DNA from: Spirochaetota bacterium
Lineage (GTDB): Bacteria; Spirochaetota; UBA4802; UBA5368
NCBI GenBank assembly: GCA_035477215.1
Contig: DATIKU010000058.1
Span: 1-64,000, forward strand
Direction of reading: 5' to 3'
DNA length: 64,000 nt
A model generated the notes under the pieces. It did not search any database and was not told where the DNA came from. It saw only the letters and a list, made by a program, of their open reading frames with translations. Numbering within the stretch: position 1 is the stretch's first letter; every line of letters starts with the position of its first letter. Below, piece after piece: positions 1 to 64,000 of this stretch. Position numbers and translations under genes: made by a program.

Positions 1-2
1 GC

Positions 3-107
3 GGAACGGCGAAGGATGGAACGATCGTCATCCAGTGCGACGACACCGAACGCGTCATCGCCGCGCTCGCGCGCGAGGGATTCGAGGCCAGGCGCGCGGG
101 CGGTTGA
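3..107 (+). CDS. C-terminal end of an unidentified protein (5' truncated)
   Basis: An open frame runs from the left edge to a TGA at 105-107 and reads ...IVIQCDDTERVIAALAREG followed by FEARRAGG. The alternation of a beta-strand-like stretch and an Asp/Glu-rich helix resembles the last strand-helix of an ACT-type regulatory domain, but 34 residues are too few to name a family. The codons use G or C at most third positions, as the neighbouring genes do, which supports real coding. The start lies outside the window. Confidence 0.5.
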   Translation, partial: GTAKDGTIVIQCDDTERVIAALAREGFEARRAGG

Positions 108-163
108 TCATCATGAAACACCGCGAACCGGGCCCTATTCCGTCACTGTAATAAAATTAAATA

Positions 164-337
164 GGGTGTGAATTAAATTTCGGGGAATAGTCTGTCATTG
201 CGAGTCCCGGCCTTATCGGGGCGTGGCAATCTCTTTTACTACAAAGCTTTTTTGATAAACTTCCTGCCTTTTTAAGATCGCCGCGTCGCTGCGCTCCTTG
301 CGATGACAGTTTTCACCCCGAATTTTAATTCTCACCC
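164..337. repeat. MITE-like inverted-repeat element, copy A
   Basis: A 174-bp element with long imperfect terminal inverted repeats. The left end begins GGGTGTGAATTAAATTTCGG and continues to CTGTCATTGCGAG. The right end is its reverse complement: CTTGCGATGACAG, then CCCCGAATTTTAATTCTCACCC in two parts. It has no coding capacity. A related copy in inverted orientation lies at 4366-4548. The rest of the 108-531 gap is AT-rich and holds the presumably long leader of the cold-shock gene; no other gene is seen there. Confidence 0.7.
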
Positions 338-531
338 ATTAAATAAATGTTATTTTTTACATATAGTCGTTGACAAACCGGATGTTGAATATAAGGTGAC
401 TGTAACGGATAAAGCACCCTAAACTCCTCGCGTATCTCTCCCTCGTTAATTCCAGGCGGATTTCAAAGGGCGGTTTTAAGGGCTGATCTGAACGGGTTTT
501 CCCGTATATTACATTTAGGAGTATGCTTACT

Positions 532-732
532 ATGGCACAGGGTACAGTAAAGTGGTTTAACGACCAGAAGGGTTTTGGATTCATCACCGCCAGTGACGGA
601 CGCGAGGTGTTCGTGCATCACACGGCCATCATCGCCGAAGGTTTCAAAACGCTTCCGGAAGGCGCAGAGGTACAGTTTGAGATAGAGAAAGGCGAGAAGG
701 GCCCCAGGGCCGCTCGGGTTTCCGTTATATAA
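532..732 (+). CDS. CspA-family cold-shock protein
   Basis: A 66-residue single-domain OB-fold nucleic-acid-binding protein of normal family length, expected to act in the cytoplasm as an RNA chaperone. It shows RNP1 (KGFGFI) and RNP2 (VFVHH) plus the opening GTVKWFN. Two in-frame ATGs occur, at 523 and 532. AGGAG at 517-521 lies 1 base from the first and 10 bases from the second, so 532 is chosen. The gene is monocistronic, with a strong hairpin terminator 26 bases after the stop. The long upstream leader would fit post-transcriptional cold regulation, but that is inference. Confidence 0.95.
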
Positions 733-758
733 CTTATTTCCTACACCTGAAACCAAGA

Positions 759-786
759 ACCGGTGGCGAAAGCCGCCGGTTTTTTT
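759..786 (+). terminator. Rho-independent terminator of the cold-shock gene
   Basis: ACCGGTGGC and GCCGCCGGT pair as a 9-bp stem with one G-U pair around a GAAA tetraloop, followed directly by six T. This is a canonical intrinsic terminator. Confidence 0.92.
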
Positions 787-900
787 ATATGCATGATGTA
801 TTTTTCAGCGGTAACAATTTCGCCGCCATCCGGTCACAGCTTATAAAGATATACTGTACTACTCCCGTTCTGATTCCATTCCATATAAGGAAGGCAACCA

Positions 901-1857
901 ATGTTATCAGGAAAAGACCTGACTTTGACCCGGAAATCCCTGCTCCGGACCGCCGCGGCGGCTGCGGCATGCACGATAGCCGGAGATCTGCCTGTAATGG
1001 CCCGGGAGCATAAGCCCTTAAAAAGTACGAGCGTAAAGAAAGCTGCGGTCATCTGGTACAGCCAGGCCGGGAATACCCGCCGGTACGGGGAATGCGCCGC
1101 GCGCGTACTGTCCGGAAAAGGCATCGCGGTCATCGCCTCCGATTACCGTGACTTCGATGCCGACGGCATAGATGCGTACGACCTCATCGTGGTTGGCTCC
1201 CCGGTGTTTTATTACGACGTACCCGGCAATTTTAAAAAGTGGCTTTCTTCGCTGAAGCCGATCGACGGCACACCGGTCGCCGGTTTCGTGAGCTTCGGCG
1301 GCGAAGGCGGCAACCAGCACAACACCGTCTGCACCCTCCTCGACCTCATGGCTGAAAAAGGCGGCGTACCCGTGGGCATGGGACTCTTCGGCAACATGTC
1401 GACCTACCCGCCCACCTGGTCCATGGGCATGGAGGAGCGTATTTTAAAGTATCGTCACCTGCCGGACGAGCGAACCTTCAGAAAGGTCAAGGAATTCACG
1501 GTGTCAGCGCTCGAAAATGTCGGCAACAACCGTCCGACTGACTACCGGCGGAAATTCGACTTCAGGGAGGCGATAAAGGGCGGCTTCTCTATCTTCTGGG
1601 GCGCCCGGCTTCTCACAGGCACTCACCGCATCGACCGAAAGGCCTGCATCCAGTGCGGCACCTGCACCGAGAAATGCCCCACCGGCACGATCCGGTATGC
1701 GAGCTATACCGTAACATCGGGCACCTGCATCTACTGTTACGGGTGCGTGAACAACTGCCCGGCCGGCGCGATCGACATGACCTATATGGGGAAAAAACTG
1801 TCCGGCTTCAACGAATTCACGAAGAAGCACGGGATCACGCTGAACAATCCCTTCTGA
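901..1857 (+). CDS. Exported flavodoxin / 2[4Fe-4S] ferredoxin fusion (EFR1-like)
   Basis: A 318-residue electron-transfer protein. Residues 1-35 look like an export signal with TRKSLLR followed by an Ala-rich hydrophobic stretch; this is close to a Tat signal but has RK rather than RR. A flavodoxin-like domain follows (about 46-200, with YSQAGNTRR as the FMN phosphate loop and GSPVFYYD). The C-terminal part carries two ferredoxin motifs, CIQCGTCTEKCP and CIYCYGCVNNCP. The start has AAGGAAGG about six bases upstream. Flavodoxin/ferredoxin fusions of this type shuttle low-potential electrons; the partner is unknown. It is convergent with the following SDR gene, with only 6 bases between the stops. 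Confidence 0.85.
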   Translation: MLSGKDLTLTRKSLLRTAAAAAACTIAGDLPVMAREHKPLKSTSVKKAAVIWYSQAGNTRRYGECAARVLSGKGIAVIASDYRDFDADGIDAYDLIVVGSPVFYYDVPGNFKKWLSSLKPIDGTPVAGFVSFGGEGGNQHNTVCTLLDLMAEKGGVPVGMGLFGNMSTYPPTWSMGMEERILKYRHLPDERTFRKVKEFTVSALENVGNNRPTDYRRKFDFREAIKGGFSIFWGARLLTGTHRIDRKACIQCGTCTEKCPTGTIRYASYTVTSGTCIYCYGCVNNCPAGAIDMTYMGKKLSGFNEFTKKHGITLNNPF

Positions 1858-1863
1858 GTCGGG

Positions 1864-2700
1864 TCACTGTGCCGCTCGATCGGCCTTCCAGCGCGCGAAC
1901 GCGGCGATGGCGTCGCTCGGCACCCGGGTCGCCCACCCGTTCGTGAGCCGGTGGAAGAAGTAGAGGAGCCTGGCCATCACCCCCGGAATGATGAGGAACT
2001 TTCCGCGGCGGACCCCCTTCACCGTTGCCCGGGCTACGATCTCCGGAGTGAGAAGCCCCGCGAACGATTTCACCATGCGCGTTTCGGGGGGGATGGTCGC
2101 CGTTTCCCACTTGAGGAAGGGGGTTTCGACCTCAGGCGGGCACACCACCGAAACGGCTATGCGGTAGCGTTTAATCTCGGCTCGCAGGCATTCGGCCAGG
2201 CCCACCACCGCGTATTTACTGGCCGCGTAGGCCGTGTACCCGTACATGCCGATAAGCCCCGCCTCGGACGATACGAGCACCATGTGCCCGCCCCTGGCCT
2301 TCATGTGCGGAAGGGCCGCCGCGACCGTTTCGCGCACACCGTACACGTTGGTCTTCATGATGGCGTCGAATGTTTTCGCGGAGATGTTCTCGAAGGTATC
2401 GGCGGCGCCGATGCCCGCGCTCGCTATGAGCACATCGGGGACTCCGAAGGATTTCACCGCGCGATCGATCTTGCCGCGAACGTCGTGCGGGCTCGTTACG
2501 TCCATCCGTACGGTCCCGATCGCCTGCGCCTGGTTACGCCGCCGTTTTTCAATCTGCGCGACGGCGCGCTTCATCTTCTTCTCGTCGCGGGCGAAGATGA
2601 CGATGTGCGCTCCGTGCTCAAAAAGAAGTTCGGCCGTGGCCAGCCCGATTCCGCTGGACCCCCCGGTGATGAAGACCATTCTGTTCGCAAAATTTTTCAT
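1864..2700 (-). CDS. Short-chain dehydrogenase/reductase, 3-ketodihydrosphingosine-reductase-like
   Basis: A 278-residue classical SDR. The NAD(P)-binding motif TGGSSGIG is at 12-19, NAG is replaced by SAG at 94-96, and the catalytic Ser (about 144-145), Tyr158 and Lys162 (YAASK) are in place. The hydrophobic C-terminal region with MARLLYFFHRL suggests membrane association. The overall pattern resembles the SDR branch containing 3-ketodihydrosphingosine reductases, but specificity cannot be read from sequence. An earlier ATG at 2721 has no ribosome site, while AAGGAG precedes the ATG at 2700, so 2700 is used. It lies 60 bases downstream of the FAD-dependent reductase gene and is probably cotranscribed. 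An SPT-like gene sits at 24243. Confidence 0.85.
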   Translation of the reverse strand: MKNFANRMVFITGGSSGIGLATAELLFEHGAHIVIFARDEKKMKRAVAQIEKRRRNQAQAIGTVRMDVTSPHDVRGKIDRAVKSFGVPDVLIASAGIGAADTFENISAKTFDAIMKTNVYGVRETVAAALPHMKARGGHMVLVSSEAGLIGMYGYTAYAASKYAVVGLAECLRAEIKRYRIAVSVVCPPEVETPFLKWETATIPPETRMVKSFAGLLTPEIVARATVKGVRRGKFLIIPGVMARLLYFFHRLTNGWATRVPSDAIAAFARWKADRAAQ

Positions 2701-2760
2701 GCCGTGCTCCTTCGTTCTCATTCACTTGCCTGCGCGGCGCGCTGCCGGCGGGCATTCGCG

Positions 2761-4185
2761 TCAATCAGCGGCGCTGAATATGCGCACGGCATGGGTCATC
2801 CATTGTTTGAACGCCTTGGCGTTCCATTCGCGCGGATAGCGAAGGTAATGGGCATATACCTTTTTACCTGCCGCGGTGGCCTTGTTGAGCTTGAGTAGAA
2901 GGCCAGGGTGGGATATGCCGTTTATGAGTGTCTTCAACATGGTCTTCGGATCCGGGGCGAAGAATATTCCGTTTATTGACGGCGTGAGCATCTCGCCGCT
3001 CATGATGTCCTTTCGAATCAAAAAGGCAATCTCCTCGTGCGAAAGGTTCTGCAAGATGTCTTTCAGCGCGCCGAGAGCCGCGAGGTTCGCCCCGCGTCCA
3101 GATTCGACAAACCAGCGGCGGTTATAGGCCCAGAGCGACCCGATACCCGCGTCGCCCTTCGCCGAAGCCTCCGCGATCGTCCGCGCGGCGAGCATCGCTC
3201 CGACCAGGCCCGCCCCTACGCCGCAGCCGGTGGTGGGAACCACCTGGCCCGCCGCGTCCCCGACCGCCAGGAAGCCAGAGGCAACAAGCGACCACGGCGA
3301 GCGCCCCACCAGTACGCGTCCCCCGCCCTTGCGGAGCTCACGCGCCGTGATTGCCGGGTACGATGCGATGATCTGCTTTATGATCGCTATCGGATCGACC
3401 CTTCCCGGCTCGTCCTTTACGCCGCCGCCGACGTCGATCGTTTCGTCATCGTGAAAGTGGGTCCAGAAGTATCCCTTGTGCGCGCCGTAGCGGTAATGGT
3501 CCGGGATTCCGCCGGGAGGGAGCATTTTCCTGTCGAGCGTGCGTACCGTTCTGCACGCGTAGGCGAGTTCGCCCGCCTCGAACGGCCGCTCCACGGCCCC
3601 GAACGCCGAAAGGACCGTGCGCAGCGCCGAGACCATGCCGGTCGCGTCGACCGTCACATCGGCACGGACGTCGACTGACTTCGCTAACTTCAGGTCCTTT
3701 AGCCGCAGTCCCTCGACCCGGATGATCCCGAGCCCGCCGGTCGTCTGCCCCAGGAGCCCGACGGCCTCGTGTTCGAAGCGCATCACGGCCCCGGCCTTTT
3801 CGGCCCCGGCGCGGAGCATATCATCGAGCGCGATTCTGTCGGTGAGGATATAGCCAAACTCGACGTCAGCGGCCGTTTTACAGGAGAGGTCGGGCGCCCA
3901 GATCTGCAGGGGGTTGACGACGTGCTTCTCGAAAAGGCCCTTGCCCGATGGATTTTTCTTTACCAGCTTTCCCCGGTAAATCCCGGCCTCGGCCACGGGC
4001 ATGTCGAAGCCCGCGTCACGAAGCGCGCTGTATTCGATCGCGTCGGACCAGTCGTGGGCCTTCGCGCTTCTTTTTCGCTTCTCATACACCGTAACCCTTA
4101 TCCCCTGGAGTGCGAGTTCGCGCGCCAGCAAAAGCCCGGCGGGACCCGCCCCGGCGATCACGACCGAAAAGGCCTTCTTCTTCAT
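2761..4185 (-). CDS. Geranylgeranyl-reductase-family FAD-dependent oxidoreductase
   Basis: A 474-residue flavoprotein. The N-terminal Rossmann motif GAGPAG (12-17) is followed by the family's second FAD motif, VGDAAG with PTTGCGVGAGL, at about residue 310. Two-domain FAD reductases of this family reduce isoprenoid chains or act as related hydroxylases and saturases; the substrate here is not determinable. The length fits the family, with an extended C-terminal tail. It is first in a leftward pair with the SDR gene, suggesting lipid or isoprenoid modification. A region of about 500 bases without a gene precedes it and contains inverted-repeat copy B. Confidence 0.82.
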   Translation of the reverse strand: MKKKAFSVVIAGAGPAGLLLARELALQGIRVTVYEKRKRSAKAHDWSDAIEYSALRDAGFDMPVAEAGIYRGKLVKKNPSGKGLFEKHVVNPLQIWAPDLSCKTAADVEFGYILTDRIALDDMLRAGAEKAGAVMRFEHEAVGLLGQTTGGLGIIRVEGLRLKDLKLAKSVDVRADVTVDATGMVSALRTVLSAFGAVERPFEAGELAYACRTVRTLDRKMLPPGGIPDHYRYGAHKGYFWTHFHDDETIDVGGGVKDEPGRVDPIAIIKQIIASYPAITARELRKGGGRVLVGRSPWSLVASGFLAVGDAAGQVVPTTGCGVGAGLVGAMLAARTIAEASAKGDAGIGSLWAYNRRWFVESGRGANLAALGALKDILQNLSHEEIAFLIRKDIMSGEMLTPSINGIFFAPDPKTMLKTLINGISHPGLLLKLNKATAAGKKVYAHYLRYPREWNAKAFKQWMTHAVRIFSAAD

Positions 4186-4365
4186 CGGTATCTCCCCATT
4201 CTTATAACGGCGGTACTCGGTGCGGTCATCCCGGACGCAGCACGCGCCGCGCGCACCTGTTCGGCCCGTGCGGCACCCCGACCACCCACTATTTCATAGA
4301 GTAAAACGCGTGCGTGTCAATCACAACCGGAACATAGAGCGAATAAATTCGCCGCCGCGCAATCC

Positions 4366-4548
4366 GGGAGTGTGAATAAAATCCGGGTGAAATGTGCTGT
4401 TATCGCGAGGAGGCCGCAGGCCGACGTGGCGATCTCATAAAACCTGAAAACGCAATCATGGAATAACGGGTTTTACGGGATAGCCACGCCCGGGAGAGAC
4501 CGGGGCTCACAATGTACTGTGTAACCCCGAACATTAATTCATTCCCCG
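4366..4548. repeat. MITE-like inverted-repeat element, copy B
   Basis: A second copy, reversed, of the element at 164-337. Its left end GGAGTGTGAATAAAATCCGG and right end ACCCCGAACATTAATTCATT are imperfect inverted repeats. The inner arms CTGTTATCGCGAGGAGG and TAGCCACGCCCGGGAGA match the opposite arms of copy A. It is noncoding and lies between divergent genes. Confidence 0.65.
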
Positions 4549-4576
4549 CACCGAAACCGCGCTCCAGAAAATTTTA

Positions 4577-4605
4577 TTGACTACTATATGCGCGTTTAGT
4601 ATATT
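4577..4605 (+). promoter_or_regulatory. Sigma-70-type promoter of the DUF72-imuB-dnaE2 operon with an inverted repeat
   Basis: TTGACT (4577-4582) and TATATT (4600-4605) are separated by exactly 17 bases. An inverted repeat, TACTA at 4582-4586 and TAGTA at 4597-4601, fills the spacer and overlaps both elements, a typical position for a repressor. Whether it is a LexA-type operator is inference. Confidence 0.6.
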
Positions 4606-4684
4606 GTACCCGTCGGCACATGGACTACAGCGGAAACGCCGCCGATACCATACCCGCCGACCGCGAATATACTCGGGGCTCGCC

Positions 4685-5482
4685 ATGGCCAAACTACGCA
4701 TCGGAACATCAGGCTACGATTATCTCGACTGGAGGGAGAGCTTCTATCCCGCCGGGACGGACCGGCGCGACTTTCTCGCGTTTTACGGCACGCGCTTTTC
4801 GACCCTCGAACTGAATTTCAGCTATTACCGGATTCCAGAAGCGAAACAACTCGCCGGCATGCTGGCGAAAAGCGGAACCGATCTGGATTTCTCCATAAAG
4901 GCCCACGAGTCGCTCACCCACCGGGTCGACCCGGCAACCTGGAAGGACTCGCTTGCGGCCTACCGCAAAGGCATCGAGCCGCTTGCCGAATCGGGACGCC
5001 TCGCCGCGGTGCTGCTGCAGTTTCCGTTCAGCTTCCACTACACGCCCGACAACCGCCGCTATCTCGACCGGCTGCTCGCGGCGATGGGGGGCCTGCCGCT
5101 CGTCGTCGAATTCCGCACGGCGGAATGGCAGAACAACCGGGTCTTCGACGCCCTGCGCAAGCGCTCCGTCGCCGTGTGCTCGGTTGACGAGCCGCGCCTC
5201 AAGGGCCTGCCGCCGCCGCTTGACATCGTCACCGCGCCGCTCGCCTACGTGCGCTTCCACGGACGCAACGACGCGGCATGGTGGGGATCGGACGCGGCGG
5301 CGCGCTTCGACTACCTCTACGGCGCCGGGGAACTCCGGGGCTGGATGGACCGCATCATGGGAATGATGGCCTCGGCGGAGAAGGTGCGCGTCTATTTTAA
5401 CAATCACCGGCGCGGCCAGGCCCCGGCGAACGCAATGCTCCTCAAACAGCTCTTCGCCGGCGATGGAATCGACGCGCACTGA
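4685..5482 (+). CDS. DUF72 (YecE-like) TIM-barrel protein
   Basis: A 265-residue DUF72 protein of normal length. It shows the family opening RIGTSGYDYLDWR, the segment LELNFSYYRIP, the FSIKAHESLTH strand, LLQFPFSFH and the late motif YVRFHGRN. Its biochemical role is unknown. The frame stays open further upstream, but the family alignment begins at ATG 4685. The gene starts a three-gene rightward operon with a catalytically degenerate Y-family polymerase and DnaE2, where ImuA or SulA would be usual, so a link to damage tolerance is possible but inferred. Confidence 0.88.
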   Translation: MAKLRIGTSGYDYLDWRESFYPAGTDRRDFLAFYGTRFSTLELNFSYYRIPEAKQLAGMLAKSGTDLDFSIKAHESLTHRVDPATWKDSLAAYRKGIEPLAESGRLAAVLLQFPFSFHYTPDNRRYLDRLLAAMGGLPLVVEFRTAEWQNNRVFDALRKRSVAVCSVDEPRLKGLPPPLDIVTAPLAYVRFHGRNDAAWWGSDAAARFDYLYGAGELRGWMDRIMGMMASAEKVRVYFNNHRRGQAPANAMLLKQLFAGDGIDAH

Positions 5483-5498
5483 ACGCGCGGGGAAAAGC

Positions 5499-6668
5499 AT
5501 GGAACGCCAGGTGGTCCATCTCAACATAGCGCACTTCATGGCGGCGGTGGAGGAGCTCCTCGATCCCTCGCTCCGGGGGCGTCCGTTCGTCGTCGCGCCG
5601 CACGCGGCCGAGCGCGCCGTCGCCGTCGAGGTCTCCCGCACGGCCTTCAGCGAAGGGCTGCGGCGGGGCGTGCCGGTCGAGCATATACGGCGAACGATGC
5701 CCGGCGTGCGCGTGCTTCCCGTCCGCGAGGCGGTCTACCGGAAGGCGGGCGCGGCGCTTTGCGAAATCGCCGCGGGCTTCTCGCCGCTTTTCGAAAGCCC
5801 CGGCGGCGGGCACCTGTTCATCGACATCACCGGAACGCGCCTGCTTTTCGGGCACCCGGTCGACTGCGCGGCGCGCCTGCGCGAGGAGGCGGTCCGGCGC
5901 GCGGGCCTTCGTCCCGTCGCCGGGCTCTCCGTCAACCGCCTCGTCTCGAAGATCGGCACCAGGGTCGTCAAGCCGGACGGCTTCGTGGTCATCGCGCCCG
6001 GCGACGAGCGGGGCTTTTTGCGCCACCAGGAGGTTTCGCTGGTGCCGGGGGTCGGCGCGAAGCTCCTCGAGCGCCTCGGCCTCCTCGGCATCCGCGAAAT
6101 CGGCGAGCTCGCCGATCTTTCCGACACCGACGCCGCGGCCTTCCTGGGACGGCACGGGGCGCTGCTCCGTGACCGTGCGCGCGGCATTGACACGTCCCGG
6201 CCCTCCGCTCATCCGCCGGGCGGCCGGAGCATCCGGACGTCCCACCTGTTCGACACCGACACCAACGACACGGCCGGGATCGAGGCGGCGCTGCGCGGTA
6301 TCGTCGAGGACGCCGGGGTGCTCCTGCGCTCCGACGGTCTCGCCGCGCGCAGGGTCGAGGTGATCCTCTCCTACAGCGACCGGCTCCGCGCACAGGGGGC
6401 CGCGTCGCTTCCCTCGCCCTCGTGGCGCGACGCGGAGCTCTTCGTGGCGGCCCGCGCGGCGCTTCACCGCGGAATGGCGCGCAGGGTCCGCGTGCGGCGC
6501 GTCTCCGTCGTCCTTTCGCAGCTCAGGCCCGAGGCGCGCCAGGCCGAGCTCTTCAGCCCGCCCGAGACACTGAAAGGCGAGGCGCTCCAGGGCGCGATCG
6601 ATTCCATTCGCCGCCGCTACGGACGCGAGGCCGTGCTCACCGCCTCGGCGATGCGCGCCCGCACCTGA
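5499..6668 (+). CDS. imuB: ImuB-like, catalytically degenerate Y-family polymerase
   Basis: A 389-residue Y-family DNA-polymerase-like protein that probably acts as the adaptor of an inducible mutasome. In active DinB enzymes the first acidic motif reads VDMD; here it is LNIA (residues 8-11). The SIDEA catalytic pair is replaced by GGGHL just before FIDITG. Both catalytic carboxylate sites are therefore lost, as in ImuB. A QAELF segment near the C-terminus fits a beta-clamp-binding motif. An in-frame ATG at 5463 would overlap DUF72 and has no ribosome site; GGGGA precedes ATG 5499. dnaE2 follows after 9 bases. No imuA is present nearby. Confidence 0.85.
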   Translation: MERQVVHLNIAHFMAAVEELLDPSLRGRPFVVAPHAAERAVAVEVSRTAFSEGLRRGVPVEHIRRTMPGVRVLPVREAVYRKAGAALCEIAAGFSPLFESPGGGHLFIDITGTRLLFGHPVDCAARLREEAVRRAGLRPVAGLSVNRLVSKIGTRVVKPDGFVVIAPGDERGFLRHQEVSLVPGVGAKLLERLGLLGIREIGELADLSDTDAAAFLGRHGALLRDRARGIDTSRPSAHPPGGRSIRTSHLFDTDTNDTAGIEAALRGIVEDAGVLLRSDGLAARRVEVILSYSDRLRAQGAASLPSPSWRDAELFVAARAALHRGMARRVRVRRVSVVLSQLRPEARQAELFSPPETLKGEALQGAIDSIRRRYGREAVLTASAMRART

Positions 6669-6677
6669 GGAGCGGCC

Positions 6678-9600
6678 GTGTTCACCCATCTGCAGACGCA
6701 TTCATGCTATTCACTGCTTTACGGCGTTCGCCGGGTGGACGAGATTGTCGACGCCGCGGCGGCCATGGGGTTTTACGCCCTCGCGCTCACCGACATCAAC
6801 AATCTCTACGGCATGCACGACTTCACGGAGGCGTGCCGAAAGCGCGGACTCCGCCCCATCATCGGCGCCGAGCTTCGTACCGCCGACGACCGGGCGGTCG
6901 TCCTGGCGCGAAACAGGGAGGGGTTCTCGCGCCTCACGCGCCTCATAAGCGCACGGATGCGCAACGCGGACTTCAGCCTGCCCGCGGGGCTTTCGGAAGG
7001 TTCAGACGGCCTCCTGGTGCTCACCGACACGCCGCGGCTCCTCGCGCGCCTCTGCGGCCGCGTCGAAGAGCTGTATGCCATGGTCACGCCGCACTCCCGG
7101 CGCGCGGAGCGTGAGGCCCGCCGGCGCGGCATCCCGCTCGCCGCCTGCGGCGACGCGTCCTTCCTTTCGGAGGACGATCATCACGTCCACCGCGTGCTGC
7201 GCGCCATCGCCGCGCGCGGCCCCCTTTCATCGGTGAGGGACGAAGACTGCGCGCGTTCCGGCTCCCTGCTCTTCGGTCCGGACGAGGCCGATCGCCTCTT
7301 TGACGGGCTTCCCGAGGCGATCGGGAACACCGAAAAAATCGCCGCACTCTGTACGTTTGACGGAAGTTTCGAAGGCTTCGTATTCCCGCCCGTGCTCCCG
7401 GGCACGGGCGAGCCCATCAAGGCCCTGCGTCGTGCGGCCCTCGATGGAGCGGAGCGGCGCTACGGCGAGCTCTCCGAGAGCGTGATGGAACGCCTCGAAT
7501 ACGAGCTCTCGATCATCGAGGGCAAGGGCTTCTCGTCCTACTTCCTGGCCGTAGCCGCGATCGTCGCGCGCTCCTCGCTCACCTGCGGGCGCGGAAGCGC
7601 GGCCGCGAGCATCGTCGCCTACAGCCTCGGCATCACCAACGTCGATCCGCTGCGCCACCACCTCTATTTCGAGCGTTTCCTCAACCCCGAGCGGCTCGAC
7701 CCGCCCGACATCGACGTCGACTTCGCCTGGGACGAGCGCGACGCGCTGATCGAATCGGTCTTCCGCGAGTACGGGGCCGGACGCAGTGCGCGCGTCAGCA
7801 CCATGGCGCATTTCCAGGGACGCTCGGCCCTGCGCGAGACCGCCCGTGCGTACGGCATCCCCGAAGGGGAGATCGGCGCCGTCGAGCGCCGTCTCGCCGC
7901 GCCGCGCGCCTCCGGCGCCGCCACGGGCGGCGGGCGGACCTGGGACGAGATCATGCGCGTCGCCCGCCGCATCACGGGTCTCCCGCGCCATCTGGGCGTT
8001 CACGTCGGCGGCATCGTCCTAACGCCCGGGCCGGTCGAGGACCTCGCGCCGGTCGAAACGGCGAACGACGGCTCCACCCTACTCGCCTGGGACAAGGACG
8101 GAACCGAGAAGGCCGGCCTGGTGAAGATCGACCTGCTGGGCAACCGCTCGCTCGCGGTGGTGCGCGACGCGCTTCTCAACCTGCACGGAAACGGAATTGA
8201 CATTGACCCCCTTACCTGGGACCCGCTGAACGACACCGCCACGCAGGCACTCCTCGCGCGGGGGGACAGCATCGGCGTTTTCTACGTCGAATCGCCGGCC
8301 ATGCGCCAGCTCCAGAAAAAGACGGGGCGCGGCGATTTTGAGCACCTGGTGATCCACTCCTCGATAATCCGCCCGGCGGCGAACCGCTTCATCGCCGAAT
8401 ACGTCAGCCGGCTCAGGGGAAAGGAATACGCGCCGCTCCATCCCCGGCTCGACCGCATCCTCGCCGAGACCTACGGCATTATGTGCTACCAGGAGGACGT
8501 CTCGAAGGTCGCGGTGGCGCTGGCCGGATTTTCCGACGCCGACGCCGACGGGCTTCGCAAAATCCTCACCAAAAAAAACCGTGGAGAGCACCTCGCCGCG
8601 TACCGGGAGCGCTTCTACAAAGGGGCGCTTCAGAACGGCGTGGAGGCCGGCGCCGTCGACGAGATATGGTCGATGATCCGCTCCTTCGACGGCTACTCCT
8701 TCTGCAAGGCCCATTCGGCCTCGTACGCCATGGTTTCGTTCCAGTCGGCGTACCTGAAAACCCATCACCCGGCGGAGTTCATGGCCGCGGTGCTTTCCAA
8801 TGGCGGCGGCTATTATTCGAGCGGCGCCTACGTAAACGAGGCGTGCAGGATGGGGCTCTCCGTTCTCCATCCGGACGTCAACGCGAGCGCTTTACGCTAC
8901 CACGGGCGCGGCCGCGAAATCCGCGTGGGCCTCATGGCGGTCGGAGGCCTCGGCTCCGCAACGCTCCGGTCGATCCTTCAGACGCGCGGGAAAGCCGGTC
9001 CCTTCGGTTCGCCGGACGACTTCGTCGCGCGCGTCTCGACGGGTGAAAGCGAGATCGTCGCGCTCGTCGGCGCCGGGGCCTTCGACGGCCTGTTCGGCGG
9101 CGTGCGGCGCAGCCTCCAGCTTCGGACGCTCCTGCGGCTTTATGCCTCCCGTGAGGAGACGTGTCAGGACGACCATACGCCGGTTTTGTTCCCGGCCGAA
9201 AAGCCCCTTCGTCCTTCCCTCCGCCCGGCTGCGCCCTCCACGGAAGACCTGCGCGAGGAATTCCGCAGACTGGGATTCATGTGCGACCATCATCCGCTCG
9301 AGCTCTGGAAAGAGGCGCTCGGCCGGATTCCCCGCGCGATGGGACGCGAGCTTCCCGGACTGATCGGAACGAAGGTGAGGCTTGCGGGGTGGCCGGTGAC
9401 GAGAAAGGAGATACTGACAGCGCGCGGGGACGCGATGGAGTTCGTGAGCTTCGAGGATGAAACGGCGATCTACGAAACGGTCCTCTTCCCCGACGAGTAC
9501 CGCGCGTTCTCGCACGTGCTGAACGATCTTCGTCCCTATGTCATTGAGGGTACCGTCGAAAGCGACCGGGGGGCCGTGAGCCTGACAGTGATGAGGGTTC

Positions 9601-9695
9601 GTCCCCTGCCCGGTGCGAAGGTACCGGGCCCGACACGGCGGGAGCCGTGGCGCTGGGACACGGCACGGCATCATTCGCCGCCGGGGAGCGGGTGA
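6678..9695 (+). CDS. dnaE2: Error-prone DNA polymerase III alpha subunit DnaE2
   Basis: A 1005-residue C-family polymerase, the translesion enzyme of ImuB/DnaE2 mutasomes. The N-terminal PHP domain begins FTHLQTHSCYSLLYG. The catalytic acids appear in PDIDVDF (342-349, D344/D346/D348) and KIDLLG (D485). The helix-hairpin region contains KILTKKNRGEH and the C-terminal OB fold contains VRLAGWPVTRKE. The length fits DnaE2 rather than the longer replicative DnaE. The start is GTG at 6678 with AGGAG at 6668-6672. It is coupled to imuB, and the short intergenic gap suggests one transcript from the 4577 promoter. Confidence 0.93.
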   Translation: MFTHLQTHSCYSLLYGVRRVDEIVDAAAAMGFYALALTDINNLYGMHDFTEACRKRGLRPIIGAELRTADDRAVVLARNREGFSRLTRLISARMRNADFSLPAGLSEGSDGLLVLTDTPRLLARLCGRVEELYAMVTPHSRRAEREARRRGIPLAACGDASFLSEDDHHVHRVLRAIAARGPLSSVRDEDCARSGSLLFGPDEADRLFDGLPEAIGNTEKIAALCTFDGSFEGFVFPPVLPGTGEPIKALRRAALDGAERRYGELSESVMERLEYELSIIEGKGFSSYFLAVAAIVARSSLTCGRGSAAASIVAYSLGITNVDPLRHHLYFERFLNPERLDPPDIDVDFAWDERDALIESVFREYGAGRSARVSTMAHFQGRSALRETARAYGIPEGEIGAVERRLAAPRASGAATGGGRTWDEIMRVARRITGLPRHLGVHVGGIVLTPGPVEDLAPVETANDGSTLLAWDKDGTEKAGLVKIDLLGNRSLAVVRDALLNLHGNGIDIDPLTWDPLNDTATQALLARGDSIGVFYVESPAMRQLQKKTGRGDFEHLVIHSSIIRPAANRFIAEYVSRLRGKEYAPLHPRLDRILAETYGIMCYQEDVSKVAVALAGFSDADADGLRKILTKKNRGEHLAAYRERFYKGALQNGVEAGAVDEIWSMIRSFDGYSFCKAHSASYAMVSFQSAYLKTHHPAEFMAAVLSNGGGYYSSGAYVNEACRMGLSVLHPDVNASALRYHGRGREIRVGLMAVGGLGSATLRSILQTRGKAGPFGSPDDFVARVSTGESEIVALVGAGAFDGLFGGVRRSLQLRTLLRLYASREETCQDDHTPVLFPAEKPLRPSLRPAAPSTEDLREEFRRLGFMCDHHPLELWKEALGRIPRAMGRELPGLIGTKVRLAGWPVTRKEILTARGDAMEFVSFEDETAIYETVLFPDEYRAFSHVLNDLRPYVIEGTVESDRGAVSLTVMRVRPLPGAKVPGPTRREPWRWDTARHHSPPGSG

Positions 9696-9780
9696 GGGTA
9701 TCTTCGGAGAATGCGCTCATGCGCACGATGCTGGGGCGTACGTGGCCGCTTGAACCCGCGAAAAGCCCGGGCGCGGCAGT

Positions 9781-9963
9781 TCAGTTTTCCCTTTCCCGCC
9801 CCGTGCGTCGCGAGAGTATCAGGTTGATCGATTGAAGCAGGCCCGTCCATTCGTGATCGGCCATATCGGCGAAGTTATGTGAAAGGAATTTCCAGTCCGG
9901 TTCCTTTCCGTGGCGTGCAAAGAGCGTTTCGAACTCCATTTTGCGCGTCGTCGTTTTCCCCAT
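9781..9963 (-). CDS. Small hypothetical protein, 60 aa
   Basis: A 60-residue charged protein beginning MGKTTTRKMEFETLF. Its frame continues upstream without a stop, but a near-consensus AGGAGGG lies six bases before the ATG at 9963, which fixes this start. It has no signal peptide or membrane segment, and the C-terminus is very basic. The family is not recognised. It is convergent with dnaE2 and divergent from the methyltransferase-like gene. Confidence 0.7.
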   Translation of the reverse strand: MGKTTTRKMEFETLFARHGKEPDWKFLSHNFADMADHEWTGLLQSINLILSRRTGREREN

Positions 9964-10041
9964 CGTATCCCTCCTAAATGACCTCTCGTGCGGAAAAAAT
10001 AATTGCAGGGCACGATACGGTCGAGTACTTTTCTTCACGCC

Positions 10042-10725
10042 ATGCACGATATACTGTCCTATCGGTTTCCGGAAGCGGACCGGCGCATCAACAACCCCTA
10101 TCTCGTCGAATTGCGCGCCCTTGTCGAAGGAATCAGGGAATCCGGGGGCGACGGGAGCGAGCTCCTGAAATACCGTGCCGAGCTCACCGCGCGCTACGCC
10201 TTTTCCGTCCCTACCATCGGCGTCCTCGAGATGATATCTTTCCATTCGCCGCTGGTCGAGATCGGAGCCGGAAGCGGTTACTGGGCCAGGTGCCTTGCAC
10301 AACTCGGCGCGGACGTCGTAGCCTACGACCGCCTGCCGCCCGACGACTCCCTGCCATGGCCGCACGGCCCCTGGGACGAGATGAACTACTGGTTCGATTC
10401 GGAGTGGTATCCGGTGCAGAATGGCGACGAGCGTTTCGCCGCGATGCATCCCGTAAGGACGCTCCTGCTTTCCTGGCCGCTCCTCGACGACCCGATGGCC
10501 TCAAGCGCCCTCCGGCACCATGCGGCGGCCGGCGGTACGCGTTTCATCTATATCGGAGACGCCGCGTCCTCCGGCGACGCGGTATTTCATGAGATGAAAA
10601 AATCGTATGCCCTTCTGGCGCGGCACAAGCTGTGGAGCTGGCCGGGAATCGATGATTACGTGGAGATTTACTCGATCAATCCGCGGACCGCGACTGATCC
10701 CACAGATCGTCCCATATCATCCTGA
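10042..10725 (+). CDS. SAM-dependent methyltransferase-like protein
   Basis: A 227-residue protein with a class I methyltransferase motif I (VEIGAGSGYWARCL) followed at the right spacing by an acidic strand end (VVAYDRLPP). The later segment RFIYIGDAASSGDAVFHEMK fits the core fold. Its substrate is not identifiable. There is no convincing ribosome site, so the ATG at 10042 is chosen because the domain starts soon after it. Its last 50 bases overlap, in convergent orientation, the end of the repeat-protein gene. Confidence 0.7.
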   Translation: MHDILSYRFPEADRRINNPYLVELRALVEGIRESGGDGSELLKYRAELTARYAFSVPTIGVLEMISFHSPLVEIGAGSGYWARCLAQLGADVVAYDRLPPDDSLPWPHGPWDEMNYWFDSEWYPVQNGDERFAAMHPVRTLLLSWPLLDDPMASSALRHHAAAGGTRFIYIGDAASSGDAVFHEMKKSYALLARHKLWSWPGIDDYVEIYSINPRTATDPTDRPISS

Positions 10726-11317
10726 GGGCGAACCGCCATCGCTCGTGATCGAAAGCGCGCCCTCTCCACTCCGCGCCGTCTTCCACGAAATACTCCAGCC
10801 GCTTCCATGCACGCAGAAAGTCGAAACGTTTCCAGAGACAGCCGGCCTTGTAGATGAATTCGAGGCGGTCGGTTTTGATAAGCTCATCGAAGCCCCGGTC
10901 GTAATCGAACTCCTTCCAGTGTGCGCCGGCGTAAAAAAGGTACTCGACGTCGCCGAGCTCCGTCATGGCCTGGAAGGCGCGGTCGTAGTCGAAGCCTTTC
11001 CAGTCGAGACCGGAATAGAATATATAGCGGGGATTGCCAAGCGCGATCAGCTTTTCGAGGCCGGCTGCGCGGTCATACTCCTTCCAGTACCAGCCCGCGC
11101 GATAGAGATATTCCGCGTCACCGATCTCGCACAGGGCGTGAAAACCGGCCGCATAATCGAAGCGTTTCCAGTAGGTGCCGGCGAGGTAGATGAACCGGGG
11201 CTCTCTTCTGCGGACCAGTTCGGCGAATCCGCGGGTGTAATCGAACGAACCGCCCGCCCTTCCGGCGCGGATTATCCCGCCTGATGGAGAGGATGCGTAA
11301 AACTCTTCCCGTATCAT
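10676..11317 (-). CDS. Unknown protein made of 28-residue tandem repeats
   Basis: A 213-residue protein not assigned to any family. Five consecutive repeats of exactly 28 residues occupy 26-53, 54-81, 82-109, 110-137 and 138-165, with a partial sixth after them. Each repeat begins with D plus an aromatic or Arg residue and has the pattern DY-x-x-(G/A)-F...L....(D/E)-(Y/F)-(I/L)-(Y/F)-x-(A/S)-G-x-x-W-K-x-(F/Y). This suggests two short helices per unit and a solenoid scaffold. GGTGAGGA precedes the chosen ATG at 11317, 17 bases after the VWA gene stops, so it is the third gene of a MoxR/VWA operon. It has no signal peptide. Confidence 0.8.
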   Translation of the reverse strand: MIREEFYASSPSGGIIRAGRAGGSFDYTRGFAELVRRREPRFIYLAGTYWKRFDYAAGFHALCEIGDAEYLYRAGWYWKEYDRAAGLEKLIALGNPRYIFYSGLDWKGFDYDRAFQAMTELGDVEYLFYAGAHWKEFDYDRGFDELIKTDRLEFIYKAGCLWKRFDFLRAWKRLEYFVEDGAEWRGRAFDHERWRFALRMIWDDLWDQSRSAD

Positions 11318-11334
11318 TTCCTCACCCGGTATAT

Positions 11335-12759
11335 TCACAACCGAATCGCCACCGATTTGCCGAAGGGCGCAACGAAAGGCTCGCCGCGCCCGGAGGAAAT
11401 GACCCACAGCGTCGGTGAGTATTTCTTCAACTCGCTCAGGTCATAGATGTGGCCGTCGGTAATCACCACCAGCATCTCGCGGTGTGCGTTTGTCATGAAT
11501 TCATTGAAGAGCGGGGCGAAAAAAGTGGTGCCGCTGTTCTGTGACTTCAGATATTTCCAATCACCGCGGCGGTAACGGTACGGTTTCGTACGGTCGTTCG
11601 ACGGAACGAGCCGGTCCCCTTCTTTTCGCGGCACGTACACGCCCTCATCAACACATACGAGGTTCACCGTGTATTTGCCAAGCAGCTCCTCGATCACGCC
11701 GAACGCCTCCCCGAGGTCGGCCGGTTTCACCACCATCGACCCCGAAACGTCGACGACGACGGTGATCGTCCGTTTCTGGACGAACGCCCGCCCCGGCGCG
11801 TAAATGCCCCCGGCGAAATAGCGCCGGTTGAAGCGGCTGTAGGAATACTTCCATTCGCTCGTATGCGACGCGTAATCGATGTAGCTCTTTACGAGCGACC
11901 GCCACGACGAGATATCGACGTCGCGCAGCGAGCGCACAAGGACCTCGATCTCCCCGAACGCGCGCTCGCGCCTGCACACCGCGTCCTGACGGGCCAGACC
12001 GAACACGCGCTCCATCAGGGAGTCCACGCGCCGCTTTTGCTCCTCGTCGCGGTAGCAGTGCATTCCCGTCGGCAGGATGTTCCCGCGGTCGTCCTTGAAG
12101 ATGATGCCCCCCTTCGGGTTGTCCGAATCCGAAGTTGCGAGGTCCTGGCGGTCGGTGTCCCGATCGGCGGCGGTATCGGGATGGTAACGCTCACCGGTTA
12201 CGGAGCGGTCACCGGATACGTCATCACTCTCCACGGCGCGAACCGGAATATCCGCCAGCTTTTCATCCGGACGGTCCGCAAGCCAGCGATACACATCCTC
12301 CCATGATGGATCGGCGATACAGGTTTCGCCCGAAAAGCGCGCGGGAACGAGGGGCAGCCCATCGGGAAGCAGCAGGCGCGGCGGAGAATCCCCTCCGGTC
12401 CTCGAGAAGAAGTTCCGCTCCCGCGAACGGATGTAGCTGTTTATCACCATGTCCTGCGCGAGGTTTTGGAGTATGGGGTCCGCGCCGGTACGCGCGCGAT
12501 GGCGGTGATTGTGGACCAGATGCAGAAGCTCGTGGACGAGCAGACCGATGAGGTCCTCCACGTTCGATCGCCCGGCGAAATCCCCGTTGTAATAGAGCAC
12601 GGAACCGTCGCCGGCCGAATCGAGCGCAATGGTCGATACGCCCCGGCTTTCAATGAAGTCAACGGCCTGATAGAAGTATGAAACGAAACGGCTGCGTCCC
12701 CACAAAAGTTCGAGCGTGTCGCTCATCCGGTCCGAAAGCAAGGGCGCGCGTACCGGCAT
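11335..12759 (-). CDS. VWA-domain protein with N-terminal HExxH metallopeptidase-like region (DUF2201-like)
   Basis: A 474-residue protein. The N-terminal part has HELLH at 76-80 followed by LVHNH, a zinc-protease-like motif. A polar, Asp-rich linker in the middle is followed by a C-terminal VWA domain carrying the MIDAS motif VVDVSGSM and a TDGH segment. This architecture matches DUF2201/VWA-like partners of MoxR ATPases. Its start codon overlaps the MoxR stop by one base, indicating tight translational coupling. MoxR-VWA pairs act as metal-dependent chaperone systems; the target here is unknown. Confidence 0.86.
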   Translation of the reverse strand: MPVRAPLLSDRMSDTLELLWGRSRFVSYFYQAVDFIESRGVSTIALDSAGDGSVLYYNGDFAGRSNVEDLIGLLVHELLHLVHNHRHRARTGADPILQNLAQDMVINSYIRSRERNFFSRTGGDSPPRLLLPDGLPLVPARFSGETCIADPSWEDVYRWLADRPDEKLADIPVRAVESDDVSGDRSVTGERYHPDTAADRDTDRQDLATSDSDNPKGGIIFKDDRGNILPTGMHCYRDEEQKRRVDSLMERVFGLARQDAVCRRERAFGEIEVLVRSLRDVDISSWRSLVKSYIDYASHTSEWKYSYSRFNRRYFAGGIYAPGRAFVQKRTITVVVDVSGSMVVKPADLGEAFGVIEELLGKYTVNLVCVDEGVYVPRKEGDRLVPSNDRTKPYRYRRGDWKYLKSQNSGTTFFAPLFNEFMTNAHREMLVVITDGHIYDLSELKKYSPTLWVISSGRGEPFVAPFGKSVAIRL

Positions 12760-13919
12760 CAGGCATCCTCCAGAATGCCGCCGAACGCCGTGCGGATTGC
12801 CGCCCTGTCCCCGTCGGCGAGGAGGGAAAGCGCCCGCGGAACCAGGCTAAAGAGCCCGCACTGTCGCAGCAACGTATGGAAAAAAGAAATCCGCCTGTCG
12901 GCGCGCGAATGGCCGACGAAGAGAAGCGTATGCGCGAGCTCATTTAAGTCTTCGCCGATGAAGTCTCCTTTCAGCAGCATGTTCTTCTCTCTTAAATGCC
13001 CAAGCGCCCCCGAAACAGCCCAGAGGATGTCCTCGGAGGGGATCCGGCCGTCGCGCATTCCCTCCAATTTATAACCGTCTCCGTTCAACACATCGGCGGT
13101 CGTAATCCTTCTCGGCCGTGTCAGCTGCGACGTGAAATCGCTCCCGGCGACGATACCGACAAGCGACTCGATCATTTTCTCAAGGGTCGTTCCTTTGTTT
13201 CCCGCCAGGTAGCGGCACAGATCGTCCTCGCCCTCGAGTCCATATGCGACGCGTATGGCCTGGGATACCTGGTGCCACCCGCGCGGGTTGGGATTGATGT
13301 TCCGCTCGTCCCACAACTTTTCGGGGTAGATTGTTACGTATCGGATAACCGACGGATGGATGCCTTCACGGTGGGCCCAGCGTATCCAGTCGGCCGCTGT
13401 CGGCTTGAGCTGGACGATGACGAGCCTGCCGTCGAGGGCGGAATCGTCGAAATCCGTGATTGTGGTATTGTCCTCGTCGCCGAGGTTTCCGGCGAGTATT
13501 ATGCAGGTATTCGAGGGCAGATTGTGCTCTCCGCAACACCGGTCGGTAATGATCTGAAACAGCGTCTGTATCACCGTGGGATGGGCGCGGTTTGACTCGT
13601 CGAGGAACCAGACTATGCCGTCATTGCCCGCCGGCACCTCGGGCGGAGGGATGAACCTCGGCCGATAATAGATCATCCGCCCTTCGTCGGCATCGGGCAC
13701 CGGATACCCCCCGAGATCGACGTTCTCCTTGAAGGCAAGTCGGGTATCGATGAAAAGACGGTTCTTCCGCTTTGCCGCCTGGACGACAATCGCGGATTTC
13801 CCGACTCCTGGATGGCCTACGATCTTGAGGGCGTAATTGATCCGGTCTCCCGAATCGAGATATCGGTCGAGAATCTCCTCGAGCTCGGTAACGTTTACTT
13901 CAACCGGTTTCTTATTCAT
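12759..13919 (-). CDS. MoxR-like AAA+ ATPase
   Basis: A 386-residue AAA+ ATPase with Walker A GHPGVGKS (35-42), Walker B IVWFLDESNRA at about 118 and sensor-1-like CIILAGNLGDEDN. It is the first gene of a three-gene leftward operon with the HExxH-VWA protein and the 28-residue repeat protein. MoxR ATPases work with VWA proteins to remodel or metallate client complexes. Only a weak purine-rich ribosome site precedes the ATG. Confidence 0.88.
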   Translation of the reverse strand: MNKKPVEVNVTELEEILDRYLDSGDRINYALKIVGHPGVGKSAIVVQAAKRKNRLFIDTRLAFKENVDLGGYPVPDADEGRMIYYRPRFIPPPEVPAGNDGIVWFLDESNRAHPTVIQTLFQIITDRCCGEHNLPSNTCIILAGNLGDEDNTTITDFDDSALDGRLVIVQLKPTAADWIRWAHREGIHPSVIRYVTIYPEKLWDERNINPNPRGWHQVSQAIRVAYGLEGEDDLCRYLAGNKGTTLEKMIESLVGIVAGSDFTSQLTRPRRITTADVLNGDGYKLEGMRDGRIPSEDILWAVSGALGHLREKNMLLKGDFIGEDLNELAHTLLFVGHSRADRRISFFHTLLRQCGLFSLVPRALSLLADGDRAAIRTAFGGILEDA

Positions 13920-14119
13920 TGACGATTTCTTTCACCGTTCACGATACGGTCGCCTTCCTGGATTCGGCATGAAGGCGTCCGCCGGCCTGTCACACTTTAC
14001 CGAGTATACCATGTGCGGAAAGAATCGCAAATATTTCAATAGCATTATCGATTGAGTTGCCGGATAATTCTCCACCGTCGCCGGCATCGGACGCATTCTG
14101 TCCGGTTTGCCAATACAAA

Positions 14120-14146
14120 CGCCGCGCACCCTCTGGACGCGCGGCG
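14120..14146 (-). terminator. GC-rich hairpin, probable terminator after nrfA
   Basis: CGCCGCGC and GCGCGGCG form a perfect 8-bp stem 47 bases downstream of the nrfA stop. The T tract on the minus strand is weak (TTTGTATT), so efficiency is uncertain. The surrounding 13920-14192 gap contains nothing else recognisable. Confidence 0.5.
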
Positions 14147-14192
14147 ATACAATAATCCCGGTTGAGACCTTCCCTGCGAGGCTCCCGTCCGA

Positions 14193-15683
14193 TCAGATAC
14201 CCCGTGCACCGCGCGGGAGTAATTTATCCTGGGTCCCGTACGGGTCCTTGAATTCATGCCCTGGCCTGAAATTGATCTTGTGCGTGCCCCTACCATTGAG
14301 ATAGCGCGCGAGCTCCAGATTGATCGACTCGGGAATCTGAATGCCCGCCTGGGCCAGCGCCTGCCTCAGCAGGGCCTCGGCTTTGGTCGCATAGGCGATC
14401 GAATCACCGAGTACCCTTCCCGCTTCGTCCGGATTGTGGAAGCCCACCGAATTTTCCGCACCGATGAAGATGCCGCGATAAATCGCCTCCTCATAAAAGG
14501 ATTTGGCCTTTTCGTACAGGGCCGGGTTTACGGTCTTTCCCCGGGCCTGCTGGTTATGGGCAAGCTCGAACAGTTTCGCCACCGTCGCCGTGGCATATCC
14601 GGCCCGTATCAGCAATGAAGCGGTGCGGTCCTGAATGGTCTTGATTCTCGACCTCAGGCGATCGGCGGACTGGGGATGGCAGTTGGAGCAGGAACGAAGG
14701 TCGTCTTTGAGCGGGCTCATAATGTTATGGTCTGAAATTTTAAACGATCCAACCCGCTTGTACGGCATGTGACAGTCGGCGCACGCCAGCCCCGCCTTGA
14801 AGTGCGGACTCTGGTTTGTGAAAAACTCGAACTCCGGGTGCCGTATGAACGCCATCTTGAATCCCGTAACGGCCTGTTTCCATTCCTTGTTTGCCGGGTC
14901 TGACAACAGCACCCTGATGATATTTTCGATGCTGATGTTGCCCCAGGTGCTTCCCTTCCAGGGAAAGACCACGTTGGTGGACTGCATCTTCTCGTCTTTC
15001 GGTATGAAATAGGTCACATGGCAGTGTGCGCAGACCGTCATGCGCATTTCCTGTCTGCTGAGCCTGTCTTTGCCAATCGTTTTCAAACCCTCCGCGAGCG
15101 TCCAGCGCGACACCCTGAGGTCCATGGTCTTGTTATCATGACAGTCGATGCAGGTTACGCCAAGATCGCGGTGCTCTTTCGGTATCTTGTCAACGGCGTC
15201 CGCATACGGCATTTTGAAGATATCCTTGCCATATTCTTTCACCAGTTTGCCCGCATAGGGCGATTTGCACGTCAGGCACGCTCCGCCGGCCTTAGTGCGC
15301 GACTGGTCGATCTCGCGCTGGTCGATCATCATGTAATAATGCCCGCGCGGTTCGTTGTATTCTATACCGAAACCCCAGCCGTTAAAGAGGAGCGCCATGA
15401 AGGGAAACTCGGAGAGCTTGTCCCAGATTGTCTTATCGGTGTCCCAGCCGCGCTTGTAAAAGCTTTTCTCCTTCGGACGCGGCTCTTTAGTTTTCAGCCA
15501 CGATTCGTATTGCAGTGGATATACCTCACCCCATTTGGCTGCATCGAATTCCTCGTCGGCAATCTGAGCGGTCTTGAACATCTCGGCTCTGTCCGGGGCA
15601 CAGCCGTCGAAAAAGATGAAGAACGAAAAGAGGCACACGGCGGATACCGCAAGCGCATATATGAGAACCTTGTTTTTCATCAT
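14193..15683 (-). CDS. nrfA: Ammonia-forming cytochrome c nitrite reductase, catalytic subunit
   Basis: A 496-residue periplasmic pentaheme cytochrome that reduces nitrite to ammonium with six electrons. The active-site heme has the diagnostic CxxCK motif (CLTCK, 136-140). Four CxxCH hemes follow at 178-182, 218-222, 301-305 and 332-336. The N-terminal hydrophobic segment is an export signal or anchor. The gene lies 19 bases after nrfH and ends the operon. Length and heme order match NrfA well. Electrons are expected from the menaquinol pool through NrfH. Confidence 0.97.
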   Translation of the reverse strand: MMKNKVLIYALAVSAVCLFSFFIFFDGCAPDRAEMFKTAQIADEEFDAAKWGEVYPLQYESWLKTKEPRPKEKSFYKRGWDTDKTIWDKLSEFPFMALLFNGWGFGIEYNEPRGHYYMMIDQREIDQSRTKAGGACLTCKSPYAGKLVKEYGKDIFKMPYADAVDKIPKEHRDLGVTCIDCHDNKTMDLRVSRWTLAEGLKTIGKDRLSRQEMRMTVCAHCHVTYFIPKDEKMQSTNVVFPWKGSTWGNISIENIIRVLLSDPANKEWKQAVTGFKMAFIRHPEFEFFTNQSPHFKAGLACADCHMPYKRVGSFKISDHNIMSPLKDDLRSCSNCHPQSADRLRSRIKTIQDRTASLLIRAGYATATVAKLFELAHNQQARGKTVNPALYEKAKSFYEEAIYRGIFIGAENSVGFHNPDEAGRVLGDSIAYATKAEALLRQALAQAGIQIPESINLELARYLNGRGTHKINFRPGHEFKDPYGTQDKLLPRGARGI

Positions 15684-15702
15684 GTCGCCAATCCCTCTTA
15701 TA

Positions 15703-16185
15703 TTAAAATTCGTTTATCCTGTTGTGAAACTGGTTGCGGTGGCAGTCCCAGCAGTTCATCGTGTCGACGCTGATGGCCGACACCAGCCCCTCGTGGCACC
15801 GTATGCAGTTTTTCTGTATGGTTTTTCTGGCGTGACGTGAAGAATGTATCGGATCGGGGACCAGTCCGGTATAAAAGTAGAGAACGTCTTTGATTCCGTC
15901 GAGACCCTTCCAGATGTAATGATTGACGAAATTATCGTTGGGCAGGTGGCAGTCCACACAGCGTATCTGCGTATGTTTTCCGCCGTAAAACCAGTCTTCG
16001 TATTGCGGAAGCATGACATGACAGCTTGCACAGTACTCGGTCGTGGAGGTTTTTTTCATGTATCCGGGAAGCGCGGCCGCAAGTCCGACCACAAAGACGA
16101 CCGCGACGAGGGCGATTATACGCCGCCGTTTATCCGCAAGCATTTCTTTTAATTTTACGCGCAGCGAATCGATTAAATCCTTCAT
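15703..16185 (-). CDS. nrfH: NrfH-type tetraheme quinol dehydrogenase
   Basis: A 160-residue NapC/NirT-family cytochrome with one N-terminal membrane anchor (about 22-41) and four heme motifs: CASCH (52-56), CVDCH (76-80), CIRCH (127-131) and CWDCH (145-149). It anchors NrfA to the cytoplasmic membrane and passes electrons from menaquinol. It sits immediately upstream of nrfA. The ribosome site is weak. The gene follows a cupin gene by 70 bases and may be read from the upstream ferredoxin/MarR promoter. Confidence 0.96.
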   Translation of the reverse strand: MKDLIDSLRVKLKEMLADKRRRIIALVAVVFVVGLAAALPGYMKKTSTTEYCASCHVMLPQYEDWFYGGKHTQIRCVDCHLPNDNFVNHYIWKGLDGIKDVLYFYTGLVPDPIHSSRHARKTIQKNCIRCHEGLVSAISVDTMNCWDCHRNQFHNRINEF

Positions 16186-16255
16186 ACCGTACAGTCAAAG
16201 CATATTTCGCTGAAAAGTTAAAGTTTTTTTCAACAGGCAAAAGCCCTCTGTAAAT

Positions 16256-16579
16256 TTACTTTATCATAACGAGCATCATCTTGCACGGTGAAAGCGCCTC
16301 GAGAGCATGCGGCCTGTCCGCCGGCATGATGATCATCTCGCCGGCCGAGAGCCTGAACGGCCTGCCCTCAATGAAAATGCTCATGTCACCTTCGATTATC
16401 GAGACAAGCGCGTCGAATGGCGCCGTGTGCTCGCTCAATTTTTCGCCCGTATCGAAGCCGAACAGCGTTACCGTGCCCGCTGGTTTGTTGATCAGCGTTT
16501 TGCTGACCACGGCTTTATCCTGTACGCCGATCAGTTCCCCGAGTTTCAATCCCTCTTTTGTATAATCGTTGTTATCCAT
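16256..16579 (-). CDS. Small cupin-domain protein
   Basis: A 107-residue single-domain cupin. The first motif is partly kept (SEHTAPFDALVSIIEGDMSI) and the second reads MPADRPHALEA, so metal ligands are reduced. A GTG six bases upstream touches the AGAGG site directly, whereas ATG 16579 has proper spacing. It lies between the MarR gene and nrfH on the same strand. Cupins of this sort accompany redox and nitrosative-stress genes, but the ligand is unknown. Confidence 0.85.
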   Translation of the reverse strand: MDNNDYTKEGLKLGELIGVQDKAVVSKTLINKPAGTVTLFGFDTGEKLSEHTAPFDALVSIIEGDMSIFIEGRPFRLSAGEMIIMPADRPHALEALSPCKMMLVMIK

Positions 16580-16703
16580 TATCACACCTCTTTTATTTTA
16601 AGGTTTCCACGCTAAAAAAACCTTCAGCTCCTTCCGGATACTCACCATCCTCAGGGGACTTGAAATACGTTGCACTCCGGTGTTTTTGCCCAAACCCCGA
16701 CAT

Positions 16704-17300
16704 TCATACTTTTGGCGAGTGGACTGCGCAGCCGATCATCACCCCCGATTCATCGAAACGTCTGCCGGTAATTTTGCAAATGTACCGCGCACCGCAATCA
16801 TCATCCGCTATCCGCATATTCCCGCATACCATGCACATTCTCGCGCTGCTCAAAACTCCCTTCTCGAAGAGCGAGGAGATAAGTCCGGAAAGAAAACGCA
16901 TCGCAACGTTCTTTTGGTCTTCGGGGAAGGAACTCACCGTTTCAATCATCGTGTTCTTCCATCTGCCGACGGCCCGTACCGTTCTTCTGCCTTCCCTGGT
17001 CAGGGAGAGAACGACCGATCTGCGGTCCTCCGGGCTCGATTCCTTGATCAGGAGCCCCTTGGACTCCAGCGAACTGACGGCATCGCTCACCGTTGGCGGA
17101 GTAAGGTCGAATTCCTTCGCTATGGCCCCTACTTTCCGTAACTCCTCCGGACCACCGGCGATATGGAGCAGGAATAGCAACTGGATAGGGCTCAGTTTTT
17201 CAGCGCTTGCCGCTTCCCACAACAGCATTCGCGACACCTGTGCGATCTTTTCAAATGCCGTAACTATTCTTTCATCAATGCCTGTATTCGCCGGTTCCAT
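16704..17300 (-). CDS. MarR-family regulator with a Cys-rich C-terminal extension
   Basis: A 198-residue transcription factor. The winged HTH lies at about 55-105, with the MarR wing signature SPEDRRSVVLSLTREG. The usual family length is near 150; here about 45 residues are added, with five cysteines (C156, C159, C169, C175, C191) arranged CxxC-x9-C-x5-C-x15-C. Such a tail could bind zinc or an Fe-S cluster and sense redox or NO, but this is inference. AAGGA precedes the ATG. It sits inside the ferredoxin-cupin-nrfHA strand, and the palindrome at 18306-18326 is its likely operator. Confidence 0.9.
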   Translation of the reverse strand: MEPANTGIDERIVTAFEKIAQVSRMLLWEAASAEKLSPIQLLFLLHIAGGPEELRKVGAIAKEFDLTPPTVSDAVSSLESKGLLIKESSPEDRRSVVLSLTREGRRTVRAVGRWKNTMIETVSSFPEDQKNVAMRFLSGLISSLFEKGVLSSARMCMVCGNMRIADDDCGARYICKITGRRFDESGVMIGCAVHSPKV

Positions 17301-17400
17301 TTTCGCTGGTCCTTCCCGTGCCTTGAATTACGGTCCTTCCGTCATTACCCGCCCAATGCACTCGTCCGCCTTCGGGCACTATCGGAAGCGATGGTTTTGG

Positions 17401-18276
17401 TTACCGTATACCACCGCCCCGCAATTGAGACAACGGGTGCGCGCCCTCACCGGACAGGCCGCCCGCCATACCGATGGTGTAATCGTGTATCGTAATGCGC
17501 TTCCCGGCCTTCTGCATCGCCGTTTCCACGATCCGTCCTGCGCCGAAACAACAGGGAACTTCCATGTGGGCGACGGTCACCGACTTTATGTCCTGATGGG
17601 CGAATATTTCAGCGAGTTTTTCGATGTATTTATCGATTCCGGCGTCCAGTTTCGGGCAGAAAATCACGAGGATTTTATCGCGCAGCAGGTCTTCGTGAAA
17701 CGCCGGATAGGCGAAGGGTACGCAGTCAGCGGCAACCAGAAGGTCGGCGTTTTTCAGGAATGGAGCGTGCGGATTTATCAGGTGGAGCTGTACAGGCCAC
17801 TGACGCAGTTCAGATTGCCGGCTCGCGGTTCCCTCCCGGCGTGTCGTACCTGTATGGCCGCGCATATCCACAATGCGCGACCCCGGGCAACCGGCATGAT
17901 GCTCCTGGCGGGCATGCTCAACCTCAACAGGCACCGGGAGCCCCTTTTCCCTGAGCAGATCGAGAGCCTCATTTAGATATCCGGTCTCGTTATGGTCGCG
18001 GAGGTGTTTGATATGGGCCGATATCACCGATGGGCCATGCTTTATAATATTCTCCATCACAATACGCTCGTTGTAGGGTTCCGCCTCGCGCTCAAGTATG
18101 GTGATCGCTCCCTCGGGGCATTCACCGATACAGGCCCCGAGCCCGTCGCAGAAAAGATCACCGACCAGACGGGCCTTCCCTTCTATGATCTGCAGGGCTC
18201 CCTCCGGGCAGCCCGGCACGCAAAGGCCGCAGCCGTTGCACTTGTCCTCGTTTATACTGATAATCTGACGCTTCAT
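17401..18276 (-). CDS. Ferredoxin-domain protein of unknown role
   Basis: A 291-residue cytoplasmic protein. The first N-terminal cluster motif, CNGCGLCVPGC (C13, C16, C19, C23), is complete. The second, CDGLGACIGEC (C43, C49, C53), lacks the second Cys of the standard motif. The remaining 200 residues contain the conserved-looking segments LKNADLLVAADCVPFAYP and EVPCCFGAGRI, with further Cys residues that could hold another cofactor. Proteins of this layout neighbour nitrosative-stress genes in anaerobes (recalled, not verified). GGAGGT precedes the ATG at 18276; the frame extends further upstream without a better site. A strong promoter and palindrome lie directly upstream. Confidence 0.82.
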   Translation of the reverse strand: MKRQIISINEDKCNGCGLCVPGCPEGALQIIEGKARLVGDLFCDGLGACIGECPEGAITILEREAEPYNERIVMENIIKHGPSVISAHIKHLRDHNETGYLNEALDLLREKGLPVPVEVEHARQEHHAGCPGSRIVDMRGHTGTTRREGTASRQSELRQWPVQLHLINPHAPFLKNADLLVAADCVPFAYPAFHEDLLRDKILVIFCPKLDAGIDKYIEKLAEIFAHQDIKSVTVAHMEVPCCFGAGRIVETAMQKAGKRITIHDYTIGMAGGLSGEGAHPLSQLRGGGIR

Positions 18277-18305
18277 GTGTACCTCCATTTCACCTGCAAG
18301 GAGCA

Positions 18306-18326
18306 ATGCTTAGGAGTCCTAAGTAT
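18306..18326. promoter_or_regulatory. Palindromic operator, probable MarR binding site
   Basis: CTTAGGAGTCCTAAG (18309-18323) is a perfect 7-bp inverted repeat around one base. Two of the three flanking bases on each side also pair, giving a 21-bp imperfect palindrome. It overlaps the -10 region of the ferredoxin-gene promoter, so binding would block transcription. Size and symmetry fit MarR-family operators. Confidence 0.72.
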
Positions 18327-18350
18327 TAGCCGCACACTTATTTTTGTCAA
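18322..18350 (-). promoter_or_regulatory. Promoter of the ferredoxin-MarR-cupin-nrfHA cluster
   Basis: On the minus strand TTGACA (18345-18350) is a perfect -35 box, followed after 17 bases by AATACT (18322-18327), or after 16 by TAATAC. The palindrome overlaps the -10. Confidence 0.7.
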
Positions 18351-18395
18351 GAAAAATTGCGTGATTTTATTGTTTTTTTCTTTCGCGAATTCCGC

Positions 18396-18578
18396 TTATC
18401 GAGCAAGAAATGCGAACGTGGCGTGCAAAAGTGCCGTGACAAACAGCGCGATTCCCGTACGACGGTGGATGATCGTCGGTGCCTTTATGATCCTCAGGCC
18501 CGAAAACAGTTGAAATATAATCAGTGCCATGTTCGCCAGGCCAAGAATCAGTACGATCGAAATTCCGCCAATATTCAT
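18396..18578 (-). CDS. Small two-TM membrane protein, 60 aa
   Basis: Two hydrophobic helices (about 5-27 and 42-58) are joined by a basic loop. His38 at the start of helix two and His52 within it are 14 residues apart, a spacing seen in b-type cytochromes; heme binding is inference. GGGGGT lies seven bases before the ATG, and the gene starts 19 bases after the SOR-like gene stops, so the two are probably cotranscribed. The family is not recognised. Confidence 0.7.
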   Translation of the reverse strand: MNIGGISIVLILGLANMALIIFQLFSGLRIIKAPTIIHRRTGIALFVTALLHATFAFLAR

Positions 18579-18597
18579 CGATTTACCCCCGTACCGG

Positions 18598-18975
18598 CTA
18601 CTTGACGGCGATTTTTTTTGTCACCACACCACGGCTGCCGTGTATGGTGCAATTGCCTTCCGCGGTGACCTCGACGGGAGCCGTTACCATAAGGCTGATA
18701 TCACGCGAAAAAACCTCTCCTTCGGGAAGTTTTCCGGATGAGAATTCCCATCTCGCGATTTCTTTTCCTTCCGCCTTTACATACACCCAGTTGGTATGAT
18801 GGATGAAGTTATTGCCTTTGTGGGTAACGTTTACCCTTATTACGACCGACTGGCCTTTTTTAGCTGTATCGGGGGCTTCGATTGCAACCGCTGTTCTGTC
18901 GGCAAATACCGGCGCGGCGGTTGCGGCAATTACCGCCGCCATAGTTGCGAAAAACAAGTACCCCTTTCTTTTCAT
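18598..18975 (-). CDS. Exported superoxide-reductase-like (desulfoferrodoxin-type) protein
   Basis: A 125-residue precursor with a clear signal peptide ending near FADRTAV. The mature part resembles the SOR iron domain: VTHKGNNFIHH (H52, H59, H60) and a late CTIHGS (C109, H112) would supply Cys plus His ligands to a mononuclear iron. One of the four equatorial His of characterised SORs is not evident, so activity is uncertain. GGAGGG precedes ATG 18975; a GTG 12 bases upstream is less well placed. It leads a pair with the two-TM protein, next to the nitrite-reduction cluster. Confidence 0.82.
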   Translation of the reverse strand: MKRKGYLFFATMAAVIAATAAPVFADRTAVAIEAPDTAKKGQSVVIRVNVTHKGNNFIHHTNWVYVKAEGKEIARWEFSSGKLPEGEVFSRDISLMVTAPVEVTAEGNCTIHGSRGVVTKKIAVK

Positions 18976-19055
18976 TAAACCCTCCACTCCGTGTCCGCTG
19001 TGTTGCTGCGCTTTTTATGCGACGGATATGCCGGTCACGCTCCACGCACGCCCCG

Positions 19056-21725
19056 TCAACTCTTGAGCGCCTGGTACAGCACCTCGCTCAATTCCTCTAT
19101 TTTATACGGCTTAACCGCAATTTCGTCAAATCCATATTTTTTATATTCAGCAATTACCGGATCGTTCGAGTAGCCGCTGGACAGGATGGCCCTGACATAG
19201 GGCGCCATTTCACGGATTTTCCTGATGGTTTCCGTTCCGCCCATGCCGCCCGGAACGGTAAGGTCGAGCATGACGGCATCGTAGGCTTTCCCGGCCTCGA
19301 GGGCGCGCGCGAACTCCACGACGGCCTCTTCCCCGTTACGCACGCAGGTTACCTCGTATCCGAGATGCCGCAGCAACTTCGACGCGATATTGCGCACGAG
19401 CTCCTCGTCATCCATGAAGAGTATTCTTCCCTCGCCGGTTACGGCACGGCCATCCTCACGGGCGGCCTGCACGGCGTTGACCGGGGCCGCCGGAAGATAG
19501 ACGCTGAAAACGGTCCCCACGCCCGGGGTGGATTCGGCATGTATATATCCGTCATGGTTCCGGATGATTGAGAAAGTCGTTGTAAGGCCGAGGCCCGTTC
19601 CGTTTTGTTTGGTGGTGAAATACGGGTCGTAAATATGCGGCAGGTGGCCTTCAGGTATGCCCTCTCCGGAATCCGCAACCGTTATGCGTACAAATCTGCC
19701 GTCACCCACGGGGGGAACCCTGACCGAGCCGCCCTCTATGTTGGAGGCGGATATTTTAATCACGCCGCCTTTATACATCGCCTGTCGCGCGTTTATCACA
19801 AGATTGTTGAACACCTGGCCCATCTGTGCCTCATCGAACTCCAACTGCCACAGTCCTTCCTCGATGTCGAATTCCGGTATGATATTCGAGCCGCGAAGCG
19901 CGAAATTCGTTGTATCGCGGAGCAGCTTTTCCATGGAACCTGATCGTTTGAGGGGTTTGCCCCCTTTCGAGAGGGTGAGAAGCTGGCGGGTAAGGTCGCG
20001 GGCCTGCAATGCCGATTTTTCCGCCTCGACCAGTATTTCATGAAGCTTTTCCCCCGGCCTTGTGTACAGCCTGCCAAGGTTGATATTGCCCAGAATCGCG
20101 GTGAGAATATTATTGAAATCGTGCGCTATCCCGCCCGCCAGCACGCCGAGGGACTCTATCTGCTGCATTTTCCGAATCTCGGCCTCCATGCGCTGCTTCT
20201 CGGTAATATCCCGGAAGACGAGCACAACGCCGATTATCGCACCTTCCCTATCCCGTATCGGCGCCCCGCTGTCGGCGATGACCCGTTCGGTGCCGTCCCG
20301 CGCGATAAGCGCCGTGTGATTCGCAAGTCCCACTATTCCGCCTGATTCGAGTACCTTGTCCACCGGGTTTTCACAGGGGACCCTCGTCATCTCATTGACG
20401 ATCGAAAATACCTCCTGGAGGGGCCTGCCATACGCCTCATCCTGTGTCCATCCGGTCAATTCCTCGGCCACTTTATTAATAATAACGACCTCTCCATACA
20501 TGTTCGTGGTTATCACGCCGTCACCGATGCTTCGTAGCGTTACGGCCAGACGTTCCCTTTCCCTGTCACGCTCACGCGCGGCCCTCTTTCTGTCAGTGAT
20601 ATCGACGATAGAGGTAATGACGCACGGTTCACCGTCGAAATCGATAATCTCGGCCGAAACAATACCGTTCCTGATATCTCCATATTTGGTCCTGAAATCA
20701 AACTCGAGTTTTTTCACCTGCCGGTCGCACCGCATCATGCTCAGCATGCGAAGAAAATCACGGTATCGCGAGAATATCTGAAGATCGCCCGGGCTGCGGC
20801 CTATCACCTCCTCCCTCCTGTAACGGGAGAGCTCAAGCGCGCTCTCGTTTACCTCGATATATGCCCCGTCGCTCAGCCGGTTTATGGTTATCGCCTCAGG
20901 ACTCGACTGGTAAACCCTGATAAACTTGTTTTCCGAGCGCCTCAACGCTTCTTCGGCTTTTTTTCTGTCGGTAATATCGATCGCTTCCAGCAGCAGGACC
21001 TTTTCTTCCCCAAACTCGACCATCTCGGCGGAGTAAAGGCCGGTGCGTCGCTCCCCTCCTAAAGCGGTAAACGAATACTCGTAATTATCAATTGCGCTTC
21101 CGGTGCGGATCATTTCGATAAAAGCGGCGCGCTCGTCCGCACTCCCCCAGGCCATCGAATCTTCTATCGTTTTGCCCACCACATCATCGCGCGAAAATCC
21201 GATCGCTCCAAGGTAGCTCTCGTTGATATCGATAATTCGTTCATCGTCGAGCCGGATCATCAGTTTCATGGTAGGGCCTGAATGGAAGGCGATGAAAAAC
21301 TTCTTTTCGGAAAACAGGAGGGCCCTTTCCATGTTCTTTCGTTTGGAGATGTCGCGTATTATCGTCGAGTAATACTCGATGTTTTCGCCATCTTTTTTAT
21401 GCGCCTGTATTATCTGCGAGACCGGAATCTCCGTTCCATCTTTACTCAAAATGGCCGTCTCGCCTCTCCAGCTCCCATATTTCACCGCGGCGGGAAGCGC
21501 TTCGCGACGCAGGAGTTGCCAAATGCGCTCCGGATAAATCTGACGTATCTGAAATGTCGTGATGTCCGCGTCCACATCGATTCCGATCATCTTCCTGCCC
21601 GCCTCGTTGAGGAAAAGGACCCTGCCGTCCTCGCTCGCCATGGAAATTAAATCCCGGGCCTCGTTGACGATGTCCCACAGCATTCCATAGGGAACATCAT
21701 TGATATCGTCGTGTTTTATCGTCAT
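19056..21725 (-). CDS. Multi-PAS hybrid sensor histidine kinase/response regulator
   Basis: An 889-residue soluble kinase without a membrane segment. Four PAS domains are visible (roughly 20-130, 140-260, 265-385, 395-515), each ending in the DITDRK-type linker. The HisKA H-box GGIAHDFNN places the phosphorylated His near 535. HATPase motifs follow (NLVINARQA, DSGEGIP, GTGLGL). A C-terminal receiver has MDDEE, VMLDLTVPGGMGG and the KPY Lys. The frame also opens with GTG at 21749; GGA spacing favours ATG 21725. No output partner is adjacent. The gap at 21750-22006 upstream holds nothing recognisable. Confidence 0.92.
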   Translation of the reverse strand: MTIKHDDINDVPYGMLWDIVNEARDLISMASEDGRVLFLNEAGRKMIGIDVDADITTFQIRQIYPERIWQLLRREALPAAVKYGSWRGETAILSKDGTEIPVSQIIQAHKKDGENIEYYSTIIRDISKRKNMERALLFSEKKFFIAFHSGPTMKLMIRLDDERIIDINESYLGAIGFSRDDVVGKTIEDSMAWGSADERAAFIEMIRTGSAIDNYEYSFTALGGERRTGLYSAEMVEFGEEKVLLLEAIDITDRKKAEEALRRSENKFIRVYQSSPEAITINRLSDGAYIEVNESALELSRYRREEVIGRSPGDLQIFSRYRDFLRMLSMMRCDRQVKKLEFDFRTKYGDIRNGIVSAEIIDFDGEPCVITSIVDITDRKRAARERDRERERLAVTLRSIGDGVITTNMYGEVVIINKVAEELTGWTQDEAYGRPLQEVFSIVNEMTRVPCENPVDKVLESGGIVGLANHTALIARDGTERVIADSGAPIRDREGAIIGVVLVFRDITEKQRMEAEIRKMQQIESLGVLAGGIAHDFNNILTAILGNINLGRLYTRPGEKLHEILVEAEKSALQARDLTRQLLTLSKGGKPLKRSGSMEKLLRDTTNFALRGSNIIPEFDIEEGLWQLEFDEAQMGQVFNNLVINARQAMYKGGVIKISASNIEGGSVRVPPVGDGRFVRITVADSGEGIPEGHLPHIYDPYFTTKQNGTGLGLTTTFSIIRNHDGYIHAESTPGVGTVFSVYLPAAPVNAVQAAREDGRAVTGEGRILFMDDEELVRNIASKLLRHLGYEVTCVRNGEEAVVEFARALEAGKAYDAVMLDLTVPGGMGGTETIRKIREMAPYVRAILSSGYSNDPVIAEYKKYGFDEIAVKPYKIEELSEVLYQALKS

Positions 21726-22006
21726 CAGCGATTCCGTCTGTTGTAGCACAGTCCTTTAACGTATTATTCCGCCCGCCGGCGGACCCGCGGTGCGATCCGA
21801 AGGCCGGCGCTTATTTCGCCTCGAGATTTAGATGAGCGTCCGGTATTATGTACACAGCACCCACAAAATTGGCGCCGATTTTTCCGCGGCTTTACAGGGT
21901 TTGGCACGGCCTGGCGGTTACACCCGTTTTGCCCCCGCAACCGCGCCATGAATGCCGCCGACGGCGGAAAATTATCGGTATCATGGTGCACGTGTAGTGG
22001 TGAAAG

Positions 22007-22198
22007 TTATTTGCTGTTGCTGCCTTTTGTGGCCTTCTGGCTGTTCTTAATCTTTTCCAATATTTCCTTTTTATAGACACCAACTTCCATGAGATTGGTC
22101 TCCATCTCCTCGATTACATCCGCGCGCGCCTCGTCGATCCTCGCTATAATGCGCTCTTCCATTTCTTTCAGGTACTGGATTACGCTTTCTTCACTCAT
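22007..22198 (-). CDS. Small coiled-coil protein, 63 aa
   Basis: A 63-residue, highly charged, helix-only protein starting MSEESVIQYLKEMEERI. The heptad-like spacing suggests a coiled coil. GAGAGG lies about five bases before the ATG, giving good support for translation. The function is unknown. It stands alone between the hybrid kinase and a zinc-ribbon protein, all leftward. Confidence 0.7.
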   Translation of the reverse strand: MSEESVIQYLKEMEERIIARIDEARADVIEEMETNLMEVGVYKKEILEKIKNSQKATKGSNSK

Positions 22199-22309
22199 CT
22201 AACCCTCTCCCTCAATTGATGGACCGAAAAGATATTTTACGGAAATGGAATAAATTATTCAACTCATTTATTATATTCTGTCTGAACCCGCTTTCTCGAT
22301 TACAACTTT

Positions 22310-22708
22310 TCAGCACAGGGTCTGTATCATCCTCTTTTCCTCGAGCCTCCGCAGTATATCTGTAACATCAAGCGCCGGATATTCATCCATCACCGTCGCC
22401 GCGGCGATGAACTGCTTCGTGTAGAAATACCGCAGGGCCATGAACCGAAGCACCTCCTCCTCATCCTCCGGAAATTTTTCGGATTTCCAGTCTATCATTC
22501 CGGGAATGCGGAACCGGCGCGCCGCGAGGTTCGTTTCGCGCACCTTTTCGGCCGAAAGCTCGCTTTTTTCCTCATCGGAGAGGCATGATGAGCATATTCC
22601 GCCGAAACGCCGGTACCAGGGCCTGTTGGCGAATGAAGCTTTTGCGGCCGTTAGAATCTCGCGGCCGCAGCGCTGGCATTTAGTCTTGACGAGGGCTTTC
22701 GATCGCAT
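22310..22708 (-). CDS. Zinc-ribbon hypothetical protein
   Basis: A 132-residue protein with two Cys pairs, CQRC (residues 11-14) and CSSC about 26 residues later, likely one structural zinc site, followed by a helical C-terminal half (EEEVLRFMALRYFYTKQF). GGAGG precedes ATG 22708; the open frame continues upstream but without a site. The role is unknown. It follows the 119-residue protein gene by 22 bases, so it may be part of the enoyl-CoA hydratase transcript. Confidence 0.75.
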   Translation of the reverse strand: MRSKALVKTKCQRCGREILTAAKASFANRPWYRRFGGICSSCLSDEEKSELSAEKVRETNLAARRFRIPGMIDWKSEKFPEDEEEVLRFMALRYFYTKQFIAAATVMDEYPALDVTDILRRLEEKRMIQTLC

Positions 22709-22730
22709 CGAACGCCTCCGATTTTTAAGA

Positions 22731-23090
22731 TCATTTGCAAATCCGTACGGCGCCGCTGGCCAGAAGCCCGAGCAAATCGACACCGGCGGATGTTTCATCG
22801 AGAGAAAGGTACAGGGAGTATGCGTCGTACACGGATATCACCTGATTCTCCTTCTCGGTATAGCTTCCGCTCCAGCCGAGCGCGATCATATGCGTCTGGA
22901 GCATAAGCATGAGGTTCCAAGTTAAATCGTTCTTATCGTCCCACAACTCATCGAGCTGGTATTGAAAGTCTATTGTGGTCCCCTCGGGTTCCCAGTCCCG
23001 GCCGCGGGCGGTTTCGAGCGCGCAATGCCAGTCCGAATCCCCGCACTCGACCTTCCTCGTGCCATCGAGCGAGACAAACACGTACGCCAT
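22731..23090 (-). CDS. Hypothetical protein, 119 aa
   Basis: A 119-residue acidic cytoplasmic protein beginning MAYVFVSLDGTRKVEC. No family is recognised and no transmembrane or signal segment is seen. It starts seven bases after the stop of the enoyl-CoA hydratase-like gene, suggesting translational coupling and a shared transcript. Confidence 0.72.
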   Translation of the reverse strand: MAYVFVSLDGTRKVECGDSDWHCALETARGRDWEPEGTTIDFQYQLDELWDDKNDLTWNLMLMLQTHMIALGWSGSYTEKENQVISVYDAYSLYLSLDETSAGVDLLGLLASGAVRICK

Positions 23091-23097
23091 GGAAAAC

Positions 23098-23820
23098 TCA
23101 ATCAGTCACCAGCAGAAAAAGCGCGTCTATAAACGCCGGGTCTTCCTTCTCCATCGTTTCTACGATATGCTTGTGCATGCGCTTCTTCATTTCGCCGAAT
23201 ATGCCGCGCTTTTTACTGAATGTCGCCGCAAAAGCAAGCGCCTCCTTCATGAGCTCTTCCTGGTCGGCACAGGCTTTTTCTATGGCATGGTGTTCGGCCA
23301 GTTCCGCGGCGCCGACGCGGCGACCCGTGTACTTCATTTCCTGGAATTTATAGTAGGGAAACGCCTTCTTCACCCATGCGATCATGCCAGGCAGGAAGGG
23401 AATGCTAAGGTCCACCTCCGGAAAACAGAAAAAGCCCCGGTCCGATTTCATGAAACGGAAGTCGCAGGCGCACGACAGGATCGCGCCGTTGCCATAAGCG
23501 TGTCCGTTGATGGCGGCGATTACGGGCATCGGAAAAAGCAGAAGGCCCCTGAACACATCGTTCATGGCGTACATGAAGTCTTTGATGGCCTGGTTGTCTT
23601 TCGCGGTCATTTTTTCCCCGAGCCATGTTACGTCAATACCCAGTGAGAAGTTCTTCGGGTCGCTCGACGTCAGCACCGTCGCCGTAATCGACGTGTCCGC
23701 CTTTATGCCGTCCAGGGCGGAGAGCATCCCCTTCGCGAAGTCGGGATTATGCCTGTTTTCGCCGTTGTTCATATATATTATTGCGATGTTCCCGTCCTTC
23801 TTCCATTCGACTACCGCCAT
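23098..23820 (-). CDS. Enoyl-CoA hydratase/isomerase-family protein
   Basis: A 240-residue crotonase-fold protein. The oxyanion-hole segments FSLGIDVTWLG and INGHAYGNGAILSCACDF are present. The Glu pair typical of active hydratases is not obvious: PEVDLSIPFLPG has one acid. It may therefore be an isomerase, hydrolase or variant. AGGAGG precedes ATG 23820. It is divergent from the SPT-like gene and separated from it by two FadR/TetR-like boxes, suggesting shared acyl-CoA control. Confidence 0.9.
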   Translation of the reverse strand: MAVVEWKKDGNIAIIYMNNGENRHNPDFAKGMLSALDGIKADTSITATVLTSSDPKNFSLGIDVTWLGEKMTAKDNQAIKDFMYAMNDVFRGLLLFPMPVIAAINGHAYGNGAILSCACDFRFMKSDRGFFCFPEVDLSIPFLPGMIAWVKKAFPYYKFQEMKYTGRRVGAAELAEHHAIEKACADQEELMKEALAFAATFSKKRGIFGEMKKRMHKHIVETMEKEDPAFIDALFLLVTD

Positions 23821-24001
23821 AACATCCTCCTGCGTTTGAATAGTATACTTTTGCCGCAAAACGCCGCCGGGGGCCGCGATGCGACGATCCCAGCATCCTG
23901 CTCATGTTATTTCACGCTATCTAAAAGACAACATCTTTTCAAACGTCGTTCCCGTAAATGAAAACGCTTCCGCCGGCGCCATGGCCATCCCGACACGGAG
24001 G

Positions 24002-24041
24002 TGAGTGAGTATTCAGTCATTTCTGAATGAATGCTCACTCT
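24002..24041. promoter_or_regulatory. Two adjacent FadR(TetR-type)-like operator boxes
   Basis: TGAGTGAGTATTCAGTCA (24002-24019) and TGAATGAATGCTCACTCT (24024-24041) are near-palindromes, each close to the TGAATGAATANTCATTCA box recalled for TetR-type FadR of Bacillus and Thermus. They are 22 bases apart centre to centre, which is about two helical turns, in the divergent gap between the enoyl-CoA hydratase and SPT-like genes. No TetR gene is in the window. Confidence 0.62.
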
Positions 24042-24105
24042 AATTTATTTATTATATTTCATTGCTGTATTGATATATTTTTTTATAACAATATGATTAT
24101 TTTGG

Positions 24106-24133
24106 TTGATTTATAGCACCCTGTAATTATACT
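24106..24133 (+). promoter_or_regulatory. Candidate promoter of the SPT-like gene
   Basis: TTGATT (24106-24111) and TATACT (24128-24133) have a 16-base spacer inside an AT-rich tract. A second TTGATA/TATGAT pair lies just upstream. The rest of the 23821-24242 gap has no gene. Confidence 0.45.
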
Positions 24134-24242
24134 GCCGCGCTTATACGACTTAATTCAAAATTCACCATCGCGAAGAGGCTTAAGCCCTCCGTCCCGGCCG
24201 ACGGAAGACTTATTGCCGATCCAAGCGCAAGGAGAGAACGGA

Positions 24243-25448
24243 ATGGATCTTTTTGACAAGTGTCACTCTTTCACAAGGGCGGATGAGGTTCGGTCGATAG
24301 GATATTATCCCTACTTCTACCCTATCTATGAAAACGACGGGCCCGTAGTCTTCATGAACGGACAGCGCACCATAATGGCAGGCTCGAACAATTACCTTGG
24401 GCTCACCACCGACCCTCGCGTGAAGGAAGCGGCCATCGCGGCCGTCAGAAAATACGGCTCCGGATGCTCCGGATCGCGCCTGCTCAATGGCACGCTTGAC
24501 ATCCATGTCGAACTGGAGGAAGCACTTGCCGATTTCGTTGGCAAGGAGGCCGCCCTGCTCTTCAGCACCGGTTTCCAGACCAACCAGGGGACAATAGTGC
24601 CGATGATCGGTGACGGTGACTATATCGTCTCCGACAGCGAGAACCACGCCAGCATCATCCAGGGCACGATTATCGCAAAGAGCCGCTCCGGCGCGGGCGG
24701 GCTTGTCAAGTATGAACACAATGACATGGCCGACCTCGAGAAAAAAATCTCCGCGCTGCCCCTCAACTCGGGGAAGCTTCTGGTCACCGACGGTGTTTTC
24801 AGCATGAGCGGTGAAATCGTAAACCTTCCCGAGTTGGTAAGGATTGCTAAAAAGTATAACGCCAGGGTCATGGTTGACGACGCCCACGGTCTTGGCGTTA
24901 TAGGGAAAGGCGGCAGGGGTACGGCGAGCCATTTCGGGCTCGACGACCAGGTCGACCTCATCATGGGCACGTTCAGCAAGAGCCTGGCATCGCTGGGCGG
25001 GTTCGTCGCCGCGGACAGAAAGGTCATAGACTATATCAAGCACCACTCGCCTGCCTTTATTTTCAGCGCCAGCATGACGCCCGCACAGGTCGCGGCCGCG
25101 CGGGCCTCTCTCGAAATCATCAAAAACGAGCCCGAGCTCGTTTGGCGCGTCCACGACAACGCCAACCGCGTACGGAAGAGGCTCAAGGAGCTCGGACTGC
25201 GGGTCATCGATGCCGAGACGCCTATAGTTTCGATCATTACCGGCGACGACATGCTCACTTTCATGTTCTGGCGCAAACTCTTCGACGGCGGCGTTTTCAA
25301 TAATCCGATCGTCTTCCCGGCGACCCCGCATGGGATGCAACTCATCCGCATGAGCTTCATGGCCACTCACGAGGACTGGCAGCTCGATTTCGTCATCGAG
25401 CAATGTGAAAAGATTGCGCGGGAGATCGGCCTGCTTAAGGCTGCGTAA
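24243..25448 (+). CDS. Serine-palmitoyltransferase-like alpha-oxoamine synthase
   Basis: A 401-residue PLP enzyme of the alpha-oxoamine synthase family, which condenses an acyl-CoA with an amino acid. The N-terminal YPYFYPIYENDGPVVFMNG, AGSNNYLGL and GSGCSGSRLLNGTLDIH resemble bacterial SPTs more than BioF or KBL. The PLP features are ENHAS (stacking His), DDAHGLGV (Asp) and TFSKSLASLGG (Schiff-base Lys). AAGGAGAG precedes the chosen ATG. SPT would make 3-ketosphinganine, and a KDSR-like SDR exists at 1864, but 22 kb away. BioF-like activity is the alternative. Confidence 0.85.
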   Translation: MDLFDKCHSFTRADEVRSIGYYPYFYPIYENDGPVVFMNGQRTIMAGSNNYLGLTTDPRVKEAAIAAVRKYGSGCSGSRLLNGTLDIHVELEEALADFVGKEAALLFSTGFQTNQGTIVPMIGDGDYIVSDSENHASIIQGTIIAKSRSGAGGLVKYEHNDMADLEKKISALPLNSGKLLVTDGVFSMSGEIVNLPELVRIAKKYNARVMVDDAHGLGVIGKGGRGTASHFGLDDQVDLIMGTFSKSLASLGGFVAADRKVIDYIKHHSPAFIFSASMTPAQVAAARASLEIIKNEPELVWRVHDNANRVRKRLKELGLRVIDAETPIVSIITGDDMLTFMFWRKLFDGGVFNNPIVFPATPHGMQLIRMSFMATHEDWQLDFVIEQCEKIAREIGLLKAA

Positions 25449-25461
25449 GGAAAGTACAACC

Positions 25462-25486
25462 GGCGCCGGTATTCTTTTCCGGCGCC
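25462..25486 (+). terminator. Hairpin after the SPT-like gene
   Basis: GGCGCCGG and CCGGCGCC form a perfect 8-bp stem 13 bases past the stop. The 3' tail TTCCCC is poor in T, so it is a weak intrinsic terminator or processing hairpin. Confidence 0.5.
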
Positions 25487-25581
25487 TTCCCCGAAGGCGG
25501 AAGCATCCCTATGTCACGCCTGTCTGATATCGCATATCGTGATCAGATAACCACAATCGCCCGAAGCCGCGCCCGGCGTTA

Positions 25582-27453
25582 CTATCGGGAAATTCCCAGC
25601 CGGCGGTCTATCATCAGTTTGTTCACCGACAGCACCTCTCCGGTTTCCACCCGAAGAAGCTTCAGGAACACCTCGTAGTTTTTGTTCTTCGCGTACAGCC
25701 TTCCGGTTACGATCATCCTGGCGCCGATAAGCTTACCCACCTTTACGGCATTCTCGTCCTCCACCATGCCGGTCATGCCGAGCTCGAGCTCTTTAAGGAT
25801 TTTCTGCAGATCGCGACGCTCCACTGTCTTGAAGGTCCTGTTCCGGGAAATCGCAAAATTCATCTGCTCGGCGAAGTATTCGGCGTTCGACTTGTCAGCC
25901 GCCTCGGCGCTGCTGAACGGGATCAGGCTCACCGGTGTCCCGGCGGCTATGCCGATCGATGAATAGTCTACAAGCTGGACCACGGTCATATCGAAGAGCT
26001 TGCGCAGCGTCTCCTCGTTTTGTTCTTCCTCGATCTTTGTCGCCTGAATGTACGATTCCCCACTCTCCAGGGGAGCATCGGTCAGATGCGAGAGTTCTTC
26101 CTTCGTCAATCGTATTATGATGCTCTCGAGCTTGTCGGTCTGAAAATTGGCGCCCGTATGATGGCTCACGCTCCCTTCACGGCCTCCTTCCGATTCACCT
26201 TTCTCTCCATAGGTGAGAAATATATACGCCGCGGAGGTATACTGCGCTATCTGCCTGAGAATATACTCACCCATCAGGTTGAGCCCGCCCGTTCCGACGC
26301 TGAATATCTTTATCCCGGCCCTGCGGGCGTCCTTTGCCGCCGTCGCGTACGTGTATTCCTGGCCATAATCGAGATGGGGAGGCGCGTCGGTGATGATATA
26401 CGCAAGGCGTATTCCATCGGTGTTCCATGCGATCTTTTTTATGGTATCCTGAAGCGCCGACTGGAGATCCTCGGGCTCATCACCCCCTCCCGAAGCGTTC
26501 ACCCTGTCAAGTTCCGATCGGAATTTATCGAGATCGCCGGTAAGCGGAACGATCTTCGTCAGGTACTCATCATCCTTGTCCTTATAAAGCACCATGCCGA
26601 AGCGTATTTTAGGCCTTGTCGAAAGCGATGCAAGGTTTAGATTTATTATTTCGATGGTGCTCTTCAGACGGCTGATCTCCTCGCCCATGCTTCCGGTCGT
26701 GTCCAAAATGAACACTATATCGAGCGGTACGTTCTTCTGGACCGGTCGCTCCATCTCCATCGGCACCGTAATCTCGCGCTTTCCCTGGCGGTCGAAAAGA
26801 ACCTCCCTTTTCAACTGTCCGACGGTGACGGTCGCCCTGAATGAAGTGTATTTCGTATCGTACTCCGAAGGGAAAAACAGGTATATTCCATCGGAATAGG
26901 TCTTTCCCGATACAAGCGCTTTTTTCTTGTAAAAAACCTCAATCTTGGCGTTCGCGATCGATCGTTTACCGGAGTCGATGACCCTGATGCTGATGCGCTC
27001 CCGAATATTGATCGGATAATGACGCACCTGTTCCCCGTACTTATCCTGAAAATTTACGAAGTAGTTAAACTGCTTGTTATCATCCGAGAAGCCGGCTTTC
27101 AGTCCGGACGCGGATGGTGGGGCCGGGCGGTCGGTTTCGGAATATGCGCCTTTCTTCACGCCTCTTCCCGCCGCGTCTTCCTTGCGTGAGGTTCGATCCA
27201 TGCTCTTTTCACCGGGCAGGTCCGATTCCACTTCCCTTAACAAAGGAGTATCTTTACCGTTTTTCTTTTTAGGCGCCGATACGGCAGGTTTCCCGCCATC
27301 CTCCTTTTTTTCCACCGACTTGACCTCGTCGTCAAGTGATGCGGTATCGATGGTCGGGGCCTTGCCCCTGCCGTCTTCCGCGGCCTTCATCCCGGCGCAT
27401 CCGAATACGGCGAACATCATCAGAACGGTGAAGAAAAGAATTATGCGTTGCAT
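25582..27453 (-). CDS. Lipoprotein with VWA domain and CsgG/FlgO-like C-terminal domain
   Basis: A 623-residue protein. A lipoprotein signal with AVFGC puts the lipidated Cys at 19. A disordered, charged linker reaches about 120, and a beta-rich region runs 140-235. The VWA domain starts near 245 with the MIDAS DTTGSMG (D251) and includes ITDAPPHLDYG. The C-terminal about 110 residues (RTFKTVERRDLQKILKELE, VGKLIGARMIVTGRLY) resemble CsgG/FlgO-type lipoprotein domains. The ATG is preceded by AGAGAGG; longer in-frame starts are not supported. Its role is unknown; an envelope assembly or surface-binding function is inference. Confidence 0.85.
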   Translation of the reverse strand: MQRIILFFTVLMMFAVFGCAGMKAAEDGRGKAPTIDTASLDDEVKSVEKKEDGGKPAVSAPKKKNGKDTPLLREVESDLPGEKSMDRTSRKEDAAGRGVKKGAYSETDRPAPPSASGLKAGFSDDNKQFNYFVNFQDKYGEQVRHYPINIRERISIRVIDSGKRSIANAKIEVFYKKKALVSGKTYSDGIYLFFPSEYDTKYTSFRATVTVGQLKREVLFDRQGKREITVPMEMERPVQKNVPLDIVFILDTTGSMGEEISRLKSTIEIINLNLASLSTRPKIRFGMVLYKDKDDEYLTKIVPLTGDLDKFRSELDRVNASGGGDEPEDLQSALQDTIKKIAWNTDGIRLAYIITDAPPHLDYGQEYTYATAAKDARRAGIKIFSVGTGGLNLMGEYILRQIAQYTSAAYIFLTYGEKGESEGGREGSVSHHTGANFQTDKLESIIIRLTKEELSHLTDAPLESGESYIQATKIEEEQNEETLRKLFDMTVVQLVDYSSIGIAAGTPVSLIPFSSAEAADKSNAEYFAEQMNFAISRNRTFKTVERRDLQKILKELELGMTGMVEDENAVKVGKLIGARMIVTGRLYAKNKNYEVFLKLLRVETGEVLSVNKLMIDRRLGISR

Positions 27454-27576
27454 CCAATACCTCTCTCCGGCTTCCCGCCGGTTACGCTGAATACGGCGCC
27501 ATTCCGCGGCCCAGACAAACGCCGTCGTTTTCACGCCCGCCCTTGCGCCACGGAATTTTACCGCGCGTAGCGTATA

Positions 27577-27906
27577 TCAATTATATGAAACGGTATCTTC
27601 GAGCAGGGCCGAATGAATGCGCACGAACAGATCGAACATGTCGTCCGTTTCCAGCGAGTAAAACGGCACAAGCTGTCCGTCCTTGAACTCAATCAGTACG
27701 CCCTTGTCCTTATCGAGTACCACGAAAAAGCCCTTAAGAATCCCTCCATCCTCCTCGGTGACGTCACTCACCTCGAATTTTTCCGAGTAACCGCTCGCGA
27801 ACTCAAGCAGGCTGTCGGTGATGGCATTCTCCATCTCATCCCTGACCAGTTCCATCAGATACGTCAGGTTGTCGAGTTTTTTCATGACAGAATTGGATGC
27901 GTCCAT
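27577..27906 (-). CDS. Hypothetical protein, 109 aa
   Basis: A 109-residue acidic cytoplasmic protein starting MDASNSVMKKLDNLTYLMEL. An N-terminal helix is followed by alternating strands (GFFVVLDKDKGVLIEFKDGQLVPFYSLE). GGAGGTG lies five bases before the ATG, a strong start. The family is not recognised. It stands alone between the VWA lipoprotein and htpG. Confidence 0.78.
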   Translation of the reverse strand: MDASNSVMKKLDNLTYLMELVRDEMENAITDSLLEFASGYSEKFEVSDVTEEDGGILKGFFVVLDKDKGVLIEFKDGQLVPFYSLETDDMFDLFVRIHSALLEDTVSYN

Positions 27907-27989
27907 TGAGCACCTCCGGACCTGAATACTGCGTTTGTACCATGCCCCGTCGTCTTTGTCAAACCGGAAACGCCCCGCCGTTTCCCGCG

Positions 27990-28030
27990 GAGTTTGATCC
28001 TGAAAGGCGGGGGCCTTTTCAGGATCAAAC
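27990..28030. repeat. Long hairpin downstream of htpG
   Basis: AGTTTGATCCTGAAA-GGC and GCC-TTTTCAGGATCAAACT pair over 18 bp with a single bulged base and a short G loop. No T tract follows on either strand, so it may be an mRNA-stabilising or processing element at the htpG 3' end. The 12-base AGTTTGATCCTG equals a piece of the 16S 5' end by chance; no rRNA gene is present. Confidence 0.7.
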
Positions 28031-28081
28031 TATCCGAATGACAATCCCGTACGGCGGCATCAATTTAGCCACGCCCATCCC

Positions 28082-29956
28082 CTAAAGCGCCTTTTCCATC
28101 AGCCTGTTCAATCTTTGCACAAAAGTGGCCGGATTCTCGATTTTAATCCCTTCAATAAGCATGGCCTGCTCCAGAAGAATGATGCTCGCGTCTTCGAGAA
28201 GGGACTGATCTTCGGTCTTCTGCAAACGCCGTATTATCTCATGCTGAGGATTTATCTCGAGCACCGGCTTGATGTCGCCGAAGTCGAATTTACCCATCGC
28301 CTTGAGTATGCTCTGCATCTTGACCGTCGGATCTGCCTGGTCTACGACAATGCATGACGGTGAATCGCTTAAACGGGTGCTTGCCCTGACGTCCTTGACC
28401 CTGTCTTTAAGAATCTCCTTCAGTCTGGCGATGAACGGATCGAGCTCCTTCTCTTTATCGCGGTCTTCCTCGGTTTTAAGGTCATCGGCGGCGTCGCTTC
28501 TGTTGACCGACTTGAATTCCAATTCGCCGTAAACGCCGACCGACGGGATTACGATCTCGTCTATCTCATCGTCCATGATAAACACTTCAATATTCCTGTC
28601 CCGATACATCTCGAGCAACGGCGACTGCCTGAGGGTGTCCTCGCTCTCTCCTGTCACGTAATAGATCACTTTCTGATCGGGTTTCATGCGCCCTTTGTAT
28701 TCAGCGATGCTCGTAAATTCTCCCTTTTGTGTCAACGTCGATTTGAAGCGGACCAACTCCAGCAACGTCTCGCGGTTTTCGTAATCCTGGTACAGGCCTT
28801 CCTTTATCGGTTTTCCGAATTCGCGGTAGAAATCCGCGTATTTGCCGGAATCGCCGGCGAGCTTCTGAAGTTCTCCGAGTATTTTCTTAACCGAAGCGGT
28901 TTTTATCCTGGTCAGCACCCTGTTCTGCTGGAGGATTTCCCTGCTCACGTTGAGCGGGAGGTCTTCCGAATCGATGATTCCCCGCACGAAACGCAGGTAG
29001 GTTGGAAGCAGGTCTCTATCGTCGTCGGTGATGAAAACGCGCTTAACGTAAAGTTTTACTCCGGACTTGAAATCTGAAAGGTATAGATCGAAGGGCGCCC
29101 TTCCCGGAATGTAAAAGAGAGTGGTATAGTCAATCGTCCCTTCGGCCTGCGTATGGATATGGAGGATTGGCTCTTCGTTGTCGTGGGAAATCACCTTGTA
29201 AAATTCCCTGTAGTCCTCTTCCTTCAGTTCGGACTTCGGCCTTCGCCACAACGCCGTTGCCTCGTTGATCTTTTCAGTCTTCCGGTCTTTGGTCTGCTTT
29301 CGGTCTTTTCCCTCGCCTTCATATTTGGTTTCATCATAATGGAGGTAAATCGGAAACGGGATATGGTTGCTGTACTTTTTAATCACCCTCTCCACGGCCC
29401 ATCGACCGGCGAACTCTTTGCCGTCTTCATTAAGATGAATGATAACGGTTGCGCCCTGGGACTCCCGCTCGCCTTTTTCAATGCTGTACTCACCCTTCCC
29501 TTCGCTCTCCCATACCCATGCGGCGTCCTCGCCCGCTTTACGCGATATCACCCGTACCCTGTCCGCCACCATGAAGGCGGAATAAAAACCGACGCCGAAC
29601 TGGCCGATCATATTTATATCGCCTTTGTTTTCGCCTTTAAGTGCTTCGATGAAACTGCGCGTTCCCGACCGCGCGATGGTGCCCAGATTTTCGACCAGCT
29701 CCCGGTCGTTCATTCCGATGCCCGTATCGGCGATCGTAAGGGTTTTTTCCTCGTCGCTGAAGCTTATGTCGATCCGCGGTTCAAAGGACATCCCCCGGAG
29801 TTTCTCGTCTGTATATGTGAGGAATTTAAGTTTGTCGAGCGCGTCAGACGCGTTCGATACGAGTTCCCTCAGAAAAATCTCCTTGTTCGAGTAGAGCGAA
29901 TGTACAATGAGATGGAGGAGCTGGTTTACCTCCGTTTGGAACTGGTGCGTGGACAT
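28082..29956 (-). CDS. htpG: Molecular chaperone HtpG (Hsp90)
   Basis: A 624-residue Hsp90 of normal bacterial length. The GHKL ATPase domain shows the family start TEVNQLLHLIVHSLYSNKEI, RELVSNASDALDK, DTGIGM and GQFGVGFYSAF. The middle domain (PLNVSREILQQNRV) and C-terminal dimerisation domain follow. It is an ATP-driven cytoplasmic chaperone. GGGGAGGTG precedes the ATG. It is transcribed alone, with a long hairpin 52 bases after the stop. Confidence 0.98.
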   Translation of the reverse strand: MSTHQFQTEVNQLLHLIVHSLYSNKEIFLRELVSNASDALDKLKFLTYTDEKLRGMSFEPRIDISFSDEEKTLTIADTGIGMNDRELVENLGTIARSGTRSFIEALKGENKGDINMIGQFGVGFYSAFMVADRVRVISRKAGEDAAWVWESEGKGEYSIEKGERESQGATVIIHLNEDGKEFAGRWAVERVIKKYSNHIPFPIYLHYDETKYEGEGKDRKQTKDRKTEKINEATALWRRPKSELKEEDYREFYKVISHDNEEPILHIHTQAEGTIDYTTLFYIPGRAPFDLYLSDFKSGVKLYVKRVFITDDDRDLLPTYLRFVRGIIDSEDLPLNVSREILQQNRVLTRIKTASVKKILGELQKLAGDSGKYADFYREFGKPIKEGLYQDYENRETLLELVRFKSTLTQKGEFTSIAEYKGRMKPDQKVIYYVTGESEDTLRQSPLLEMYRDRNIEVFIMDDEIDEIVIPSVGVYGELEFKSVNRSDAADDLKTEEDRDKEKELDPFIARLKEILKDRVKDVRASTRLSDSPSCIVVDQADPTVKMQSILKAMGKFDFGDIKPVLEINPQHEIIRRLQKTEDQSLLEDASIILLEQAMLIEGIKIENPATFVQRLNRLMEKAL

Positions 29957-30063
29957 GTTTTCACCTCCCCATTGCGATGGAATATATCACCGCGTAATGT
30001 TTTCTAATTTTCGAACAGCCGTTCATATCGCGTAGCTCGTGTCAAACATTTTCAAGCGCGGCA

Positions 30064-30864
30064 TCAGACCCTTCGTGCGCGCATGTCCTCGATCTGCTTC
30101 TCAACTATCGTCAACCGAATCGTCAGCGATTCGAGGCTTTTCTCTATGCGCTTTTTCTCGGATTCAAGGCGCTCAATGGTCTCCTCTTTTTTCGGCACGC
30201 AGCCGAACTCGGCCTTCACCATATCGGGACTCTTGCCATCGGCGAACGCCCGCTCGGCCTTTCTGCGCCGGTCATCGTCGCGGATGCGCGCAACGGTCCG
30301 CATGTTCTCATAGCCGATTTCAGGATCGATATCCATCAAGTTGATCTTCATCACCGTCCGCGCGACGGTCCGGTGAAGTTTTAGTTCCCTGTCTACGTAG
30401 TCATCGAAGCTCGCGTGGAGCTCCCTGCAGAGTTTCATCGCCTCCGAAAGAAGCCCGCCGAGCTCTTTCATGAGATGGCCGTTTTTGACAAGGAACTCGT
30501 CACGAATGCGGACGGTGAGCTCTGCGAACCGCCGGTCCTTCTCGAAAACATTTTCATATATTCCTTTTTTCTCCGCCTCGAAGAGAAGGCGATGAAGAAT
30601 GTCCCAGAAACGGTTGGTGTGCGAGCGGCATGATACCGGAGCGTTCGCGGTGGTAAACTGTATGTGGTGCGCGAACTCGTGTATTGCGGTGTATATAAGT
30701 GCGCCGTCGCCGTCGAAGTTGTGATTGTGTATGATTATTTCCCGATCCGCCGGCTTGTACAGGCCGTCCACTTTTTTGCTTTTTTTGCCTGAAAAAGTGA
30801 CCTTGAATTCATCAACGTCACCGTTGAGAAGCAAGAGCTTTTCCTTCACCTGGTCCTGATTCAT
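30064..30864 (-). CDS. Putative zinc metallopeptidase-like protein (HExxH)
   Basis: A 266-residue cytoplasmic protein. The motif AIHEFAHHIQF contains HExxH, and SHTNRFWDILHRLLF downstream has a His that could complete a zinc site. The rest is helical, ending in a coiled coil (ETIERLESEKKRIEKSLESL). There is no export signal, so extracellular proteolysis is unlikely. The family is not recognised beyond the motif. It lies seven bases after the 62-residue gene, forming a pair. Confidence 0.78.
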   Translation of the reverse strand: MNQDQVKEKLLLLNGDVDEFKVTFSGKKSKKVDGLYKPADREIIIHNHNFDGDGALIYTAIHEFAHHIQFTTANAPVSCRSHTNRFWDILHRLLFEAEKKGIYENVFEKDRRFAELTVRIRDEFLVKNGHLMKELGGLLSEAMKLCRELHASFDDYVDRELKLHRTVARTVMKINLMDIDPEIGYENMRTVARIRDDDRRRKAERAFADGKSPDMVKAEFGCVPKKEETIERLESEKKRIEKSLESLTIRLTIVEKQIEDMRARRV

Positions 30865-30871
30865 GCCGGTC

Positions 30872-31060
30872 TCACCATTCCCCGTTATTCAACCTGTCAT
30901 CGATGAGCGTTTTGATTTTGACAAGGATTTCCACGCCCTTAAACCGGTCGAGCTGCTCGAGGAGAAAACTCACTCGGTCCAGTAGCTCGGCATCGGGAAG
31001 CATTTCAAGACGGTCAGCGACCTTCCTCATCATGATGATGTCGTTCATCGAACCGACCAT
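30872..31060 (-). CDS. Small helical protein, 62 aa
   Basis: A 62-residue protein (MVGSMNDIIMMRKVADRLEM...) predicted to be all helical. GGAAGG precedes the ATG at 31060; an internal ATG five codons in is an alternative. It is coupled to the HExxH protein gene with a 7-base gap, so the two may act together. The function is unknown. Confidence 0.7.
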   Translation of the reverse strand: MVGSMNDIIMMRKVADRLEMLPDAELLDRVSFLLEQLDRFKGVEILVKIKTLIDDRLNNGEW

Positions 31061-31162
31061 ATCGTACCTTCCTTCCGGGCATCGCCGAAGTTATCGTGCG
31101 CCCGGATAGCATACCTCCCGCCCCTCGTCAATAATTTGTTTTTCCGGCCGCTGGACGGACTT

Positions 31163-31411
31163 TCATTCGTCATCAGACACCCGCGGCTGAATTACCATTT
31201 CCATGCGCGCGTTCTTAAAGACAAGAGCGCACGTGGACAGAAGCCGCGCCTCGTTCATTATCCCGTGGATATTCTTATAAGCATTCTGGAACCTTTACAT
31301 CGCCGTTTTCAAGCTTTTCGCCCACCCTCGGGCCCCATGCGCCCGCTATGAGGTTGTAATGTCGGGGCCGATCGTTTCGGGATACGGGGCAATCGGTATT
31401 GGCAAAGCCAT
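31163..31411 (-). pseudogene. Decayed small gene with two apparent frameshifts
   Basis: Reading leftward, three consecutive protein-like pieces lie in different frames: MALPIPIAPYPETIGPDITT, then NLIAGAWGPRVGEKLENG plus DVKVPEC, then AYKNIHGIMNEARLLSTC, ALVFKNARMEMVIQPRVSDD and E before a stop. Joined, they give one plausible 83-codon protein, so a frameshifted remnant is likely. The family is not recognised. No ribosome site is visible. The remaining bases of the 31061-31466 gap show nothing. Confidence 0.35.
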
Positions 31412-31466
31412 ATAAACGCAGTGCAGGATGTTTCGGTCTATCCATACCGGTCCGCCTGCAGGAAAC

Positions 31467-31826
31467 TCAACGCCGGAGCGTCTCCGTGGCCGCACCGCCG
31501 GCCCACAGCCCCTCGAGCGTCCTTCCTCCGTCCTTCACCGTATAAATCACCGGGTCTGGCGCCCCCCAGTATACCGTCAGTACGTCGCCTCTGAGTGTTC
31601 CATGCCCGTAGTATTCCGTCCCGACCTTCCAGTGGAACCGGTACATATCGCCGTCCTTGCCGATCGTTACCATCCCGGTATATGAGGTTCCATTGGGATT
31701 CGTTCCCGTCACCCGGTACACTCCCTCGATTACCGGGGCCTGCGCATTCACGGTCCCGTTATGAAACGTTAGTATGGCGACGGCCGCACAGGCCATCATC
31801 ATCCCTGTTCTTCGTGATTTTTTCAT
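31467..31826 (-). CDS. Small exported protein of unknown function
   Basis: A 119-residue precursor with a signal peptide (MKKSRRTGMMMACAAVAILT, cleavage near VNAQA). The mature domain is beta-rich with repeated Gly-aromatic strands: GVYRVTGTNPNGTSYTG, YRFHWKVGTEYYGHG, LTVYWG, LEGLWAGG. It resembles small periplasmic beta-barrel domains seen in many proteobacterial and spirochaete genomes, but no name is certain. It is monocistronic. Confidence 0.8.
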   Translation of the reverse strand: MKKSRRTGMMMACAAVAILTFHNGTVNAQAPVIEGVYRVTGTNPNGTSYTGMVTIGKDGDMYRFHWKVGTEYYGHGTLRGDVLTVYWGAPDPVIYTVKDGGRTLEGLWAGGAATETLRR

Positions 31827-31876
31827 TTACGCACCTCCTGCTGAGCATAATGACGACTGTATCGTTGGTGTCGCCG

Positions 31877-32341
31877 CTATTTTGGCACCATTTCAACCGG
31901 CTGAAAATCACACCCGCAATTTCTGCAACGACGCGCCCCACGGAAGAGCATCTCTCCGCACGACGCGCATTGGTAGCGGCGCTCCTCGGCCTCCACCCAT
32001 TGCTCTGTTGCGAGTTTGCGCCGGAGTGGAACGGCCCGCATGATCTCTTTTTTTCCCACCTCGACCGGAAACGCGGCGACATGCGCGCAGGGAAAATCCG
32101 CACACTGGTGGCATCCCTCGTAACCCTTCTCCCTCGTACAGGTCTTGATGGGACAAACGCGGCAGTAGACAAACGGATTCTCGGAGAGGCACCCCCCGCA
32201 GGTGAGCTGCTCCACGGGCACCCCGTACGCCGGAGAAAGTTTCTCCTTGAATTTAAGGTCGTTGTTTCTGTCCGCGATCATGATCGAGCAGACGCCGCAG
32301 TAGAGCCCGCAGGGCGCCAGCCATTCCTGATGAACGTCCAT
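31877..32341 (-). CDS. DUF3795-like Cys-rich protein with C-terminal zinc ribbon
   Basis: A 154-residue protein. The N-terminal part, APCGLYCGVC, CGGC, CRVCPIKTC, CHQCADFPC, is the cysteine pattern of DUF3795 proteins, probably binding metal. The C-terminal YQCASCGEMLF...RCRNCGCDF is a zinc ribbon. GGGGAGG lies upstream of ATG 32341. It follows the selenoprotein-like gene by 70 bases on the same strand and may be cotranscribed. Confidence 0.85.
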   Translation of the reverse strand: MDVHQEWLAPCGLYCGVCSIMIADRNNDLKFKEKLSPAYGVPVEQLTCGGCLSENPFVYCRVCPIKTCTREKGYEGCHQCADFPCAHVAAFPVEVGKKEIMRAVPLRRKLATEQWVEAEERRYQCASCGEMLFRGARRCRNCGCDFQPVEMVPK

Positions 32342-32411
32342 ATTGATGCCTCCCCTTAATAAAGAATATTGCAAGTGATGCATTCCACGCTCACGGCGGG
32401 ATTCACACCCC

Positions 32412-32615
32412 TCAGGTCCCGCCGTATCCGACTGTTACCTTCCCTCCTTCGATTATAACCGGCACCTGGCGGCGGCCGCCTGAAAATTTCAGCATCTCGT
32501 CCATCTTGGAAGCGTCGGTTTTTACATCGTGATAATCCGCCCTGTCCCCATAGGCCGACCTGGCCTCGCTTGTATAGGGTCATCCCGCCTTACCATAAAT
32601 GACAACTCTTGGCAT
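32412..32615 (-). CDS. Probable selenocysteine-containing glutaredoxin-like protein (UGA at codon 12)
   Basis: A 67-residue thioredoxin-fold protein that ordinary gene calling misses because codon 12 is UGA (32580-32582). Read through, it gives MPRVVIYGKAGUPYTSEARS, then a normal glutaredoxin layout with the cis-Pro segment RRQVPVIIEGG and the glycine-rich end VGYGGT. U replaces the nucleophilic Cys of the CPYx redox motif. GGAGG lies five bases before the ATG. A SECIS-like hairpin with an AGGUC apical loop begins right after the UGA. A nonsense-mutated pseudogene is the alternative, but site and hairpin argue for Sec insertion. selA, selB, selC and selD are not in the window. Confidence 0.85.
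32546..32579 (-). promoter_or_regulatory. Bacterial SECIS element inside the selenoprotein gene
   Basis: Directly after the UGA, CCCUAU pairs with AUGGGG (6 bp, one wobble). A seven-base 5' bulge is followed by AGGCC pairing with GGCCU and an AGGUC loop. The loop starts 18 bases after UGA. From memory, the E. coli fdhF SECIS has an AGGUCU loop about 17 bases after its UGA, so position and loop match closely. Confidence 0.8.
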
Positions 32616-32918
32616 AATTTCCTCCTTTTTCCGCACAACGAGTGCTGTAATCGACTTGCAGCGCACTGACGCAATATGGGCCTTCCCGGTCACGCTGCAT
32701 CTGTGACCTATATACCGGAAATCATACGAAGTCAAGCGATCATCAATATGCGGGCATGCCCTATTTTAACACAAAGAACAAACCCCCGCAGCCTTCGGGA
32801 ACGGTATCCCTTAACGAAAGTAAATTAAAATTATACTTGCCGGGCATCGATCGGCCGGTATTCTGGGATAGTTTCTGCGGGGCCACCTGCGACCGCACAT
32901 CCGATTCTGGCGGCCAAC
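32616..32918. other. Divergent intergenic region, selenoprotein / trkA
   Basis: 303 bases with no supported gene. It contains the GGAGG of the leftward selenoprotein gene and the start region of trkA. It is AT-rich around 32755-32840, where promoters would be expected, but no clear -35/-10 pair stands out. Confidence 0.4.
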
Positions 32919-34274
32919 ATGAATGTAATAATACTCGGAGCCGGGGTTGTCGGTTTCCAGCTCGCCGAGCAACTCGTTAGCGAGGGAAAGAACGTTGTCG
33001 TTATCGAGAAAGATCCCGAGCGCGCCAAGTATGTTTCCTCACACCTCGATTGCCTTGTGATCAACGATAACGGCACCTATCTCTCGACGTTTAAAAAAGC
33101 GGGCGCCGAAGACGCTTATTCGTTCATCAGCGTCGCGAACATCGACGAGGTGAACATGATCGCCTGCGGCATCGTGTCGAGCGAATTCAACGTTCCGATT
33201 AAAATCGCCAGGGTGCGAAACGCCGATTATTCCCGCGCTCGCATTTTCGAAAAAGGCTTTCTGGGCATCGATTACGTGGTGAACCCGGAGGTCGAAACGG
33301 CGCGCCATATCGCGAACACCGTGGCGCTTGGCGCCGACAGCGATGTGATGCTATTCGAAAACACCGAGATACAGATGCGCAACCTGGTCATCGATCAAGA
33401 TTCTTTTTTCGCGAATCGTTCGCTCAGGCAGATTCGCAAAGGCATAAATGAAAAATTCCTTGTGCCCTGCGTGATACGGGACGATTCGTTCGTCATCCCG
33501 TCGGGAGATTTCGTCATACGGGAGCACGACACCATTTATCTGCTCGCCACGCGGTATGACCTCACCAGGATATTCATGGAAGCCGGCAGAAAAAGCGAGC
33601 GGCTCGACCGCATTATTATCGCCGGCGGCGGCCGCATCGGCTCCCTTGCCTGCCAGTACCTCATCCGAACCGGGCGCAAGATCACCATCATCGACAGTTC
33701 ATACGAGAACTGCAAATCCCTCTCCGAACGGTTTCCCGAAGCGTTGGTTCTGCACGCCGATGTCTCCGATGAAAACATTTTCGAGGAGGAACATCTGGAC
33801 CGGTACGACCTTGTCATCGCCACTACCAATAATGAAGAGCTCAATATTCTGACCGCGGTATACGCCAAAAGCCTCGGCATAAAAAGGGCCGTCGCCCTGG
33901 TCACGAAGTCCAACTACATTTCCATCGCCACCAGACTCAAGATCGATTCAATCATAAGCCCCAAGATCAGCACAGTCGATGCCATATTGAAGTTTTTGCG
34001 CCGCGGCGACATACGCAGCGTCCACAGCATCTTCAATGGCAGGGCCGAAGTGCTCGAGTTCAATATCTCCGGAAACTCTCCCGTCCGCGGCAGCAGGATA
34101 ATGGATATTAAAATGCCTAAAAATTCTCTGATTCTAAGTGTTATACGCGGCCAGAGTCAGGATACCATCCCCGATGGCAACCTCGTCATCAACCAGGGTG
34201 ACACCGTCCTCGCGATCGTCGATAAAAAATCTCTTTCCGACCTGGAAAAAATCTTCATGATTGACGTTCATTAA
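32919..34274 (+). CDS. trkA: Trk potassium uptake regulator TrkA
   Basis: A 451-residue cytoplasmic protein with two RCK repeats, each a Rossmann NAD-binding domain plus RCK_C: GAGVVGFQLAEQL (7-19) and GGGRIGSLACQYL (about 230). It gates the TrkH channel in response to nucleotides. Only a weak GGCGG precedes the ATG. trkH starts 6 bases after the stop, so the two form an operon. Confidence 0.95.
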   Translation: MNVIILGAGVVGFQLAEQLVSEGKNVVVIEKDPERAKYVSSHLDCLVINDNGTYLSTFKKAGAEDAYSFISVANIDEVNMIACGIVSSEFNVPIKIARVRNADYSRARIFEKGFLGIDYVVNPEVETARHIANTVALGADSDVMLFENTEIQMRNLVIDQDSFFANRSLRQIRKGINEKFLVPCVIRDDSFVIPSGDFVIREHDTIYLLATRYDLTRIFMEAGRKSERLDRIIIAGGGRIGSLACQYLIRTGRKITIIDSSYENCKSLSERFPEALVLHADVSDENIFEEEHLDRYDLVIATTNNEELNILTAVYAKSLGIKRAVALVTKSNYISIATRLKIDSIISPKISTVDAILKFLRRGDIRSVHSIFNGRAEVLEFNISGNSPVRGSRIMDIKMPKNSLILSVIRGQSQDTIPDGNLVINQGDTVLAIVDKKSLSDLEKIFMIDVH

Positions 34275-34280
34275 GGCGAT

Positions 34281-35735
34281 ATGAACCCGGTCCTGATTGT
34301 CAAAACCCTCTCCTTTCTCATGCTCATCATCTCCGGATTCATGATGATCCCCGCCGCCATAGCGCTGGCATGCGGAGAGACACAGGAGCTTCTTTCATTT
34401 GTCGCGGTGATCCTCCCGCTCTCGTCACTTTCGGCATGGCTTGCGCTGTCCCTCCGGAAACGTAAAACGGAGGCTTTTTCCACGCGAGATGGTTTTCTCT
34501 TCGTAACGGTGAGCTGGCTTGCGGCTTCGCTGGCGGGTTCGTTACCCTTTTTTATTTCCGGCGCAATCCCCAGCTTTGCGGATGCCTTCTTCGAGACGAT
34601 CTCCGGTTTCAGTACCACCGGCGCCTCCATACTTACCGATATCGAGGCGCTTCCCCGATCCATGCTTTTCTGGCGCTCATTAACCCACTGGCTCGGAGGA
34701 ATGGGAATCGTCGTACTCGCCGTGGCGGTCCTGCCGCTTCTGGGTATCGGCGGACTCCAGCTCATCAACGCCGAATCACCCGGGCCGACCGTCGACCGCA
34801 TCACCCCCCGCATCGCCGATACGGCAAAACTCCTCTGGTTAATCTATGTCGGGTTCACCATCGCCCAAACCGTATTGCTCATGATCGCCGGCATGGATCT
34901 CTTCGACGCGCTGACGCATACCTTCGGAACGCTCGCAACCGGCGGTTTTTCAACGAAGAATTCCAGCGTCGGCCACTACGATTCCGCCGCGGTGCATATT
35001 ATTATAACCGTTTTCATGCTTCTTGCCGGCATCAGCTTTTCTCTGCATTACCGCGCGCTTACGGGCAGGCTCAAATCCATTGCCGTTGAAACCGAGTTAA
35101 AATCCTATCTGCTCATCTTTATACTCGCCACACTTGCCGTTACCATGAGCATCTACGGTGAAGCCTACGAAACCTTCGGCGAATCCCTGTTCCACGCGGC
35201 CTTTCAGGCCGCTTCCATTTTAACGACCACGGGCTTTGCCACCGCCGATTTCGAGCAATGGCCGTTTTTCGCCCAGGGGGTGCTCTTTCTCCTCATGTTC
35301 GTCGGCGGATCATCCGGTTCCACCGCCGGTGGGATAAAGGTATTCCGGATAGTCATTCTTCTGAAGCAGGCTTTTATCGAGATGCTGTACCTTATCCATC
35401 CCCGCGGAATATTCACGCTCAAGGTCGGCGGCAGGATCGTGCGCAAAGACCTGGTATATTCCGTGGCCGGGTTCTTTTTCCTCTACATTTTCCTGCTGCT
35501 CTGCACGACCCTTTTGGTCGCCTCGTCGGGACAAAACCTCACGACTTCTTTCACCACGGCACTCGCGACGCTGGGCAACATCGGGCCGGGGTTCGGGGAG
35601 ACCGGACCTTCAAACAACTATGCGTTTTACCCGGATTACGTTAAATGGTTCCTGAGTTTTGCGATGCTGGTGGGCAGGCTCGAACTTTACACCGTGCTCA
35701 TCATCCTCACACCGGAATTCTGGAGTAAAAGGTAA
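34281..35735 (+). CDS. trkH: Trk potassium channel subunit TrkH
   Basis: A 484-residue polytopic membrane protein. Selectivity-loop sequences typical of TrkH/KtrB appear four times, for example ETISGFSTTGASIL, GTLATGGFSTKNSS, AASILTTTGFAT and ATLGNIGPGFG. GGSSGSTAGGIKVFR is the conserved cytoplasmic segment. It takes up K+ with TrkA. The end is convergent with an aldo/keto reductase, only five bases apart. Confidence 0.95.
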   Translation: MNPVLIVKTLSFLMLIISGFMMIPAAIALACGETQELLSFVAVILPLSSLSAWLALSLRKRKTEAFSTRDGFLFVTVSWLAASLAGSLPFFISGAIPSFADAFFETISGFSTTGASILTDIEALPRSMLFWRSLTHWLGGMGIVVLAVAVLPLLGIGGLQLINAESPGPTVDRITPRIADTAKLLWLIYVGFTIAQTVLLMIAGMDLFDALTHTFGTLATGGFSTKNSSVGHYDSAAVHIIITVFMLLAGISFSLHYRALTGRLKSIAVETELKSYLLIFILATLAVTMSIYGEAYETFGESLFHAAFQAASILTTTGFATADFEQWPFFAQGVLFLLMFVGGSSGSTAGGIKVFRIVILLKQAFIEMLYLIHPRGIFTLKVGGRIVRKDLVYSVAGFFFLYIFLLLCTTLLVASSGQNLTTSFTTALATLGNIGPGFGETGPSNNYAFYPDYVKWFLSFAMLVGRLELYTVLIILTPEFWSKR

Positions 35736-35740
35736 GCTTC

Positions 35741-36571
35741 TCAGAAATCGAAATTGTCCGGGTCCGGGCCTGTTCGCTCGCCGCGGTCGAACGAGTCGAT
35801 CAGCTCGACGTCGTCGATTGAGAGGCTGAAATCGAAAACCCTCGCGTTTTCCGCGATTCTTTCGCGGTGCACCGACTTCGGGATGGTGACAAAACCGTGC
35901 TCGAGCGCCCAGCGAACCAGGATCTGCGAAGGTGTCTTTCCGTATTTTCCGCAGAGCCCGAGTATTATAGGATCGCTGTTCAGCCGGCCTCGCATGAGCG
36001 GCGCCCATCCCTCCACCCTGATTTCCTTAGAGCGGCAGAAATCGACCAGCACGGCCTGATACAGCCGGGGATGGAGTTCGAATTGATTGACCATGGGGAC
36101 GATGGATGCGTTTAGCATCAGGTACTCGAGATGATGAACCATGAAATTGCTCACCCCGATCGCCCGTGCCACACCGCGGTCGAGCAGCTCTTCCATCGCC
36201 CGCCATGTTTCTATATACCTGCCCCTGACCGGCCAGTGGATGAGGTAGAGGTCCACGTACTCCGTTTTGAGCTTCTTTCTGCTTTGATCAAATGCCTTAA
36301 GGGTTTCCCGGTAGCCCTGTTCCGTGTTCCAGACCTTGGTGGTGATGAAGACCCTCTCGCGGGGAACGCCGCTTTCCTTCAGGGCGCGCCCGATCCCTTT
36401 TTCGTTATCGTACAGTGTTGCCGTATCAATGCTCCGGTATCCCGTGTCGAGCGCCGCGCGCACGGCGTTTTCCACTTCGGCTCCGGCGGGTGTCTTGTAG
36501 GTCCCCAGGCCCAAGACCGGCATCCGTACACCGTTTGTTAAAGCAACACTATCTTCTATGCCGGTAAACAC
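35741..36571 (-). CDS. Aldo/keto reductase
   Basis: A 276-residue NADPH-dependent reductase of the AKR5-like bacterial type. The catalytic tetrad is visible: Asp and Tyr in IDTATLYDNE, Lys in ITTKVW, His in LIHWP. The cofactor segment IPKSVHRERIAEN is intact. GGAGG abuts the ATG at 36577, whereas the GTG two codons later (36571) is properly spaced and is used. The substrate is unknown; carbonyl detoxification is usual for the family. Confidence 0.93.
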   Translation of the reverse strand: MFTGIEDSVALTNGVRMPVLGLGTYKTPAGAEVENAVRAALDTGYRSIDTATLYDNEKGIGRALKESGVPRERVFITTKVWNTEQGYRETLKAFDQSRKKLKTEYVDLYLIHWPVRGRYIETWRAMEELLDRGVARAIGVSNFMVHHLEYLMLNASIVPMVNQFELHPRLYQAVLVDFCRSKEIRVEGWAPLMRGRLNSDPIILGLCGKYGKTPSQILVRWALEHGFVTIPKSVHRERIAENARVFDFSLSIDDVELIDSFDRGERTGPDPDNFDF

Positions 36572-36630
36572 CGTCATCCTCCGTCATTTTCGATTTCCAG
36601 GCCTTTCGGCGGCCGGACGGCGCACTCGGT

Positions 36631-37605
36631 TCATTGCTCGGACGTCGGGCGCACAACGCGCTGCGGCGGCGGCTTTATTTCCGGCTCTCCGCTCCCTCGG
36701 CGGTAGGGAACGCGAAGCTTGTGTCCAACGCCGCCCGGCGATACGAACCTGGCAGACTGGTGGTCGCGGGTGAGCACCCTGCAATCCACGCTACCATCGC
36801 GGAATTCGAATATATACGACTCGATACCGCTCACCGCCGTCAGGTGTATCGAAGCCACTTCCACGAACAGCGTGCGGGGAAACGCGCGCGGCCGGGAGAA
36901 TTTCGAAATAATCGACGAGGCCATATGGTTGTGTCCGGAAATCCACAGGTCGACCGGATACTCTTTCAACACCCTCTCGAACCTTTTTGAGGAGGCCAGG
37001 CGCATGGTAGGAAAGAGTGAGGACGGAAGCCCGCTTCCCGCAAGGCAGGCATGGGTCACCGTGATGATGATCTTATCCTGATTCGTGGCGACCAGCCCCT
37101 TCCACCACTCGAAAGTCGTCTGCGATATCTCGGACTGGGGCGTGCGCTTTTCATCGGACATCAGAATGATCAGGACGTTGTCGATGGTTACGGCGTAGTG
37201 GAGCGGCTTGCCGATATTGCGTTGGTATGTTTCCAGGTCCCGCGCCTCATGGTTTCCCGCTATCTCGAACCAGAGTGGAATGCCCGCCTTTTTTCTCGAG
37301 TCGAGAAACCACCGGTAAAAACGATCCGCGTCCTTCTTGGCGTATACGATGTCGCCGGCCACCAGGGCAAGGTCGATTCCCGGCAGGTTGCGCGCAATAT
37401 CATCGACTGCCGTCTCATAATGAAAGAATTCTCCTTCGTCGAGGGGCTGAATGTCCGAATGCGCCCATATCCGGAATACCTCCGGAGATTTTTCCCAATT
37501 ACTTTCGCGTTTCGCCGACGCATGACATGCCGCGCCTGCAAGGCACAGCGCGGCCGCGAGCGACACCACGACCGTACTTATCGGGCGCTTTCGGAATTTA
37601 TTCAT
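36631..37605 (-). CDS. Exported calcineurin-like metallophosphoesterase
   Basis: A 324-residue precursor with an N-terminal signal segment (STVVVSLAAALCLAGAACHA). The metal-binding motifs occur in order: AHSDIQ, AGDIVYA, GNHE, THAC and GHNH. It is likely periplasmic or membrane-tethered; the lipobox is not canonical. The C-terminal tail is basic and Pro-rich. It begins 13 bases after the upstream leftward gene stops, so they may be cotranscribed. Confidence 0.88.
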   Translation of the reverse strand: MNKFRKRPISTVVVSLAAALCLAGAACHASAKRESNWEKSPEVFRIWAHSDIQPLDEGEFFHYETAVDDIARNLPGIDLALVAGDIVYAKKDADRFYRWFLDSRKKAGIPLWFEIAGNHEARDLETYQRNIGKPLHYAVTIDNVLIILMSDEKRTPQSEISQTTFEWWKGLVATNQDKIIITVTHACLAGSGLPSSLFPTMRLASSKRFERVLKEYPVDLWISGHNHMASSIISKFSRPRAFPRTLFVEVASIHLTAVSGIESYIFEFRDGSVDCRVLTRDHQSARFVSPGGVGHKLRVPYRRGSGEPEIKPPPQRVVRPTSEQ

Positions 37606-37618
37606 GACAGGAACGAAC

Positions 37619-38413
37619 TCAGCCTCGCCTGGCCCCTGATTTTTCCTCGAAACGCGCCGCCACGACCGGGGAGAGCTCGTTCAGGAAATTCAGGGCCGTC
37701 TGCGCCTTTTTCGGCGAAAGCGTTTTAAGCCGCGCCATAAATTCGCGAAGGTCGGCGGCGGGAGGCGGATTGACGGGATCCATCATGTACAGTAAAACAA
37801 GCCGGCGGAGGTGCTCCTCCTCCCGTGGATCGAGACCATCAATCTCCATGGAATCCAGACGCCTGGTGAGTGCGTCCACGTAGTGATCGACGATGGCGTT
37901 GTCCGTTATCGCCGTTTTTTTCCGTATCAGGTTCAGAACCGTGCGGTATGCCGGCGCCCTGGCCGGGTATTCGGCCATCCTGAACAGCCATACCGCACAC
38001 AGCCGCAGCGCCCCATCACCGGACTTCGGTAGTTCCGCCTCGAATTCGCGCCGACCGGATTCCGATAAGGAGACCCTGGACAGAAACGCCGCTGTAATGA
38101 ACTCTTGCGCGGTATCTATCGATGAATCGCCCTCGGTGAGGCCGACTTTGGATTCGATCTCGTAATCAAGCTGCATGTCGCCCGCCATAACCGGATCAAA
38201 ACGCCCTCCCGGAAAACCGAACAGGAGCATTATTCGGCCTGTATCGGGAAAACCGTTCCCCTGTACTACTCCGGCGGACATGGCATTTTTAAAAATTGCG
38301 ATTACCACCAACGGCAACAGTATCAACTTAAACGCTTTCACGGAGGCTTTAACGGCGTTATTCATGAAATGGTACCGTTCATGGATTTCATCGAGGGCGG
38401 GCGATTTTGCCAT
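37619..38413 (-). CDS. Membrane-anchored protein of unknown function
   Basis: About 264 residues, with one hydrophobic segment (AFKLILLPLVVIAIF) near residues 24-38 and a long helical region without recognised motifs. The open frame extends to 38554 but would overlap the receiver gene. ATG 38413 is taken although no clear ribosome site exists; ATG 38365 is an alternative. It probably shares a transcript with the phosphoesterase downstream. Confidence 0.65.
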   Translation of the reverse strand: MAKSPALDEIHERYHFMNNAVKASVKAFKLILLPLVVIAIFKNAMSAGVVQGNGFPDTGRIMLLFGFPGGRFDPVMAGDMQLDYEIESKVGLTEGDSSIDTAQEFITAAFLSRVSLSESGRREFEAELPKSGDGALRLCAVWLFRMAEYPARAPAYRTVLNLIRKKTAITDNAIVDHYVDALTRRLDSMEIDGLDPREEEHLRRLVLLYMMDPVNPPPAADLREFMARLKTLSPKKAQTALNFLNELSPVVAARFEEKSGARRG

Positions 38414-38504
38414 CGTCACACACTGGTAGCACAGCATGTGCGGAAAACAAGCATATTTTAAAGAGAAACGGGGGTGTGAACGTGCGACAGGCGGAGGCGA
38501 GAGG

Positions 38505-38891
38505 TCACTTTTTCCTTCGTGATAGAATTTTTTTAACCGCGGATGAAACTTCATCCGGGCCGAATGGTTTGTGCAGAAAATGCGCCAACCGGTCCCTGCG
38601 CGCCCGCGGGCTTTTCGAGGGAGGTGAGGATGTAAGGTACAGCACCGGTATTTGATATGTCTCGATTATCTTTCTGCCGGCGCTAATACCGTTTTTACCG
38701 TCACCGATCCTTTCGTCAAGGAGCACGAGGTCCGGTTTAATTGAGTATATTTCGCTCATCGCCGCGTCGTAACTGTACACCAGGGTGGTATTCGAATAGC
38801 CCGATCCGCGCAGTATATTATCGATGTCCATCGCCACAATCCTCTCGCGCTCGACGACCAGAATTCTCTCCGACAGCATTTTTTTCACCAT
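38505..38891 (-). CDS. Degenerate single-domain response regulator
   Basis: A 128-residue stand-alone receiver. The phosphoacceptor region LVLLDERIGDG, the switch YLTSS and HKPFG Lys are kept, but the acidic pair after the first strand is VVERE instead of VVEDE. Metal binding and phosphorylation may therefore be weakened. It closely resembles the N-terminal receiver of the divergent kinase at 39194 (NILRGSGY versus NILLKEGY), suggesting duplication. A short AGGTG precedes the ATG. Confidence 0.88.
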   Translation of the reverse strand: MVKKMLSERILVVERERIVAMDIDNILRGSGYSNTTLVYSYDAAMSEIYSIKPDLVLLDERIGDGKNGISAGRKIIETYQIPVLYLTSSPPSKSPRARRDRLAHFLHKPFGPDEVSSAVKKILSRRKK

Positions 38892-39193
38892 CTCACCTGA
38901 ACACGAAACGTCCTTCGTTATTTGTCGGCATTATTCCGAAAATACTTCAGTATAAACAATAGACCTGTTGCAAATCTCGGTGATATCGGGTTTTTCCAGT
39001 TACGCAACACTCTAATATTTATACGGAGCGATCGGGAAACCCGGCACGGCTTCACCATTAACATAACTCTGTCATGTTGATGATGAAGCAACTAAAATTT
39101 CGCCGGTTCTCCTTTTTTATTTCGTTCCTTGACACCCGTTGCTTTGCATGGTACATTCATCGTCAACAGGAAGACAAAAGGTCCGGTAACTCC
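38892..39193. other. Divergent intergenic region between receiver genes
   Basis: 302 bases with no supported gene apart from the promoter at 39129-39157 and the start signals of both flanking genes. In-frame codons upstream of 39194 fall within the promoter and are not expected to be translated. Confidence 0.5.
39129..39157 (+). promoter_or_regulatory. Promoter of the receiver-PAS kinase
   Basis: TTGACA (39129-39134), a 17-base spacer and TACATT (39152-39157) form a near-consensus promoter. Transcription would start near 39164, consistent with the start codon at 39194 and not with earlier ATGs. Confidence 0.65.
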
Positions 39194-41068
39194 ATGGATG
39201 AAATGTCGCGCCGGTCGGCCCGCATAGCGGTCGTTGAAGATGAGACCATCATAGCCGCCGATATCAGAAACATTCTTCTGAAAGAAGGCTACGAAACCGT
39301 TGCCATACTGCATTCCGGCGAAGAGGCCATTGAAAAGATCCCGGAACTTCAACCCGACCTCGTTTTTATGGACATCATCCTCGGCGGCGCGATCGATGGC
39401 ATCGACGCGTCGCTGCGCATTCGCGAAATAATCGACGTGCCGATTGTATTCCTCACCGCCCACTCCGACCATAAGACCCTGGACCGCGCCAAGCAGGCGG
39501 GCCCTTATGGCTATATACTCAAACCGGTAAATAGCAACGAGATCATCTCCATTGTAGAAACGGTCCTCTACCGGCACAACCTCGAAAAGCGGCTTCGCGA
39601 AAGGGATGAGGCCCTCAGGGCGTCCGTAGAGAAGCTTTCGAAGGCGTTCGCCTTCAGTCCGAGCGCCATCAGCATCACGCGCATGTCGGACGGAACCTTC
39701 ATCGACGTCAACGAGAGTTTCCTCTCGCTGTATGGATTCAGCCGAGAAGAGATAATCAATATCCGCGCCCTTGATGCCGGAATCTGGCCCGATGCATCGG
39801 AAAGGGAAAGGTTCATCTCGGCGCTGTTAAGGAAAGGCTCCCTCCGCGACCGTGATGTAACCATTACTACGCGCAATGGTGAGAAACGTCTCTCCTCCAT
39901 GTCCGCAACACTCATCGACATAGGGGGCGAAAAACAGGTTCTGACGGTGCTGAACGATATCACCGAACGCAAGACCGTTGAACAGGCGCTCAGAGAAAGC
40001 GAGGAGAAATACAGGCTCCTTTTCTCGTCGGTATCCGACGCTATCGTCATTTTCTACGTCAACACGCTTGAGATCATCGACGCCAATTCCTCGGCCCTGG
40101 TCCTTTATGATTACTCGATCGACGAGCTGCGCGGAATGCGAATAACCGATCTTTCGGAATCGCCGGATGAGTTTTGCGTGGAAATCATCAGGCAGATGAC
40201 CGAATCCGATAAAAACGCGCACCCGCAAAACCACCTGAAAAAGAACGGCGTCGTCTTCCCCGTGGAGGTGTCGGGCGGGATATTCACGCTCAATCAGCGC
40301 GAAATCGGTATCGCGATGATCCGCGATATCACGCGGCGCAGACAGCTCGAGGAAGAGCTGCTGCGCACACAGAAATTCGAGGCCATTGGAATACTTGCCG
40401 GGGGGATCGCCCACGATTTCAACAACCTGCTGACCGCCATTTCGGGCAACGTCGCCCTGGGAAAGATGATTGCCAATCCGGAGGACGAGCTGTACGAAAA
40501 CCTTCTCGAAATAGAAAAAGCCGCCACCCTCGCCAAAGACCTCTCGTTCCAGCTCCTTCACTTCGGCCGTCTTTCGAAACCGCTGATCGACACCGTTTCG
40601 TTGGAAGAGATTCTCCGCTATTCCGCCGAAAAATTATTCGTGCCCGACAACGTGTCAATCGCGATCGATATAGCCGAGGGCCTCTGGCCCGCTAAAATCG
40701 ACCCGGGGCAGATACAGAGGGTTATCGGCCATATACTGATGAACGCTGTCGAGGCAATGCCCACCGGGGGGGAGGCGCTGGTCATCGCGGAAAATATTAC
40801 CATCGATGCCGGGCATCAAATTCCCGTAAGGCCCGGCAGGTATATCCGCATATCCATTAGCGACAGGGGAATCGGCATTCCACCGGAAAACGTCACACGC
40901 GTATTCGATCCATACTTCACCACCAAGACCACATACTCCGAGAAGGGGATGGGACTGGGGCTGTCGCTGTCCTATTCGATCGTCAAGCGACACCACGGAC
41001 ACATCGTTATTGACTCGACGGTAAACGCCGGCACCACGGTGGTGTTGTATCTGCCGGCCGCCGATTAA
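39194..41068 (+). CDS. Receiver-PAS-PAS sensor histidine kinase
   Basis: A 624-residue soluble kinase. The N-terminal receiver (about 10-125) has VVEDE, VFMDIILGGAIDGIDA, LTAHS and YILKPV. Two PAS domains end in DITERK and DITRRR. HisKA carries GGIAHDFNNLL, and HATPase shows HILMNAVEA, DRGIGIP and GMGLGLS. With an input receiver, it is probably driven by another kinase. The start at 39194 is set by the promoter just upstream. It is divergent from the degenerate receiver gene. Confidence 0.92.
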   Translation: MDEMSRRSARIAVVEDETIIAADIRNILLKEGYETVAILHSGEEAIEKIPELQPDLVFMDIILGGAIDGIDASLRIREIIDVPIVFLTAHSDHKTLDRAKQAGPYGYILKPVNSNEIISIVETVLYRHNLEKRLRERDEALRASVEKLSKAFAFSPSAISITRMSDGTFIDVNESFLSLYGFSREEIINIRALDAGIWPDASERERFISALLRKGSLRDRDVTITTRNGEKRLSSMSATLIDIGGEKQVLTVLNDITERKTVEQALRESEEKYRLLFSSVSDAIVIFYVNTLEIIDANSSALVLYDYSIDELRGMRITDLSESPDEFCVEIIRQMTESDKNAHPQNHLKKNGVVFPVEVSGGIFTLNQREIGIAMIRDITRRRQLEEELLRTQKFEAIGILAGGIAHDFNNLLTAISGNVALGKMIANPEDELYENLLEIEKAATLAKDLSFQLLHFGRLSKPLIDTVSLEEILRYSAEKLFVPDNVSIAIDIAEGLWPAKIDPGQIQRVIGHILMNAVEAMPTGGEALVIAENITIDAGHQIPVRPGRYIRISISDRGIGIPPENVTRVFDPYFTTKTTYSEKGMGLGLSLSYSIVKRHHGHIVIDSTVNAGTTVVLYLPAAD

Positions 41069-41082
41069 ACCTGCGGGACCAA

Positions 41083-41547
41083 TCAGCTCTTCAAATTGAA
41101 TTCGTGTTTACCCTTCATCCTCGAATGCTCTATTTTTATACATCTGGACTGCACCACCTTCAGTCCCGCGGACCGCGCCTTTCCCGCGGACTCCCGGTGC
41201 GCAAGTCCCAGCTGCATCCAGACCGCCCCGGCCCCCGCCGCGATGGCCTCATCGACGATCGCAGGAATTGCGTCGACCGAACGGAAAATATCCACAACGT
41301 CGATTTTTTCCGGAACGGACGCAAGGTCCGGATACGATTTCTCGCCGAGAATCTCCTTTTGTGACGGGTTTACGGGTATAATTTTATAACCATGTCCCTT
41401 GAGGTACGCCCCGACTTTGTTACTGTCGCGGTCTGATTTGTCGGAAAGACCTACTATCGCGACGGTCCGCATATTGTTTAAAATCTTCCGTATTTCCTGT
41501 TCCGGGGGATTGAAATCGGGCATTTCGCACGTTGTTTCATCTTCCAC
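41083..41547 (-). CDS. CoA-binding-domain protein
   Basis: A 154-residue CoA-binding Rossmann protein of the succinyl-CoA-synthetase-alpha-like stand-alone family. It shows VAIVGLSDKSDRDSNKVGAYL, IIPVNPSQKEILGEKSYPDL, DVVDIFRS and GAVWMQLGL. The GTG start at 41547 has GGAGG five bases before it; an upstream TTG and a downstream ATG (41523) lack sites. It is last in the leftward lig-lnt transcript. Its function is unknown. Confidence 0.9.
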   Translation of the reverse strand: MEDETTCEMPDFNPPEQEIRKILNNMRTVAIVGLSDKSDRDSNKVGAYLKGHGYKIIPVNPSQKEILGEKSYPDLASVPEKIDVVDIFRSVDAIPAIVDEAIAAGAGAVWMQLGLAHRESAGKARSAGLKVVQSRCIKIEHSRMKGKHEFNLKS

Positions 41548-41605
41548 ATCGACCTCCGCAATATAACGGAATTTCAAGTGATACTAATGCCCTCCCGGCC
41601 TGCCG

Positions 41606-41938
41606 TCAATCAAGCACGTAATCCTCCCTGACCGGGCTCCAGCAATCGTAGGCGACGCAGGGACCATCCTCGGCCACCGCCGCATGCCTGATCCCCGAAG
41701 GTATCGTCACGACCTCGCCGGGCCCCATTACGGTCTCTTCTTCTCCAACCCTGAAACGCAGCTTCCCCGATATCACAACGGTGATCTGTTCGTGCGGATG
41801 ACTGTGTTCGGGGACAACCGCACCCTCGCCCAGGTCGACGAACGTAACCATCACCCTATCCAGATGTACCGAGCGCATGATGACTCCGGGAGCTATCTCT
41901 TTCGTGGGCAGTTTAAATATAATTGCGAAATTAGACAT
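41606..41938 (-). CDS. Small cupin
   Basis: A 110-residue cupin with both motifs complete: HSHPHEQITVVISG (metal His, His, Glu) and the second-motif His in IPSGIRHAAVAEDG. AGGAGG precedes ATG 41938. It follows the phosphoesterase fusion by 35 bases. Single-domain cupins like this often bind a metal and small oxyanions or act as quorum-like sensors; the specific role is unknown. Confidence 0.9.
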   Translation of the reverse strand: MSNFAIIFKLPTKEIAPGVIMRSVHLDRVMVTFVDLGEGAVVPEHSHPHEQITVVISGKLRFRVGEEETVMGPGEVVTIPSGIRHAAVAEDGPCVAYDCWSPVREDYVLD

Positions 41939-41973
41939 TGTTTCCTCCTTCTTCCGATACGGTGCGGGGAGCT

Positions 41974-43652
41974 TCACCGGTCTTCCTTCCGGGAACCCTG
42001 CAGGTATTGCTTGATCTTGTTGCGTATATAATCTGGCATCTTGATGCCTATGTGGCGAAGGCGCAGTTCGTATTTATCGAACGACCGTATATGTTGCGAC
42101 GTGGTGACGAAGATTTTAAAGTAGGATCGGATGCTTCCCTCCAACTCGCTTCGGAACTCGAGATCCTGGTTGAGCATGTCCTCGACGGGGGCGATTGCCC
42201 GGTAATTGACGGGTCGGCAGATCGACCGGTAGGCGACAAAACGCTGGAGGGTCTCACACTCATAGTCCCGCTCCAGGATGCTGCGTTCCACCGCATTGAG
42301 GTCGATGCAATCGACGATCTCGAAATTGTACTCTTCGCCGAGCGCCTCGCCGAGCAGTCCGCGCGCGCTCTTGTAATTATCGCACGAATGCAGGTCGCTG
42401 TCGCACTCCCGGTCGCACCTGAGATACAGAACGAAATCAATGTCGGAGCTCGGCTGGGACATCCCTACGTTAACCGAGCCGACTATATCCATGGCGATGT
42501 TCTCATTGAGTTTACTCTCTATCAGCCTCGCGACACGCTCCAGCCTGTCGACGCGTTCGTCGGTTTCGGGTGTCTGGAACATCCTGAAAAACTGCTTTAT
42601 CTCGTTGAAGAGGCGTATTTCAGGGATATGTGAGTACTTCTGTATCTTGCTGTCGAAGTTCTCCCGCTTCAGCAGGGCCTCATGCCGCGCGTTGTCGATA
42701 ACCTTATTCCGCCACCTTCCCCTGTGGAGCGTATGATCTATGATATCGTAGATACGCCCGTCGGCCATTTTCCTGAAGCCGATCCGGGTTACCGTTTTCC
42801 CCTCAATCTCGATCTGATAGAAGAAGCCCCCCTCGAGTACGTCCCCGGTGATCCCCGTCACCTCTCCGAACGGGGATGGGTTCAGATGGATGGTCCCCTC
42901 GCTGATCTCCATGCCCCAGTCGTTGTGGATATGGCCCGTCAGGCACAGGAGCACCGGGTTGGTGTCGCAGTAAGTGCGAAGCGCGGGCGAGCCCGATGGA
43001 CCGACGAAGCTTATCCTGTCATGGATGCCGTGCGCCGGCTGGTGCGTCACGATGATGTCCGGCCGCACCTCGCTGAAAAAACGATGCATCTCGTTTTCAC
43101 TGTCGTCGGTTCCGATGCCCGCCTTGTAATCGACGATGTACCGTTCCGGAATGCCCGCCGTCCAGATATCCGCGCCGCCATAGCCGGCGATCGTAAGACC
43201 ATCCGGAGAGTAATGGTGAAGATGAAGGTCGCGTTCGTGCAGGGGGGTGTACTTCAGATCCATGTCGTAGTTCCCGGGCAGGCAGAGCACCTCCGAGCTC
43301 TGCTTGAGCGAAACTATGTTCTCGAGCACCTTGTATTTCTGCTGCATCACACGGCGTGCGCGGATGCTGTACTGCTGGTACTTGGTTCCCTTTTTCTGTA
43401 TCTCTTCCGGAACGTCGGGCATCTCGAGGAGCTGGTCCACGAAGTCCTCGATGATCACGTCATCGCGCTCCATGCGCCTGCGCAGCGCGTGAAAGTAGGA
43501 CTGGATATCGTGGTATCGTATGGCGGTGTCCATGCTGTAAAACGGTATATCGATGAGGTCTCCGGATACGATGTACATATCCGCCACGGTCTCAAAGAGC
43601 AGGTCCTTCACCTGCTCGAAGGCGCCGTGAATGTCGGCAAGATAGATTATCT

Positions 43653-43656
<4 letters not shown>
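41974..43656 (-). CDS. Metallophosphoesterase-nucleotidyltransferase fusion
   Basis: A 560-residue two-domain protein. Residues 1-300 form a calcineurin-like phosphoesterase with DIH (8-10), SGD (31-33), GNYD (128-131), VTHQ and GHIH. A helical linker leads to an NTP-transferase-like domain near residue 395, with GSVNVG followed by SSDID. The active site has GS-x10-DxD-like spacing, the signature of the Pol-beta fold. GGAAG precedes the ATG, which overlaps the lnt stop by four bases. Phosphoesterase plus NTase in one chain is unusual; a nucleotide or RNA-end modifying role is inference. Confidence 0.86.
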
Positions 43657-48041
<4,385 letters not shown>

Positions 48042-48045
<4 letters not shown>

Positions 48046-48446
48046 TCCGTCCGCTTCCTCGACAAGAGCACGATGTTGTATGCCCCGGCATCCCGGAGCA
48101 CCTCCATCGCCTCGTTCACCCGCCGGTACGGGAGGCCAGCGTCCGCGCCGATTATCGCCCGCACGTCCGGATTGTCGGCCGCCCGGTATTTTGCCGCTCG
48201 GTAGAGGCCCTCGCGGTCCAACCGCTCGCCCCGCACGTAACAATCGCCCCGCGCATCGAGCCAGATATGAAAGTATTTCTTCGAACCGCCCTCCGTCGCG
48301 CCCGCCTCGGGCAGCGCCACCGGGATGTTCCGTTCGATGTCGATCGTGCTCGTCAGTATGAAAAAAACAAGGAGGATAAAGGCGATGTCCGCCATCGACG
48401 GAAGCGGCACTATCCCCTTCGGCTTCTGCCGTCGCGGTATCAGCAT
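48042..48446 (-). CDS. exbD: ExbD/TolR-family protein, copy 1
   Basis: A 134-residue single-TM protein with the family N-terminus LPSMADIAFILLVFFILTS, including the functional Asp at the head of the helix. A GTG at 48458 overlaps the previous stop; ATG 48446, with GAGGGG upstream, is preferred. It forms the ion-driven complex with ExbB and the second ExbD. Confidence 0.93.
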
Positions 48447-48454
48447 CGCGCCCC

Positions 48455-48856
48455 TCACTCCGTCCGAAGCGAGAGCCTGGCCACCCCCGCTTTCTTCACC
48501 GCGTCGATCGCCGATACCGCCGTCCCGTAAGGCAGATCACCCGATAGCTTCAATAAGACTACAAGGCCCGCATTCCCGCCGCGCTTCTCGCCGAGCAGCC
48601 TTTCGATGTCGGAAAGGTCTGCGCGCCTCCCGTCAAGCGTCGTCACTCCGTCCTTCCGCACGACTACCGTCACCACGTCGCCCGCCGCCACCACCGTCGC
48701 CGGCTTCGACGTGTCCGGAAGCGCCAGGTGCAGCCCTTCTTTCAGGAGAAAGATCGATGTCACCAGGAAGAAGATGATGAGCAGAAAGGCGATGTCCGAC
48801 ATCGACGCGATCGTCATTTCACCGGTCGGTTTCGCGCTACGCTTTATCCGTACCAT
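48455..48856 (-). CDS. exbD: ExbD/TolR-family protein, copy 2
   Basis: A 133-residue paralogue of the neighbouring ExbD, with MTIASMSDIAFLLIIFFLVTS and the conserved Asp. Its C-terminal domain differs from copy 1. The start overlaps the exbB end by 20 bases. Two ExbD types in one operon suggest a heteromeric complex. Confidence 0.93.
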   Translation of the reverse strand: MVRIKRSAKPTGEMTIASMSDIAFLLIIFFLVTSIFLLKEGLHLALPDTSKPATVVAAGDVVTVVVRKDGVTTLDGRRADLSDIERLLGEKRGGNAGLVVLLKLSGDLPYGTAVSAIDAVKKAGVARLSLRTE

Positions 48857-49634
48857 TCTCCCGCACCAGCTTCTCCACGATGTCCGAGGCCAGCCGCTCT
48901 ATCTCCGCCACGAACGACTCCACCCGGTGTACGAAGTAATTGTAAAAAGCGAGGAGCGGTATCGCCACGATAAGTCCCGCCTCCGTCGTCACCAGCGCCT
49001 CGTAGATGCCCCCCGCCACCAGCCGTGCGCTCACCTGGTCCGCCTCCGCGATGCTCTGAAACGCGGAGATCATCCCCGACACCGTCCCGAGAAATCCGAT
49101 CAGCGGCGCTATGTTCCCGATCGCCGAAAGGATGTTGAGCCCCTTCTCGATCGCGGCCACCTCGATCGCCCCGCCCGCGCTGATCGCTTTTTCCACGTGG
49201 TCCAGGCCAAGCTTCCGGAGTTTCAGCCCCTTCCCCAGCACGCGGGCTATCACCAGGTTACGCTCGCGGCAGAGACGCTCCACCTCCTCCACCGTCCCGC
49301 CGCCGATCATCGCGTCGAGCTCCTCGATGAATTCACGCGGGTTGAGCTTCACCCGCCGGTAAAAGATGAAGCGCTCGATCACAAAGCCCATCCCCACCGC
49401 AGCCAGCACCAGGATCGGCCACATGAACGGACCGCCGCGCACAAACCAGTCGTACAGCGATATGCTCGACGTGGAGTCGTTCTTCTCCTTAATGGTAGGG
49501 GTTACGGCCATATCCGAAACGACCGCGCCATCCCGAGCGACCGGAGGATTGTCCGCACAATAAGCGGGAGTTGATATCCCCGAAAAGATCGGCATGAAGA
49601 ACAACACGGCGCCGGCGATTATTTTCATTATCAT
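48837..49634 (-). CDS. exbB: ExbB/TolQ/MotA-family proton channel
   Basis: A 265-residue membrane protein with an extra N-terminal signal peptide (VLFFMPIFSGISTPAYC) and about 35 periplasmic residues before TM1. The core segments GGAIEVAAIEKGLNILSAIGNIAPLIGFLGTVSGMI and EALVTTEAGLIVAIPLL occur in several parts. GGGGAG precedes the ATG. It is first in the four-gene exbB-exbD-exbD-tonB operon. Confidence 0.93.
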   Translation of the reverse strand: MIMKIIAGAVLFFMPIFSGISTPAYCADNPPVARDGAVVSDMAVTPTIKEKNDSTSSISLYDWFVRGGPFMWPILVLAAVGMGFVIERFIFYRRVKLNPREFIEELDAMIGGGTVEEVERLCRERNLVIARVLGKGLKLRKLGLDHVEKAISAGGAIEVAAIEKGLNILSAIGNIAPLIGFLGTVSGMISAFQSIAEADQVSARLVAGGIYEALVTTEAGLIVAIPLLAFYNYFVHRVESFVAEIERLASDIVEKLVRENGTDKA

Positions 49635-49822
49635 GGAGAAACTCCCCGTATCATCCGGGATATTGTATCAGACTTGCGTCAAATCCAGAAGACCCGATTT
49701 ACCCCGTCGCAGGCGGGGAGAATACAGCTTGATTCCCGATTATTCAACAACTCTATACATCGACTGCGATGCGGGTTTTCAATGATTTTTTTGGATGGCG
49801 TTGCCGCTGAATTTCGTGCCGA

Positions 49823-50209
49823 TCAAGGCTTGTTTTTCCATCCAAGGCGTTTGAGCGCTTCGGCGACTTCTTTCCGAACTTCGGGGTCCTTATCGTTGAC
49901 AAGGCCCACCAGCGGGTCCACGGCGCGGGCATCTCCCATTCTGCCGAGCGACCACGCGGCATGGCTCCTCACGCTCGCGTTCCCGTCTTTCAGCGAGGCA
50001 ACGAGCTGGCTGAAAAGACCCGTCCGCCCGTTTTTACGCTGGTGTTCGTCTTTACCACCCGAACGCGAACGGACCCGGGTCGCCTCGTGAATCCCGTTCT
50101 CTTTGTGTTTCTTTTTATCTTTCGTATTTTCGCCGGATTGTTCCGTATCCGACTTCAGCGTTTCACCGGTCTGTTCGCCGCCCTTCTTACGCGCTTTCCA
50201 CCACGGCAT
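49823..50209 (-). CDS. Small HEAT-repeat protein
   Basis: A 128-residue protein with a very charged, disordered first half (KSDTEQSGENTKDKKKHK) and about two HEAT repeats (SLKDGNASVRSHAAWSLGRM, LVNDKDPEVRKEVAEALKRL). GAGAGG precedes the ATG. It is likely a protein-binding adaptor; the partner is unknown. Confidence 0.85.
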   Translation of the reverse strand: MPWWKARKKGGEQTGETLKSDTEQSGENTKDKKKHKENGIHEATRVRSRSGGKDEHQRKNGRTGLFSQLVASLKDGNASVRSHAAWSLGRMGDARAVDPLVGLVNDKDPEVRKEVAEALKRLGWKNKP

Positions 50210-50352
50210 GATCGCCTCTCACAGTGTATCAGATTATTACTCCATCCGGACAGCCGCGGCCGGTTTTACTCCCGCGAATGGCCGTACGTCCGCCGATGAT
50301 CCTATTACTTTCTCACCGCCGGGCCGATGGGTCAAGACAATTTATCGTGCGC

Positions 50353-51246
50353 TCAGCCTGCGGCACCCGTTTGGACGGCCATGCGTCGATGTATGGTGGA
50401 GATTTTCGCCTTGAGATTCAAAAGATACGCCGACTCCGGCTGTTTTTCACCCTCAACCACGTCGTACTCTTCACGCTTGATCGCACACAATACCGCTTCG
50501 TGGTCGCCGTCGTATTCCCGAAGCAGACGCTCCAGCCATTCGCGAAACCGCCCGGTGGCATCGATGGAACGGGGAATGTACGCGCGCGCATCCTCGCCGG
50601 TGTAGTAAAGGCCGTGGGAAATGATGAGGATGTCCACCTCGTACCCGGCGAGCCTCCGGAGCGAATTCATGTACGTGTCGTAATCGATCAGAAACTCGCT
50701 CATGATATAGTCGTCCCTGCCGGGAACGCCGACCGACTCAGACGGGATCATGACCTTCATCTCCGGGATGTAGTACGTGGTCATGTCGCGCGTGTGCCCC
50801 GGCGTGCGGATGGCCCGTACAGTCAGACCGGGTGACACCCTGATCTCGTCGCCATCCTCAAGCACCCTGTCAACGGTAAACGGCTCGAACGAAGGGACAT
50901 CATCCTTCCCGAAACGGTTGAGCTTCGTGATGAGATCTACGGCCGATTGTTTCTTTATAATTTCGCTTCCCTCTATTGACGTGCCGATCATCAGACCGGG
51001 CATCATCCGCTTCAGATAACCCGCCGCTCCGCAATGGTCGAAGTGCACATGCGTCATGAACAGATATTCGGGCCTCCGCTCGCCCATGATTTTCACGATC
51101 CGGTCGTAGTAATGCGGACCGAAGCGGTAAATCCCGGCCTCGAACATCACCGGGTGCTCGCCGTCAAGCAAAAACGAAGGCACGGGCGCCGGGCCCAGGC
51201 AATAAAAATTCCCGGCAATCTTCGCCGGATCGCTCCTGACAATCAT
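50353..51246 (-). CDS. Metallo-beta-lactamase-fold hydrolase
   Basis: A 297-residue MBL-fold protein. THVHFDH is the HxHxDH metal motif, PGHTRD gives the next His, and ISHGLYYTG the last. The oxygen-binding or glyoxalase-II-like loop is not distinctive, so the substrate is open. GGAGG lies upstream of ATG 51246 with a slightly long gap. It is divergent from the enoyl-CoA hydratase gene. Confidence 0.88.
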   Translation of the reverse strand: MIVRSDPAKIAGNFYCLGPAPVPSFLLDGEHPVMFEAGIYRFGPHYYDRIVKIMGERRPEYLFMTHVHFDHCGAAGYLKRMMPGLMIGTSIEGSEIIKKQSAVDLITKLNRFGKDDVPSFEPFTVDRVLEDGDEIRVSPGLTVRAIRTPGHTRDMTTYYIPEMKVMIPSESVGVPGRDDYIMSEFLIDYDTYMNSLRRLAGYEVDILIISHGLYYTGEDARAYIPRSIDATGRFREWLERLLREYDGDHEAVLCAIKREEYDVVEGEKQPESAYLLNLKAKISTIHRRMAVQTGAAG

Positions 51247-51420
51247 GGCAATGGCTCCTCCCTGTTTGTAAAGTCGAACCACTATCAGACCAGCCCGATC
51301 AGTCAAGTGATATTACGCGTTTAAACAGGGGTGTTACCGTCAAATAACCATTGACACGACGCAATAAAAGAAAAAGCTCGTAACGAGGGTAGCATTACAT
51401 CCTGCCATCGGAGACACGTA

Positions 51421-52176
51421 ATGAATTACGAAACCATTTCGTACAGCCACATCGAGAAAGGCATCGGCCACCTGCGCCTGTGCCGAACGCACTGCTACAA
51501 CGCCATCAACCACCAGATGATGGAGGAGATCGAGGACTTCTGGCGTGAGAGGCTGTACGATCTCGACACGGTGGTCATCATCCTCAGCAGCGAATGCGAA
51601 AAGGGCTTCTGCGCGGGGCTCGACCTCAAGGAGACCGCCGAGATGTCGCCGAAGATGAACACGGCGGAATTCTACCGTTTCCAGGCCCGCCTTGCCCGTC
51701 TCAACCTGGCCATGCGCCGCGCGCCTCAGCCGATAATCTGCGCCGTGCACGGTGCCGCCGCGGGACAGGGCTTCAGCTTCGCCCTCGCCTCGGACATCCG
51801 CGTGATAACGCCCGACGCGCGCTTCAACGCCGCGTACATCAACATAGGCCTGGGAGGCGCTGACATGTCGTGCAGTTATTTTCTGCCCCGTATGATCGGC
51901 GCCGGGCGCGCCTACGAGTTCATGTACACCGGCGGCTTCATGTCGGCGGACGAGGCGCTCGCGCTCGGGCTGGTGAGCAAAATCGTCGAACGCGAAAAAC
52001 TCATTGACGCGGCGCTCGAATACGCCCGAGTCATGATGACCAAGAACCACATGGGACTTCGCCTCACGAAGGAGGCGATCAACATGAACCTCGACGCCGG
52101 CGGGCTCGAGGCGGCGCTCAATATAGAGGACCGCAACCAGACGCTGCTGGCGATCGGCACCTTGATAAAAAAATGA
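51421..52176 (+). CDS. Enoyl-CoA hydratase/isomerase
   Basis: A 251-residue crotonase. The oxyanion hole comes from CAGLDLKE and HGAAAGQGFSFALASDIRV. The second Glu of active hydratases is not evident in NIGLGGADMSCSYFLPR, so hydratase, isomerase or decarboxylase are all possible. GGAGACACGTA precedes the ATG. It is monocistronic and faces the nitronate-monooxygenase-like gene. Confidence 0.92.
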   Translation: MNYETISYSHIEKGIGHLRLCRTHCYNAINHQMMEEIEDFWRERLYDLDTVVIILSSECEKGFCAGLDLKETAEMSPKMNTAEFYRFQARLARLNLAMRRAPQPIICAVHGAAAGQGFSFALASDIRVITPDARFNAAYINIGLGGADMSCSYFLPRMIGAGRAYEFMYTGGFMSADEALALGLVSKIVEREKLIDAALEYARVMMTKNHMGLRLTKEAINMNLDAGGLEAALNIEDRNQTLLAIGTLIKK

Positions 52177-52206
52177 GGTCCTGAAGCCATGGCATCGGCC
52201 CGCACG

Positions 52207-52360
52207 AAAATCCCCCCGCCCCCGGTGCGCTCCCTTCGATGAAGGGGGATCCTGTCCGACGGGTTTGAAATGGTATGGACACGTTTTTTCAAAAAACGGG
52301 AACATGATGAAGGCTCCCCTTTGCCAAAGAGGAGCTGCCGGAGGCCGAGGGGACTTAAAC
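52207..52360. repeat. Degraded inverted-repeat element, second family
   Basis: AAAATCCCCCCG...AAGGGGGATCC on the left and GGCTCCCCTTTG...GAGGGGACTTAAAC on the right are imperfect inverted copies of one arm. Between them CGTTTTTTCAAAAAACG is a perfect palindrome. It is noncoding and resembles dispersed palindromic elements seen in intergenic regions. Confidence 0.45.
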
Positions 52361-52410
52361 CGACGTCGGCATCGTATTCAATACCCTTATATCGCCGCCG
52401 TATTAACTAA

Positions 52411-52433
52411 GGGCGCGGATCATCTCCGCGCCC
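52411..52433. terminator. Intrinsic hairpin between convergent genes
   Basis: GGGCGCGGA and TCCGCGCCC form a perfect 9-bp stem with a 5-base loop, 38 bases downstream of the nitronate-monooxygenase-like stop. On the minus strand TTAGTT follows. It can serve both convergent genes. Confidence 0.7.
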
Positions 52434-52470
52434 CTCATGTCTTCCGGTTAAACGGCGGCCTGCCCCGGCC

Positions 52471-53508
52471 TTATTTGAGCTGTGTGCCCATCTTTTTCTG
52501 TATCTCGCGCGCTTCTTTCACGGAGCTTTCGATGACCTCTCTCACCGAGGGGATGTCATCGATGATCCCCTGCACCTGCCCGATAAGCTGGACGCCGTTT
52601 TCCATGTCCCCCCCCTCGGTCGCCGCCTGAATCTTGTCAAACGCCGTTGCGAAGTGGGCGAGCTGGATCATCATCTTGGGACCCTGCAGCAGGGTGCCTA
52701 TCGCGAGCTTTAACCACGGCAGGTTCATGAGCTTCGCGATGCGGATCGAGGCGAAGAATGCGCGGGGCAGGCTCATGCCCTGTCGAATCGCCTTTTCCGC
52801 GGCCGGGGTCTTAAGCACGCGGCAGTAGAGGCCGTCGAAGCGGTTGGAGTAGATGGTGTCTTCTATGCCGGCCTTAAGCTGCGCTTTGATGGTCTCCAGC
52901 GCCACCGGGCTCTCCTTTGTCATTGAAAGGCGGGTACCCATACCGACACCCTCGGCGCCCAGCGCCAGTGCCGCGGCCATTCCGCGTCCGTCGGCGATGC
53001 CGCCGATCGCTACGACCGGGATCTTCACCGCGTTGACGATCGCAGGGACCAACACCATCGTGGTGACCATTCCTCCGTGGGCCGCCGCCTCGTGACCGGT
53101 GACCTGCAGCGCGTCCGCGCCCTGTTGCTCGGCGCCTATTGCATGCTTCTCGTTCACCACGGTTGCGATTACCTTGCCGCCGTATTTATGAGCGCGCTCG
53201 GCGATCCAGCCGCACTTTCCGAGCGACACATTGATGACCGGGACCTTTTCTTTAAGCAGCACCTCGGCGTTCTCCCTGGCGCCCGGCATGAGAAGCGTCG
53301 CGCCCGCGCCGAAGGGCTTGTCGGTCAGCTCGCGGATCCTTTTAATGGCCGCGCGGGTGTCTTCCGGTTTGAGGGGACCGGTCGCAAGCCAGCCGATTCC
53401 GCCCGCGTTGCAGACTGCGGCGACGAGCTCCGGCGTGCTGATCCAGCTCATCCCCGGGAGGACGATCGGATATTTGATCTTGAACAGTTCGGTGATCCTT
53501 GTCTTCAT
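52471..53508 (-). CDS. Nitronate monooxygenase / 2-nitropropane-dioxygenase-family protein
   Basis: A 345-residue FMN TIM-barrel enzyme. It shows the family start YPIVLPGMSWISTPELVAAV, AVCNAGGIGWLATG, the HGG motif in GHEAAAHGG, IPVVAIGGIADGRGM and GAEGVGMGTRL. The Cys-containing and His signature loops fit the NPD group; whether the substrate is nitronate or an enoyl-type compound cannot be told. AAGGAGAG precedes the ATG. It is single and leftward. Confidence 0.9.
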   Translation of the reverse strand: MKTRITELFKIKYPIVLPGMSWISTPELVAAVCNAGGIGWLATGPLKPEDTRAAIKRIRELTDKPFGAGATLLMPGARENAEVLLKEKVPVINVSLGKCGWIAERAHKYGGKVIATVVNEKHAIGAEQQGADALQVTGHEAAAHGGMVTTMVLVPAIVNAVKIPVVAIGGIADGRGMAAALALGAEGVGMGTRLSMTKESPVALETIKAQLKAGIEDTIYSNRFDGLYCRVLKTPAAEKAIRQGMSLPRAFFASIRIAKLMNLPWLKLAIGTLLQGPKMMIQLAHFATAFDKIQAATEGGDMENGVQLIGQVQGIIDDIPSVREVIESSVKEAREIQKKMGTQLK

Positions 53509-53912
53509 GGTACTCTCCTTATTGTAATGACTACCTCACGAAACAGGCCCGACCGTGTTTTTCGGGCTTGGGCGGCATGGAAAAAGCATCCAATGCTTTT
53601 TCTGCGCTGAACAATACCATTAAATTTTTCACAGATCCTTTTTGTCAAACACATCTTGCGCGTAAAACCCCTGATTGTCTCATTACCGGGGTCAGAGCAT
53701 GATCGGCGTGCATGACCTCAGCAATTAAAACGCGGTGCCCGCATGGGATGCGACTACGGCACCCGGCACGACCCGTGGGGCGGCACGACAAAGCCCGGCG
53801 ATTTCGCCGCCCTCATGAAGGCTTTCGGCCAGGCCGGGGATAATCCATCGCGTTTCCTGGCCGATTCTTATTATCGCCGGCTCAAAAGCGGCATCGAAAA
53901 AGACCTTCACAT
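53509..53912. other. Intergenic region with a short coding-like stretch
   Basis: 404 bases between leftward genes. A rightward frame from ATG 53743 reads MGCDYGTRHDPWGGTTKPGD and has GC-rich third positions, but it lacks a ribosome site and runs antisense into the transporter gene. No other feature is seen. It may be a gene remnant. Confidence 0.3.
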
Positions 53913-55286
53913 TTACCGGTGGATACTCCGGCGGGGGCCGGGATGCCGGTGGAAAAAACCCGCCAGTAACGCCACGAGCAGAAACAACGCCATAATCCCG
54001 GACACCAGCAACAACGCACCCGGAAGCCCCATCCCCACCATCAGCACCGGTGAAATCGACGTCAACAGCCCTCCTCCCAGCAGCGGTTCGTATACGATCT
54101 GTTTAAATCCAAATGAAGGCGCCGCCTCGGTCCTGTATTCGGGATCGACGATGCGCAGAAGCAACAGTCCCACCGCGGTAACACCCGTCTGCATGCCGAA
54201 CTCCACCACGCCGCGCTCGAACCACGCGTCAGGGAGCATCCGGGGCGCGAGAACCCAGGTAAGCATGAGCATCCATGCCAGGCCCGCGATCATGAGGATT
54301 GCGAATGGTGCGCCGTACTCCATGACAACGCGCATATTGAGCGAGGCGATGGCTGAGGCCACAAGCAGATCGAGCGAAAGCCCCTGAATCCGCTCGAAGC
54401 TCTGCCGGTCGAGCAGACGATCTGCCTTGAGCGCCGACGACCCGGCCTGTACGACGATGCCGCCGAGCATGGCGAGCGGAAACAGCGGAAAGCTTTTCAA
54501 TATTGGATGAATCGCCCGCACACCCAAATACGCGAGCCAGCCGAGCAGGATGCTGATCCCGACAAATCCCAGATGAAAGGCGAGCGGTTCGATCGCGTTC
54601 ATGGATACTGTCGAGGTGCCGATGGAACGGCGGTTCTTCTCGTCGAGGATGCCGGAGAGCACGTCCGGCTGAATACTGCCGGGGCTTTTTATCAGCAGGG
54701 TGTATCCCCTACGGGCGGCGAGGTTTACCAGCAACATACCGAAAATCACCGATGACGTAATTCCGACAGTCGCCGACATAAGCCCCAGGTCGCAGCCGTC
54801 GGGGAAACCCAGCGAACCGAACACCTCGCACATGCCCGAGGCGGTTCCATGCCCGCCCGAAAACCCGATTTCGAGTATGCTCGCAAAAATCGGCGGAACA
54901 CCGAAGAGCGGAACGAGGAGCGTCATGGTGACGAGCATGGCCACGAAATACTGGCCGAAACCTGCGACAAAACCGTAACAGATCTGCGGCCCGGCATCGC
55001 GCCACACGGTTCGCAGCGACGGAATGGCGTGTCCCAGAAACATGCAGGCGAAAACCACCGAAATCAGCCGCCCGGGAAGCGCCGCCCATACCCCGATCAC
55101 CTCCGGTGACAGGACCCCAAGCGCCTGGGGACTCAGGGCGAGCCCGATGAACCCAGCGATGAGCGAAGACGGCAGCAGTATCTTCTGTAATATGCGAAGC
55201 TTCGCCCTTAAAAATGTTCCCGCAAGCAGGAGCGCCGCGAGGAGACTCACCGCGATCATCAGGTCATTGAGTTGTTCCGCGTTCAT
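53913..55286 (-). CDS. GltS-like sodium/carboxylate symporter
   Basis: A 457-residue polytopic protein of the sodium:glutamate symporter family. The family motif GFSGGHGTASGM is followed by a second matching loop, EFGMQTGVTAVGLLLLR, in the other half. About 11 TM helices are expected. The substrate may differ from glutamate given the context. GAGGTG precedes the ATG. It is the last gene of the glycyl radical operon, 162 bases after the FMN-protein gene. Confidence 0.85.
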   Translation of the reverse strand: MNAEQLNDLMIAVSLLAALLLAGTFLRAKLRILQKILLPSSLIAGFIGLALSPQALGVLSPEVIGVWAALPGRLISVVFACMFLGHAIPSLRTVWRDAGPQICYGFVAGFGQYFVAMLVTMTLLVPLFGVPPIFASILEIGFSGGHGTASGMCEVFGSLGFPDGCDLGLMSATVGITSSVIFGMLLVNLAARRGYTLLIKSPGSIQPDVLSGILDEKNRRSIGTSTVSMNAIEPLAFHLGFVGISILLGWLAYLGVRAIHPILKSFPLFPLAMLGGIVVQAGSSALKADRLLDRQSFERIQGLSLDLLVASAIASLNMRVVMEYGAPFAILMIAGLAWMLMLTWVLAPRMLPDAWFERGVVEFGMQTGVTAVGLLLLRIVDPEYRTEAAPSFGFKQIVYEPLLGGGLLTSISPVLMVGMGLPGALLLVSGIMALFLLVALLAGFFHRHPGPRRSIHR

Positions 55287-55448
55287 CGCACCTCGATCGG
55301 TAAAACCGCCATGTGCCGGAACGGCGGTGCGTGTGACAGCGTTGAATCAAATTCGGGATGATTTAAATTACAAGTAGAATTTCGCCTGTCGTCGGCGCGG
55401 TTTTTTCTCGATCTTCGAAAAATGGCGTTTATAGCCCGGCTGCCGGCT

Positions 55449-56291
55449 TTAAAATTCGGTCACCGGCCGAAGCTCAACCGCCGGGTATACCTGTCCCTGC
55501 TTTGGGGGCATAGGGTTGTACACCCAGTCGATGTCCACCGTGCCGAGCCGTACGCCGCGAAAACGCGAATAGCCGTTGAAGACGCCCCTCACCAGCACGT
55601 CCTCCATGTCGAAGGTGATGCCGAACACCGCCACGGTCGAGCCCGCGGGGACCACCTCGAGTTCGTTCCTGTAGGCTGACGGCGCGAACGCCAGCCTGCC
55701 GCTTCCCGCCGCCCGGCACTGGAAGAGCGGTATAATGACCGGAAAGCCGTCGCCACCGACATACGCCATAAACTTGAGCGCGTCCATCCGGTTGAAGAGG
55801 CCCTCCGCCCATGGCTTGAGGACGGTTACACCCTTCTTCTTCGCGCCTCCCTTGAAGAGGCCCGTGAGGAGTGCCCCCTTTATGATGTCGCCCATGCGGA
55901 GATTTTCGCGCCCGTATGTTTCGACCAGGTCCATGTAATGGACTGTATGAATTCCAAAATAGGCGTTATACCGGAACATGGGCTTTTTATTGAACATCTC
56001 ATAGTCCGGCCCCTCCTTCGTCTCGCCCGTCCAGAGGGCACGCCCGCGCCAGAGCTCCTTGTTGAGCGTCATGATCAGAAAGGCTGTTTTGGGATTCTTC
56101 TTCACGTGCTTTTTGCTCATACCCTCGGAGAACTGCCCCCAGTACATCGTGGTTGGCGTTTTCGCCTGCAGCGCAGTGATGAGCGTGATGTGCGGAAGAC
56201 CGTCCGGATTGACGGTCGCGATAAGGCCGATCTTTGCGTCCGGCTCGAACTTGGGCATGTCCTCAGGATCGAAGGATTTATGGCTCAGCAT
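55449..56291 (-). CDS. Pyridoxamine-phosphate-oxidase-fold FMN-binding protein
   Basis: A 280-residue protein whose first half has the split-barrel pattern IGLIATVNPDGLPHITLITA and KTAFLIMTLNKELWRGRALWTGE. The second half (TVAVFGITFDMEDVLVRGVF) may be a second barrel strand set. FMN or F420 binding is likely. GGGAGG precedes ATG 56291. It lies 57 bases after the activase gene in the glycyl radical operon, so a redox step in the same pathway is plausible. Confidence 0.8.
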   Translation of the reverse strand: MLSHKSFDPEDMPKFEPDAKIGLIATVNPDGLPHITLITALQAKTPTTMYWGQFSEGMSKKHVKKNPKTAFLIMTLNKELWRGRALWTGETKEGPDYEMFNKKPMFRYNAYFGIHTVHYMDLVETYGRENLRMGDIIKGALLTGLFKGGAKKKGVTVLKPWAEGLFNRMDALKFMAYVGGDGFPVIIPLFQCRAAGSGRLAFAPSAYRNELEVVPAGSTVAVFGITFDMEDVLVRGVFNGYSRFRGVRLGTVDIDWVYNPMPPKQGQVYPAVELRPVTEF

Positions 56292-56348
56292 TACGTCCTC
56301 CCTGCGCATGATGATTGGGCGCCGGCAAGAGGCCCGGACACCTCCGAC

Positions 56349-57401
56349 TCAGCACGTGGTGCAGCCCTTAACCAGTTTAAGATGCCGCTTTTCCGGTCCC
56401 CCATCGGCGGCCTTCTCGACGCGCGGCGCACCGGTCCACTGCACGATAGAGGGACTTGAAAGCGCGCGACGGGCGACCGTCGCCAGGCCGTCGAGGTCTT
56501 CGCGCGAAAGCAGCGGCGTGTCCCGAAACTCCCAGTCGATGCCGAGCCGGCGATACTTGTCGCGGCATAGATTGTTGAACGAGCAGAGCTCCCAGCGCTC
56601 GATGACGGACTCAAGGTTTTCGGCGATGAACGAACCGATCGCCGTTACATTTTCAACCGTCGCCGTCGCGCCCGGGATGAGCGGCGTTCGTATCCAGAGA
56701 GATGACGGACGGCCCGATTTTTTCATGTAATCGCGAACGAACATAATGTTTTCGAGGATGCGTCCGTTCGGCGCGCCGGTACGTCGCCGGTGTTCGGCGC
56801 CGTCCATGATTTTAAGGTCGAAGAGCACCATGTCGGCGTGCGGCAGGATAGTTTCCAGTGCCTGCCTCGACGAATAGCCGCAGGTATCGAGCACCGTATG
56901 CAGGCCGCGCAGTCTGCACTCCCTCAGAAATTCGACGACGAAGGGCGCCTGCACGGTCGGATCGCCGCCCGAGGCCGTGATGCCGCCGCCTGACTGCTCG
57001 AAATAGGCGCGGTCCTTCTCCACCTCGCGAACCAGGTCGGCGAGCGCCCACTTTTTCCCCAGGAGCTCCATGGCCGTCGAGGGACACGCGTCGGCGCAGG
57101 CCCCGCATCCGGCGCAGCGCTTCCGGTCGATCACGACGCCGGCCGCCTCGAAAGCGAGCACCCCTTCAGGACAGGCCGCGACACAGGAGCGACAGCCGAT
57201 GCACCGGTTCTCGATCCACTGCACCTGCGGTTTTGACGAGATGCTCTCCGGGTTATGGCACCACGAACACGAAAGGCCGCAGCCCTTGAAAAAGACCGTG
57301 GTCCGGATGCCGGGCCCGTCCTCGGTGGACATTCGCTGAATATTGAGCACCGTTGCCATGGGCGCTGCCGGTGATTCATGGATTGTCTTCATTCTCGTCA
57401 T
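56349..57401 (-). CDS. Glycyl radical enzyme activating protein
   Basis: A 350-residue radical SAM activase. The SAM cluster motif CGLSCSWC gives C41, C45 and C48. Two extra [4Fe-4S] ferredoxin motifs follow (CIGCRSCVAACP, CAGCGACADACP), as in activases of non-PFL glycyl radical enzymes. SGGDPTVQ is the GGE-like motif variant. It installs the glycyl radical on the upstream enzyme. No clear ribosome site is seen; ATG 57392 is an alternative start. Confidence 0.93.
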   Translation of the reverse strand: MTRMKTIHESPAAPMATVLNIQRMSTEDGPGIRTTVFFKGCGLSCSWCHNPESISSKPQVQWIENRCIGCRSCVAACPEGVLAFEAAGVVIDRKRCAGCGACADACPSTAMELLGKKWALADLVREVEKDRAYFEQSGGGITASGGDPTVQAPFVVEFLRECRLRGLHTVLDTCGYSSRQALETILPHADMVLFDLKIMDGAEHRRRTGAPNGRILENIMFVRDYMKKSGRPSSLWIRTPLIPGATATVENVTAIGSFIAENLESVIERWELCSFNNLCRDKYRRLGIDWEFRDTPLLSREDLDGLATVARRALSSPSIVQWTGAPRVEKAADGGPEKRHLKLVKGCTTC

Positions 57402-57417
57402 GCCGTGCGGCGGGACC

Positions 57418-57440
57418 GGACGGTTTTAATGCGACCGTCC
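57418..57440 (-). promoter_or_regulatory. Intercistronic hairpin between enzyme and activase
   Basis: GGACGGT and ACCGTCC form a perfect 7-bp stem with a 9-base loop in the 63-base gap. It has no T tract. It could limit read-through or stabilise the upstream message so that less activase than enzyme is made; this is inference. Confidence 0.5.
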
Positions 57441-57464
57441 CCGCGCAGGGTGCCATCCTCCCCG

Positions 57465-59978
57465 TCAATACTTGTTATGGCTCTCGCGCGCGATTATCTC
57501 GTCCTGCAGCTCGCGGCCGATCGCCGAAAAATAGGCGTTGTATCCGGTGACCCTCACCAGCAGGTGCCGGTAGGCCCCCGGGTGCTTCTGCGCATCGCGC
57601 AGCATGTCCGCATCGATCATGTTGACCTGCAGCGCGGTCCCGCCGTTCTCCGCGTACCCGCGCAGGAAGGCCTTGAACTTGGTGCGATGCTCCGGATCGC
57701 GCAACAGCGACGGATTGAAGGTGATGGTATGGCTCGCCCCGTTCGGAAGGCTGTTCAGGTAACCCTTCCAGTCGCCGCCGCCGGCATCCCTTCCGCCCAA
57801 CGCCTTGCCCACGGAGTTGGCGTTTGCCGTCGGTCCGTTGATGTCCGCTCCGTTCGACGGACAGATGGCGTTTGAGAGGAACTGTCCCTTCGGCCGTCCG
57901 TCCGGGCTCGCGGCAAGGACGAAGCCGTCGCCCACCCAGTAGTTCCACGAGAGCATGCCGGGACGAAAGCGCCTGCCGGTCGATTTGGTGGCGTGCTTCC
58001 AGGTTTCTTCCGTCCACAGGTCCATGACGCGCCGCGCCATTTCGTCGGCGTAGTCGTCGTCGCGGCCGTACTTGGGCGCGCGGTTTTTCGCCTTCGCCTG
58101 AAGCACCTCGTGGCCGACCCAGTTATCTTTAAGGGCCTTTATGAGTTCGGCCATGGTGCATTCCTTTTTGTCGAACACGAGATACTTCACCGCAAGGAGC
58201 GAATCGACCGTGGTCGCGAAGGTGACGCCTTCTATCGTGGTGAAGCTGAGCTCGGCCCCGCCCTGCGTTACGTCCACGCCCTTCGCGGCGCATCCGCGTA
58301 CCAGGCACGATAGGTAGGGCGTGGGCGAAAACCGCGCCCGGGCGCTCTCGGACATCTCGTAAATCTCCACGCATTTCTTTACGATGAACCTGGTCTGCTC
58401 CGCATAGGCGTTCCAGAACTCGTCCCATGTTTTGAATTTCGTCGCGTCGCCGGTGTCGGGCCCCACGCGCGCCGGAGGCGTTGTTTTCCCGGTTAGAAGG
58501 TCGGTGAATGGGAGCAGGTCTTTCCCGCCGGTAAGCGCGAGCTCCACCGCCTTCAGGAGGTTGAGGTTATTGTCCACGGTCCCCGAGCGGTCGTTTCCGA
58601 CCATCGTGTTCTCCAGACATCCCACCGAGGCATAGTCGTGAACATTCGATTCGTTGATAAGATGCCCGACCCCGGAACGATTCGCCTCCCGGAGCATTCC
58701 CGCCATCGAGCGCTCGTCGAAATTCAACAGAAAAGGCGCTCCCTGGCTCGAGGAGATCATCGAAACGACCGTGTCCATAAGCTTCTCGGGCGAGGTGCGG
58801 TGCAATCGTACGTTAGGTTTTGGTTCGAGAATCGGCGTCATCTCGTCGATCACCTCCAGGAGCACATAGGTGAGTTCGTTCGTCATGTCCTTCCCATCCG
58901 CTCCGAGTCCCGAGAGATTGAAGAGCTGTCCGAACCCCGCGGTGATCCCCTGGTTGCCGCCCACCCGGATCATGGCGTCGTAGGCGGTATTGGAGTGCAC
59001 CCAGAAGCACTTGAGTATCTCCTTGCCGAACTCGCGGTCCATGCCGTTATTGATCGAGTGCTCCCAGTACGGCAGCAGGTACTGGTCCAGGCGCCCGAAC
59101 GACACGCCGGGGCCGGGATAGTTTTCATCGCTCATCACCAGCATGTGCGAAAGCCACAGCGCCTGGACCGCCTCGTGAAACGTGACCGAGGGCTCCCACG
59201 GCACGCGGTCGAGGTTTGCGGCCATCTGCGTCAGCTCCTCCTTTCGCGCAGGTGTCGATTCCCTGGCCGCGAGCCTGCGGCATTCCCCGGCATAGACCGC
59301 CGCCAGCTCCTTCGGCATGACCGCGGCGGTCATCATCGCATGAAGCTGGGCGCCGCGCGGGCCGCTTTTTTCGCGATCGGAAAGCTCGTAATAGCGCGCC
59401 ATCAGCTCCGCGTAAATGTCCTTCCATCCCTCGACGAGGACCCGTTTATAGTCCGGTATGAGGTGGCCCGAGGTCGCGCCCGAATTTCCGAATCCGTGGT
59501 CGTGGAACCATTTCATCATCGCGCGCGCTCCTTTTTTACCGTATATCAGCCTGTCGCGCTCTTCCAGCTCCTTCTTCGTCCAGCAGCGCGATGCCTGAAG
59601 GTTGAATCGCGAACCGGCGATGAGGTCGCCGGGCAGCACCTCGTGCGGCATGTAACCGACCATTACCTCCTTTACGAACCATGCGCGCCGTTCGGGGATG
59701 CTCCATTTCCAGAAATCGTCGTGCAGGTGTACGGTACGGGCCATCTGGTGGAAGGATGATCGGAAGGTTTGTAAAAATGCATAGGTTTCGGGAACTATGT
59801 AATAGGTGATCTCATCGTACTGGACGTCCCAGGGAGTGCCCGTGGTCCATGGCATGAACTCGTTGTTCCAGGCCCGGTCCACCCCGCTGAAGAAATAATC
59901 GCGAAGCCAGGTTATGCGAGGAGAGAGACCCTTCGGTTCCTTTATCGCGAATCGAGCCGCCGACGCCGTCGTGTTCAT
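57465..59978 (-). CDS. Glycyl radical enzyme, PFL-like, substrate unresolved
   Basis: An 837-residue glycyl radical enzyme. The radical site is G812 in RVTGYNAYF. The active-site thiyl Cys is C454 in VGCLENTMVGNDRSGT, with Glu456 giving a CxE pair. Eliminases such as choline lyase and diol dehydratase have GCVEP; here Asn replaces Pro, which recalls arylacetate decarboxylases, but this is a memory-based inference. GGGGGTG precedes the ATG. It is second in a leftward operon with a GntR regulator, activase, FMN protein and GltS-like carrier. Confidence 0.92.
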   Translation of the reverse strand: MNTTASAARFAIKEPKGLSPRITWLRDYFFSGVDRAWNNEFMPWTTGTPWDVQYDEITYYIVPETYAFLQTFRSSFHQMARTVHLHDDFWKWSIPERRAWFVKEVMVGYMPHEVLPGDLIAGSRFNLQASRCWTKKELEERDRLIYGKKGARAMMKWFHDHGFGNSGATSGHLIPDYKRVLVEGWKDIYAELMARYYELSDREKSGPRGAQLHAMMTAAVMPKELAAVYAGECRRLAARESTPARKEELTQMAANLDRVPWEPSVTFHEAVQALWLSHMLVMSDENYPGPGVSFGRLDQYLLPYWEHSINNGMDREFGKEILKCFWVHSNTAYDAMIRVGGNQGITAGFGQLFNLSGLGADGKDMTNELTYVLLEVIDEMTPILEPKPNVRLHRTSPEKLMDTVVSMISSSQGAPFLLNFDERSMAGMLREANRSGVGHLINESNVHDYASVGCLENTMVGNDRSGTVDNNLNLLKAVELALTGGKDLLPFTDLLTGKTTPPARVGPDTGDATKFKTWDEFWNAYAEQTRFIVKKCVEIYEMSESARARFSPTPYLSCLVRGCAAKGVDVTQGGAELSFTTIEGVTFATTVDSLLAVKYLVFDKKECTMAELIKALKDNWVGHEVLQAKAKNRAPKYGRDDDYADEMARRVMDLWTEETWKHATKSTGRRFRPGMLSWNYWVGDGFVLAASPDGRPKGQFLSNAICPSNGADINGPTANANSVGKALGGRDAGGGDWKGYLNSLPNGASHTITFNPSLLRDPEHRTKFKAFLRGYAENGGTALQVNMIDADMLRDAQKHPGAYRHLLVRVTGYNAYFSAIGRELQDEIIARESHNKY

Positions 59979-59996
59979 GCCGCACCCCCTGTGTTG

Positions 59997-60752
59997 TTAT
60001 ACGACCTTCTCGTTCGAGACGGCCGCGATTCTTTCGTCTATCGTTTTATTGAGATAGCGCTCCCCGTGATCGAGCAGGCGCTTCATCACCGCCGATGCCT
60101 TTTTTTCGTCGCGCGCCTCGAAGGATTCTACCAGCCGACGGTGAAAACCGAACACCCTGGGCGCCACGTCGGGGTCGGTGAAAAAAATCCCGGTGAGGTT
60201 GGTGTAGACGTCTTTGAATGAATTCATGATGAGCGGATAAACGAGATTCCCGGTGGCGATCGCCGTGACGAGATGGAATTCGAAATCGATCGCGACGATC
60301 GTTTCGGGCCTGGAGAGGTCGCATTCCTTTTCGCGACCGATTATCTCGCGGAACTGGCGGAGGTGCTCGCCGGTCCGGTTGCGCGCGGCGAGCCGGGCGG
60401 TTTCCATCTCGAACAGTTCGCGCATCCGGATCATGCTGCGAAGCAGCCCCGGTTCGAGGTTTCCCCTGTGGTACGACAGGAGCGATTCGAGCAGCGAGAG
60501 AGAGCCCCTTCTGCGATAGTCGTTGACGTACGCGCCCTTGCGCGGCTTGAGCGTCACCAGTCCGCGCGCCTGGAGCTCCACCAGCCCCTCGTGCACCACG
60601 GGCCGGCTTACCCCCATTCGGCCGGCGAGCTCCCGTTCCGACGGCAGGCGGCTGCCGATAACGAGCTCCCCGGATATGATGAGCGCCTCGAAGCGCGTTA
60701 CGAACGCCCCGACAAGGCTCTGTGCGCGTATGGGACCCAGAAGTTCGGTCAC
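59997..60752 (-). CDS. GntR/FadR-family regulator (FCD domain)
   Basis: A 251-residue repressor. The N-terminal winged helix has LPSERELAGRMGVSRPVVHEGLVEL in two parts, and the C-terminal FCD domain contains DFEFHLVTAIATGN and HRRLVESFEARD, whose Asp and His bind metal and a carboxylate ligand. The GTG at 60752 has a GGGGGT site; a TTG further upstream is less likely. It is first in the glycyl radical operon, with its own candidate operator just upstream. The inducer is probably the pathway carboxylate. Confidence 0.9.
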   Translation of the reverse strand: MTELLGPIRAQSLVGAFVTRFEALIISGELVIGSRLPSERELAGRMGVSRPVVHEGLVELQARGLVTLKPRKGAYVNDYRRRGSLSLLESLLSYHRGNLEPGLLRSMIRMRELFEMETARLAARNRTGEHLRQFREIIGREKECDLSRPETIVAIDFEFHLVTAIATGNLVYPLIMNSFKDVYTNLTGIFFTDPDVAPRVFGFHRRLVESFEARDEKKASAVMKRLLDHGERYLNKTIDERIAAVSNEKVV

Positions 60753-60771
60753 GATCACCCCCAATGGCTGC

Positions 60772-60782
60772 TGGTAATACCA
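60772..60782. promoter_or_regulatory. FadR/GntR-type operator
   Basis: TGGTAATACCA is a perfect palindrome around a central base and matches the TGGT-N3-ACCA pattern of FadR-subfamily GntR regulators. It sits 20 bases before the regulator's start, downstream of a TTGACT -35-like box (minus strand, 60811-60816). Autoregulation of the operon is likely. Confidence 0.65.
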
Positions 60783-60882
60783 CCTGCCATTTGTACTAAC
60801 GCCCTGAAAAAGTCAAGCACCAAATGACCGCACCGGCGGACCTCCACATGCCTGAAGGCGGCCCTGATTCAGGCCACTTCCG

Positions 60883-63800
60883 TCACTGTGTGGTCAGGTC
60901 GGGCGGCCTCATGACACTTTTGATTTTAACCGAAAGCTGCACGATGGTATACGGCTTCTGGATGAAATCCGCGACCCCCTGACTCAGGACCCTGTTGAGT
61001 ACGGATTCCTCGATAAAACCAGACGCCAGCAGCACCCTTACGCCCGGATCGGCTTCCCGCATCCGCTCAAAAACCTCAAGCCCCGACATCCCGGGCATGG
61101 AAAGGTCGAGGATAACGGCATCGAGCCTGTGGCGTTCCCGGCTGAATATGCCCAGGGCCTCTCTCCCGCTTTCCGCCGATATCACCTCGTACCCCAGGCG
61201 TTCAAGCATACCTGCCGCAATGTCAAGCACCGGTTTCTCATCATCAACGAGCAACAGCCGGCCCTCTCCGGTCACCATGTCACCCATTCCGGAAGCGGGC
61301 CGCACCGGAGACGGCTCGCCCTCAAGTGCGGGGAGATAGACCGAAAACACGGAACCCGCACCGACGCGGCTGGTGACATCGATAAATCCGCCGTGCTGTT
61401 GCACGATGTTATATGCCATGGAAAGCCCCAGGCCCGTTCCTTCCTCCTTTCTCTTGGTCGTGAAGAACGGATCGAATATCTGCGCCCTGACCTCCTCATC
61501 GATCCCCACCCCGGTATCGCCGACCTCAAGCTTTATATACTTCACCCCGGGCCGCGCAAACGGATAGAGGGCGAAGAATTCGTCCGAGCCCGGCTCTTCT
61601 CTGGCCGAAACCGAAAGAGTGCCGCCCTCCCGTTCGCCGAAGGGGCGCATACTCGTCATGGCGTGCGCGGCGTTGACGCAGAGGTTTAAAAGCACCTGCT
61701 CCATCTGCATCGGATCGGCCAGCACCCGAAACGGGGAATCGCCGTTTTGAAAATCGAGTTTGACTGATTTCGGCAGTGTATTTCGACAGAGTTTGAATAC
61801 GCTTATGATGGTCTCATTCAGGTCGACGGGTATCGTCTGCAGGCCGCTTTTTCGTGAAAGTGTGAGGAGCTGCCTGGTCATATCCACCGATCGACGGGAC
61901 GACTCGAGCGCGATTTCAATATATTTTAAAACGGCGTCCCGGTCCACCCGGCCGTCTTTTCCCAGGACAAGGCGGATCATATCCAGGCCCCCCATGATTC
62001 CCATCAGCATGTTGTTGAATTCGTGGGCTATGCCGCCGGCAAGGGTGCCGATCGCTTCCATTTTCTGGGACTGTATAAGCTGGGCCAGGGTCTTCTCCCG
62101 CTCCTCCTCGGCCCTTTTGCGGTCGGTTATCTCGAAGCCTATGCCGATCAGATAGACTTCCCCGTCAAGTCGCATGCGCGACACGGCCACATGGAAAACC
62201 AGCCGGTCGCCGTTTTTGTGTGCAAAGGTGATCTCGGCGCTCGACTGGCCCGTATCGAATGCCTCGTGAATCCTGGCCGCCGCCAGTTGCCTGTCCTTCG
62301 GACAGACCAGATCGAGCGCGCTCATCGCCCGCACTTCCTCCGGCGTATAGCCGAAGGCCTCATCGGTTTTCTCGCGGCCCTTCCAGCGCACCAGTTTACC
62401 GCCGCCGGCAAGGACGAAGAATATCCCCGGCAGGGTGTCTATGATGGTCGTGGCGAAGTTTTTTTCCTTGAGTACGCGATCTTCCGCCTCCTTCCTCTCG
62501 TGGATGTCCGTAAGGACGCCGTTTGCCCCGACAAACTCCCCCCTGTGGAATATGGGTCTGCTTAAGCTCATTATCCAGCGGTATCCCCCGGTTTTCGTCA
62601 TTATCCGATAGACACTTGGTTTTACCACATCGTGCATTAGCTCCCCGAACCGCACGATTATCCTTTCAACATCCTCCGGGTGAATCAGTGATGAGAAGTT
62701 TAGGTCCTCGATCTCCGTGGGCGTAAAACCAATCATTTTCTCAACTGCCGGACTCAGATACGTAATGGCGCCGCTTGCGTCAATGGAGTAAATGACCTCG
62801 TTTATGTTTTCCACCAGGCTCCGGTATTTCTCCTCGCTGCGTCTTAATTCGTTTTCGGCGGCGATAAGTTCCTCGTTCTGGGCCTCGAATTCCTCATTGG
62901 TCGCGCCGAGCTCCTCCATGGCCGCGTTCAGCTCCTCGTTCGTAGCCTCAAGCTCCTGGTTCGCCCTGGTGAGAAGCTCTATATTCTTCTCCTGTTCCGC
63001 CCGCGAGCTTCGAAGGTCATCCGCAAGCGCTTTCATCCTGTCTATCATACCGGCCGATGCCGAAAATACGAGCCAGAGGAAGCCCAGCTCCGTACTCCAT
63101 TCGGTAAAAAAATTAAGCGGGAGCCTGCCGAACGCCGTAAACGCGCCTATGACGGCAAATACCGCGAAGCCCCCCACGCCGGCGAGAAAATAACGCGCGA
63201 AACGGTTTCCCCTCCATAGAGCGAATACGGTATGGATAATAACAATGAACGCGAATGCCATCAACAGCGCATACGTCATCTGCAGGCACGGGCGCGCCGG
63301 AAGCAAAAGCGAAAGGACGGCCGCGAGCGGAAACAGAACGTATCCGAATAAAATAAAAAGCCTGTCGGTCCCGGGACTCGATGCGCGGAGATCCATTATG
63401 GCACGCGCGAAAAGCGCACCGAACAGGCCAAGCAGGTTCATGGTCACCGGAAGCGCGGCATTCGCCCACCAAGGCAGGCCGGGCCAGAGAAACTGAAAGG
63501 CGTAGCCGCGGTGCGCGATTTGATATAAAAAGAGTGTTGAGGCGAATAGCGCGAAGTACAGATAGACGGGCTTCCGAAGCAGCGCGTACGCGAACATATA
63601 AAAACCGGCGACAAGGAACAGCATGCCGTAAAGCAGCCAGAGCCGGGGCAGAACGAGGTTCTTTTTCTCAAGGAATTTCGGCCAGGTAAACAGTCGCACG
63701 GTGAAACGCAGGGAGCCGGCGCTCAGGACCCTCATGTACACCGTTGAGGCGCCCGGTTCCAGCGAAACGGGGATCAGGAAATTCGGGTCTCTGATCGGCC

Positions 63801-64000
63801 GCGATTCAAAGACGCGGAGGTCCCCTGTTTCGACTTTATCGAAACCTCCGCGACCGTCGGGGACGTGGAAATCGACAAGGTCGAGGCTTGGAAAATCTAT
63901 CTCGAGCAGGACCTCCCGGCGTGTCTGCCGGGAATTATGGATGTCCGCCCTGAACCAGTACGCCGACCGGGAATAGCCTAAATTGACGTATCTATTCTCA
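60883..64000 (-). CDS. 7TM-DISM hybrid sensor histidine kinase (5' truncated by window edge)
   Basis: The frame is open to the right edge, with at least 1038 residues. The N-terminal part visible is a 7TMR-DISMED2-like domain (YVNLGYSRSAYWFRADIHN, VSLEPGASTVYMRVLSAGSL). Seven TM helices follow, then a long coiled coil rich in ATNEEL repeats, two PAS domains, HisKA with GGIAHEFNNML, HATPase (GTGLGLS) and a C-terminal receiver (LLVDDEK, VILDLSMPGMSG, KPYT). A start inside the frame at 63741 would cut the DISM domain, so the true start lies outside. It senses an extracytoplasmic ligand. Confidence 0.92.
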   Translation of the reverse strand, partial: ENRYVNLGYSRSAYWFRADIHNSRQTRREVLLEIDFPSLDLVDFHVPDGRGGFDKVETGDLRVFESRPIRDPNFLIPVSLEPGASTVYMRVLSAGSLRFTVRLFTWPKFLEKKNLVLPRLWLLYGMLFLVAGFYMFAYALLRKPVYLYFALFASTLFLYQIAHRGYAFQFLWPGLPWWANAALPVTMNLLGLFGALFARAIMDLRASSPGTDRLFILFGYVLFPLAAVLSLLLPARPCLQMTYALLMAFAFIVIIHTVFALWRGNRFARYFLAGVGGFAVFAVIGAFTAFGRLPLNFFTEWSTELGFLWLVFSASAGMIDRMKALADDLRSSRAEQEKNIELLTRANQELEATNEELNAAMEELGATNEEFEAQNEELIAAENELRRSEEKYRSLVENINEVIYSIDASGAITYLSPAVEKMIGFTPTEIEDLNFSSLIHPEDVERIIVRFGELMHDVVKPSVYRIMTKTGGYRWIMSLSRPIFHRGEFVGANGVLTDIHERKEAEDRVLKEKNFATTIIDTLPGIFFVLAGGGKLVRWKGREKTDEAFGYTPEEVRAMSALDLVCPKDRQLAAARIHEAFDTGQSSAEITFAHKNGDRLVFHVAVSRMRLDGEVYLIGIGFEITDRKRAEEEREKTLAQLIQSQKMEAIGTLAGGIAHEFNNMLMGIMGGLDMIRLVLGKDGRVDRDAVLKYIEIALESSRRSVDMTRQLLTLSRKSGLQTIPVDLNETIISVFKLCRNTLPKSVKLDFQNGDSPFRVLADPMQMEQVLLNLCVNAAHAMTSMRPFGEREGGTLSVSAREEPGSDEFFALYPFARPGVKYIKLEVGDTGVGIDEEVRAQIFDPFFTTKRKEEGTGLGLSMAYNIVQQHGGFIDVTSRVGAGSVFSVYLPALEGEPSPVRPASGMGDMVTGEGRLLLVDDEKPVLDIAAGMLERLGYEVISAESGREALGIFSRERHRLDAVILDLSMPGMSGLEVFERMREADPGVRVLLASGFIEESVLNRVLSQGVADFIQKPYTIVQLSVKIKSVMRPPDLTTQ

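Follow-up and report, generated by a model that had tools for sequence, protein, structure and literature searches.

The minus strand at positions 32615-32403 of the window, by which we mean the whole 64,000-nucleotide stretch analysed, carries a genuine double selenoprotein gene, an ordinary member of the already curated UXX-star selenoprotein family 1, to which it adds a spirochaete-lineage set. We regard it as very probably correct that the product is a double selenoprotein belonging to this family. The gene comprises 70 codons followed by a TGA stop, and the 70-residue product reads MPRVVIYGKAG-U12-PYTS...GYGGT-U68-GV*, with selenocysteine (Sec) encoded by UGA at 32580-32582 (Sec12, in the UPYT motif) and at 32412-32414 (Sec68, in GGT-U-GV-stop). 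Minus-strand translation from 32615 to 32412 gives MPRVVIYGKAG-UGA-PYTSEARSAYGDRADYHDVKTDASKMDEMLKFSGGRRQVPVIIEGGKVTVGYGGT-UGA; the codons 3' of the second TGA are GGG GTG TGA, so that the frame continues as U-G-V-stop and ends at 32405-32403. A sequence-only reading had placed a single-Sec protein at 32412-32615 and named no strand. A minus-strand reading there holds, and translation of the plus strand over the same positions gave nothing like a selenoprotein, but the end of the gene was set wrongly, the TGA at 32414-32412 being the second Sec codon, with the stop three codons further on. That reading correctly saw a UGA at the redox-active position and took the second in-frame UGA for a stop, which led to a product of 67 residues with one Sec in place of 70 with two. 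Its remarks on a good ribosome site and on an 11-codon stub are borne out: AGGAGG lies immediately 5' of the ATG (AAAAAGGAGGAAATTATG; binding site region at 32616-32632 of the minus strand, with AAAAAGGAGGAAATT ahead of the ATG), and 11 codons precede the first UGA. Standard gene calling would cut the gene to this stub, and the present reading restores it.

The assignment rests on a full-length match (positions 1-70 of 70, 114.4 bits, E 2.1e-33) of the 70-residue product to NF041114, 'UXX-star selenoprotein family 1', an NCBIfam equivalog model with a curated cut-off of 72 bits. A 68-letter version, with the second TGA entered as Cys and the terminal G-V omitted, scored 110.5 bits, and the G-V thus adds 4 bits. 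The UxxT motif occupies the glutaredoxin active-site position (GKAG-U-PYT), in a column that holds Sec or Cys invariantly across 20 homologs, and the second Sec lies two residues ahead of the stop (U68-G-V-TGA, that is, U-x-x-star). A passage of a 2026 review of the prokaryotic selenoproteome describes NF041114 as having a UxxT motif and two Sec residues, and cites Zhang and Gladyshev 2008 for the family (PMC13188914). A 2022 review uses the name distant Grx-like protein 1 (PMC9312934), and the deep-Sep paper does not mention UXX-star family 1. In our own reading, the name 'UXX-star' would refer to Sec-x-x-stop, i.e. to the second Sec.

The machinery for Sec incorporation, which the sequence-only reading had proposed to look for, is complete in the 3.57-Mb host genome, a metagenome-assembled genome related to Spirochaetes. 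A selD-selC-selA-selB cluster (loci L001, L009, L017 and L018) is found at 122402-126051 of contig C44, with scores of 481 bits for selA, 297 bits for selB and 77 bits for tRNA-Sec (selC), the latter having a UCA anticodon according to ARAGORN. SelB is full length, and SelD is itself a selenoprotein with an in-frame UGA at the usual Sec position (GAGUASKIGP). In vivo, SelB and tRNA-Sec would decode both UGA codons as Sec; a separate bSECIS hairpin some 16-18 nt downstream would direct each event, and the hairpin for the second UGA is located just beyond the stop codon.

AlphaFold2 predicted a confident small glutaredoxin fold that ends soon past the fourth strand (mean pLDDT 91.2). The cis-Pro is present (VPVI), and the best Foldseek matches in the PDB were mostly glutaredoxins, including cGrx1 and cGrx2, nearly all of these best matches being glutaredoxins or close thioredoxin-like relatives, with a best E of about 2e-3 and TM of about 0.6-0.75; a sequence search of the PDB returned weak glutaredoxin matches only. 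The glutaredoxin-like fold with cis-Pro described from the sequence is therefore upheld. Sec12 would act as the nucleophile at the usual Cys position, Thr replacing the resolving Cys, and would attack an oxidised substrate such as a disulfide or a selenenylsulfide. The C-terminal tail, which stands in for the last glutaredoxin helix, carries Sec68, which could be a resolving or a second ligand residue; the tail comes after a GG loop close to the active site, from where Sec68 may resolve Sec12, and the diselenide or selenenylsulfide product would be reduced by some partner. We consider the chances of a redox resolving role for Sec68 to be about even. Natural variants of the two Sec positions bear on this role. 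In the Syntrophaceae homolog L062 (3001-3204), the motif is UPHC with a resolving Cys and the C-terminal Sec is replaced by Ser, which suggests that a resolving Cys can take the place of Sec68; this is what a resolving role predicts, in one case only. Cys is found at position 12 with Sec68 retained in L066 (3001-3210, Thermoleophilia) and L063 (3001-3213, Planctomycetota). The motif of L066 is CPYC, yet Sec68 is present, and a resolving role for Sec68 would thus probably not be exclusive.

The main rival on function is that the redox fold serves as a scaffold on which the two Sec residues bind a metal or a metalloid (Hg, As), instead of catalysing thiol-disulfide exchange. Metal binding rather than redox activity is proposed for the UXX-star family in a passage of the 2026 review (PMC13188914), and a UxxT motif that lacks a resolving Cys fits such a role. 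The cis-Pro and the glutaredoxin-like active-site position are kept, however, and no metal-resistance genes were recognized next to the gene in the window or in the surveyed loci, where few neighbours were scanned. We view metal binding as a possible but rather doubtful function.

The conservation of both UGA codons is evidence for a double selenoprotein. Among 98 relatives, ten genomes of the order have a hit over the NF041114 cut-off, each with exactly two in-frame TGAs, and widening the draw to 393 genomes from the phylum returned the same ten members. All ten also carry selA, although the copy in one genome (G006) is split over frames. In that genome, selA lies in three frame pieces at 16968-18549 of contig C59, where assembly errors are possible, and the UXX-star gene with two UGAs is kept. 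Named genomes yielded 13 matches, three of which are contigs already among the relatives, from Spirochaetes, Deltaproteobacteria, Nitrospirae, Syntrophaceae, Planctomycetota, Acidobacteria and Thermoleophilia metagenome-assembled genomes. The homologs are 44-86% identical and have TGA or Cys/Ser at both Sec positions. Position 12 is Sec in 18 of the 20 distinct, aligned sequences and Cys (TGC) in the other two (L063 and L066), which agrees with the earlier claim of a Sec-containing, glutaredoxin-like UxxT protein and with its expectation of Sec or Cys at the first UGA. One additional locus, L050 (1501-1596, corresponding to 25450-25545 of contig C83 in G029), matches the C-terminal half only, including the second UGA, and may represent a frameshift, an error or a decaying copy.

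A product of 67 residues, with the first UGA alone recoded and the second serving as the stop, is highly improbable. A TGA may of course be a plain stop, and the second hairpin of the window is imperfect. However, codon 68 is UGA in 19 of the 20 sequences and Ser (TCC) in L062, and is never UAA or UAG. The residues following it are conserved as G-V or as G-I, G-M, D-V or E-V, are covered by NF041114 with the 4-bit gain given above, and are followed by a covarying hairpin. The codon 3' of U-G-V is established as the true stop, since it is TAA or TAG in eight homologs (TAA in L030, L031, L032, L057, L059, L063 and L066; TAG in L065). Past the first UGA, substitutions concentrate at third codon positions: between the window gene and its relatives, codons 13-67 have a dN of 0.08-0.36 against a dS of 0.47-2.4, and the differences fall mostly at third positions (e.g., 7/4/30 and 5/3/15). 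This low dN/dS indicates that purifying selection acts past the first UGA. That the gene is a pseudogene or an erroneously sequenced ordinary Cys glutaredoxin, to which a single TGC/TGA change giving the same frame and a genome in 62 contigs, seemingly from a metagenome, might point, is refuted by the homologs, since nine independent relatives, as well as homologs from other phyla, have both TGAs and selection extends across the UGA, and we give it next to no credence. Taken alone, one in-frame TGA over 67 codons would be unremarkable; the profile match, the homologs, the third-position substitutions and the covarying stem-loops together are far beyond chance.

Predicted SECIS elements follow both Sec codons. 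According to the model given in a passage of the 2026 review (PMC13188914), a bSECIS has a loop of 3-9 nt with a G at its first or second base, a stem of at least 4 bp, a distance of 16-37 nt from the UGA and an MFE of at most -7.5. The predicted bSECIS 1 (AGGCC-AGGUC-GGCCU, 32552-32566, minus strand) has a loop that starts 18 nt past the first UGA with G at loop position 2, and its region has an MFE of -14.7; stem, loop, G and spacing all agree with the model. Across 17 sequences, 96.5% of cells were paired versus 90.3% after shuffling, with compensatory changes at two pairs, and both the paired percentage and the covariation score exceeded all 500 shuffles. The predicted bSECIS 2 (UCCCGC-CGUGA-GCG(U)GGA, 32384-32401, minus strand) begins one base 3' of the stop codon, its loop lying 16 nt past the second UGA. 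In the window it consists of a 6-bp stem with a bulged U and the loop CGUGA. It is weak, at -5.8 kcal/mol alone, and is not the MFE structure in context, where a competing hairpin (GGGGU/AUCCC) is lower in energy; in the close relatives L027 and L031 the hairpin has values of -10.4 and -14.6. The stems vary among the homologs (UCCCGC/GCGGGA, CGCUGU/ACAGCG, UGCUGC/GCAGCA, AACUGU/ACAGUU and ACCCAU/AUGGGU), while neither the place nor the xG[G/U] loop pattern changes. For the second UGA, stem, loop and spacing agree with the bSECIS model, whereas the energy of the window's own copy and its place outside the coding region do not.

Perfect stems of at least 5 bp, with the loop 16-20 nt from the UGA, were counted at fixed places against dinucleotide shuffles. 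Such a stem was present at the first place in 10 of 18 Sec-containing cases (0.27 expected) and at the second in 14 of 19 (0.30 expected), the 16-20 nt range having been picked after the data were seen and kinship inflating the counts, though the sequences span several phyla. No perfect stem was found at the expected place after position 12 in the two Cys12 homologs, nor after position 68 in the Ser68 homolog. The fixed-place count is fairer than a separate shuffle test of the second hairpins, which was biased in that the hairpins had been picked for pairing. An inverted repeat around the second UGA (CGGCGGGA...TCCCGCCG) was dropped as a candidate SECIS, as the UGA would sit in its loop, while the hairpin 3' of this codon recurs at the same place in relatives. 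An Rfam scan of the window returned no family.

The covarying SECIS in the 3'UTR is the mildly new element of these findings. As the second hairpin lies beyond the stop codon, nucleotide conservation there reflects RNA structure alone, making it useful for testing SelB-SECIS rules. It is an evenly balanced proposition that the bSECIS under which Sec68 is decoded lies entirely outside the coding sequence and that Sec68 also resolves Sec12, making the protein a one-domain diselenide redoxin. If true, UXX-star genes would constitute a natural collection of bacterial SECIS elements on which protein coding places no constraint, and the RNA requirements of SelB could be read from them.

Directly downstream and co-oriented lies a DUF3795 (PF12675) gene (31877-32341, minus strand; 66.4 bits in Pfam), whose product has a Cys-rich, zinc-ribbon-like C-terminal part and which may be co-transcribed with the UXX-star gene. 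The neighbourhood survey showed no conserved association of DUF3795 with UXX-star family 1, nor any neighbour common to the wider UXX-star family. The other side of the gene is occupied by trkA/trkH and an aldo-keto reductase, syntenic within the genus only. Since the neighbours are not shared beyond the genus, no function is drawn from the gene neighbourhood.

The 32403-32615 product and the members of NF041114 are alike in length, UxxT motif, two Sec residues, C-terminal U-x-x-stop and full-length profile match, and nothing of substance differs; one U is bulged in the gene's own second bSECIS. UXX-star families 2 and 3 and the HUGP/GUXX-star fusion (NF041211, NF047338 and NF045501) belong to the common superfamily NF041212 of Sec-containing, glutaredoxin-like proteins, but the product scored 46.7, 49.8 and 49.6 bits against these models, below their cut-offs of 100, 97 and 325, respectively. 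Classical glutaredoxins are defined by a CxxC/S motif, a TIGR02181 (GRX_bact) score over the cut-off of 90 bits and a C-terminal GSH-binding helix. The product reached 31 bits against TIGR02181 and passed Pfam PF00462 (32.8 versus a cut-off of 22.9); a glutaredoxin domain is present, yet the protein is no classical glutaredoxin. With Glutaredoxin 3 and the Clostridium Sec-glutaredoxins cGrx1 and cGrx2 it shares the fold and the position of the CPYC/UxxC motif, whereas it differs from them in having UPYT with no resolving Cys, in missing the last helix and in bearing a second Sec on its C-terminal tail.
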